Below, one piece after another: positions 1 to 35,284 of a DNA stretch of 35,284 nt. The DNA is taken from IMG/VR virus record IMGVR_UViG_3300032294_000785, positions 1 to 35,284 of that record; one strand, given 5' to 3'. A program made the position numbers and the translations under genes. This DNA is from a virus. The notes under the pieces are model-generated. The model was not told the origin of the DNA. It saw only the letters and a list, made by a program, of their open reading frames with translations, and did no database searches. Every line of letters begins with the position of its first letter. The stretch's first letter is position 1.

Positions 1-123
1 CCGACGTGCCGATGCTGAACGGGGTGACCGTTGCAGTAGCGGAAGTGGTCGGGATGGTCACGTTCTGGAATTGGCCACCAGTAATGATCGCGGGAACCAC
101 GGTCACAGACATAGTGGACGAAC
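1..123. repeat. 123-bp terminal direct overlap, left copy
   Basis: Bases 1-123 are identical to 35162-35284. The repeat lies wholly inside the coat-protein coding sequence and joining the ends keeps the reading frame. It therefore looks like an assembly overlap of a circular or circularly permuted genome rather than a biological end repeat. Confidence 0.97.
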
Positions 124-1012
124 CGGAACCGGTCACGGTGCTTTGCACCACAAAGTTGCGGGGCTTGTTGGAACCATAAGCCTGGCGGTTCTGAGGGTTA
201 ACAGCGAACACGTTGGCAATCTGGATCACGTCGCCTTGGCGCAGCGTCAGACCGGCGCTGTGGGTCAGCGTGATGGTCGAAGACGATGCCCAGCCGGTCG
301 AAATGCCGATGGATTGGGTGTTGGCGGTCAGAGTGCCAGCGGTGGTCGTCCACGCGCCGAAAGTCTGCGCCACAACGTTCTGATCCATCTTCCAGTTCAT
401 GCCACCGGAATCACGGCCCATCAGACCCTTTTGGTACTGGGTGCTGACAGCGGATTGCGGGTTGAACAGACCTTTGAGGCTGTCAACGATGGTTGCGCTG
501 GTGAACGGCTCGATGATGCACGAACGACGGCCATCGCGGGGCGCACCTTCCGAATCCAGGTAAGCCTGGGCGGTCAGATAGGTGATAAGACCCGACGGGG
601 GAGTGCCAGCCGTACCCACGATGTTGGCGGTGTTGTTTTTCGCCATGGTCAGACCGTCAAAGTCGATCTTGTTGGCGATAGCAGCCACAGCCGGTTTCAA
701 CACGCGGTCGCTGAACATATCCAGGGACAGGGCCAGGTCTTGCGTAGTGAATTGGGTATCGACGTGGAATTGCGTCGAAAGGGTCACGGGGATGCTGGTT
801 TCGTTGAAGTCTTCAACGTTCAGCGCGGGGCCAGTCGTACCGATGAATCGGCCAGGACGACGGACGTTCAGGGTGTTACCAATCTTCGCGCCGACAACTG
901 CGAATTGATCGTCATATTCGCGGTTGACTTCGCTCGAAAAGGTAAGTTCGTTTTCCAAGACCATCAACGCTTCGTTGGTGATCTTGCTAATGGTAAGCAA
1001 ATTGTTGGACAT
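1..1012 (-). CDS. P22-type major coat protein, N-terminal 337 codons (gene crosses the window ends)
   Basis: This is the major capsid subunit that assembles on the scaffold into the procapsid. The ATG at 1012 is preceded by AAGGA about 8 bases upstream. The frame stays open to base 1 and continues in frame at 35161 down to the stop at 34917, giving 418 aa; P22 coat is 430 aa. The visible protein has an N-terminal segment with a VRRPGRF stretch and a TTQDLALSLDMFSDR region. A later beta-rich stretch (TLRQGDVIQIANVFAVNPQN) resembles the inserted I-domain of the P22 coat family. It follows the scaffold gene at 28 bases, the usual portal-scaffold-coat order. Family membership rests on these motifs and on gene order. 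It is not a broken gene: the split is only where the circle was opened. Confidence 0.92.
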   Translation of the reverse strand, partial: MSNNLLTISKITNEALMVLENELTFSSEVNREYDDQFAVVGAKIGNTLNVRRPGRFIGTTGPALNVEDFNETSIPVTLSTQFHVDTQFTTQDLALSLDMFSDRVLKPAVAAIANKIDFDGLTMAKNNTANIVGTAGTPPSGLITYLTAQAYLDSEGAPRDGRRSCIIEPFTSATIVDSLKGLFNPQSAVSTQYQKGLMGRDSGGMNWKMDQNVVAQTFGAWTTTAGTLTANTQSIGISTGWASSSTITLTHSAGLTLRQGDVIQIANVFAVNPQNRQAYGSNKPRNFVVQSTVTGSGSSTMSVTVVPAIITGGQFQNVTIPTTSATATVTPFSIGTS

Positions 1013-1040
1013 TTCTTGATCCTTGAAAAAGGGTTAATTG

Positions 1041-1994
1041 TCAGCGGATTTTCTTCGCATTGCGGGCGGCTTTCCATTGTTGATACGTTCCGTGGAAATT
1101 GCCATCGGCATCCAGGCCCGCATCTACTGTACTGACCGCGCCACGCAGCGGATTGATCGGCGCTGGCGCTTTTGACTTCCCAACAACAGGCTTCGCTTCC
1201 GGTTCGCTTGCTTTCGCGCCCTTTTCAAATCGGGCCTCGATTTTTCCAATTTCGCGGACGGCTGAAACGACAGACATATCGGCCAATTTCTTTGCAAACT
1301 CGCTGTTTTCAGCAAGGTAGTAAAGAATCTGCGGGCCATGCTCTGATTCGATGATGGCATCGCGCACGGGGTCTGACACCCGAACGTCGCTGCTTTGCAC
1401 CATGTCGTCAAAGTCGGGTAGTTCATTCTTGGCTGCGTTCACACGGTCTGCCCAGGCTTTGAATTTCACTTCCTGTTCAGCCGCGGCCTTGCGGGCCTTT
1501 TCCTCTCTATCCCGTTCTGCCAACTTCTTATCAGCGGTATATTCGGCTAACGCTTTCGCGTATTCGTACATATCGCTGAATTGTTCCGGCTTGGGTTCCT
1601 CGCCAATTTCATCCTGGTCGGCTTGCGCCGGTTGCGGATTGACCTTGGCTTCCAGTTCCTTCAGCCTGGCTTCCATCGCTTCCCGCGCTTCGCGTTCCTT
1701 ACGGGCTTCTTCCCGTGCGGCTTCGCGTTGCTTGGTTATCTCTGAAAACCGCCTTTCCAACTTCGGATTGGGCTTGCGTTCCTTCTGTTCCTCTGTTGCT
1801 GTCGCGTCCTTCCCTTCCCCATCCTGTCCACTCTGATCGTCCTGGGCATCCGGCTCGGCAGCGGCGCTGTCAGCGTCTTCGCTTGCCGCCGCGGGTGCTG
1901 GCGTATCAACTAGACCAAGTTTCTGGGCCGTGAATTCCGCTAAATTCTCACTTGTCACCAGGTTACTGGCAACGCGTTCTGCTGTTTCCGACAT
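1041..1994 (-). CDS. Scaffolding-like protein
   Basis: A 317-aa, highly charged protein between portal and coat, the position and size of P22 gp8 (303 aa). Residues about 30-75 are acidic and Ala/Glu/Asp rich. About 75-120 is a long charged helix (repeated EARKEREAREAMEARLKELE-type register) that should form a coiled coil. The last residues are basic (QWKAARNAKKIR), as expected for a scaffold tail that binds the coat N-arm. There are no cysteines or membrane segments. Scaffold proteins share little sequence, so the call rests on position, size, charge pattern and helix content. Its role would be to direct procapsid assembly and then leave. A minor capsid or protease role is less likely because no protease motif is seen. 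Confidence 0.75.
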   Translation of the reverse strand: MSETAERVASNLVTSENLAEFTAQKLGLVDTPAPAAASEDADSAAAEPDAQDDQSGQDGEGKDATATEEQKERKPNPKLERRFSEITKQREAAREEARKEREAREAMEARLKELEAKVNPQPAQADQDEIGEEPKPEQFSDMYEYAKALAEYTADKKLAERDREEKARKAAAEQEVKFKAWADRVNAAKNELPDFDDMVQSSDVRVSDPVRDAIIESEHGPQILYYLAENSEFAKKLADMSVVSAVREIGKIEARFEKGAKASEPEAKPVVGKSKAPAPINPLRGAVSTVDAGLDADGNFHGTYQQWKAARNAKKIR

Positions 1995-2014
1995 AGGTGT
2001 CCCTACGAATTAAC

Positions 2015-2055
2015 CCAATGAAAACCCATTGGTAGGTTTTGGTTGATTTTCAACC
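2015..2055 (-). other. Two tandem hairpins in the portal-scaffold gap
   Basis: The 80-base gap between the portal stop and the scaffold start contains two perfect short inverted repeats: CCAATG/CATTGG (2015-2020 with 2027-2032) and GGTTGA/TCAACC (2041-2046 with 2050-2055, 3-base loop). Neither is followed by a U run on the minus strand, so they are not terminators. They may be RNA processing or stability elements separating portal from scaffold message. Confidence 0.4.
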
Positions 2056-2074
2056 TGAATTTGTGCATTGTCAA

Positions 2075-4288
2075 TTATTGTGGTAATCCCATCGGCGGCT
2101 GGGCCATTCCCTGCATTTCGGGTTGCATTGGCGGCTGCATCGGGGGCTGCATTGGGGGCGGGGCCATCAATTCCTGACCCGCCTGAATGAACGGGTTTTG
2201 GGTTTGGTTGACTTCCATTTCCGCAAACATTGACGCGTCTTTTTGTTCCTGGTCACGCCGCTGCATTTCTGCGGCCAAGGCTTCGGCGGGCAGACCGGCC
2301 AGCACCAGGCGCACCATGGCGTCCAGTTCGATCTTGTTTTGGTCGGTCACAGCCTTGACCGCGGCCTGGTTGACGCGGGCTTCGTTGATTGTGTCGGTGT
2401 TGTAGGCACGGGAAATGACATCCATCAGTTTGCGGCGGTTGTTGCCGTCTTCCTTGATTTGCGCGACCTGGCCACGGTTGTTGATTTCCAACTGCATGGC
2501 AATCATCTTTTGTTCCATGTCGGCAATCGCCTTTTGGGATTGCAGCAGTTTCATTTGAATCTGCGGGGGAACGTCGGACTTGTCGTCGATCTGCGCCAGC
2601 GGGTTCATCGCGGCCAGGCGGTCGGCAATCACGTCGGCCCCAGGGAAATCCATGTTGCGGAACAGCAAATCGCCCGCGGCTTGGAACACGGCGGGTTCGG
2701 CCATCAGCGGCATCATGGTGTCCACGGCTTGCTGGCGCTTGCTGTTGTAGCCTGGGCCGGTGTCCATTACCACGTCATATAAACCCACGGTCACGTCGTT
2801 TAGGACTTCGCCGGTCGCCTGAACGTCGTTGATGGTCACCATGTCCGGCTTTCCGTCAATCCCGATGATCCGCAGCACCCGCTGGGTGTCGTAAATCTTG
2901 GGAATCAAGTCCAGGATGATCTTGCCCGTCTGCTTAATGCTGCGGGTCATGTTGTCGTAAAAGTGGAAGTTCGACAGGTCAACTTGCATTTGTTGACCTT
3001 GCAGCGCCTTGCCCGACAGGTTGCCAGGCAGTTCCTGGGCGGGGTCAAAAATCCCCAGCACGGTTTTCAGGTCGTCCGCAATCGCGCTGGACGCAACCAT
3101 GATGCCGTCAGGCGGCGGCTCAGGCTGAATGCGGGTCGGCACGGGCGCGGGAACGCCCTCAATATCCTTTTGCTTGTACCGCAGCACAGGCGTGGACTTT
3201 AGGTTGGCCAGCGCCCATTCGGATTCGTGGCCTTCGTCTTGGCCCTCGGCAATCAGCCACTTCGGCTTGGGGGCCAGGGCGATAGATTCGGTCAGGGCGG
3301 TGCGCCAGAAATTGAACATCCGCTGCGGGTCTTTGGCAAAGCGGACAAGGCCATACTTTTTGCGCTTGCCCTCAACCACCACTTGCGCCCCGTAGCACGG
3401 AACGATGGGGATGTACTTGCCTGGCCACTCGCGTTCTTCCAGGACTTCCATCGCCGTCAACTTGCACCATTTGACCTTTTTGCGGAAGGTCGGACGCTTG
3501 TCCATGATGGTGATGTTGCTGGCGTCCAGCATTTCCGCGGACGGCAGTTCGTCTTCAAACACCTTAGTTCCGTCGGACAGCAACACCAGCGTGGCTTTTT
3601 CCCGCTGGATGTACCAGTATTCGGCCACGCGGATGTCTTCCTTCGTGACCCATTCGGCATCGCTGTCACCCGTGGCGCGGGCGCTGAAGTTAGCCCCGTC
3701 GTCAGCCCCAGGATATTGCTTACTGAACAGTTCTTTGGCAATCACGCTGGTAATCAGGCAGCGTTCGGCGTCCGACCCGTCGGGGCTGATGCTGTTGGGG
3801 TCGTAGTACACCGAAAATGGGTCGGTGACCGGCTCGATGTAAATTTCTTGATCGAACGAATCGTCGCTGATGTAGTTCGTGGTGATGCGCCAGTAACCCC
3901 AGCCCATCTTCACGGCGTACTCAAACGCGGTGTCGTAGGCCGTGTCGGCGTTGGAATTGACCTCAATGTGCCTGGTGATGCCCTCAATGACTTCGGCAAT
4001 CTTCAGGTCGCCTTCGTTGTTGACCGGATGCACCTTGATGCGGGGCCGCTGCTGGCGCTGCTGGTTGGTGACCTGGCGCACATAGGCGTCGATCTTGTTG
4101 ATCGTCAGGCAGGGCCGCGATTCCAGGTTGCGGCTGTTTTGAATCTCGACCGGCCATTGGTCACCGGCTGCAAACTTCAGGTCGCCCAGGGCTTCGGCGC
4201 GGTTTTGGCTGTCGGCCTCACCCACCAGGCGAAGGAATTTGATCGCTTCGCCAATTCGGCCATCCATGTCGGTGTCTTGCCACGCCAT
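2075..4288 (-). CDS. P22-like portal protein
   Basis: At 737 aa this is close to P22 gp1 (725 aa). The portal is the dodecameric ring at the capsid vertex through which DNA is packaged and ejected. Typical features of the family are the N-terminal GDQWP segment, RPCLTINKI, a VNQ/QRPRIKVHPV stretch, the ITRHIE helix, an EPVTDPFSVYYDP motif near residue 150, and the later GNLSGKAL segment. A long helical C-terminal barrel-like part (about 560-680) ends in a proline/methionine/glutamine repeat (PPMQ units). It lies 11 bases after terL, with a GGAAAA ribosome site before the ATG. Genes upstream (terminase) and downstream (scaffold, coat) agree. The low-complexity PPMQ tail is unusual and probably disordered. 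Confidence 0.93.
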   Translation of the reverse strand: MAWQDTDMDGRIGEAIKFLRLVGEADSQNRAEALGDLKFAAGDQWPVEIQNSRNLESRPCLTINKIDAYVRQVTNQQRQQRPRIKVHPVNNEGDLKIAEVIEGITRHIEVNSNADTAYDTAFEYAVKMGWGYWRITTNYISDDSFDQEIYIEPVTDPFSVYYDPNSISPDGSDAERCLITSVIAKELFSKQYPGADDGANFSARATGDSDAEWVTKEDIRVAEYWYIQREKATLVLLSDGTKVFEDELPSAEMLDASNITIMDKRPTFRKKVKWCKLTAMEVLEEREWPGKYIPIVPCYGAQVVVEGKRKKYGLVRFAKDPQRMFNFWRTALTESIALAPKPKWLIAEGQDEGHESEWALANLKSTPVLRYKQKDIEGVPAPVPTRIQPEPPPDGIMVASSAIADDLKTVLGIFDPAQELPGNLSGKALQGQQMQVDLSNFHFYDNMTRSIKQTGKIILDLIPKIYDTQRVLRIIGIDGKPDMVTINDVQATGEVLNDVTVGLYDVVMDTGPGYNSKRQQAVDTMMPLMAEPAVFQAAGDLLFRNMDFPGADVIADRLAAMNPLAQIDDKSDVPPQIQMKLLQSQKAIADMEQKMIAMQLEINNRGQVAQIKEDGNNRRKLMDVISRAYNTDTINEARVNQAAVKAVTDQNKIELDAMVRLVLAGLPAEALAAEMQRRDQEQKDASMFAEMEVNQTQNPFIQAGQELMAPPPMQPPMQPPMQPEMQGMAQPPMGLPQ

Positions 4289-4299
4289 AGTTTTTCCTT

Positions 4300-5577
4300 T
4301 CAGCCCATCCAGTTGCCCGCGGTGGCCACCATTGGCCGCTTCCTGGCTTTGGACGGTTCTTTAATCATCAACGCGATATATCGAAACGCGTCAGCCCCGT
4401 GCGAATACTGGTCATGCAGCGGCATTTTGCTGAATTGGCCAGTTTCAGGGTCAACGTCATAACGATAATGACGCAAACAGTTTAGTCCATCGGCGCAATT
4501 ATCGCGGTCAAAGTAGCAGTTTGGGAAGACCGTTCGCGCCGCGTTGATCGAATCGACCACCGGCACACGATCAAGCACACGGGTTTTGAACCCCGCACTC
4601 CTTACGATGTCTTCAATCGACCGACCCGCCGCGGCCAGCGTGGTGGACTGGGCGTCATGCGGCAACCAAATGGTGTCGTACACATACCCGTAAGTCTGCA
4701 ACTGCGCCAGGTAACTGGTCATCGTCCGCTGACTGTCTTCAAAGTACCGAATCAGCCTGGTTTCCATGCCCACAAACTGCACAAACCACCAGGCCGTCGC
4801 ATCAGCCCAGCCCAGGTCACACACAGCATGGACGGGCTTGGTCGGGTCATACGGAACCTTGGTGATGCGGCTTTCGGCCTCGGCCCGCATCATTTCGTTG
4901 GCAAAGATGGCCCCGTCAATAGTCTGACGGCACATTCCTTCCCATACTTGGTTGTAGGCTTGCAAGTCCCTGGCCTTCAGGGCTTCCATTTCCAGGCGCA
5001 GCGTTTCAGGAAACCACGGGTTGTCGTAGTAGTTGATCTTGATGCTGATGCAGTCCCGCGGGGGCTTGACCACGAACCGCTGGTACGTTTCGTCGGTTTC
5101 CAGTTCGGGGTTGAACGACACCCAAATCTCTGACCCTTCCTTACGAATGGTCGGAATCAGGATGTTCCAGGACAGGCGGCTGACGGTCTGCGCTTCCTCG
5201 ACCCAGCACACGTCCACGCCTTCAAATGACTTGATGTTGGTCGGATTGTTCTTCAGGCCAATAAACGCGAATTCAGTCCCGTTGGCCCCGCGGATGCTGG
5301 CCTGGGTGATTTCGTAAAACCCCAACAGGCCCAGGGCTTCGATCTGATCGCACAGCAGTTTGTGGACAGAATCCTTGATGCTGGTCTGATACTCACGGGC
5401 GCACAGAATACGCATCGGCTTTTTGGCCCCCTTAATCAGCAGCGCCCTGGCCACGCCCCAGGACTTTGCGCCGCCCCGCCCGCCGTACAGCACCTTGTAC
5501 CGGCTTTTCTTGAACAGGCCTTCCAGTTTGACCGGAAATTCGGCCTTAGCAATGGCGTTGTTGACAACTTCGCTCAT
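4300..5577 (-). CDS. terL: Terminase large subunit (packaging ATPase/nuclease)
   Basis: A 425-aa motor of the PBSX/Terminase_3 type. From the chosen ATG at 5577, the Walker A is GGRGGAKS (32-39) and the Walker B VCWVEEAQ lies at 123-130, with the catalytic Glu there. A C-terminal RNase H-fold nuclease shows acidic residues at VCDLGWAD (D254), WLPHDA (D308) and HGADAFRY (D396). It cuts concatemers and pumps DNA through the portal. An open frame continues upstream to a TTG at 5685. I prefer 5577 because AGGA lies about 10 bases before it and because large terminases of this type begin close to the ATPase. The resulting 126-base gap to terS (5578-5703) holds no convincing gene. The flanking terS and portal genes support the role. 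Confidence 0.95.
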   Translation of the reverse strand: MSEVVNNAIAKAEFPVKLEGLFKKSRYKVLYGGRGGAKSWGVARALLIKGAKKPMRILCAREYQTSIKDSVHKLLCDQIEALGLLGFYEITQASIRGANGTEFAFIGLKNNPTNIKSFEGVDVCWVEEAQTVSRLSWNILIPTIRKEGSEIWVSFNPELETDETYQRFVVKPPRDCISIKINYYDNPWFPETLRLEMEALKARDLQAYNQVWEGMCRQTIDGAIFANEMMRAEAESRITKVPYDPTKPVHAVCDLGWADATAWWFVQFVGMETRLIRYFEDSQRTMTSYLAQLQTYGYVYDTIWLPHDAQSTTLAAAGRSIEDIVRSAGFKTRVLDRVPVVDSINAARTVFPNCYFDRDNCADGLNCLRHYRYDVDPETGQFSKMPLHDQYSHGADAFRYIALMIKEPSKARKRPMVATAGNWMG

Positions 5578-5703
5578 TGCGCCCACGTCCTGTTGAAAAC
5601 GCGATTTTTTTTGCCCAACCACGCCACAGTAATTCCCTGCCGCGCCCACGAATCCCAGTTTGGTTCGTAAACCTTGCCAACACAAAAATAGAGTTGGAAC
5701 CGC

Positions 5704-6207
5704 TTAATCTTCAGGATTAACTGCATTTGGGTTCACAAACATGACTTGAATGCCAGCAAGCGGACTACCATCCTTGCCGGTGATTTCCTGTTCCACCTTG
5801 TCGCGCCAGCCCAGCACATTCTTGGCCGTAAAAATGGCAAACGTCGAGTTGTACACGCCAGTCAGCGCCCCTTTGACCAGGTTTTGTTCTTGCAAATCCT
5901 TGGCCTTTTTATAGGCGTCAGAAAACCGCGGGTTTCTCAGCGCACCATCTACCCCTTTTGCGGTCGCCCAGTCGTGCAATGTTTCCCGTGAAACACCAAT
6001 GGACGCGGCAAAACCCGCTAGGGTAGGGAAATCCCCAACCGACGTGTCAAAGTATTTCAGGATGGCGTCAACCATCCAGTCTTCGTACTTGGTAGGTCTG
6101 CCCCCAGGATGTTTGGCGACAGGTGACCCCTGGCCGTCGGGTACGGCTGCGGTCGGGGGCTGTTTTGGTGGACGCCCCCGCTTTTTGACGGGTGCGGCTT
6201 CCATCAT
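5704..6207 (-). CDS. terS: Terminase small subunit
   Basis: A 167-aa DNA-recognition subunit of the packaging motor. The N-terminus is basic with AT-hook-like KKRGRPPK and GGRPTKYE. A helix-turn-helix follows at about 62-82 (LAGFAASIGVSRETLHDWA). The C-terminal half contains the KNVLGWRDKVEQE segment shared by many phage small terminases, with an ITGKDGSPL beta element typical of this class. Its ATG (6205-6207) overlaps the stop of the upstream 49-aa gene (ATGA), so the two are probably translationally coupled. terL follows after 126 bases. The packaging site it binds is usually in or near its own gene, but I cannot identify it here. Confidence 0.88.
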   Translation of the reverse strand: MMEAAPVKKRGRPPKQPPTAAVPDGQGSPVAKHPGGRPTKYEDWMVDAILKYFDTSVGDFPTLAGFAASIGVSRETLHDWATAKGVDGALRNPRFSDAYKKAKDLQEQNLVKGALTGVYNSTFAIFTAKNVLGWRDKVEQEITGKDGSPLAGIQVMFVNPNAVNPED

Positions 6208-6353
6208 TTCTTGCCCTTGGGCGCTTTCTTAGCGGCTTCCCGCTTCACGCTGTATGCGATGGCCACAGCCTGTTTGACAGGCTTTCCGGCTTTGACCTCG
6301 GCCTTTATGTTCTTGCTAAAGGCTTGCTTACTGGTTGATTTGGTCAGCGGCAT
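6204..6353 (-). CDS. Small basic phage protein (49 aa)
   Basis: A 49-aa, very lysine-rich protein, ATG at 6353 and stop TGA overlapping the terS ATG. The core KAGKPVKQAVAIAYSVKRE is a pattern I recognise from many small proteins encoded near terminase genes in tailed phages; no function is known to me. The high positive charge (pI clearly basic) suggests nucleic-acid or acidic-protein binding. It overlaps the 61-aa gene upstream by 26 bases in another frame. The conserved core and coupled overlaps argue it is real despite its size. Confidence 0.75.
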   Translation of the reverse strand: MPLTKSTSKQAFSKNIKAEVKAGKPVKQAVAIAYSVKREAAKKAPKGKK

Positions 6354-6513
6354 TGTCGGTTCCTTCCGGCTTGGCCATGGCCTTGGATGCTTCCTCGGCT
6401 ATGACACGGTTGTATTCCTGGATGGCCCCGCTGATCTGCAACAGTATGCTTTCATGCTGTTTCGCCAGTTCTTGCAGTTCAGCCAGGCGTTTTTGCATTT
6501 GCTCGATAGTCAT
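6328..6513 (-). CDS. Small coiled-coil protein (61 aa)
   Basis: The 61-aa product starts MTIEQMQKRLAELQELAKQH and is predicted to be one long helix with leucines spaced for a coiled coil (about 2-40), followed by a polar tail. Its ATG (6511-6513) overlaps the stop of the 52-aa gene upstream as ATGA. Similar short MTIEQ...KRL helical proteins occur in other phage late regions, but I know no function. It may be a minor structural or assembly factor. Confidence 0.72.
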   Translation of the reverse strand: MTIEQMQKRLAELQELAKQHESILLQISGAIQEYNRVIAEEASKAMAKPEGTDNAADQINQ

Positions 6514-6668
6514 TTTTTCGCTGTCTTGGCGCTTTGTTTAAAGGCTTTGGCCGTGGGTGCGCCTTTGTCCCCAGGGCTTCGCATACGTTCAGGGGTCTTT
6601 CCCGCGGCCTTTTGGCGTTCGATTCGCTCACGCTTGGCGTGAATGTTTGCGTACAGTCCTTTTGCCAT
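6510..6668 (-). CDS. Small basic conserved phage protein (52 aa, GLYANIHAK family)
   Basis: A 52-aa lysine/arginine-rich protein. It begins MAKGLYANIHAKRERI and ends with GAPTAKAFKQSAKTAKK. This pairing of a GLYANIHAKR head and a KGAPTAxAFKxSAKTAKK tail recurs in many phages of aquatic and Gram-negative hosts; I recognise the pattern but know no assigned function. The start at 6668 shares one base with the previous stop (TGATG) and the stop overlaps the next ATG. It is too short for most gene callers yet strongly conserved, so it is probably a genuine, possibly virion- or DNA-associated, protein. Confidence 0.8.
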   Translation of the reverse strand: MAKGLYANIHAKRERIERQKAAGKTPERMRSPGDKGAPTAKAFKQSAKTAKK

Positions 6669-6841
6669 CAGTCAGTTCCCCCAGGGTTTTCCACTACTTC
6701 ATCCGGCTGGTCTAGCCTGGCCAGCAACATACCGTAGATGGCCAACGAAGTTTCAGCCTGAACCACAAAGGTTTTGGCCTTTGCCAGTTCACGCTGAACC
6801 TCGTCCATTTCAGCCTGGATAAATTCGCGGGTGATTTCCAT
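6668..6841 (-). CDS. Small helical acidic protein (57 aa)
   Basis: A 57-aa protein starting MEITREFIQAEMDEVQREL. It is mainly helical with a likely coiled-coil segment at about 5-45 and an acidic/Gly C-terminus. The ATG at 6841 overlaps the preceding stop as TAATG and its own stop overlaps the next start as TGATG, so it is embedded in the coupled chain. I do not recognise the family; it resembles short phage helical proteins of unknown role. Confidence 0.7.
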   Translation of the reverse strand: MEITREFIQAEMDEVQRELAKAKTFVVQAETSLAIYGMLLARLDQPDEVVENPGGTD

Positions 6842-7425
6842 TACTGGTCAGACACCATCAGGTAGTAGGCAGTACCGGCGCTGTCCACAATTTTGATTTT
6901 GTGGGACAAGGCTGCGGAACCCTTGACAGTCACCAAGGCGGCGGGAACGTTCATCAGGTTTGCGATGGTTCCGGTGTTGCTATTGGTGAACCGCATGAAT
7001 GCAGCCGATCCAGGCAGCGTCACGCTGCTAGGGAAGTCCGAATCCACTTGGATTGCAGCCAGCGTACCGCCAGGGGTAACACCAGCAGCCACGCCAAGGG
7101 TAGCGCGAAGGGCGTTGGCTGCACCGCTGATGCTGCCGCCGCTGTTGACAGACAGGCTGATATGTGCGCCGTTGGTGGTCTGACCGGAACCTTGGGCCGC
7201 GGCAACCTGGGAAAACACTCGCAAGGTTTCGCCACCGCCAGCACCTTTGAACCTGGTACGCATATACGACGCCCGCATATCGCCGGATGCGTGGGTGGTG
7301 TCAACATACGTTTGGGTCAGGTTACCGGATGCGGTAACGTCAATCGGCACGGACGCCGTGCCAACTTGGTAACTATTCAGGGCGGGGTCTGCGTAGGCAA
7401 CCCCGATTGCTTGAGTATTGGGCAT
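6841..7425 (-). CDS. Putative virion beta-rich protein (194 aa)
   Basis: A 194-aa Gly/Ala/Ser/Thr-rich protein with no cysteine, no signal peptide and alternating hydrophobic-polar strands throughout. It begins with NTQAIGVAYADPALNSYQVG, followed by a QTYVDTTHASGDMRASYMRTR stretch. It ends with a strand pair (HKIKIVDSAGTAYYLMVSDQ). Related proteins occur in other phage head regions in my experience, but no function is established. Composition fits a capsid decoration or surface protein. A good ribosome site (GAAAGGAAC) lies just before the ATG. Confidence 0.7.
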   Translation of the reverse strand: MPNTQAIGVAYADPALNSYQVGTASVPIDVTASGNLTQTYVDTTHASGDMRASYMRTRFKGAGGGETLRVFSQVAAAQGSGQTTNGAHISLSVNSGGSISGAANALRATLGVAAGVTPGGTLAAIQVDSDFPSSVTLPGSAAFMRFTNSNTGTIANLMNVPAALVTVKGSAALSHKIKIVDSAGTAYYLMVSDQ

Positions 7426-7437
7426 GATTTGTTCCTT

Positions 7438-7710
7438 TCAACAATTCCAATTTTTTAGGGATGCCTTGGCCCGTTCTGCTGGGCCTTTGGCGTTCTTAAC
7501 CACCCCTTCCATTCTCGCGCAGAAGGATGCTTTACGTCCAGCATCGGCCTTCGTCTTTGGGTTTGGTGCTGGTGGTTTTAGGTTTGCGTTGTTTTTCGCG
7601 TTGTACGCGGCGCGACCTTTGGCCGTCATTCCCGCGCCCTGCTCAGTCGGGCGGTAATTCCGGTCTTTGCCGGTCGTGGTTTTGGGAATGGGCTTGTCAT
7701 GCTTTTTCAT
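7438..7710 (-). CDS. DUF6321-like small basic protein (90 aa)
   Basis: A 90-aa basic protein. The open frame extends to 7791, but the ATG at 7710 is preceded by GAGG at about 6 bases and gives the usual family N-terminus MKKHDKPIP. Recognisable family features are GAGMTAKGRAAYNAKN in the middle, then KASFCARMEGV and a terminal LKNWNC. I associate this layout with DUF6321-type phage proteins, whose function is unknown. The single conserved Cys pairs with the C-terminal Cys as a possible metal or disulfide site. It overlaps the next upstream gene by 14 bases. Confidence 0.8.
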   Translation of the reverse strand: MKKHDKPIPKTTTGKDRNYRPTEQGAGMTAKGRAAYNAKNNANLKPPAPNPKTKADAGRKASFCARMEGVVKNAKGPAERAKASLKNWNC

Positions 7711-8059
7711 AAGTCGCCTCGAAAATGTTAGGCTTACACGGGTAGTGCTCGCCCTTGACACCGGTGATGATCCAGTCGCCTGGGCAGACAATGTGGCCCC
7801 CCTCTAGCGTGTCGATCCATCCGTGATTGTGCATGATGTCTCCGCAATGTTTGCACACTGTCTGGCCGTCAACATCTGGCGTGCGGTAGTAGCGCACGAT
7901 GTCGCCTTCCCATTGCATCTGCTTGCGATACTCAGGTGAAAACGTGACCAGTTCGCCACCAGCAAATCCATCATGTGTCTTGCTGTAATCCAGCGGGTGA
8001 TCGCCGCGCTTAAACCACTGCGTAGCCTCAATAATGATGGGTTTTTTGCGAAACTTCAT
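7697..8059 (-). CDS. PGDYG-family-like phage protein (120 aa)
   Basis: A 120-aa protein beginning MKFRKKPIIIEATQWF and ending GDWIITGVKGEHYPCKPNIFEATYEKA. Both blocks are characteristic of a very common small phage protein family (PGDYG type). A central CKHCGDIMHNH insert could bind zinc. The start at 8059 is chosen because its ATG overlaps the stop of the co-chaperonin gene (ATGA); the open frame could extend to 8080. The function of the family is unknown. It is often seen in phage structural or accessory regions. Confidence 0.82.
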   Translation of the reverse strand: MKFRKKPIIIEATQWFKRGDHPLDYSKTHDGFAGGELVTFSPEYRKQMQWEGDIVRYYRTPDVDGQTVCKHCGDIMHNHGWIDTLEGGHIVCPGDWIITGVKGEHYPCKPNIFEATYEKA

Positions 8060-8325
8060 TCTGTTTCCACCACCGCGCAAATGTCGGCTTCCTGGATGAT
8101 CTGGTAGTCCTGGCCGTCAAACTCATGCACAGGCCAATCTAGGTATGTCCCGTTGCCGTATTTGACGAAATCGCCTGGCTTGACTTCGTGAACGTCCGGC
8201 CCGACAGCCACAATCGTCCCTTCGTTCATTTTCTCGCTGTTGATCGTGAAAATGATGTCCGACAGTTTGCGGACACGGGGCTGGATGACTACGCGGTCAC
8301 GCAGCGGCTGAATCGGACACGTCAT
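8056..8325 (-). CDS. groES: GroES-like co-chaperonin
   Basis: An 89-aa cpn10-fold protein (E. coli GroES is 97 aa). PLRDRVVIQP at about 7-16 is the classic first strand. Residues 17-35 form the mobile loop with IIF (24-26) in the place of the hydrophobic IVL tripeptide that binds GroEL. GTIVAVGP (36-43), KPGDFVKYG (49-57) and a final strand with IIQEADICAV follow. By analogy with T4 gp31, it would cap the host GroEL to fold a phage protein, most simply the coat protein encoded further down the same message; P22-type coats are known GroEL clients. The ATG at 8325 has AAGGA upstream; the open frame would permit a longer start at 8379, which lacks family support. Confidence 0.88.
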   Translation of the reverse strand: MTCPIQPLRDRVVIQPRVRKLSDIIFTINSEKMNEGTIVAVGPDVHEVKPGDFVKYGNGTYLDWPVHEFDGQDYQIIQEADICAVVETE

Positions 8326-8524
8326 TCTTGGGCTTCCTTCCAGGTTTCTTACGCTCGACCAGTTGTTCAGGCTCGACAACCGGAATGGCCACGACGGTAG
8401 TCAATTGATGCTCACCGCACCAGTCCATTTCGTGTTTGTTTTGATGTTCAGGGAACCGACGGCACACCCCCATGACTTGTGCCTGGGTGAAAAACCGACA
8501 GGTCTTGCAGCGCACTTCGCTCAT
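8297..8524 (-). CDS. Small zinc-binding-type protein (75 aa)
   Basis: A 75-aa protein with four spaced Cys and a His: CKTC (6-9), C at 21 and WCGEH at about 35-39, likely one zinc site. This C-x2-C...C...WCGEH layout is seen in many small phage proteins. The C-terminal part is basic with an AT-hook-like KKPGRKPK, suggesting DNA contact. It overlaps the co-chaperonin start by 29 bases and its own ATG overlaps the upstream stop as ATGA. Function unknown. Confidence 0.75.
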   Translation of the reverse strand: MSEVRCKTCRFFTQAQVMGVCRRFPEHQNKHEMDWCGEHQLTTVVAIPVVEPEQLVERKKPGRKPKNDVSDSAAA

Positions 8525-8703
8525 CGGATGGGCTTTCCAGCACGAACAGCGGCGTTAAGCCCTTCGGCCATCGCTTCAGCGATACCCTTGACTTTGGCTT
8601 CGTGCATCCGCTTCATCTTGTGTTCAACGGGCGTTGCCACGCGTTCCTTGGTAGATGGCGGCGCTGATTTTGCCGGTACGGTAGGCATTTTCGAGTGCAT
8701 CAT
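8521..8703 (-). CDS. Small basic protein overlapping the kinase gene (60 aa)
   Basis: A 60-aa, Lys/Met/Ala-rich protein ending KVKGIAEAMAEGLNAAVRAGKPIR, probably helical. The first 80 bases lie inside the 3-prime end of the zeta-like kinase gene in a different frame. The ATG at 8703 has AAAGGA five bases upstream, and the stop overlaps the next ATG, so translation is plausible. I do not recognise it. It is not recognisably an epsilon-type antitoxin, though its coupling to the kinase is worth noting. Confidence 0.6.
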   Translation of the reverse strand: MMHSKMPTVPAKSAPPSTKERVATPVEHKMKRMHEAKVKGIAEAMAEGLNAAVRAGKPIR

Positions 8704-9532
8704 TTAGTCCTTTCCTGACCTCAGTTTCGTTCAACTTCGGCAATTTGTCAAGGCCGCTTACCACTCGCGCACCGTTGGGGCCGCGGCTGTTGTCAATGAC
8801 CATCATCGCAAACCGGTGGTCGTCGCCATACTTGGCTTGCAACTGTTCCATGACCTGACGCGAACCCATGTGCGTCCTGAAATGCTCATCAATCGGAACC
8901 GTGCGCCCCGTGCCGATTTCCGCTTCCATACGGCTGGCGCGTTTGAGTGCGCCATTTTCCATGGCTTCCACGGGGTCGCGGTAGGTGTACACGATACCGA
9001 CCTTGCGACCGGCTTCCAGGGCTTGTTTGATCTTTTTGTCCGCGGAATCAAACGTGTTCATGTTGGTGTCGTACACCAGTTCCGCGTTTTTGATGTCAGG
9101 ATGAACCTGTTGAACGGTCTGCAAGCCGGTGGTTTTACCGGCCCCCGTCCCGCCCGCGGTGAACAGCACCATATTGTCGCGGCCAGGCGGCGTGTCCTGG
9201 GATAGCCGTTCCGCGTACATTTGCTTAACGAATGCCGACGACGGTTCATGCACGTCAGCCGACCTGGTGCGGTCAGCGCGGTATTCCGGCGACATTTCTC
9301 GGGCGTCGTCCGTGTTCAGGATGCGCCCACCATCCGTAGATGGCAAAGCGGCGTACTCTTGGGTCAGCCCTTGATAATCATTGGCCAACCTGTCGAAGTA
9401 CGCCTGTTCTATCGGGTTTTGACCCGACAACTGGGGCGGCTGCGGAACCAGCGACGCCAGGGATGCCTGGGTTCCACCCATGGGGGGTGGTGTCTGCCCC
9501 GCCGCTGCCAAGTCTGACAGCGGGATAGCCAT
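8624..9532 (-). CDS. Zeta-toxin-like P-loop kinase in the late operon
   Basis: A 302-aa protein. Residues 1-40 are a Pro/Ala/Gly-rich leader similar in style to the ejection proteins of this phage. Residues about 99-290 match the zeta-toxin/UDP-GlcNAc kinase type of P-loop fold. Visible elements are FVKQMYAERL, then VLFTAGGTGAGKTTGL with Walker A at 127-134, and YDTNMNTF at 154-161. AGRKVGIVYTYRDPVEA follows at 174-190. The segment GTGRTVPIDEHFRTH (207-221) carries Arg and His residues typical of the ligand-binding region. Zeta kinases phosphorylate UDP-amino sugars and block wall synthesis. Related domains also occur in large polyvalent phage proteins carried in virions. No epsilon-like antitoxin is obvious. 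It abuts the 72-aa gene (TAA directly followed by ATG). The precise substrate is unknown. Confidence 0.72.
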   Translation of the reverse strand: MAIPLSDLAAAGQTPPPMGGTQASLASLVPQPPQLSGQNPIEQAYFDRLANDYQGLTQEYAALPSTDGGRILNTDDAREMSPEYRADRTRSADVHEPSSAFVKQMYAERLSQDTPPGRDNMVLFTAGGTGAGKTTGLQTVQQVHPDIKNAELVYDTNMNTFDSADKKIKQALEAGRKVGIVYTYRDPVEAMENGALKRASRMEAEIGTGRTVPIDEHFRTHMGSRQVMEQLQAKYGDDHRFAMMVIDNSRGPNGARVVSGLDKLPKLNETEVRKGLNDALENAYRTGKISAAIYQGTRGNAR

Positions 9533-9751
9533 TTACTTTTGGTAGGACGAACGGTCGTGGGTGTAGCAAACACCCTTGGAACGCCCACCGTTGTACTGGT
9601 GGTTTGCGCCCATGCCGTCGGCTTTGCCCATGGCTACGCCATTGACAATCTTGCCATGGCGCTCACCGCTGGAATCGCTTGCAGTCGCGCCAGCGGGCGG
9701 CTTCGTGCCTGATCCATAGCCCTTGGGGGTCATTTCGGCATTGTCTTTCAT
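9533..9751 (-). CDS. Small Gly/Lys-rich phage protein (72 aa)
   Basis: A 72-aa low-complexity protein with GYGSGTKPPAG and a C-terminal KGVCYTHDRSSYQK. It has a strong ribosome site (AAAGGAAAGACC) before ATG 9751 and its stop TAA is immediately followed by the kinase ATG. Small proteins ending in a CYTHxR-type motif are seen in other phages next to terminase or kinase genes, but no function is known to me. Probably disordered. Confidence 0.68.
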   Translation of the reverse strand: MKDNAEMTPKGYGSGTKPPAGATASDSSGERHGKIVNGVAMGKADGMGANHQYNGGRSKGVCYTHDRSSYQK

Positions 9752-9762
9752 GGTCTTTCCTT

Positions 9763-10122
9763 TCAGTTTAGGAATTTCAGTTTATACAGCGTCGAATCAA
9801 TCAGTTGACTAATTTCGTCAATGATATTCTGAATCTCTGTATCTTGCGGCAAATCTTTGCGGGCTTCGTCCACAAAGGCTTGCATTGACTTCAAGTATTT
9901 TTCGGGGTCTTTACCCGCGTGGAATTCGTCGGGGTACTTTTTAATCTTGTTGTACCGCCCCTGGTACGCTTCGGCAAAGTCGTCGGCCAGTTCGATGATG
10001 TCTTCATAGTAATGCCCCAGCGCCTTGTGCGCCGAATACGAATCGGTGGACAGGTGCATGAAATGGGCAACCGTGCTGCTGTGCAGCAAGGCGGCTATGA
10101 ATTCGGCGGCGTCATCATCCAT
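9763..10122 (-). CDS. DUF5856-like helical (ferritin/Dps-like) protein
   Basis: A 119-aa, mostly helical protein. The segment HSSTVAHFMHLSTDSYSAHKALGHYYEDIIELADDFAEAYQG carries the His/Tyr/Glu/Asp pattern of DUF5856-type phage proteins, which look like short Dps/ferritin-like helical bundles. Residues near H14, H20, H29, E37 and E48 could bind metal, but this is inference. It is the first gene of the late leftward block. I place the start at the ATG (10120-10122). A TTG at 10140 is in frame but lies inside the T run of the terminator. There is no ribosome site before the ATG; instead TATCAT lies six bases upstream, so the message may be leaderless. Confidence 0.75.
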   Translation of the reverse strand: MDDDAAEFIAALLHSSTVAHFMHLSTDSYSAHKALGHYYEDIIELADDFAEAYQGRYNKIKKYPDEFHAGKDPEKYLKSMQAFVDEARKDLPQDTEIQNIIDEISQLIDSTLYKLKFLN

Positions 10123-10128
10123 GGGGGG

Positions 10129-10134
10129 ATGATA
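10129..10134 (-). promoter_or_regulatory. Possible late-promoter -10 box (TATCAT)
   Basis: The minus strand reads TATCAT (5/6 to consensus) directly after the early-operon terminator and six bases before the ATG at 10122. A good -35 is missing (best is TTTCCG at 17 bases). The placement would start the message at the A of the ATG. It could be an activator- or antiterminator-dependent late start, but a chance match cannot be excluded. Confidence 0.35.
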
Positions 10135-10138
10135 GTGC

Positions 10139-10163
10139 AAAAAAAGGGGGCCGGAAAGCCCCC
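10139..10163 (-). terminator. Rho-independent terminator ending the leftward early operon
   Basis: On the minus strand a 6-bp G/C-only stem (GGGGGC / GCCCCC, loop TTTCCG) is followed by seven Ts. It sits 26 bases after the stop of the HNH-like gene and just before the first late gene, so it separates the replication operon from the late block. Confidence 0.88.
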
Positions 10164-10188
10164 TAACTTCTCAACCAAGGAGAATGGC

Positions 10189-10536
10189 TTACTGCGTAAA
10201 AAGCCGCTTCCATTCTTGCTCATCGGGCTGGGGTACGTCAACAGGCCAGCGGCCTTCCTCGACCAACTTTTCTACGGTCTTGCGGTGGGCCAGCCACCAG
10301 GCTTGCTGGCGTTCTTCCTTTGACCACTTTGCGCCCTGGTCGATGTCATGGTGGCAAAACGCACACAAAGCGGCCACCAGGTTGTCGTCGGCCTTGATGC
10401 CCATGCCCTTCCCACCGCCCCAGTTGTAGTGCGCGGCCTGGACGTAGTTGCCAGCCCCGCAAAACTGGCAGTCAAGGGACGCCACCAAGCGCAGCAACTT
10501 GGGGCTGCGGACGTAATTTCTTTTTGGGTATTGCAA
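10189..10536 (-). CDS. HNH-like nuclease (DUF1364/RecA-dependent-nuclease type)
   Basis: A 115-aa protein. The segment SLDCQFCG with a later AAHYN, GKGMGIKADDN and CAFCHHDIDQG gives a CxxC...H...CxxCH zinc/HNH-like nuclease core. It matches small phage nucleases of the DUF1364/NinX-neighbourhood type. The open frame reaches 10596, but the preferred start is a TTG at 10536 with GAGGG seven bases before it. That gives the compact N-terminus (QYPKRNYVRSPKLLRLV) usual in this family. It still overlaps the zinc-ribbon gene by 65 bases. Likely role: cutting DNA structures in recombination or packaging. It is the last gene before the terminator at 10139-10163. Confidence 0.78.
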   Translation of the reverse strand: MQYPKRNYVRSPKLLRLVASLDCQFCGAGNYVQAAHYNWGGGKGMGIKADDNLVAALCAFCHHDIDQGAKWSKEERQQAWWLAHRKTVEKLVEEGRWPVDVPQPDEQEWKRLFTQ

Positions 10537-10657
10537 CGGTTTCCCTCGTACTAAAACGATGGCCATTGGCACATTCGTACCGACGGCGCTTTTCATTGTC
10601 AGGTGTTCGCCTGGTTTCCTTCACCAACGTCCAGGCCCCGCAATCAGGGCATTTCAT
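10472..10657 (-). CDS. Zinc-ribbon DNA-binding protein (61 aa)
   Basis: A 61-aa protein starting MKCPDCGAWTLVKETRR, with RRYECANGHRFSTRETV: CxxC plus C-x2-H pairing makes a short zinc ribbon like the NrdR N-terminal domain or phage Com-like proteins. The tail is basic. Its ATG overlaps the upstream stop (ATGA). It probably binds nucleic acid; whether it is a regulator or part of the replication complex is unknown. Confidence 0.75.
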   Translation of the reverse strand: MKCPDCGAWTLVKETRRTPDNEKRRRYECANGHRFSTRETVAIPKKKLRPQPQVAALGGVP

Positions 10658-10986
10658 TCATGCGACCTTACCACCATTCGTTCAGTCGCCTGTTTTGTAC
10701 GCCAAATCTCAATTTCCAGCCTAGCGGCTTCCAATTCCCACTTCAGCGTTTCTTCCTTTTCGACCGCCGCGGCCAGCCCTTTCAGTAGGCTGTGGTATTC
10801 AGGATCGGCCAAGGCTTCGCGTTCTTGGGCGTTGGCCGCTTCAATGCCAAGTGCCAGGCAGTCTTTCATCAGCATGGCTTTTTTGCTGCGCCTGAATTCT
10901 TCCAGGTACACCCTGTCGCCTTTGGCCTTGCCGTAGTCCTCGGCCTTGGCCCGTATGCTTTCCGCTGATAGTTCAGGATCAATCAC
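10654..10986 (-). CDS. Conserved helical phage protein of the recombination/replication region
   Basis: A 110-aa charged helical protein. Conserved-looking blocks are YGKAKGDRVYLEEFRRSKKAMLM, QEREALADPEY and a C-terminal helix ending EIWRTKQATER. I recognise this layout from proteins encoded beside phage recombination genes, but no function is established. The start is a GTG at 10986, overlapping the nuclease gene by 8 bases; its stop overlaps the zinc-ribbon ATG. Confidence 0.75.
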   Translation of the reverse strand: MIDPELSAESIRAKAEDYGKAKGDRVYLEEFRRSKKAMLMKDCLALGIEAANAQEREALADPEYHSLLKGLAAAVEKEETLKWELEAARLEIEIWRTKQATERMVVRSHE

Positions 10987-11272
10987 GCAACACCCCCAAT
11001 GCTCTTAAAGCCGCATCCGGCCCATCAACAATCGACACCGGCCCGCCACGCCAGGCCCCATGCCAGGTGATCTGCTGTTCTGTCAGCCGCCTGGCCGACG
11101 GCGGTTTGCTGCCGTCTTTAACTTCCATAAGCAACGTCTTGCCCTGAAATCCAACCAGCAAGTCAGGTACGCCTTGGCCAACAGCAGCCAAAGACTGAAC
11201 CGTAGCGCCAGCCGCTTGTAACGCGATAACAACTTGCGTTTGGTTTGCATCAATTTTTGCCGCCCGCCTCAT
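10979..11272 (-). CDS. VRR-NUC/PD-(D/E)xK-type nuclease
   Basis: A 97-aa small nuclease. Residues 23-53 hold the restriction-like core: ATVQSLAAVGQGVPDLLVG with D37, then LLMEVKDG with E50 and K52. The conserved KPPSARRLTEQQ follows. Stand-alone proteins of this type are thought to act as structure-specific (Holliday junction or flap) nucleases in phage replication and recombination. The ATG at 11272 overlaps the TGA of the 95-aa overprinted frame (ATGA) and lies inside the end of the 83-aa gene. Confidence 0.83.
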   Translation of the reverse strand: MRRAAKIDANQTQVVIALQAAGATVQSLAAVGQGVPDLLVGFQGKTLLMEVKDGSKPPSARRLTEQQITWHGAWRGGPVSIVDGPDAALRALGVLRD

Positions 11273-11501
11273 TCTTCTGCCTGTTCATTTCTGCAATCAA
11301 GGTATCTAGACCAGCCTGTCCACGCGCTTTGCGTATGGCTTCCTTCGTGTCCCTCCACCACGCGTCCGCAAATCTTCGCCCGCGTTCCCTGATGTGCAGT
11401 TTGTACCGCCTGATCCAATCCCGTGCTTCGCATTCCCGCCGCCAGTCTTCCGTCCAGGTCGCCAGTTGCGACGAGGGCCGCGGTGATTTGTCCGTACTCA
11501 A
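11250..11501 (-). CDS. DUF7696-like helical protein, TTG start (83 aa)
   Basis: An 83-aa Arg/Trp-rich protein. The WRRECEARDWIRRY and ARGQAGLDTLIAEMNRQK segments match a family of phage proteins found next to replication genes; no biochemical role is known to me. The start is a TTG at 11501 preceded by a strong AGAGGGGG ribosome site at about 7 bases. It shares 233 bases with another open frame (11269-11556) that has its own ribosome site, and it ends 23 bases inside the nuclease gene. Confidence 0.72.
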   Translation of the reverse strand: MSTDKSPRPSSQLATWTEDWRRECEARDWIRRYKLHIRERGRRFADAWWRDTKEAIRKARGQAGLDTLIAEMNRQKNEAGGKN

Positions 11502-11556
11502 AGGTTTCCCCCTCTTGTAATCTGTTCAGCAGCCGGTGGCCTTCGTCGCGGGTCAT
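11269..11556 (-). CDS. Overprinted open frame (95 aa), possible second gene
   Basis: A 95-aa frame starting MTRDEGHRLLNRLQEGETFE, with GAGGTG six bases before the ATG at 11556. It covers most of the 83-aa gene in another frame. Its TGA overlaps the ATG of the next gene as ATGA, the coupling arrangement used all along this operon. The N-terminal 35 residues look protein-like (helix plus ITAALVATGDLDG). The rest is Arg/Gly/Thr-rich and may only be a read-through of the overlapping frame. Both frames may be translated. Confidence 0.42.
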   Translation of the reverse strand: MTRDEGHRLLNRLQEGETFEYGQITAALVATGDLDGRLAAGMRSTGLDQAVQTAHQGTRAKICGRVVEGHEGSHTQSAWTGWSRYLDCRNEQAEE

Positions 11557-11557
11557 C

Positions 11558-11935
11558 TCACACCTCAAGCCGTTCAAGCAAACTTTGCAAATTCATACAC
11601 TCACGATTAACTTTTTGAGTGGCCTCATAAAAAGCATTTGCAATTGGCGACATTGAGGGAATTAGTTTTTCTTTATCATTTGTTGCAACGGGCATATCAA
11701 CTAGCACTGGATGAAGCCTATGCTCAAGCGTTTCCACAACAGAACGCAAAAAATTAAGTTGAGTTTGCAACTCCATCATTTGTCTATCAATCACAGACCT
11801 GTGCTGTTCTGATTCGTCCACTGCTTTTGGCAGCGTCACAGAATCTTGTTTTTTAATTTGATGCTGTTCCATAGCGTAAGTCTCCTGTTTTTGTCTAACT
11901 AACCAACGTTCGTATTCTTGCATTGACATACTCAT
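11558..11935 (-). CDS. Unknown coiled-coil protein, AT-rich (125 aa)
   Basis: A 125-aa helical protein. The N-terminus SMQEYERWLVRQKQET is followed by a polar middle, a probable coiled coil at about 52-75 (RQMMELQTQLNFLRSVVETLEHRL) and a terminal helix ending LQSLLERLEV. The base composition is visibly more AT-rich than the neighbours, suggesting recent transfer or a mosaic patch. The ATG overlaps the upstream stop as ATGA. Helical proteins with an N-term/C-term leucine pattern like this occur in lambdoid early regions. Function unknown. Confidence 0.72.
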   Translation of the reverse strand: MSMSMQEYERWLVRQKQETYAMEQHQIKKQDSVTLPKAVDESEQHRSVIDRQMMELQTQLNFLRSVVETLEHRLHPVLVDMPVATNDKEKLIPSMSPIANAFYEATQKVNRECMNLQSLLERLEV

Positions 11936-12198
11936 GCGTTTTTTTCCTTCAGTTTTGCCTCAACAGCACGAACAAATGCCAGAACGTCTTGATATTTCCA
12001 GTGTTCATTCGGCTCTGGCCATGTTGGGTTAATTTCATGCAGTTCAGGTTCCGTCAGACCAACCCATTCACGTTTTGACGCTGCGCCAGTCTTGTACGCC
12101 GACCGCAGCGCCCAAGTCCATTGCTCACGGTCGGTGTCGTCCATCGTGTCGATTTCCGCGGGCAACGGGTATTTGACAAACCATTCGTCGAAAGTCAT
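11932..12198 (-). CDS. Conserved small phage protein (88 aa)
   Basis: An 88-aa acidic protein beginning MTFDEWFVKYPLPAEIDTMD, with TWALRSAYKTGA and REWVGLTEPELHEI. Proteins with this acidic head and REWVGLT segment are frequent beside phage replication genes. No catalytic motif is seen. Start and stop are both coupled by ATGA overlaps. Confidence 0.75.
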   Translation of the reverse strand: MTFDEWFVKYPLPAEIDTMDDTDREQWTWALRSAYKTGAASKREWVGLTEPELHEINPTWPEPNEHWKYQDVLAFVRAVEAKLKEKNA

Positions 12199-12584
12199 TT
12201 GTTCATCCTCATCTGTTGGGCCAGTTCACGAATCTTGGCCATGGCTTTTTCCCTGGCTTCCGCAGTCGCAATTCGTTCATGGATCGACGGCTGGCGCTCA
12301 ATCATGCTGTTGGGCTTGTCAGGAATCCGCGGGCCATCGTTCAACAACTTTTTAAACGCCAGGGCCGACGGTGGCCGGTCTGGGTTCATGTGCTGCAACG
12401 CATAGTCCATCTTGGGCCGATAGGTCAGCATCCGACCGCATTCCTCAATCCACACCTGACGGATCAGCCCAGGGTCAACGTCCCGCCAATGGTTCGCAAA
12501 CGTGGCCCCGTAGATGGCGTTCATCTTTGAAAAAATGTAGTCAAAGCCGCTGTCGGCATCACAAAAGTCGTTTGGGTTCCACAT
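12195..12584 (-). CDS. Putative replication protein P-like/helicase-loader-type protein
   Basis: A 129-aa protein with FDYIFSKMNAIYGATFANHW, the IRQVWIEECGRMLTYRP segment and PSALAFKKLLNDGPRIPDKP. This succession is what remains recognisable of lambda P-like replication proteins (helicase-loader partners), and the gene sits right after the DUF1376-type initiator-like gene as in lambda O-P order. It lacks an ATP-binding motif, so it is a P-type rather than DnaC-type protein. It overlaps the upstream gene by 26 bases. Confidence is moderate: the match rests on motif layout and position. Confidence 0.55.
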   Translation of the reverse strand: MWNPNDFCDADSGFDYIFSKMNAIYGATFANHWRDVDPGLIRQVWIEECGRMLTYRPKMDYALQHMNPDRPPSALAFKKLLNDGPRIPDKPNSMIERQPSIHERIATAEAREKAMAKIRELAQQMRMNK

Positions 12585-13311
12585 GGCTTACCTCGGCTAG
12601 TTGTTCGGTTTTCTCCCAAAATGGTTTGGCGGCTGGCTTGGGGACTGCCAGGCCGCGGGTCAGTTGGGCCATAGTCTGCTGCCTGGCTTCGGACGCCGTG
12701 ACCTTTTCCTGAACCCATGCAGCCTTAAAACTTGCCCAACCACGGGTGCAACACATCGCCAAAGCCTGTTCTAGCGTGTATCCGGCCTTTTGGGCCTCTT
12801 TTTCGATACCGGTAAGGGCAACGGCAGTCACAGGCGCTTTCTTGGCCTTCCTGACCGTTAAAAACGATTCCCACACGATTGCAGAAACGCCGTCAGGCGT
12901 GGCGGTGACCACCGCCTTTGTTTTCTTGAATATTGGGTCTTGTATCTTGGGTATTGGGTCTTGTGTAGCATTGCCTTCGCTATGCGTTCGCATTGCGTTA
13001 GCAGTCCATCGCACTTGGGCGCTGGCCTTGGCCTTTTCGCTCTTGGCGTGAACGGCTTGAATTTCGCGCTGAACACGATCAGACCACCAGCCCGATTCTG
13101 TCAGGTCGAAAAATTCTCGCAAAACGTTTGCAATGCTTTCGGTATGCGAACGCATCCGAATCAGCCTAGCCACCTCGGCGATGTCTGCTGGTAGCGGCTT
13201 TTCGTGAAGGTAACACCAGTCCAGCATTCGGCGATACGCCAAATCCTCGGATTCGTCCAGGTGTCCCGTGTGACTTTGATAGTCACCTATGTTGAACAGG
13301 TAATAGTGCAA
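12559..13311 (-). CDS. DUF1376/YdaU-like replication protein
   Basis: A 250-aa protein of the phage replication-initiator (lambda O-position) type. HYYLFNIGDYQSHTGHL, LAYRRMLDWCYLHEKPLPADI and VLREFFDLTESGWW (first 80 aa) are typical DUF1376/YdaU-type N-terminal motifs. A linker follows, then a C-terminal helical part with EKEAQKAGYTLEQALAMCC and GWASFKAAW. I place the start at TTG 13311 because AAGGGG lies six bases before it and because family members start directly with the (N/H)YY motif; a GTG at 13332 is also possible. An origin may lie within it, as in lambda O, but I see no clear iteron set. Confidence 0.8.
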   Translation of the reverse strand: MHYYLFNIGDYQSHTGHLDESEDLAYRRMLDWCYLHEKPLPADIAEVARLIRMRSHTESIANVLREFFDLTESGWWSDRVQREIQAVHAKSEKAKASAQVRWTANAMRTHSEGNATQDPIPKIQDPIFKKTKAVVTATPDGVSAIVWESFLTVRKAKKAPVTAVALTGIEKEAQKAGYTLEQALAMCCTRGWASFKAAWVQEKVTASEARQQTMAQLTRGLAVPKPAAKPFWEKTEQLAEVSHVEPKRLL

Positions 13312-13372
13312 CCCCGACCCCTTTTCTCCCACCCAAAAGGAAATCGCGGCAGGCGGGGTGGGGTCGCTTTTC

Positions 13373-13393
13373 GGACGGGTAATTAGGCCGTCC
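13373..13393 (-). other. Hairpin between cro and the replication gene
   Basis: A perfect 6-bp inverted repeat GGACGG/CCGTCC with a 9-base loop lies between the Cro stop and the DUF1376 gene start. It is where lambda carries nutR/tR1, but no T run or clear boxA is seen. It may be a nut-like or attenuation element; the evidence is positional only. Confidence 0.25.
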
Positions 13394-13413
13394 TAGCCGG
13401 ATTCCAAACAATT

Positions 13414-13572
13414 CTAGTCCTTAAACCACTTGGGACGCAACGCCTTCAACTGCCACAGCCTCGCCTGTGGAAGTTCCTTGCCCCATTGGCTGATGGCCTG
13501 TCGGGTGATGCCCAACAACTTGGCCAGCGCCATGGCTGACCCCGCTTTCTGAATGGCTTGTGCTTTGTCCAT
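13414..13572 (-). CDS. cro: Cro/YdaS-like repressor (52 aa)
   Basis: A 52-aa DNA-binding protein with a helix-turn-helix at about 13-31 (AMALAKLLGITRQAISQWG) followed by ELPQARLWQLKAL, the usual Cro/YdaS family ending. The open frame extends upstream to 13668, but the extension crosses its own promoter and operator and is not credible. From ATG 13572 there is no ribosome site, and the -10 box lies six bases upstream, so the transcript is predicted to start at the A of the ATG (leaderless, as for lambda cI from pRM). It should bind the operators at 13581-13663 and set the balance between the two divergent early operons. No larger CI-like partner is encoded. Confidence 0.85.
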   Translation of the reverse strand: MDKAQAIQKAGSAMALAKLLGITRQAISQWGKELPQARLWQLKALRPKWFKD

Positions 13573-13578
13573 GTTTGC

Positions 13579-13607
13579 ATGGTAAGCCAACTTTCGTCTT
13601 TTTGCAA
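13579..13607 (-). promoter_or_regulatory. Leftward early promoter for cro operon
   Basis: The minus strand reads TTGCAA (13602-13607), a 17-base spacer, then TACCAT (13579-13584). Both hexamers are partial consensus matches. The -10 overlaps the GGTAAGCC half-site. The predicted start is at or next to the A of the cro ATG. Confidence 0.62.
13581..13588. promoter_or_regulatory. Operator half-site GGTAAGCC at the leftward -10
   Basis: GGTAAGCC repeats the GTAAGCC core found, inverted, in the palindrome at 13645-13663, and overlaps the leftward -10 box, where a bound repressor would block cro transcription. Confidence 0.5.
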
Positions 13608-13624
13608 CACCCTCAAAAAAATTT

Positions 13625-13641
13625 TGTAAGACCGCTTGACA
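13625..13641. promoter_or_regulatory. Operator-like inverted repeat near rightward -35
   Basis: TGTAAGACCGCTTGACA is an imperfect inverted repeat (TGTAAG / CTTGACA) with the same arms as the downstream palindrome. It overlaps the rightward -35 box (TTGACA, 13636-13641). Confidence 0.5.
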
Positions 13642-13664
13642 TGGCTGTAAAGGTGGCTTACAGT
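13636..13664 (+). promoter_or_regulatory. Rightward early promoter for the recombination operon
   Basis: A perfect -35 TTGACA (13636-13641), a 17-base spacer and -10 TACAGT (13659-13664). A leader of about 43 bases precedes AAGGAG and the ATG at 13714. This is the best sigma70 match seen in the window. Confidence 0.8.
13645..13663. promoter_or_regulatory. Operator palindrome CTGTAA-N7-TTACAG
   Basis: A perfect 6+6 inverted repeat, 19 bases long, covering the spacer and -10 of the rightward promoter. Its arms are shared with the neighbouring half-sites. It is the strongest candidate binding site for the Cro-like protein. Confidence 0.65.
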
Positions 13665-13713
13665 TCACTCATGCCCTAGCAATTCCGCGACGGGTCTTTT
13701 AAGGAGAATCAAG

Positions 13714-13977
13714 ATGGTCAAGATGATGAAGTTCTACGTTACTAACGGTGTCGAAAAAGCCCGTGTCTGGTACAGCCGCGGTCAACTGATTGATGGCCGT
13801 GATTGCGTCACGATCTACGCCAAGGACTACACCGGCGCACTTGGTCGTATCTTCCGCGACGCAGCCCCCTACGAAAACAACACCGACACGATGACCGACT
13901 ACTTCGAAAAGGGTCGGGTTCGCATCTTTCCCGACAACCCTATGTTTGCCGCGGCTTGCGCCAGGGCTGTTCGGTAA
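13714..13977 (+). CDS. Conserved small phage protein, first gene of rightward operon (87 aa)
   Basis: An 87-aa protein with KFYVTNGVEKARVWYSRGQLIDGRDCVTIYAKDY and a later MTDYFEKGRVRIFPDNP. The family is found at the start of phage early operons; its role is unknown to me. AAGGAG sits eight bases before the ATG. The early position suggests a regulator or host takeover factor, but this is inference from position only. Confidence 0.8.
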   Translation: MVKMMKFYVTNGVEKARVWYSRGQLIDGRDCVTIYAKDYTGALGRIFRDAAPYENNTDTMTDYFEKGRVRIFPDNPMFAAACARAVR

Positions 13978-13987
13978 GGGGATGGCC

Positions 13988-14086
13988 ATGGACAAGGAAC
14001 CCAGCGATTTGCAAATTCTGTTGATGGCCATAGCGTTTGTAGCCTTTGGCTACCCGCTGCTGTGGCTTGCGATGGCTTTATTTTGA
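13988..14086 (+). CDS. Single-span membrane microprotein (32 aa)
   Basis: A 32-aa protein, MDKEPSDLQILLMAIAFVA..., mostly one hydrophobic segment (LLMAIAFVAFGYPLLWLAMALF). AAGGGG lies six bases before this ATG, which favours it over the in-frame ATG at 13982. It is too short for standard gene callers. The topology is N-terminal acidic head with a C-terminal span. It might be an early membrane factor such as a superinfection-exclusion or host-membrane protein; no homologue is recognised. Confidence 0.55.
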   Translation: MDKEPSDLQILLMAIAFVAFGYPLLWLAMALF

Positions 14087-14098
14087 AAGGGGCGGGAA

Positions 14099-14314
14099 AT
14101 GTTTGCAGACAAGTATGAATTGGAAACCTGGGCGGGGCCTTCGATGGCCACCATCAGGGCCAGGCAGCGGGCCGCGTGTGGCGGCGGCTGCGGGTGCGGG
14201 AAGTTGCGTGATCCGGTCACCAAGTCCAACGGATCGCGCACCTGGTTGTCGTGTTTGCGTTGCCTTGGCACGATCAAACAGTTGACCACGAACGTAAAGC
14301 GGACTTACAATTAA
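14099..14314 (+). CDS. Cys-rich small protein (71 aa)
   Basis: A 71-aa protein with CGGGCGCGK near residues 27-35 and CLRC at about 52-55, a probable zinc site, and a basic C-terminus (KQLTTNVKRTYN). A ribosome site (AAAGGGGCGGG) precedes the ATG. I recognise no family; the base composition is like the neighbours. Confidence 0.55.
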   Translation: MFADKYELETWAGPSMATIRARQRAACGGGCGCGKLRDPVTKSNGSRTWLSCLRCLGTIKQLTTNVKRTYN

Positions 14315-14352
14315 ACCATGCCGGAAACGGTCTATTGAGAAAGGAAACAGCG

Positions 14353-14475
14353 ATGCACACATGGCCATTCCCGCCACCTGGCGGGCCAATACCCTGGACA
14401 CCAGCCCAGGAACGCGCATACCAGCGCCAGCAGCGTGACAACTTGCCCCCCGCGCCGTTTGGGGGTGCAGCATGA
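14353..14475 (+). CDS. Pro-rich small protein (40 aa)
   Basis: A 40-aa Pro/Gln/Arg-rich protein (PFPPPGGPIPWTPAQERAYQRQQ). It has AAGGAAACAGCG before the ATG, and its stop overlaps the next start as ATGA. Probably disordered. Unknown function. Confidence 0.5.
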   Translation: MHTWPFPPPGGPIPWTPAQERAYQRQQRDNLPPAPFGGAA

Positions 14476-14639
14476 AAAACAACCTTCGCGCTGTACCACA
14501 ACCGCAGACGCCGCCCCAACCGGCGCTCCTCACCATACTTGACCCCAAGTTCAAGTACACGCCAGCAGCACAAACCGACATCACGCAGACCTGGCGCAAA
14601 CACGGCTGGAAACCGCTTGCTGAACGGGGGCGCAAATGA
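14472..14639 (+). CDS. Small protein with basic C-terminus (55 aa)
   Basis: A 55-aa protein: Pro/Gln-rich start (PQPQTPPQP) then a better conserved-looking tail (PAAQTDITQTWRKHGWKPLAERGRK) that resembles the last part of short phage early proteins. Start and stop overlap neighbours as ATGA. Function unknown. Confidence 0.6.
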   Translation: MKNNLRAVPQPQTPPQPALLTILDPKFKYTPAAQTDITQTWRKHGWKPLAERGRK

Positions 14640-14896
14640 AGATGGTCACCCTAATCATTCTGTGCGCCGCTGGCATGGTGGGCTGCTCTAGCCTTCCACC
14701 CAACACTACGCTAGACGCACAGCAACAACTGGTGCTGGACAAACAAGTGCAGCCTATGTCCCGCAACGAAGTCATCACCGCGGTGACCGAATGCACGTCA
14801 TCCGGCCTTCGCGCCGTCATGCTGTACGGCAAACGCAAGGTCAACAACTACACCACGGACATCGTGGTGGACGTGACGTGCGCCCCGAAATACTGA
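14636..14896 (+). CDS. Small lipoprotein of the early operon (86 aa)
   Basis: An 86-aa protein with an N-terminal hydrophobic signal and a lipobox: VTLIILCAAGMVGCSS, Cys 17 being the lipidation site. The mature part contains QPMSRNEVITAVTEC and a final strand with VVDVTCAP, two cysteines likely forming a disulfide. It would sit on the periplasmic side of the inner or outer membrane. Early phage lipoproteins can act in superinfection exclusion (Cor, Llp), but no such similarity is seen. Its start overlaps the stop of the 55-aa gene. Confidence 0.7.
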   Translation: MKMVTLIILCAAGMVGCSSLPPNTTLDAQQQLVLDKQVQPMSRNEVITAVTECTSSGLRAVMLYGKRKVNNYTTDIVVDVTCAPKY

Positions 14897-14906
14897 AAGG
14901 AAAATC

Positions 14907-15491
14907 ATGGAAGCATCATTCAACAAAGTAGCCGCGGCTTTGGTCAAAGCCCAAAAGGCTTTTGGCCCCGCGCTGAAGTCATCAACCAACCCGCATTTCC
15001 GCAGCCGTTACGCTGACTTGTCGGCCTGTGTCGAAGCAGTCATCGACGCGTTGAACGACAACGGCATCGCGCTGATGCAGCGGGTCAGCCCGTGCGACGA
15101 CGGCGTGATTGTCGAAACCGTGTTCGTCCACGAATCGGGCGAAATCATCAACTGTGGCCAACTGCACGTCCCCGCCAGCAAACAAGACGCCCAGGGTTAC
15201 GGGTCGGCCCTGACCTATGCGCGACGGTACAGCCTGATGGCCGCTTGCGGTATCGCACCGGAAGACGACGACGGCAACGCTGCAACACGCCGCCAGCCTT
15301 CAGCAGTCCCGACACCGGACATTACCGACCACCTGGCTGCAATCGACGCCAGCGCCAACAGCGACGAAATGACCGCGGCATACAAGGAAGCCTACGAAGC
15401 CTGTCAGGGCAACCAGGCACTTCAGGCCAAGGTGATTGCAGCCAAGAAAGCCCGCATTGAACGCGCCAAAAAGGAGAAGGCCAATGCTTGA
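14907..15491 (+). CDS. erf: Erf-family single-strand annealing protein
   Basis: A 194-aa recombinase like P22 Erf (204 aa). The core runs AALVKAQKAFGPALKSSTNP, FRSRYADLSACVEAVIDALNDNG, then the EIINCGQLHVP strand and AQGYGSALTYARRYSLMAACGIAPEDDD, the signature of the ERF superfamily. The C-terminal third is helical and Ala-rich. It anneals complementary single strands, enabling circularisation and recombination-dependent replication. Its partner nuclease is the YqaJ-type exonuclease downstream. AAAGGAAAATC precedes the ATG. Confidence 0.93.
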   Translation: MEASFNKVAAALVKAQKAFGPALKSSTNPHFRSRYADLSACVEAVIDALNDNGIALMQRVSPCDDGVIVETVFVHESGEIINCGQLHVPASKQDAQGYGSALTYARRYSLMAACGIAPEDDDGNAATRRQPSAVPTPDITDHLAAIDASANSDEMTAAYKEAYEACQGNQALQAKVIAAKKARIERAKKEKANA

Positions 15492-15750
15492 CTTCAAGTC
15501 ACAAACCATGCGCCAGGTTTGCACGGCGATGGTTGAATGCATCAACCGCTATGACCAAGCCGACGCTGATGAATGCCAAGACCTTATCAATCCCGATGCG
15601 CCAATGATTATTCAGGTTGGTGACTTCGGTTATGAAGTCTTCAGCGTTGGCGGTGATGGTTACATCGAAGGGTTCGTCATCATGGCCAAGCCCGACAAGG
15701 TTTGCCAATGGAAGGGCATGGAATTCAAAACACTGAAAGGCAAAAAATGA
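15484..15750 (+). CDS. Small protein between Erf and exonuclease (88 aa)
   Basis: An 88-aa protein (MLDFKSQTMRQVCTAMVECI...), starting inside the end of erf with AAGGAG upstream. It has VGDFGYEVFSVGGDGYIEGF in the middle and ends KTLKGKK. No family is recognised. Its location between the annealing protein and the exonuclease suggests a recombination accessory; this is inference. Confidence 0.65.
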   Translation: MLDFKSQTMRQVCTAMVECINRYDQADADECQDLINPDAPMIIQVGDFGYEVFSVGGDGYIEGFVIMAKPDKVCQWKGMEFKTLKGKK

Positions 15751-16373
15751 TTGAAGTCGAACAGCGAACCGACGATTGGTACGCAGCCCGCCTGGGCAAA
15801 GTCACGGCCAGCAGTCTGTACAAAGTTCTGGCCAAGACCAAGACGGGTTACGGGGCTGACCGTGGCAACTACATGACCCAGTTAGTCTTGGAACGCATCA
15901 CCGGCACGAAGGCCGATTCCTACACCAACGCAGCGATGCAATGGGGTGTCGAACAGGAACCTTTCGCCAGGGCCGCGTATGAGGCTTCCAGGGGCGTTAT
16001 GGTGGACGAAGTGGGGTTTGTACCTCACCCGACCATTGAAGCCGCTGGCGCGTCGCCTGACGGCCTGGTGGGGGACGACGGCATGGTGGAAATCAAATGC
16101 CCCGACAGCAAGACTGCACTGGAATGCTGGCTGTCGGACAACCCCGTGGAAGGCAAATACTTTGCACAAATGCAATGGCAAATGCGCTGCGCCGACAGGG
16201 CCTGGTGCGATTACGTTGTGTTTGATCCGCGGATGCCCGCCAAGGCCCAACTGTTCGTCACTCGCGTTATGCGCGACGACGAATGGCTGGCCACCACGGA
16301 AGCGGAAGTCGTTAAGTTCTTGGCTGAAGTCGATGCCAAGGTTGCAGCACTCAAAAAAGTCATTGGGGAATAA
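15747..16373 (+). CDS. YqaJ/lambda-exonuclease-like 5-3 exonuclease
   Basis: A 208-aa nuclease. The N-terminus EQRTDDWYAARLGKVTAS is diagnostic of YqaJ/lambda exo-like proteins. The catalytic motifs are GASPDG with D105, VEIKCP with E115 and K117, and YFAQMQWQM with Gln residues near 141-145. It resects double-strand ends to give Erf a single-strand substrate. Its ATG overlaps the stop upstream (ATGA). The open frame extends to 15702, but the chosen start matches the family N-terminus and leaves GAAAGG upstream. Confidence 0.93.
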   Translation: MIEVEQRTDDWYAARLGKVTASSLYKVLAKTKTGYGADRGNYMTQLVLERITGTKADSYTNAAMQWGVEQEPFARAAYEASRGVMVDEVGFVPHPTIEAAGASPDGLVGDDGMVEIKCPDSKTALECWLSDNPVEGKYFAQMQWQMRCADRAWCDYVVFDPRMPAKAQLFVTRVMRDDEWLATTEAEVVKFLAEVDAKVAALKKVIGE

Positions 16374-16376
16374 GTC

Positions 16377-16643
16377 ATGGCAAAAGTCATCAAAGAAATC
16401 ACCGTTATCACCGGCCAGTACACCAACTCACAGGGCCAAACCAAAAACCGCTATCAGCGTATCGGTTCGACCATCGCCACCAAAAATGGCGAAATGCTCA
16501 AAATCGACGTTATCCCGCTGAAGGAAGGCGGCTGGGACGGCTGGGCCTACATGAACGAACCCCGCGAACGCGACGAACAGCCGCGCCAGCAGCCGCAGCG
16601 CAGCGGGTTTGAAGATATGGACGACGACATTCCAGGGTTCTGA
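16377..16643 (+). CDS. Small protein with SSB-like acidic tail (88 aa)
   Basis: An 88-aa protein with an N-terminal beta-rich part (residues 1-60, KVIKEITVITGQYTNSQG...) and a Gln/Arg linker. The terminal tail FEDMDDDIPGF closely resembles the MDFDDDIPF tip of bacterial SSB. It follows Erf and the exonuclease, so it may supply single-strand binding and recruit host partners through the tip. The globular part is smaller than an OB fold (about 60 aa), so this is a mini-SSB-like protein at best. The single Gly in the tip (PGF) is a departure from the canonical sequence. Confidence 0.65.
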   Translation: MAKVIKEITVITGQYTNSQGQTKNRYQRIGSTIATKNGEMLKIDVIPLKEGGWDGWAYMNEPRERDEQPRQQPQRSGFEDMDDDIPGF

Positions 16644-16645
16644 CC

Positions 16646-17152
16646 ATGCAGATGGATTTCTTTGACACGGCGTACATGGATCAACTGAAATCCAACTGGC
16701 GGGCGACCATAGAAGGCGACGGGGGCTACTGCCCCTGTTGCGGGAAGTGGGGCAAGATAAGCCCCCAGGGCATGAACGAAACCCGCGCCTTGGCCCTTCT
16801 ATGGCTGTCCCGCGCCCCTCACGATGAAGATGGGTGGGTGGATGTCCCGCGGATTGGCCCCAGGTGGCTGCTGCGTGGAAAGACACACACTACGCTTCAG
16901 CATTGGGGCCTGGTCGAACCTGGCGCACACACGGACGAAAACAAAAAGTCCGACGGGGCCTGGCGCGTCACCTCTAAGGGTTTGCACTTCCTTTGCGGAA
17001 CCATCACCGTTCCAAAGAAGGCGTATATTTACAACAACGCCGTGGAAGGCTGGTCAGACGAATGCGTTTCGTTTAGGGATTGCTTTGGTCGTCATTTTCA
17101 GTATGCTGAAGTCATGGCCGACAACTTCAACCTGAATGCAATTAAACTGTAA
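16646..17152 (+). CDS. Zinc-finger/winged-helix-like phage protein (168 aa)
   Basis: A 168-aa protein with a YCPCCGKWGKISPQG zinc knuckle at about 28-42, followed by a helical segment with LALLWLSRAPHDEDGWVDVP and WRVTSKGLHFLCG that resembles a winged-helix fold. It is the last gene of the rightward operon, ending 55 bases before the terminator. Proteins of this layout are found at the end of phage early operons; whether it is a late activator or antiterminator is not shown by sequence. Confidence 0.7.
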   Translation: MQMDFFDTAYMDQLKSNWRATIEGDGGYCPCCGKWGKISPQGMNETRALALLWLSRAPHDEDGWVDVPRIGPRWLLRGKTHTTLQHWGLVEPGAHTDENKKSDGAWRVTSKGLHFLCGTITVPKKAYIYNNAVEGWSDECVSFRDCFGRHFQYAEVMADNFNLNAIKL

Positions 17153-17206
17153 ATGCCCACCCTGTCATGGCGATTGCCGCCAGGGGCGTGATTGCCCCAA
17201 CAAACC

Positions 17207-17233
17207 GCCGCCGATGACCTGGGCGGCTTTTTT
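17207..17233 (+). terminator. Rho-independent terminator after the rightward operon
   Basis: GCCGCC (17207-17212), a 9-base loop, GGCGGC (17222-17227), then six Ts. It ends the plus-strand operon just before the convergent lysis gene on the minus strand. The reverse strand lacks a U run. Confidence 0.85.
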
Positions 17234-17241
17234 ACGCCTGT

Positions 17242-17697
17242 TCAGACTATTTCGAAATGCGGCCCGTCGATGAACGGGCGACGGCCCTGGGCGCGTCGTT
17301 CGTCAATGTAAGCATTCATCGCGGACGCCATCGAACCTTGCCACTTGCGGATGTCGCTGACCGACCACGCGCCACCCCACCGCAAAAGCACGTCAAACTC
17401 GATTGCAGCCGCTTTCATGGCGTCGGCAATGTCATCGTATAGGTTCAATTCCCAGGACGCTCTGGGGCCGATGTAGGCCATCAAATCGACGGCTTTGCCC
17501 TCGACGTGCTTTCCACCATCGCGGATTTGACTTGCGCCCTTTTCGAACAGTTCGCGCTGCCGCTGCGGGGTTCGCACCCCTTCAATCACCGCAAAGTCAA
17601 CTTCGGTCAGTTCAATGGCTCGGTGGACAACACGCACCAGCCGGTCATCGACACCGACCAGGTTTTTCAGCGACCGCTGCGACAGTTTGAACGTCAT
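17242..17697 (-). CDS. M15-type endolysin (L-Ala-D-Glu / D-Ala-D-Ala peptidase)
   Basis: A 151-aa peptidoglycan peptidase of the M15/VanY-like class. Zinc ligands: GGKHVEGKAVDL with H64 and D71, and GPHFEI with H147. The fold is complete and close to the size of T5- or Ad-type endopeptidases. There is no signal peptide, so release depends on the holin. It is the last gene of the late operon; its ATG overlaps the holin stop (ATGA). Confidence 0.92.
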   Translation of the reverse strand: MTFKLSQRSLKNLVGVDDRLVRVVHRAIELTEVDFAVIEGVRTPQRQRELFEKGASQIRDGGKHVEGKAVDLMAYIGPRASWELNLYDDIADAMKAAAIEFDVLLRWGGAWSVSDIRKWQGSMASAMNAYIDERRAQGRRPFIDGPHFEIV

Positions 17698-18083
17698 CGC
17701 TTGATGGCCTGGGCAATCGACGGGGCAATCTTTTCAACTGACCGGCCAACCACATAGCCCCCAAGGCCAAACTCAACAATTGACCATAGTTTGATGTACT
17801 CGGCTTCGGACAAATTAGGCGCGGCCCAGCCAAACCACCTGGCCACGATCAAAGCCACAAACGTCAGCATGGTAAGCGGTCGCCAGTTTGCAGCCAGCCA
17901 ATGCGTTGATGCGGCCTCGGTCTGGATGATCTTGGACGCGGCCTGTTCAATCTCAGACTGCGCGGCCAACAGTTGTCGCATAACTTCGGCTTCGGCCTTG
18001 GCTTTTTCAGTAGGGTCAGGAAACAGGTTGCCGACAACTTTTCCCAGCACGGGAAGTAACGCGGGAATCAAGGTCTGCAACAT
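17694..18083 (-). CDS. Holin (GTA-holin 3TM type)
   Basis: A 129-aa protein: N-terminal amphipathic/hydrophobic segment (LIPALLPVLGKVVGNLF, 5-21), a charged helix, then two spans including NWRPLTMLTFVALIVARWFGW (66-86) and SIVEFGLGGYVVG (101-113). The EAASTHWLAANWRPLTM segment is typical of the GTA-holin-3TM family. It would make the membrane lesion that releases the endolysin encoded next. Confidence 0.88.
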   Translation of the reverse strand: MLQTLIPALLPVLGKVVGNLFPDPTEKAKAEAEVMRQLLAAQSEIEQAASKIIQTEAASTHWLAANWRPLTMLTFVALIVARWFGWAAPNLSEAEYIKLWSIVEFGLGGYVVGRSVEKIAPSIAQAIKR

Positions 18084-18092
18084 ATCGCCCCC

Positions 18093-18326
18093 TTAGTGTT
18101 TGAAAAACGACATTACATATCCGGCCATGGCCGATGCACCGGACACGATGGCCATGCCAACCCAAAACCCGCCGCGGCCTTGATTGGCCAGGGCAACCAG
18201 TTTTTCCAGGTTGTCTTCCATCTTGTCCATCTTTTTTTCCATGTGGTCAAACCGGCGTTCGTAGTCCTGGACTTTCTGCCATAAAACGCCGTATTTGACT
18301 GGATCAATTTCCGGTTGCTGCGCCAT
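18093..18326 (-). CDS. Coiled-coil protein with C-terminal membrane anchor (XhlA/holin-accessory-like)
   Basis: A 77-aa protein. The coiled coil KVQDYERRFDHMEKKMDKMEDNLEKL is followed by a polar QGRGG turn and a single span FWVGMAIVSGASAMAGYVMSFF. This matches the XhlA-like/holin-accessory arrangement. I start it at ATG 18326, which has GAGGA five bases upstream; a GTG at 18353 is in frame but would overlap the gene before it. It is likely a lysis accessory, possibly an antiholin. No separate spanin pair is seen. Confidence 0.72.
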   Translation of the reverse strand: MAQQPEIDPVKYGVLWQKVQDYERRFDHMEKKMDKMEDNLEKLVALANQGRGGFWVGMAIVSGASAMAGYVMSFFKH

Positions 18327-18333
18327 AAGTTCC

Positions 18334-21003
18334 TCAATCCAATGTTGGTTCACGTCGCCCGCCTCCTGGGGGTAACGGTTCGTTGCTCAAAGTGGGTTCA
18401 CCGCGGCGACCTTGACGGCTAATATCTTGCAAAGTTGATCCGGCCCCTGGCTTCAATGCGGCTTCGGCTTCGCGGCGTTCGCGGGCCGTGCGGATGACGC
18501 GCCGCGCTTCGCTGCCGATTGGGTAACCAAAGGTCTTTAGGCCCATCACGTTGCCAGCCTGTTCCAAGCCCCCCGCGGCCTTGTTGGCCAGGTAACCCAC
18601 CAGGGTATTGGAATTGTTGACAAACGAACCACGGGGTTGGAATTGCGTGTATGCGGCAACGTTGCCCAAGGTACGCAACTGCAACTGGCTGTCAGGATCG
18701 AAAATGGCTTCGAAATTCTTTACGTCGTCCAGTTTCTTCAGGCCCTTGTTGAAGTTGGCCTGGCTGAAGTTGCCGCGCCCTTCGACAATTCCCGCTTTGT
18801 CGGACAGCCAATTGATCGTGCCAGCCCTCATGTGCTGATGCGCGACCGAATCACGCCCCAGGGTATCGACCATGGTGCGGATGTTCTTGTTGACACCGTT
18901 AATCACAAACTTGTCAAAAAACTTGTCTGCCGATACGGCGTCATCGACCGCGGCTTTGTAAGCGGGGTCTTTTTTCAGCGCATCAAAACGGGCGCTTGCC
19001 AAATCTCTAGCCTTGTCAGCCAACGGTTTCAAACCGGCTGCTTCGCCTTTTAACGGCACGTCTTCAAGCGCCTGGCGGATCAAACTAACGGCCATGGCCC
19101 TATTGCCATCGCCAGCCCGTTCGGCCTTTCTTCCTTCAGCCGCCAGGTTTGTTCGCAACGCCTCAAACTGTTCAAAGTTCATAGGGCCGCCTTCGCGGAA
19201 CGTTTTCAGGTCGGCTGCAATTTCAGGCGGTACAAAATTGGTTTTTAGTTTTTTGGCCAGCAACGCGTCAGCGTTTCGAACAATTGCTTGCGCGTCAACT
19301 GGGAAAGTCCCACCGTTAGCGTCTTCCAATGCTTTGTATGCAGCACGAATGTCAAGTTTGCGGGCGTCGTCCAACGTTTTATAGGCGTTGATTAGGGCTT
19401 CACTAGATTCAATCGTTTTGGTCGTAAACACGTCCGGCGCAGCACGTTCGCGGATGGCGGGAACGTTCTCGACCAGTTGGGCGTTTTGTTCGTTGAACCG
19501 CTGCGCGAATGCGGGCTGACTGCCGCGCAAATTCTGTTCTTTGGACAACTTCACCACGTCACCCGTGGCCTGGCCTTCAGTTAGGCGAACAGGAACCGGC
19601 AGCGAATCGGCTTCTAGGTGGCGCAGCACCACGGGGGTGTTTACCTTGTCCAGCGGCATATTGCCGTACAACTGCTGGAATTCGGGCGTGGCAGATTGCA
19701 ACGCTTGACGAATGATGGTGGCGTCAGGCACACCGGCAGCGCCAACGCTTCCGCGCCCCATCGTAGGCTGCGGGGGTTGGGCCATCGGGGTCGTAGGCAT
19801 TCCAGGCGTAACAACGCCAGGTGCGCCAAGGGTCGGCGCTCTTGGCGGGGGTCTGGTCGTACCAGGTGCAACCGCTTCCACAGTCCCACGAACCACGCTA
19901 CGCACAGGGGCGGGGGTCACGGCGGCTGCGCCTTCGACCACCTTGCCACCGGCTGCTTTGGCTGCATCAGCAACGTATCCGGCTTCGCGGCTGATAACTG
20001 CACCAGGCCGCGTCCCGCGCAAAGCACCAGGCGCGGCCATGCCAAGGTTCATGTAATACTCAACTTCGGGCTTGGCCATGCCGGTCTGCTGGCTGATCCA
20101 ATCTGCGCCCTTGCTGACGTTTTCACCGATAAAGTCCATCAGGCGTTGCGTCACTTCGCCTTTGTACTCAGGCGTTTCGGTTACGCCAGCGGCTTTACCG
20201 ATTGGGCGTTCTAACGCACCAGTTACCCTGGCTTGCGTTGCACCGGCTTGTTCAGGCGATTGGCCAGCAGCCCGCGCACCCGCGTAGGTCACCATGCCAG
20301 CGATGGCCGGAACAGGGCTATACAGCGTGTCAACCAATCCCGCGCCGCTGCGTAGGAACGATGTCACCGCGTTGGCCACTTTGCCCTTTTTGGGCGGCTC
20401 GTTGTAGGCAGCAGCGGCAAACGCATCAATGGCTTGGGGCGACATCAGGTCTTTTTGATCCAACGGCGCGGAAGGAACCGCGGGGGCTGGTGCGGGGGCA
20501 GCAGCGGGTGGGGCTGGCTGTGTTGCTGCGCGGGCTGGTGCTGGTGCTGGCGCTGATCCGCGCTGATAGATGGCCTGGGGGCCGCTTTCAAACTGCGTAA
20601 TGCCCGCGGTAAGTTGCAGACGCACCAAAGGGTCTGACAAGTCGATAGGCTGGTCAGGTTTCAAGCCTGTGACCTTGGCCACATGGTTTATGTAGTTGCG
20701 AGTTCCTTCCGGCGTGTTGCCTGGTGCATTACCAGGCGACCAGGTGTTAATAACACCTTCAAGGGTGTTGATGCCGCGCTTACCGTAGGCTTGCAAATTT
20801 TGGTCAAGCGCCCGCAAACCTTCTTCCATCGTGCCGAATTCGGCCATTCGCCCCTTGGGCATAAGCGCCCCAGGGTTGTTTGTCCGTAATGGCGCGGGCG
20901 GTTGATTTGCAAGGCGGGGCGGTACAGGTACAGGCGCGGGTTGTCTTGGCGGCGTTTGTGTGCCGCCGTATGCCTGTGCGGCAAAGGCGTCAATGTCGTT
21001 CAT
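18334..21003 (-). CDS. Ejection protein with N-terminal muralytic-type domain (gp16-like)
   Basis: An 889-aa internal virion protein, in the P22 gp16 position and role. Residues 38-145 form a lytic-transglycosylase-like domain. It is marked by RTNNPGALMPKG (40-51), EEGLRALDQNLQAYGKRG, a TLEGVINTWSP segment and YINHVAKVTGLKPDQPIDL. A Pro/Ala-rich linker (150-180) follows, then Ala/Gly-rich amphipathic and hydrophobic segments (about 205-360) that could enter membrane. The long helical C-terminal half contains EALRTNLAAEGRKAERAGD (650-668) and ends in an Arg/Pro-rich tail. It is injected before DNA and would open the wall. Overlaps (TAATG) couple it to the upstream ejection protein. Confidence 0.82.
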   Translation of the reverse strand: MNDIDAFAAQAYGGTQTPPRQPAPVPVPPRLANQPPAPLRTNNPGALMPKGRMAEFGTMEEGLRALDQNLQAYGKRGINTLEGVINTWSPGNAPGNTPEGTRNYINHVAKVTGLKPDQPIDLSDPLVRLQLTAGITQFESGPQAIYQRGSAPAPAPARAATQPAPPAAAPAPAPAVPSAPLDQKDLMSPQAIDAFAAAAYNEPPKKGKVANAVTSFLRSGAGLVDTLYSPVPAIAGMVTYAGARAAGQSPEQAGATQARVTGALERPIGKAAGVTETPEYKGEVTQRLMDFIGENVSKGADWISQQTGMAKPEVEYYMNLGMAAPGALRGTRPGAVISREAGYVADAAKAAGGKVVEGAAAVTPAPVRSVVRGTVEAVAPGTTRPPPRAPTLGAPGVVTPGMPTTPMAQPPQPTMGRGSVGAAGVPDATIIRQALQSATPEFQQLYGNMPLDKVNTPVVLRHLEADSLPVPVRLTEGQATGDVVKLSKEQNLRGSQPAFAQRFNEQNAQLVENVPAIRERAAPDVFTTKTIESSEALINAYKTLDDARKLDIRAAYKALEDANGGTFPVDAQAIVRNADALLAKKLKTNFVPPEIAADLKTFREGGPMNFEQFEALRTNLAAEGRKAERAGDGNRAMAVSLIRQALEDVPLKGEAAGLKPLADKARDLASARFDALKKDPAYKAAVDDAVSADKFFDKFVINGVNKNIRTMVDTLGRDSVAHQHMRAGTINWLSDKAGIVEGRGNFSQANFNKGLKKLDDVKNFEAIFDPDSQLQLRTLGNVAAYTQFQPRGSFVNNSNTLVGYLANKAAGGLEQAGNVMGLKTFGYPIGSEARRVIRTARERREAEAALKPGAGSTLQDISRQGRRGEPTLSNEPLPPGGGRREPTLD

Positions 21004-22592
21004 TATTGCAACCCCACCAAACGTTTCATCCTGTCAATGCTGTCCTTCAACTTGTTGTACCCAGGTGAATTCAAGCCACCGACAGAATCGACAACTTCCC
21101 TAAAGCCCTTGGTGTCTGCGTTACGCATCGCATCAAAGGCGCGAATGGCGTTGATGTCAGCAGCCTGTGACCACTCGTTTTGAAATCTTCGGGCGCTAAA
21201 CGGATCGCCTTTGCTGCGCTGGAATTCGTACTGCACACCTTGATTAAACAGGTCTGTTGCAGTCGTCAAAGCGCGATTGACGCGGGCCGTTTTTTGGATT
21301 GCTTCAGGCGTCCAGTTGATTGTTCCGGTGCTTTCCGCGGCAATGTTTCGCGCTGCATCAGTTCCCAGTCCGGCAGACTGCGCCAGCGATTGCGTCTGCA
21401 ACGACATATAGTGGCCCAATTGGTTTAACGCAGTCGCATTGCCACCACCAAGACCAATCGCATTGAACACCGCATAACCACCAGTCAGGTTGGCCAAAGT
21501 TCCAGCGCCGCGACCGGTGATGGCTTCATCAGCCAATCTGACAATTTCGTTGTTGTTGAAAATCTGCAAAGGAACCTGCTGGGCAGATTCCAAAGCGCGG
21601 GTTCTAACAACGTTGGCCGCATTCAATGTTTCCATTGTTTCGCCAGGCGGCAATCCTCGGACTTCGCTGATTTGCGGTGAAGCCAGCGGGCGACCGTAAA
21701 TGGACTGCGGCGGTTTGGCCTGGCCGTAAGGCAACGGCAAGTATTGACCTGGCAATTGTTCTGGCCTGGGCGTTCCACTCAACAGGCGACGGCCAATGAT
21801 CGTGCCATCTTCGCTGCGAGTGACAACGATGGGCAGGTTGGTCATCGGGTCTGTGCCTTCGATGGTTTCGCGCTGGCCAGGGCCAAGTTGTTGCGTGGCG
21901 ATGGGGAATTCGCCTACACGTTGCGTAGGAAGTTCGCCCGCAACAGACGGCTGCACCACTGACGGATAGATACCCGCGCCCGTGGCCACTTGGCCAGGTT
22001 TGGGCGCAAACGCGGCTTGCTGCGTTGACGGGTTCATCACCTGGTTGCCCGCGCTGATGGCCAATTGGGGCAGCATTTCAGGGTTGGAAACCATACCTAA
22101 CTGGGTCTTGAACGACGACACCAGGTTGGCCATCACAGGGTTGTTTTTGTACTGCTGGCTTACGCGGTCAAGGAAGTCGCTGTACACCTTCGGGTCTTTT
22201 GCGCCTTGATAGCCCAAAGCACTCAAACCGGACGCCACCACTTCCCGCTGTTGAGTGGTCATGTCCGAAATGGCGCGTTCGGCTTGCGTTTGCGCGGTAC
22301 TAAGGTCGCTGTACTTGCGAATCAAGTCGCCACCGGTCAAAGGCGCAATCTTTGGAATTTCCGCGTTCAGTTTGTTGATGTCGATTCGGCCATCGCTTTG
22401 GAAGTTTTCGGGCCGCGACATAAATTCAATGACGCGTTTGCGCTCGATTTCTTCTTGCTGCTCTTTGCCCAGTTGGATGCCGCCGCGCTGATACTCTTGT
22501 GCGCCGCGGGCAAAGTTCACCATTTCACCCAGGCTCATCGTGGGCATGGGCTTAATGTTTTGTGCAACAGGGGTTACGCTTAGGTCTGCCAT
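21003..22592 (-). CDS. Ejection/internal virion protein (gp20-like position)
   Basis: A 529-aa Gln/Ala/Gly-rich protein with no signal peptide. The N-terminal part (SLGEMVNFARGAQEYQRG, then a charged helix) and the C-terminal helices (FNQGVQYEFQRSK..., FREVVDSVGGLNSPGYNKLKD) are the best-ordered segments; the middle (250-360) is Pro-rich. It sits between the gp7-like and gp16-like proteins, the order 7-20-16 of P22 ejection proteins. Start at 22592 is chosen for GAGG upstream and the family-like MADLSVTPV head. Confidence 0.72.
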   Translation of the reverse strand: MADLSVTPVAQNIKPMPTMSLGEMVNFARGAQEYQRGGIQLGKEQQEEIERKRVIEFMSRPENFQSDGRIDINKLNAEIPKIAPLTGGDLIRKYSDLSTAQTQAERAISDMTTQQREVVASGLSALGYQGAKDPKVYSDFLDRVSQQYKNNPVMANLVSSFKTQLGMVSNPEMLPQLAISAGNQVMNPSTQQAAFAPKPGQVATGAGIYPSVVQPSVAGELPTQRVGEFPIATQQLGPGQRETIEGTDPMTNLPIVVTRSEDGTIIGRRLLSGTPRPEQLPGQYLPLPYGQAKPPQSIYGRPLASPQISEVRGLPPGETMETLNAANVVRTRALESAQQVPLQIFNNNEIVRLADEAITGRGAGTLANLTGGYAVFNAIGLGGGNATALNQLGHYMSLQTQSLAQSAGLGTDAARNIAAESTGTINWTPEAIQKTARVNRALTTATDLFNQGVQYEFQRSKGDPFSARRFQNEWSQAADINAIRAFDAMRNADTKGFREVVDSVGGLNSPGYNKLKDSIDRMKRLVGLQ

Positions 22593-22602
22593 GTTCTTAT
22601 CC

Positions 22603-23256
22603 TCACGCAACGGGCGGTCTGTTCAACAGGGAATACATCAACGCCGTGTTGCCGATGTTCCCCAGCCCGCTGGCCATCGCGTTGGCCGATCCAACCTGGC
22701 CAGCAGCCAGCGCCGATGCGCCTCCGATAGCAGCCTGGCCAATGTTGCCCGCAAAGTTTTGTCCCGCGGTGGTCACTTGGTTTTGCGCCGTCTGACCGAT
22801 GCCAGCAATACCCGCCAAGGTGTTGTAGATGTTCTGACGCTGCGCGATGACTTGGGGCATCGCAGTCCCCAAGGTGTAGTCAATCGCAAACTTTTGCGCC
22901 GCACGATCCACGTTCGAACCACCGCCCCCAACATTCATCATTTGGCGGGCCGCGCCAGTTCCCTGATCTATTGCAAACTGATAGCCAGGAAGGCCCAGGA
23001 TTTCTTCACGAGATACCGGCTTGGTCAAACCAGGCAGCAATTCACCGATACGCGTCAACGCCCCGTAACCGGCTTCCCGATAAGGGGCTTGCTGCTGGTT
23101 GATGGTTTCAAACATTTGCCGCTGAACATCAGCGGCGTACTGGGTAGCACCAGCCTGAGTGGACGCAGCCGATTTGGCCGCGCTAGACTGCATACCCGCG
23201 CCGATCAAGCCAGCGCCAGCGCCTAGCAGTAGTGCGGTTCCTGTTCCGATTGCCAT
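22603..23256 (-). CDS. DNA transfer protein, P22 gp7-like
   Basis: A 217-aa protein (P22 gp7 is 229). A hydrophobic Gly/Ala-rich N-terminus (GTALLLGAGAGLIGAGMQ) is followed by FETINQQQAPYREAGYGALTRIGELLPGL and a second block with LPGYQFAIDQGTGAARQMM. These are typical of the gp7/ejection family. A Gly/Ala/Asn-rich C-terminal half follows. It is ejected with the DNA. AAGGAG precedes the ATG. Confidence 0.85.
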   Translation of the reverse strand: MAIGTGTALLLGAGAGLIGAGMQSSAAKSAASTQAGATQYAADVQRQMFETINQQQAPYREAGYGALTRIGELLPGLTKPVSREEILGLPGYQFAIDQGTGAARQMMNVGGGGSNVDRAAQKFAIDYTLGTAMPQVIAQRQNIYNTLAGIAGIGQTAQNQVTTAGQNFAGNIGQAAIGGASALAAGQVGSANAMASGLGNIGNTALMYSLLNRPPVA

Positions 23257-23257
23257 G

Positions 23258-23713
23258 TCACAACTCCTTAATGAACGTTCTTTCTAGGGGTCGAAAGCCC
23301 GCCCGAAAGTAAACTTTTTCCATCGCTGCTGCGCGTTCATCTTCCAAAGCAATCATAAACAGCGCCCTTGCGTTTTTGTTCTTAGCCCAGGCTTCAATTT
23401 CCTGAAACATCCTTTGGCCAATCCCGCTTCCTCTGGCTTTCGGGGTCAACCACCACCACAGTTCTTGGGCCACCTGGTAACCAGGGCTGAAATACAGCGG
23501 GTAAAGCAAACAGGATGTAACCCCCACAATTTCGCCGTCCAGTTCTCCCAGTAGCAGCAAGATGCTGCTATTTTCCAACGAAGCGGACAAAAAAGCACGA
23601 ATTCCGGTCGGGTCGTAATCGGCCACGCCCTTCATGGGGCTGGCGGCGTGAAAGTCGGCCAGCAACGCCACATAGGCGTCCAGGTCGGCAACGGTGGCGG
23701 GTCTGACGTTCAA
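23258..23713 (-). CDS. GNAT acetyltransferase, TTG start
   Basis: A 151-aa GCN5-related N-acetyltransferase. The acetyl-CoA motif is ARGSGIGQRM (93-102), preceded by a beta bulge-type strand (VAQELWWWLTPK) and followed by EAWAKNKNARALFMIAL and GFRPLERTFIKEL. The start is a TTG at 23713 overlapping the stop of the 78-aa gene (TTTTGA), with GGCGGGGG as ribosome site. Its place inside the tail/ejection module is conserved in several P22-like phages in my experience, but the substrate is unknown. It might acetylate a virion protein or a host product. Confidence 0.85.
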   Translation of the reverse strand: MNVRPATVADLDAYVALLADFHAASPMKGVADYDPTGIRAFLSASLENSSILLLLGELDGEIVGVTSCLLYPLYFSPGYQVAQELWWWLTPKARGSGIGQRMFQEIEAWAKNKNARALFMIALEDERAAAMEKVYFRAGFRPLERTFIKEL

Positions 23714-23734
23714 AATGTACCCCCGCCGATTCCG
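23709..23734 (-). repeat. Junction repeat, copy 1
   Basis: A 26-base sequence (minus strand CGGAATCGGCGGGGGTACATTTTGAA) that matches 31530-31555 in 24 of 26 positions. It encodes the C-terminus GIGGGTF and the ribosome site plus TTG start of the next gene. Confidence 0.75.
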
Positions 23735-23946
23735 TTTAGGGCCGTCAGCAGCGTGAACGTACCTTGTGCTGGCCCAGCGTTACCAATGACCGTGTTATTG
23801 ATTTCGCCACCATTGATGATTTGATACTCAACGGTCTGCGATACAAGTTGCGGGTTTTGCAGCCAAATGATCCATTCCCGCGACGGTCTGCCGGTCGCCG
23901 GTTCAATGAACGGCGATGTTGGGAATCGGATGTTGGTCGTCACCAT
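23710..23946 (-). CDS. Small tail-module protein (78 aa) with GIGGGTF tail
   Basis: A 78-aa protein starting MVTTNIRFPTSPFIEPATGRPSREWIIWLQNP, a segment that recurs as the N-terminus of many phage tail or head-to-tail proteins. It ends IGNAGPAQGTFTLLTALNGIGGGTF, a short fiber-like tip. Its location between gp10 and the ejection genes is where P22 keeps tail needle and assembly factors, but it is too short to be a needle. Stop overlaps the GNAT TTG. Function unknown; structural role likely. Confidence 0.68.
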   Translation of the reverse strand: MVTTNIRFPTSPFIEPATGRPSREWIIWLQNPQLVSQTVEYQIINGGEINNTVIGNAGPAQGTFTLLTALNGIGGGTF

Positions 23947-25418
23947 CAGTTGTCACCCGCGGATGCTTTCAGGTTGGCCGACACAATTACAGCCTTGACC
24001 GGATCAGTCACGGCCACTTCAAAAATGCGGTCACGCGCCCAGCCCAAACGCCGCCAAATGGCGCGGTTGGTGTAGTTACCGATGCGGCCAATCCCGACCC
24101 AATGTTCGTTTGACCAGGTGGAACCACCGTCGTTTGACCAGCGCAGCATGGCCTGGGGGTTGTCGCCCTGACCGTTGTTCAACCCAACACCAGGCTGAAA
24201 CTGGATTTGGAATTCTTCAAAATACTGCCGCTGAAGGTCGGTCGTGATATGGGGGGCGCGGCGCAGCCGACGAATCGGGTTTCCGGCGTCGGTGTACTCG
24301 TCAAAGTCCAGGCTGTAAATCTTGCCGTTTTCGTAGTCGCCCACCAGGTTTTTGTTGGCAAACGCAATGCAATTTTGCCCGCGATGGCGCTTGTACACGG
24401 CGTTGGGCGCGTCCCACCACAGCCACTTGAACCATTGCTGGGTGGCCAGGTCGTAGGCCCAAGTGATGTCAATGCTGGGGAAGTTGATGACGTAAAACTC
24501 GTGACCTTCAATCTGGAATGACCAGGCCCGCGCATCAGATACAACCTTGCCGACCAGGCTGTTTTCGACGGCGTGGGTCGAAAGGCGTTGGAATTCGTAG
24601 CCCTTCATCATGCCGATGGTGGCCGTTCCCAGGGTGTCACGCGCCAGGAACATGAACGTTTCGGCGTAGCGCACAATTGAAAAAGGCGCACCGCAGCCGT
24701 TTTGGCTGGACGTGCCGGACACCCGCTGGAACGGAAAGGTAATCAGGTTCGGGATGACCGTGCCAACGTCGATCCACACTTCGGTGGTGACTTCGCCCAA
24801 CAGGTACACCTGGCGGTGGTCAACGATTAAGGCAACAAGGGTATCAGGCGACCCGTCTTTGGCCCCATACAGGCCCGTCGTGGACAGGGGCGACCCAAGG
24901 TCAGTCACCGCCCAGTTTTGCGTTCCTGGTTCGTTGTAGGCCACATAGTTGTCCACCGTATCGACCACGGTGGCCCCTTGCCAGTCGCCGTCGGTTCCAG
25001 GCAACTGCACAAACGTGTTGGTGGCCACCACATAGTAGTAGCGGTTCACACCATCGACCAGGTAGGCCGTCAGCCCTTGGGTGGTCATCACGTTGTCCGT
25101 GATCGACACAGGCCCGCTGCTGGTGGTCAGGGTTCCGACCTGGGTGTAGGTCAGGTCTGTGGCGATGCGGTACACGCGATTGCCACACACCGCGATTGCG
25201 TACTGAAGACCGGACAGCGCCCGCATCCCTCGGATTTCCGCGGGGATCGGGAATTGGATTTCGGTCACCAGCCCAGGGGTCGGGTACAGGGCAACGATGC
25301 CCCGTTCGCCAGGCTGCTTAGTCGGGTCGATTTCGGGGTAAAAGTTGATGCACTCCTGGTCATCTTGGTAGATAGACCTGGTGGTGTACGACGCGCCGAC
25401 AAAACCAAAATCAGGCAT
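23946..25418 (-). CDS. Packaged-DNA stabilisation protein, P22 gp10-like
   Basis: A 490-aa protein, close to P22 gp10 (472 aa), the hexameric factor that closes the portal channel. Family-type segments are the N-terminal SYTTRSIYQDDQECINFYPE and GIVALYPTPGLV. ARDTLGTATIGMMKG lies mid-protein, and a later VINFPSIDITWAYDLATQQWF completes the set. Repeated beta-strand blocks fit a beta-propeller. It couples to the gp4-like gene by a TGATG overlap. No membrane segments. Confidence 0.9.
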   Translation of the reverse strand: MPDFGFVGASYTTRSIYQDDQECINFYPEIDPTKQPGERGIVALYPTPGLVTEIQFPIPAEIRGMRALSGLQYAIAVCGNRVYRIATDLTYTQVGTLTTSSGPVSITDNVMTTQGLTAYLVDGVNRYYYVVATNTFVQLPGTDGDWQGATVVDTVDNYVAYNEPGTQNWAVTDLGSPLSTTGLYGAKDGSPDTLVALIVDHRQVYLLGEVTTEVWIDVGTVIPNLITFPFQRVSGTSSQNGCGAPFSIVRYAETFMFLARDTLGTATIGMMKGYEFQRLSTHAVENSLVGKVVSDARAWSFQIEGHEFYVINFPSIDITWAYDLATQQWFKWLWWDAPNAVYKRHRGQNCIAFANKNLVGDYENGKIYSLDFDEYTDAGNPIRRLRRAPHITTDLQRQYFEEFQIQFQPGVGLNNGQGDNPQAMLRWSNDGGSTWSNEHWVGIGRIGNYTNRAIWRRLGWARDRIFEVAVTDPVKAVIVSANLKASAGDN

Positions 25419-26398
25419 CAGTTGAATCCCCCGTCAAGGATAAACGCCGCGTCCTTGGGCCGTCCGGTCATCAGCACGTCAGGGTACTTGGACACTTGCG
25501 GCGGCTTCATGTTGGTTCGTTTGATTGTTGCTTTGGCCTGGGCTGCGTAGGCAGTAATCTGCCCAATCTGCACCTGGTTGGCTTTGCCAAACATCGGCAT
25601 CAGGCGTTCAGCCAAGCACCACCGCAGCGCCATGTTGTAGCCTTGGGGAAACTGCAACGTCCCGTACAGGTCGCCAAACTCTCGGAAGATGGTTTGCGTG
25701 AACAGGTGCATTTCGCCCTGGGCGGGGTTTGGCCACAGGTACACGATGCCCAGTTGTTCCGACGGCTGGTAGTACAGCGATTTGGGCCACGGGCCGTTCA
25801 GGGTCTTCAAACCGATGGATTCGTATTCTTCCAGGCTCAGAATGGCGATGGGGTAGTCAAGACCGCCCCCATAGATGGGAACGCCGTTGGACGTGGTGTT
25901 GACCCGCACAAACGCCGATTCGATGGTCAGCGGGCGTTCGTAGTACGCGTCAATGATTTGCAGCACGACAGGCGTCGTATGGCCGCGGCTGACGGTGTAC
26001 GTTCCACCTTCGTTGACGTTACCCCCCGCGCCGGTGTTAAACGCCACGATGGTCGTGCCTGGTAGCACACCAGGGCCGGTCAGCGTCATGCCCATGGTGA
26101 TTGCGCCTTTCAAAACGCCATCGGTCGGGACGGTCAAGGTCGTGCCGCTGATCGAACCTGTAAACCGTGCTGATACGTTGCCGCTTGGCCCCAGGGTGTA
26201 CTGCACCTGGTTTTGGACACACGGAAACACGATTTCGGTGCGATAAAACACCATCATGTTTTCGTTTGACCATTGGGCGATCATGTCGTTCAGCATATCC
26301 AGCCCGTCTTGGGCTTCGTCTGCTGTTGGGTTCTCGCCGCTGGCCAATGCGCCGATGTCCTTCATGGCGCGGGTAATGATGTCGTATGGCGTAGTCAT
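25418..26398 (-). CDS. gp4-like tail-accessory factor with inserted beta domain
   Basis: A 326-aa protein; P22 gp4 is 166 aa. The N-terminus (DIITRAMKDIGALASGENPTADEAQDGLDMLNDMIAQWSNE) and C-terminus (MALRWCLAERLMPMFGK through SKYP) are gp4-type helical pieces that bind the portal base. A roughly 70-residue insert (about 78-146, TGSISGTTLTVPTDG...GTYTVSRG) has an immunoglobulin-like strand pattern. Its extra size comes from this insertion and from a beta-rich linker. Order gp4-gp10 downstream of the tailspike agrees with P22-like closure. Confidence 0.8.
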   Translation of the reverse strand: MTTPYDIITRAMKDIGALASGENPTADEAQDGLDMLNDMIAQWSNENMMVFYRTEIVFPCVQNQVQYTLGPSGNVSARFTGSISGTTLTVPTDGVLKGAITMGMTLTGPGVLPGTTIVAFNTGAGGNVNEGGTYTVSRGHTTPVVLQIIDAYYERPLTIESAFVRVNTTSNGVPIYGGGLDYPIAILSLEEYESIGLKTLNGPWPKSLYYQPSEQLGIVYLWPNPAQGEMHLFTQTIFREFGDLYGTLQFPQGYNMALRWCLAERLMPMFGKANQVQIGQITAYAAQAKATIKRTNMKPPQVSKYPDVLMTGRPKDAAFILDGGFN

Positions 26399-26407
26399 GT
26401 TGCGTCC

Positions 26408-27775
26408 TTACAGATTTCCTTCAGATACCCAAGTTCCAGGCGATCCCGCAACAGTACAAGTCCACGCTTTCGGTTGGCCGACGACGGGATTGATGTTCAA
26501 TATGCGGTCGCCCACTAGGTACGAAAGCGTGTTCAAAGGCGGCGCAACGGTTCCATAGAACAACCTACCCAGCGGGCCAGCGCCTTTGCTTCCATATCTT
26601 TGTGGGGTCAGTCCGTTGACAGTTCCACTGATGTCGGCAAGCCAAACAGTTTCTACGGTTCCAGCAGTGGCCCAATCAACCGCATTGTTTACCAACGTAA
26701 TACCAACAAATTCGGAATTTGTTGCGCCCTGAATGCGGATGCCAGAAGTTCCTGAATTGTTGACGATGCCATTTACAAACCGGTTATCCCCTCCTGCTTC
26801 TACAATTCCAACATCAATCGCAACAAAATTAAAATTGCTAAATGTATTTCCTTGATTTGACGCGCTAATTTCAATTCCATTACCACCGGTTCCAACTGGT
26901 AATGTTGCTGGGAGAACAACACTGAAATACAACCCATCAAACAAATTGTTTGTATTGGCAGCGGCGCTGTTTAACGCAATCAGTTTTGACCCAAAATTGT
27001 ACGATCTGATGTTCCTAAGTATATTTCTCTGGCAACTGTTTGCCATTTGCACGATGATCGGAACACGGGTATCAAAATCTTGACGGCAAGTTACGTTTTC
27101 AATAATTGCGTCTTTAACTCCGTTCAAATACACACAAGTGTTAATTGTTTCAGCATGGGTCGAGTTTGTGAACAATCCAAGACTGCATTGCCCGGACAAG
27201 TTGTAATCAAAGGTGTTTCTGTAAAATGTGGTGTTATCCACAATACATTGAACACCTTGGTCAAACGTGATAGCGTTGTAGCAATACTCAAACGTGCAAT
27301 CCAGCAGACGAACGTAAGACGAGTCATTTGCTTTATTGACACCGTTTAGCAATCCACCAAACCAACAGTTGACAACGCTAACACCGTTGGACGCCGAAAA
27401 ATAAATACCGTCACCGCCGTAACCAGGGCCGCCAGTAGGGCCAAAAAATCCCATTTGCTCAATCACAACAGACGGGCCATTAGTGCCACTCATATCAAAA
27501 AGTTTAATTTGACCAGACCCAGGAATTTCGGAAATGTTGGTGGCGGTAGGGCCTGAACCACGAATAACAAAAGATTTGTTAGGAAATGTCAAAGGTGCGG
27601 AAAGCGCATAAGTGCCTGGTGGAAACAACAAAATTCCTTGCGCGTCACAAATTTCATCAATGGCTGCTTGAACGGCCGCGGTGTCATCTGCAACACCATC
27701 GCCAACTGCGCCAAAATCTTTGACGTTGCCAACAGGCCCGTCAATCATCGAATACGTTGCTTTAGTCAAAGACAT
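26408..27775 (-). CDS. Tailspike with pectate-lyase-type beta-helix
   Basis: A 455-aa protein. VGNVKDFGAVGDGVADDTAAVQAAID (about 15-40) is the start of the pectate-lyase superfamily fold, followed by parallel beta-helix turns (repeated short hydrophobic strands with Asn ladders such as NGVSVVNCWFGG, SEFVGITLVNNA). The C-terminus LNTLSYLVGDRILNINPVVGQPKAWTC... is a common tailspike end. An upstream open extension to 27955 is out of context; AAAGGA precedes the chosen ATG. It probably binds and may cut a surface polysaccharide. Base composition is AT-richer than neighbours. Confidence 0.83.
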   Translation of the reverse strand: MSLTKATYSMIDGPVGNVKDFGAVGDGVADDTAAVQAAIDEICDAQGILLFPPGTYALSAPLTFPNKSFVIRGSGPTATNISEIPGSGQIKLFDMSGTNGPSVVIEQMGFFGPTGGPGYGGDGIYFSASNGVSVVNCWFGGLLNGVNKANDSSYVRLLDCTFEYCYNAITFDQGVQCIVDNTTFYRNTFDYNLSGQCSLGLFTNSTHAETINTCVYLNGVKDAIIENVTCRQDFDTRVPIIVQMANSCQRNILRNIRSYNFGSKLIALNSAAANTNNLFDGLYFSVVLPATLPVGTGGNGIEISASNQGNTFSNFNFVAIDVGIVEAGGDNRFVNGIVNNSGTSGIRIQGATNSEFVGITLVNNAVDWATAGTVETVWLADISGTVNGLTPQRYGSKGAGPLGRLFYGTVAPPLNTLSYLVGDRILNINPVVGQPKAWTCTVAGSPGTWVSEGNL

Positions 27776-27785
27776 TTTTTTTCCT

Positions 27786-29051
27786 TTACTGGCATATGTA
27801 AGTAAGCGCAAAATCCACACGCGTACTATTTGCAAAAATGTTCGGAGCATTAGTCGCAGTTGCCACAGCACCAGTTGTACCCTCAAAATAAAAGGTTGTT
27901 GTGTTGTTAATTGCATCAGGCGCAAAAAAAGCCAAATTGGTCGCAATATTGGCAAAATAACCTACAACACCTTTTCCTGTTGTGCTGTTTGCTGTATTTT
28001 TTACCGTAAAAGGCAAACCAGATACAGTCGTTTGACTTCCTGTTCCAATTGCATTTACAACAATTTTTCCTTGAACGTGAACAAGATTTCCAACACGCGT
28101 ATAAAAACCTTCTTGAACGGTATATGTAGTATTGCCACCAAGCGAAGGTGTCCAAGTACCTTCCTCATACCAATTCAACAATTCGCTGGTCATGCCAGGC
28201 GCATTCGCGTTTGCAGTGAAATTGATGCCTTTGGCTGCTGTGTTTACAGCAACATTACCCGTTGAATCATATGTCCACCGTACAGCGCCACCTAAAGACA
28301 ATTGCAACGGGCCATTTGTGTCCATTGCAATAGTCAGTTGGTCTATGCTGTAAATAACGCCTTGCGTTCCAACAATCCCAATGTAGTTGTAGCCCGATCC
28401 AGCACGGAACATTTGGATGTTCTTGCTGTTGGTGGTGTCGTTTGCACGGAAACCCACCGTTCCACTTATGCCGATTGCAGATGCTGGAACAACAAGCGAA
28501 CCATCAAACGTCAACGCGCTGCCAGTGGTCAATGCACTGGTGCTGGTGGCGTACAAAATGCCGTTGGTTGTAAACGATGACAACCCCGTGCCGCCGCGGC
28601 TGGTCGCCAGTTGGCCTGTCCAGCCAAGTGTCAGCGATGCAGCATTCAGCAATGCGGTGCTGGCGTTGCCGCCCAAAGTCAAAGTGACGTTGGTGTCATC
28701 GGTCTTTGTAAGGGCTGCTGGCGAATTCCATTGCGGGGCCGTACCCGATGATCCAAGCCATTGGCCCGACGTTCCGATGGCCAATTTAGACAAAGCCGTG
28801 CCGCTGGCGTAATACAGCATATCTCCGGCGGTGTAACTGGTCAGGCCAGTGCCGCCCGCAGTGGTGGGAGTGGTTTTCCAGGCAATGACTTGGACGTTGT
28901 TGGCGTTGTCTTTGTAGAACAGTTTGCCATCGGTGATGTTTATGGCAAGTTCCGACCCCAACGTGCTGTTGGTCAGGTTACCAGCAGCGGGAGCCTGTGC
29001 GGCTGTGCTGCTGCTGTAAATTAGGATTGGGGTGTAGCCTGTTTGTGCCAT
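27786..29051 (-). CDS. Tail fiber-like protein (421 aa)
   Basis: A 421-aa protein with a GC-rich N-terminal half rich in AGGTGLTSYTAGDMLYYASGTALSKL-type units, a known fiber repeat pattern. A C-terminal part differs in style (Asn/Thr/Val-rich, GTWTPSLGGNTTYTVQEGFYTRVGNLVHVQGKI), a typical phage tip fold. The C-terminal half is also visibly AT-richer, as if swapped. It lies between two tailspikes. A chaperone need is possible. Confidence 0.75.
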   Translation of the reverse strand: MAQTGYTPILIYSSSTAAQAPAAGNLTNSTLGSELAINITDGKLFYKDNANNVQVIAWKTTPTTAGGTGLTSYTAGDMLYYASGTALSKLAIGTSGQWLGSSGTAPQWNSPAALTKTDDTNVTLTLGGNASTALLNAASLTLGWTGQLATSRGGTGLSSFTTNGILYATSTSALTTGSALTFDGSLVVPASAIGISGTVGFRANDTTNSKNIQMFRAGSGYNYIGIVGTQGVIYSIDQLTIAMDTNGPLQLSLGGAVRWTYDSTGNVAVNTAAKGINFTANANAPGMTSELLNWYEEGTWTPSLGGNTTYTVQEGFYTRVGNLVHVQGKIVVNAIGTGSQTTVSGLPFTVKNTANSTTGKGVVGYFANIATNLAFFAPDAINNTTTFYFEGTTGAVATATNAPNIFANSTRVDFALTYICQ

Positions 29052-29060
29052 GTGTACCCC

Positions 29061-31223
29061 TTACAGTGCGATTTCAACATCCAACATTTCAACCACAATG
29101 TCACCGGCTGTTGCGCCAGTTGTGTTGATGTCAAGATAGTATTCGTTGTTGATGATGTTCAAAGGCGTCCAATTCTCAATGGCTACAACTTTCACGCCCG
29201 TGGTGTCGGTCACGCGGTGCGTAAAAATCAAGTTGTACTCATCAGGGGCAGTTACGATGATTTCACCAAAAAAATCAGTTGCAGCGCCCGATGCTGGCGA
29301 ATATGCCAACGTGGACAAATGATTGGTGTTCAAATACAGCAAAATTGATTTGCTGTTTGCATTGTTGATTACATTGCCGCTGTACCTAATCTTCATCACA
29401 GAATTTTGATTAGCCAGCATTTGCTTGGTGATGAAATGTCGGAACAGGTTTTGATTTGATCCCGCCGTGCTGGACAAATTCATTTCGCGCCGACGAAGGC
29501 TTCGCTGTTTGACCGGCGTGGCCATGTTTGCGCTGATGCCAAACGTTTCTTGCTGAACCTTATTTACATCGTAATACGTCAACCCTGAATGCAAATTAAC
29601 CGCGGTGTTGAATTCACCGTCAGTCATGTTCGTGTTGATCGAATAAGACGACGACACCTTGGTCACGTTGTCAATGATGATGATGGGCGGGACGCGCTTA
29701 ATGCCATCTGAAGCCGGATAGGTACACCAGACCAACGACGCATCGGCTCGGCCAGAGTTCAAACCACCACCCGTGTAGCAGTCACGAATCACAATTGCGG
29801 GGCTGTACCTGGTTGATGTGTCAGGACAGCCAAACGCATGGATCAACGGCCACCCGCCATTTCCACCTTCATCGCCCCATCGGCAGTTGTACATCTGCAC
29901 ATGGTTTTGATAGTCGGCCACCCATGCCGCATTCAGTTGCGTTCCAGGAACGCCAATGCAGCGGTAAAAATACAGCGTTCCACCGACGTTGACAATTTGC
30001 GTGGTGTCTTGCGTGTTGGACTTGTTGCCATCGAACCAACAATCGGAAAATTCCTTCATGTCGTTGGCAATTCGCGCAACCCTGGCATTGTTCACAAACT
30101 TGCACTTGTCAATTTTTAATTGACCACTGATCGCAACTACATCAATTGCAAAGTTGGCAGAGTTGTAGAACATACATTCTTCAATCCGCAGTTGGTTGCT
30201 GTCCAAATTGTTGTTGGCAAGCACCAAATGACGACGGCCCCCAACAAACGTTAGCCCGCGAATAGTCATCAAATACGCCGCGCCATCAATGTATGCGCCA
30301 GTCGTGATGTTGATTCGACCGGAAGACATCACATCTTTAGTTGGGTCACTTTGCTGAATCTTGGCTTCGTCGCCATAGATTTGGCAAAACCCTGGAATGT
30401 CGATGTTGTCCGATGTCAAATACACGCCCTGGGGGAAATAGACCCCCTTGATAGCCGCATTGAATGGATTGCCCGCGCCGTTTTGCGACGCCATAATCAA
30501 AGAATTGGCGTAGTTCACCGCGTCCTGAATGGCTTGCGTGTCATCCGTAACGCCGTCGCCCACTGCGCCATAGTCTTTTACCGACACCCAAAATTGTTCA
30601 AACTTTTCCAAGACACTAAGGTTTACAGACCCCGTTCCAGGCATTTCGTAAGAAACGTTTTGGGCGGTTGTAACGTTGGTGGCCACTGGCGACGCAGTTG
30701 TAAATTTGACCTGTGCGCCAACGTGCAGCCCCGTAACAAACGTGACGGTCGTGCTGTTGGTTTCGATGAAGGCGTACTGTGCGCCAGGGCCGTACTGATT
30801 GACACCATCGACAAACACGGACAAGTTGTTCGTGCCTGGCTGGTATTGCATGGTCGTCAGTGTGAAAACTGTCTGGCCAGCGGTTGCAGTTTGGATTTCC
30901 TGTTGACTGGTATAGGCAACAAAGTTGGAATTGATGCCGGTTAAATTGTCGTAAGTCCCAATCAGGTTATTGGCCGAATCCTGAACCACAAACTTGTACG
31001 CGATTCCGTCAGTCAGCCAAATTTCACCGGTAGGCACTCGACCAGCGCCATCCAAAATGATCGGATTGCTGTGTGCAATCGTGCCAGCCCCGTTTGTGTA
31101 AGTGGCGGCGGGCGTGGTAGTTCCAGCGGCGTAGGTGAAAATCTTTCCACCAGCCAGTGGGTTGCCGTTGTTGTCAAATAGTTGTCCGGCGACGCCGAAT
31201 ACAGGGGAAAGGTTGACTGCCAT
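29061..31223 (-). CDS. Large tailspike with P22/T7-type head-binding region
   Basis: A 720-aa protein. N-terminal 1-100: NLSPVFGVAGQLFDNNGNPLAGGKIFTYAAGTTT with GRVPTGEIWLTDGIAYKFVV, the capsid/tail-adaptor type used by many podovirus spikes. Residues 110-190: TAGQTVFTLTTMQYQPGTNNLSVFVDGVNQ, a T7-fiber-like beta domain. Residues 214 onward: VKDYGAVGDGVTDDTQAIQDAV, the pectate-lyase beta-helix. The C-terminal 150 aa are a beta-sandwich-like tip. Hence this is probably the spike directly attached to the baseplate; the 455-aa protein without an adaptor may be carried by it. Confidence 0.85.
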   Translation of the reverse strand: MAVNLSPVFGVAGQLFDNNGNPLAGGKIFTYAAGTTTPAATYTNGAGTIAHSNPIILDGAGRVPTGEIWLTDGIAYKFVVQDSANNLIGTYDNLTGINSNFVAYTSQQEIQTATAGQTVFTLTTMQYQPGTNNLSVFVDGVNQYGPGAQYAFIETNSTTVTFVTGLHVGAQVKFTTASPVATNVTTAQNVSYEMPGTGSVNLSVLEKFEQFWVSVKDYGAVGDGVTDDTQAIQDAVNYANSLIMASQNGAGNPFNAAIKGVYFPQGVYLTSDNIDIPGFCQIYGDEAKIQQSDPTKDVMSSGRINITTGAYIDGAAYLMTIRGLTFVGGRRHLVLANNNLDSNQLRIEECMFYNSANFAIDVVAISGQLKIDKCKFVNNARVARIANDMKEFSDCWFDGNKSNTQDTTQIVNVGGTLYFYRCIGVPGTQLNAAWVADYQNHVQMYNCRWGDEGGNGGWPLIHAFGCPDTSTRYSPAIVIRDCYTGGGLNSGRADASLVWCTYPASDGIKRVPPIIIIDNVTKVSSSYSINTNMTDGEFNTAVNLHSGLTYYDVNKVQQETFGISANMATPVKQRSLRRREMNLSSTAGSNQNLFRHFITKQMLANQNSVMKIRYSGNVINNANSKSILLYLNTNHLSTLAYSPASGAATDFFGEIIVTAPDEYNLIFTHRVTDTTGVKVVAIENWTPLNIINNEYYLDINTTGATAGDIVVEMLDVEIAL

Positions 31224-31225
31224 AG

Positions 31226-31534
31226 TTATTCCTCAATCTTGGGGGTGAACACCTGGGGCATCCATGGCAACGGTGTTTCGTGCCGTTCGGCCAGGTTCTT
31301 CAGTTGTTGGGCCAGCCGGTCTTCAATTAGCCCGTCCGATTCCGATTTGATCCAGCCCACCATCAATTCTTCGGTGACCTTTTCAAACGGAACCTGTTTC
31401 TTCAGGTGCTTGAAAAACCACGTTCCTTCGGTTTCCACGGCCATGTCGCCATCGGCTGCGCGGGCGTGGTACTGGGCCTGGGTGATTAGCCCGTCCGTTG
31501 CCTTAATGCTCAAAATTTTCCAGGTTGTTTTCAA
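31226..31534 (-). CDS. DUF7936-like protein, possible fiber-assembly chaperone (102 aa), TTG start
   Basis: A 102-aa protein. ITQAQYHARAADGDMAV, FEKVTEELMVGWIKSE and a final LKNLAERHETPLPWMPQV are what I know from small proteins encoded next to phage fiber genes, of the DUF7936/chaperone type. It begins at TTG 31534, directly overlapping the stop of the 831-aa gene within the 26-base junction repeat. Role in folding or trimming of the neighbouring fiber is inferred from position. Confidence 0.68.
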   Translation of the reverse strand: MKTTWKILSIKATDGLITQAQYHARAADGDMAVETEGTWFFKHLKKQVPFEKVTEELMVGWIKSESDGLIEDRLAQQLKNLAERHETPLPWMPQVFTPKIEE

Positions 31535-31555
31535 AATGCACCCCCGCCGATACCG
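31530..31555 (-). repeat. Junction repeat, copy 2
   Basis: Copy two of the 26-base sequence described at 23709-23734, with two differing bases. It encodes GIGGGAF and the TTG-start ribosome site. Confidence 0.75.
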
Positions 31556-34026
31556 CCCGTTGGTGTCAAAACACCCGTGGACGGATTGAATTTAAGTTTA
31601 GTGCTGGTCACCTTTGCGGGCAAGTTTCCGGTGCTATTTGTCACCCAAACAGGGTAGTAGTCAGCATTCGTGCTGGTGTCGTCCGTAATTGCGATGTTCG
31701 TTGCGTTTGTTGCGTTTGTGGCACTTCCCGCAGACCCCGCGCTGCCGTCAATGCTGACACCGGTCAGGCTTTGGCTGGCGCTGGCACGGTTCAACGCAAT
31801 CGACGTGGTTCCAATGTGCAGCGTTGAATTGCCCAGCACCGTGGACGGAATCGTGCCGGTCAGTTCGCCCGCGGGCAGACCCGTCAAACCCGCCCCGTTG
31901 CCCGCAAACCCCGTGGCCGTCAGAATGCCGGTTGATGGGTTGTACTGGTACTTTGTGGACGATGCAAAAACAGTCGCTAGGTTGCCCGCAGTCTGATTTG
32001 CAAATAACGGATACCTGGTTGCGTTCGTTGTCGTGTCGTCGGTGACCGTCGCGTAGGCCACGGGCGTAACCCAGGACGGGGCCGACGTGCCGTTGCTTTG
32101 TAGGACTTTTCCTGCATCGCCCGCGGCAGACGCCAAAAACGCCGTTGTACCGCTTGCAGATTGGTAGGGAATACTGGCAGCAGCACCCCCAGCCAAATTC
32201 GTCGCTGTGGTCGCGCTGGTGGCGCTGGTGGCGCTTCCCACCGTGATGCTGGCCGGATCAGTCCAGCCTGGCGCTGTCGCGCCCGCGGTCAGGATGTAAG
32301 TGGATGTTCCAAGTCCCAAGAACGTAGTAGCGCCGGAACCCGTTTGGTACGGCAGACTTCCCGCGGCCCCGCCAGCCAAGTTTGTTGCGGTGGTCGCTGT
32401 GGTGGCACTTCCCGCTGATCCCGCTGTGGCGGCGTAACTGACGGACAGGCTACTGGCTGCGACATTTGTCCAATACTGACCTGTGCCGTTGTATTGCAAA
32501 ACGTCAAGGTTGTTGAGTGTGCCAAACTGGACGTTGCCATCAGTACCCCCCAAAACCGACCCGTAAGTGGGCCGCACAAACAAAATGCCGTTGGACGTTC
32601 CTACATGAACCACCGCGGCCACCAGCACGATGGCGTTTGGGACTGCGGGCTTGTTCTTGGTCAGCCCACCGGTCACGGCGGGGTTGTAGAACAGTTCGTC
32701 GCCTTGCGCCCAGGTTTCAGCGCCGCCCGTGGTGTTGATGTTTTTGACCTCACCAAACGACACCACAAAAATCCAGTCGTTGTTGTTGCCGGATTCTGCG
32801 GCCAGGCCAAGAATGTATTGGCCCTGGTCTTTGGTCAGACCCGTGGCGGCTGCGCCCACCAATCCACCGGATGCGCCCAGCGTGTTGGCAAACATGACCA
32901 CCTGGCCTTTGGTAATCGCCCCTTGGCACTTGACGCGGTAAAACTGTTCTTCGCCAATCTTTTGCACCACGTTGCCGTTCATTTGGAAGGCAAGGGTCTG
33001 GAATTGGTCGGTGCTGTCGTAGTACAGCCGCGCCGTCGCGTTGGTCGGCAGCGGGCTTTGCGTGTGGTTAAAGTCGATGTATGTCGGGGTCGCAATCGCG
33101 CCCGTTATGGCCGACATACTGGTGATGTCGTTATTTGCCCCCAAGACAGCAGCGGACAGGTTTGCCCTGGCCCCCGCGGCGTCTGATGCACCTGTACCGC
33201 CGTACAGCACCGCTACGTCAGTTGCGGCCCAGGTTCCCGTGGCAATTGTGCCCAAAGTCGTGATGCTGGTTTGCCCTGGGTAGGTGTCCGAAATCTTTAG
33301 GCCGCTGGCGCTGGCATCCAACGTCGTGCCGTTCAACTTGACCGAAAACGCGTTGGAAATTATTTGCAGCCCGTTTCCGGCTGTGTACGTCCCAGCCCCT
33401 GAAAACTGCGTCCAGGGCATATTGGTCACGCCAATCGTGCCGGTCGAACCCGCGGTCGTAACCCAGCCGGTCGATGCCAAGGTCGCGCCGTCTTCAATGA
33501 ACGTGAACGCGCCAGGCACTTCGGCCCAGTTGTTCATGTCCGCGGTGCGCGTCCAGCCCGATGCCGACGCAGCATAAATGCCGTTTTGCGCCTGGTTGGT
33601 CTGATTCTTGACCAGGATGCGGTCGCCCGCGGTCAGGGTCGATGGCCAGTCGCCACCGGCCTGGGTCGCCAAACCGGAAAGGGTGATGTTGTTTGTGGTC
33701 GTGTAAAGACACGACGCCTTGATGTCCAGCCCTTGCGCGACGGAATCGACGTAAGCCTTATTGGCCACGTCCGCGTCCGCGGTCGGGGTTGCTGCCACCT
33801 GGGCGGTCGAAAAGTACGCCGCTGCGGGGACATTCCCACCAATAACTGACGAATCAATCGTCGAATTCGTAATGGTTAACCCTGACTGAACAGGGTTGAT
33901 TGGGGCGAAAAAGGGCGTTCCAGCAGGGCCAACAAAATACTGGATTGCAAACGTCGGCTCAGGGTCAAAAACGCCCTGAACCGGTACGATGTTTGTGGTC
34001 TGCTGGTTGGCGACCTGATTGGCCAT
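31531..34026 (-). CDS. Large fiber-like structural protein (831 aa)
   Basis: An 831-aa Gly/Ala/Ser/Thr-rich protein. It starts MANQVANQQTTNIVPVQGVF, followed by beta-rich blocks (NAVSVKLNGTTLDASASGL; AVLYGGTGASDAAGARANLS). It carries two near-identical units ATNLAGGAAGSLPYQTGSG and ATNLAGGAAASIPYQSASG, and ends STGVLTPTGGIGGGAF. The composition and the unit type are those of large phage fiber/collar proteins. The last seven residues match those of the 78-aa gene. No enzymatic motif. Confidence 0.75.
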   Translation of the reverse strand: MANQVANQQTTNIVPVQGVFDPEPTFAIQYFVGPAGTPFFAPINPVQSGLTITNSTIDSSVIGGNVPAAAYFSTAQVAATPTADADVANKAYVDSVAQGLDIKASCLYTTTNNITLSGLATQAGGDWPSTLTAGDRILVKNQTNQAQNGIYAASASGWTRTADMNNWAEVPGAFTFIEDGATLASTGWVTTAGSTGTIGVTNMPWTQFSGAGTYTAGNGLQIISNAFSVKLNGTTLDASASGLKISDTYPGQTSITTLGTIATGTWAATDVAVLYGGTGASDAAGARANLSAAVLGANNDITSMSAITGAIATPTYIDFNHTQSPLPTNATARLYYDSTDQFQTLAFQMNGNVVQKIGEEQFYRVKCQGAITKGQVVMFANTLGASGGLVGAAATGLTKDQGQYILGLAAESGNNNDWIFVVSFGEVKNINTTGGAETWAQGDELFYNPAVTGGLTKNKPAVPNAIVLVAAVVHVGTSNGILFVRPTYGSVLGGTDGNVQFGTLNNLDVLQYNGTGQYWTNVAASSLSVSYAATAGSAGSATTATTATNLAGGAAGSLPYQTGSGATTFLGLGTSTYILTAGATAPGWTDPASITVGSATSATSATTATNLAGGAAASIPYQSASGTTAFLASAAGDAGKVLQSNGTSAPSWVTPVAYATVTDDTTTNATRYPLFANQTAGNLATVFASSTKYQYNPSTGILTATGFAGNGAGLTGLPAGELTGTIPSTVLGNSTLHIGTTSIALNRASASQSLTGVSIDGSAGSAGSATNATNATNIAITDDTSTNADYYPVWVTNSTGNLPAKVTSTKLKFNPSTGVLTPTGGIGGGAF

Positions 34027-34029
34027 GGT

Positions 34030-34371
34030 TTACCCCGCGGCCACAGGCGTCACATAGACATCACCAGCGGCGCTGCTGCCGATCAGCGAAACAAAAAAGT
34101 TGTTGCGCGGGGCTGGAATCACCATCGGGTAAATCATGTTCGGCGGGAGTACCACGCCAGGCGTCGATGCCGTGGTCAATGGAACCACCGGAGTGGGGGT
34201 TGTCCCTGAAGTCGGCCCCAGGCTAACGGAAACAGTTGCAGCACCGACGTTAATCAGCGCAACGTAGTTGTTTTCAACGTTGGTGTTGGGGGTGATTTGC
34301 AGGGGGGTAGTGGCCGTTCCGGCAACCGTAATTCGGGTCGTTGGCCCGTTGGGTCTGAATGATGGCAGCAT
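34030..34371 (-). CDS. Small beta-rich virion protein (113 aa)
   Basis: A 113-aa Thr/Val/Pro-rich protein (MLPSFRPNGPTTRITVAGTATTPLQ...). Alternating strands (YVALINVGAATVSVSLG, NFFVSLIGSSAAGDVYVTPV) fit a beta-sandwich. AAGGGG precedes the ATG. It is the first gene after the TATAAT at 34393. Such proteins often sit before fiber genes as attachment or decoration proteins; function unknown. Confidence 0.62.
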   Translation of the reverse strand: MLPSFRPNGPTTRITVAGTATTPLQITPNTNVENNYVALINVGAATVSVSLGPTSGTTPTPVVPLTTASTPGVVLPPNMIYPMVIPAPRNNFFVSLIGSSAAGDVYVTPVAAG

Positions 34372-34392
34372 TTGAATCCCCTTTCTTGCGAA

Positions 34393-34398
34393 ATTATA
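34393..34398 (-). promoter_or_regulatory. Perfect -10 box (TATAAT) between coat and fiber modules
   Basis: The minus strand carries TATAAT in the space after the coat-module terminator and 21 bases before the 113-aa gene. No -35 match is found at 16-18 bases (best GTGGCT or TGGCTT, 2/6), so it might need an activator or be a chance hexamer. Confidence 0.4.
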
Positions 34399-34411
34399 GG
34401 TGTTGAAAGCG

Positions 34412-34437
34412 AAAAAGCCACCCCTTGTGGGGGCGGC
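34412..34437 (-). terminator. Rho-independent terminator after the coat/decoration genes
   Basis: On the minus strand GCCGCCCC / GGGGTGGC forms an 8-bp stem (one G-T pair, loop CACAA), followed by TTTTT. It follows the stop of the 141-aa gene at 27 bases and would separate head from tail transcription. Confidence 0.85.
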
Positions 34438-34463
34438 TTCCTCTGTTCATTATCCCATCCCGA

Positions 34464-34889
34464 TTAAGGAAGGAACGTCAGGTCGTAACCATAAATGAAC
34501 ACGTCGGCGGTAGCCGCTGCGCCTTGGGCCGTAGTGCAGCGAATATACAGTTGGTTTGTATCAATCGCATCGGTCGAAGTTGCTGCGGTGACAACCACTT
34601 TGGCGCTGCTGCTGTTACCGGTCAGCGCGTAGGCAGACTTGATAGCCGTGCCAGTTGCGCCAGGGCCGGTATAAACAGCCAGTTGGGCGGTCGTCAGGTC
34701 AACGCTAGCGTTCGCCACGATGATGGACTGAACGCTGACGTTGCCGCTGTCGTTTAGAAGGCTTGCGACGGTATCACCGACGCTGTTAAGGTTAACACCC
34801 TGGGCGCTGGCCAACAGGCGAAGTGCCTGGTTGGTGGCCAGATTCGAAGGGTGATTGGTCGTGCTACTTGCGGGGCCTGGATTTGCCAT
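34464..34889 (-). CDS. Putative head decoration-type protein (141 aa)
   Basis: A 141-aa protein, MANPGPASSTTNHPSNLATNQ..., Ala/Thr/Ser/Val-rich with strand-rich C-terminal half ending ADVFIYGYDLTFLP. It immediately follows the coat gene and precedes the terminator. A strong ribosome site (AAAGGAAACC) is present. No family is recognised with certainty; head-surface location is inferred from position and composition. Confidence 0.66.
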   Translation of the reverse strand: MANPGPASSTTNHPSNLATNQALRLLASAQGVNLNSVGDTVASLLNDSGNVSVQSIIVANASVDLTTAQLAVYTGPGATGTAIKSAYALTGNSSSAKVVVTAATSTDAIDTNQLYIRCTTAQGAAATADVFIYGYDLTFLP

Positions 34890-34916
34890 GATTGGTTTCC
34901 TTTCTATGTTTCAAAG

Positions 34917-35284
34917 TTAAGCCGCAACACGGCAAGCAAGTTCCTGGTACAACGGCGCCCAACCATACAGCACATCCAAACGAGTCGGGATGCTGTCGTT
35001 GTTGATCGTGTACTGACGAACCACGCGGATCGAAAGACCCAGTTCCTTGTCGGACGCACGGCCAGCGAAGTGGACGCCATCAGGCAGTTCCAGGTCAGCC
35101 GTGGCCAGCGTAAACGCATTGCGGTGCATCACGATGTTTTGCGGGCTGACAGTACCAGTTGCCGACGTGCCGATGCTGAACGGGGTGACCGTTGCAGTAG
35201 CGGAAGTGGTCGGGATGGTCACGTTCTGGAATTGGCCACCAGTAATGATCGCGGGAACCACGGTCACAGACATAGTGGACGAAC
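34917..35284 (-). CDS. P22-type coat protein, C-terminal part (completes 1-1012)
   Basis: The C-terminal 81 codons plus stop lie at 34917-35161; the rest of this stretch (35162-35284) repeats bases 1-123. RNAFTLATADLELPDGVHF and LGLSIRVVRQYTINNDSIPTRLDVLYGWAP are highly characteristic of one P22-type coat subgroup. The frame from ATG 1012 is continuous across the circle. Confidence 0.93.
   Translation of the reverse strand, partial: SSTMSVTVVPAIITGGQFQNVTIPTTSATATVTPFSIGTSATGTVSPQNIVMHRNAFTLATADLELPDGVHFAGRASDKELGLSIRVVRQYTINNDSIPTRLDVLYGWAPLYQELACRVAA
35162..35284. repeat. 123-bp terminal direct overlap, right copy
   Basis: Identical to bases 1-123; see the left copy. The unique circle is 35161 bp. 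Confidence 0.97.

Follow-up and report, generated by a model that had tools for sequence, protein, structure and literature searches.

A P22-type Cro and its operators kept without a detected CI repressor at the back-to-back early promoters of a phage

The divergent early promoters of this phage are best explained as what is left of a P22-type switch, a negative-feedback timer run by Cro alone, a reading that we consider likely. The regulatory region is real and conserved. In it, a P22-type Cro and its operators would persist in the absence of CI and serve as a feedback timer. After infection, both promoters would fire, the leftward one for cro and the replication genes and the rightward one for the recombination genes. 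Cro translated from a leaderless message would build up and bind the predicted AAG-N4-CTT sites, which lie over the -10 of cro itself, over the -35 and -10 of the rightward promoter and also at 14282-14311, where a second rightward promoter is predicted. Binding would shut off early transcription, including that of cro, and the outcome would be a negative-feedback timer and no bistable lysogeny switch; we infer the binding, the order in which the sites are occupied and the timing. A natural Cro circuit of this kind, lacking CI, appears to be kept in many environmental phages, so the lytic role of Cro, which is to turn down early genes, could be studied separately from the decision to lysogenise. 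A second gain is a widely conserved and testable repressor gene, predicted to be leaderless, together with a repeated module of operator, promoter and hairpin.

The window, which is the whole stretch of DNA that was analysed, is a virus record and 35,284 bases long. Its two ends (1-123 and 35162-35284) form an exact direct repeat of 123 bases, suggesting that it is a complete genome. Two divergent promoters lie in 141 intergenic bases between a minus-strand gene for a 52-aa protein (13414-13572) and a plus-strand operon that begins at 13714. The gene order is that of a lambdoid early region minus the CI segment. The genes and the control elements between them are as follows.

12559-13332, minus strand: DUF1376 / primosomal O-like gene, downstream of cro (PF07120, phrog_6451)
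13414-13572, minus strand: cro, 52 aa, P22-Cro family, predicted leaderless with +1 at 13572 (PF14549; best match of the model 1rzs)
13579-13584, minus strand (read 13584-13579): leftward -10, TACCAT, 6 nt ahead of the cro ATG (TAnnnT there in 70/71 loci)
13602-13607, minus strand (read 13607-13602): leftward -35, TTGCAA, with a 17-nt spacer (from the sequence; 17 is the best spacer in 63/70 relatives)
13584-13593, no strand: operator core AAGCCAACTT, overlapping the cro -10 (AAG-N4-CTT at -21 in 68/71 loci)
13628-13637, no strand: operator core AAGACCGCTT, overlapping the rightward -35
13650-13659, no strand: operator core AAGGTGGCTT, at the rightward -10 and within the palindrome CTGTAA-N7-TTACAG (13645-13663)
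13636-13664, plus strand: rightward early promoter, TTGACA (13636-13641), 17-nt spacer, TACAGT (13659-13664) (from the sequence and promoter scan)
13714-13977, plus strand: first rightward gene, 87 aa, function not assigned (phrog_18717, E 3e-7)
14907-15491, plus strand: ERF single-strand annealing protein (PF04404)
15702-16373, plus strand: YqaJ-type exonuclease (PF09588)

The first-pass annotation had described divergent promoters with 17-base spacers, GTAAGCC-type arms at both -10 boxes and a third copy over the rightward -35. All of these are present in the sequence, the promoters as TTGCAA-17-TACCAT and TTGACA-17-TACAGT and the third arm copy at 13626-13639. The leftward promoter is not listed by the promoter scan because it matches the consensus at 8 of 12 positions, where the threshold is 9. 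The same annotation pointed out the perfect palindrome CTGTAA-N7-TTACAG. The palindrome does exist, but it is AAG-N4-CTT that is repeated and conserved, with a dyad half a base off that of the odd-spaced palindrome. Perfect 6-bp arms alone were not significant (2 observed against a shuffle mean of 0.60, a number reached in 14.7% of 2000 shuffles), and the palindrome was ruled out as the functional unit. Sites matching TAAG-N4-CTTA at 7 or more of its 8 defined positions were counted in the 141 bases and compared with dinucleotide shuffles: three were observed against a shuffle mean of 0.063, and three were reached in none of 5000 shuffles. Three AAG-N4-CTT cores in one promoter region is the arrangement of P22-type operators.

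The Cro protein and an 11-member alignment served as queries for relatives. They yielded 63 viral loci, a set of the best 80 among 321 viral loci, and 3 loci on genome contigs; the 147 loci gave 72 distinct sequences including the window (L001), identity being judged over 140 nt upstream and 120 nt downstream. Counts refer to 71 loci, with L061 (upstream DNA missing) and L147 (a partial match without the ATG) omitted, and to 70 in the anti-SD and upstream-start counts, from which L063 was further omitted. Exactly 6 nt separate a TAnnnT hexamer from the cro ATG in 70 of the 71 distinct loci and in 17 of 18 representatives below 75% identity. Finding the half-sites unconserved among relatives with the same protein was named at the outset as a way to overturn the reading, which survives this check: 68 of 71 loci and 15 of the 18 representatives have the AAG-N4-CTT operator at -21. 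Among these representatives, the most conserved bases are those of the -35, of AAG and GGCTTA and of the -10, and conservation falls in the six bases before the ATG. At least three exact operators occur within 130 bases in 49 of 71 loci, and with one mismatch allowed, at least three occur in 12 of the 18 representatives.

The 52-aa protein belongs to the P22 Cro family, as its earlier placement among Cro proteins had it: PF14549 (P22_Cro) scores 49.8 bits (E 3e-13) against a curated cut-off of 30.2, and the nearest solved sequence is P22 Cro 1rzs (E 6e-4). An AlphaFold2 model (mean pLDDT 90) predicts four helices in the all-helical Cro fold, and its best Foldseek match is again 1rzs (TM 0.77, rmsd 1.2), though with an E of only 0.016. 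PF15943 (YdaS_toxin) is likewise above its cut-off (34.1 against 30 bits), but that the protein is a YdaS-type toxin and no repressor is very improbable, given the higher P22_Cro score, the weak structural match to YdaS 8c7k (TM 0.49, E 2.3) and the argument, in passages of PMC8630535, that YdaS of CP-933P is itself a Cro analogue. Profile searches bore out the claim that CI and integrase are missing. Neither tyrosine integrase (PF00589), S24 peptidase nor HTH_3 above cut-off was found in any of 28 records (the window and 27 relatives, the related records being contigs of 28-37 kb that may be fragments), and serine recombinase (PF00239) was found in none of 32 records, two metagenome-assembled genomes among them. 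HTH_3 gave weak matches in 14 of the 28 records, all 14 inside cro by coordinates. The gene that faces cro (13714) matched no regulator family in Pfam-type profiles or PHROG. An opposing CI-type repressor and an integrase or lysogeny module, which a bistable CI-Cro switch comprises, are thus undetected, although a very diverged CI would escape the models. The operators do match those of CI-bearing relatives and many genes of the window have no assigned function, so an otherwise temperate phage could have an unrecognised or host-borne repressor that shares the operators, Cro being half of a normal switch; against these empty searches, we regard that as unlikely. The first-pass annotation spoke of a "lambda-like switch"; this wording is not supported, given the lack of a detected opposing repressor and the P22 operator code.

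The cro message is probably leaderless and starts at its first codon. The A of the cro ATG (13572) lies 6 nt past the leftward -10, and the +1 is predicted at this A because of that distance. Anti-SD energy upstream of cro averaged -3.03 over 70 loci against -3.31 for shuffled upstream sequence, so there is no SD signal, and in the window it is -1.7 for cro against -9.2 for the first rightward gene. The fixed 6-nt spacing and the absence of an SD signal in relatives make the leaderless start, which had been proposed earlier, well supported as a prediction. There are precedents: in passages of PMC4488713, the cro and cI messages of phage PY54 are leaderless by RACE, and paaR2, the CI analogue of CP-933P, is also leaderless according to passages of PMC8630535. 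A leader on the cro message, with an upstream start giving a longer in-frame protein or with a weak internal site, is improbable to about the same degree as a hidden lysogeny repressor. It would suit the weakness of the leftward promoter, the reading frame of the window, which is open up to a GTG at 13668, and the 22 of 70 relatives with some in-frame upstream start, but in 48 of 70 no such start precedes a stop, the -10 and its distance hardly vary among the loci, and PY54 provides a mapped leaderless cro. The Cro-only timer remains the preferred explanation. Counting against it are the weak consensus of the leftward promoter (8/12), the lack of AAG-N4-CTT upstream of cro in phage PdC23, which has a similar gene order, and L063 (2840-3000; identical in L059, L060 and L062, together one of the 71 loci), a close Cro relative in which the leader of the gene is longer and contains an SD-like AAAGGA.

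Salmonella phage P22 immC (c2, cro, OR1-3; NC_002371) resembles the window in the family and fold of its Cro, in having three AAG-N4-CTT operators between divergent promoters and in gene order, with replication genes following cro and recombination genes on the other arm. Its OR block contains AAGTCATCTT, AAGATTCCTT and AAGTGTTCTT, and its OL block two more AAG-N4-CTT sites; the AAG-N4-CTT core of OR1-3 indicates that the DNA code of the window is that of P22. P22 differs in having the C2 repressor, an OL apart from its OR, nut sites and an annotated 14-base gap from the OR block to cro; in the window, no C2 was found, the two early promoters stand next to each other and cro is predicted to be leaderless. 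PY54 immB has the kind of leaderless cro that is predicted for the window, but the phage is temperate with CI, and its Cro binds one operator (OR3), apparently without self-repression, according to passages of PMC4488713. Alcaligenes phage Piluca (MZ326864) has a P22-type Cro and three GTAAAG-N4-CTT operators between repressor and Cro, but its cro faces an annotated immunity repressor and is annotated with a ribosome-binding site. A Thiothrix contig (L146, 5900-6060) encodes a Cro that is 45% identical, with a CI-like gene (HTH_3 57.6 bits; Phage_CI_repr 26.5, cut-off 22) facing cro over 64 bases and AAG-N4-CTT sites at -59, -44 and -21; in each gene, an ATG follows six bases after a TAnnnT hexamer, and both are predicted to be leaderless. 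Pseudomonas phage BUCT566 has one AAG-N4-CTT site.

Pantoea phage PdC23 and Manatee Spring phage cta1H496 share a Cro/YdaS-like gene followed by replication genes and a divergent ERF arm, with no annotated CI between. By eye, cta1H496 has TAAGAT, 6 nt and ATG with an AAG-N4-CTT site, whereas PdC23 has an SD-like GGAGG upstream of cro. The cassette pattern with the hairpin did not turn up in the stretches of these phages that were searched. On a parsimonious reading, the switch in the lineage of the window may have descended from a temperate one by losing CI while keeping Cro and operators. A literature search on Cro-only lytic phages and int-alpA found, among the papers listed, no description of this arrangement, which may still be in print.

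An operator also accompanies a second rightward promoter, which, like the leader hairpins, goes beyond what the first-pass annotation claimed; it lies outside the region covered there. The pattern AAG-N4-CTTA-NNN-T occurs three times in the window on both strands together, namely at cro, at the rightward promoter and at 14297, and extra cassettes that match it are common in relatives. The second promoter and the two predicted leaders are as follows.

14282-14311, plus strand: second rightward promoter, TTGACC-18-TACAAT, with operator core AAGCGGACTT at 14297-14306 (promoter scan, pattern search)
13671-13713, plus strand: predicted rightward leader, +1 at 13671, GCCC/GGGU stem (13673-13676 with 13692-13695), U-rich run and SD-like GGAG at 13703-13706 (anti-SD energy -9.2)
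14318-14352, plus strand: leader predicted for the second promoter, with +1 at 14318 and the stem GCCG-GAAA-CGGU, which has a GAAA loop (14320-14331)

GGUCU is present in the leader of 115 of 124 distinct rightward cassettes. With a stem finder that favours pairing, the stem of these 115 starts at +3 in 93, at +4 in 6, at +16/+17 in 15 and upstream of +1 in one. The stem alternates between CCC/GGG and CCG/CGG. At column +6, 33 of 35 distinct leaders are paired against 19.0 expected (0 of 2000 shuffles), with relatedness controlled solely by dropping identical leaders; the covariation is confined to this one column pair, the two outer C-G pairs being invariant and +7 and +8 not significant. Among distinct hairpin-like sites, an operator lies upstream in 101 of 136 on the strand opposite cro and in 0 of 4 on the cro strand.

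The AUG at +1 of rightward leaders was considered as a leaderless mini-ORF (ATG CCC TAG) and ruled out, because some copies start with ACG, AAT or ACT while the stem stays. A terminator formed by hairpin and U-run is unlikely, as termination would then come some 20 nt after initiation and the SD lies beyond it. A strictly 5'-terminal hairpin is ruled out by the stems at +16/+17 and before +1. A 5'-terminal stem with two free bases could slow decay initiated at the 5' end: in passages of PMC3997798, the Bacillus pyrophosphohydrolase requires a minimum of two unpaired bases, with a preference for three or more, and the reference list of that review cites E. coli work on stabilising 5' stem-loops. 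This protective role is a lead only, because of the stems at +16/+17, the one before +1 and the hairpins without an operator. It is possible, though we lean against it, that in CI-free phages the P22-type switch became an early-gene regulon in which the repressor message is leaderless and the +3 hairpin of the controlled operons protects or tunes their message. If true, the contrast between leaderless and hairpin ends would set when the repressor wins, and early timing would reside in 5' ends and operators.

In L140, L108, L074 and L082, the same small hairpin stands on the opposite strand straight after a terminator-like stem and is followed by an SD and a gene; none of these hairpins has an operator upstream.

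At L064 (1388-1548), the Cro recognition helix reads GITRGAVWLWG, half-sites GTATAGCC (by eye) replace GTAAGCC, and there is no exact AAG-N4-CTT site. This single case hints at a possible co-variation of protein and site, i.e. a natural change of specificity.

Directly after cro, roughly where nutR follows cro in P22, the minus strand matches the Rfam int-alpA RNA (RF02996; 13328-13403) with 35.1 bits, just below the gathering score of 35.8. The family was matched in 25 of the 28 records, 5 of them above the gathering score; by coordinates, the match lies at most 20 nt from cro in three checked records and 440-600 nt downstream in two others.
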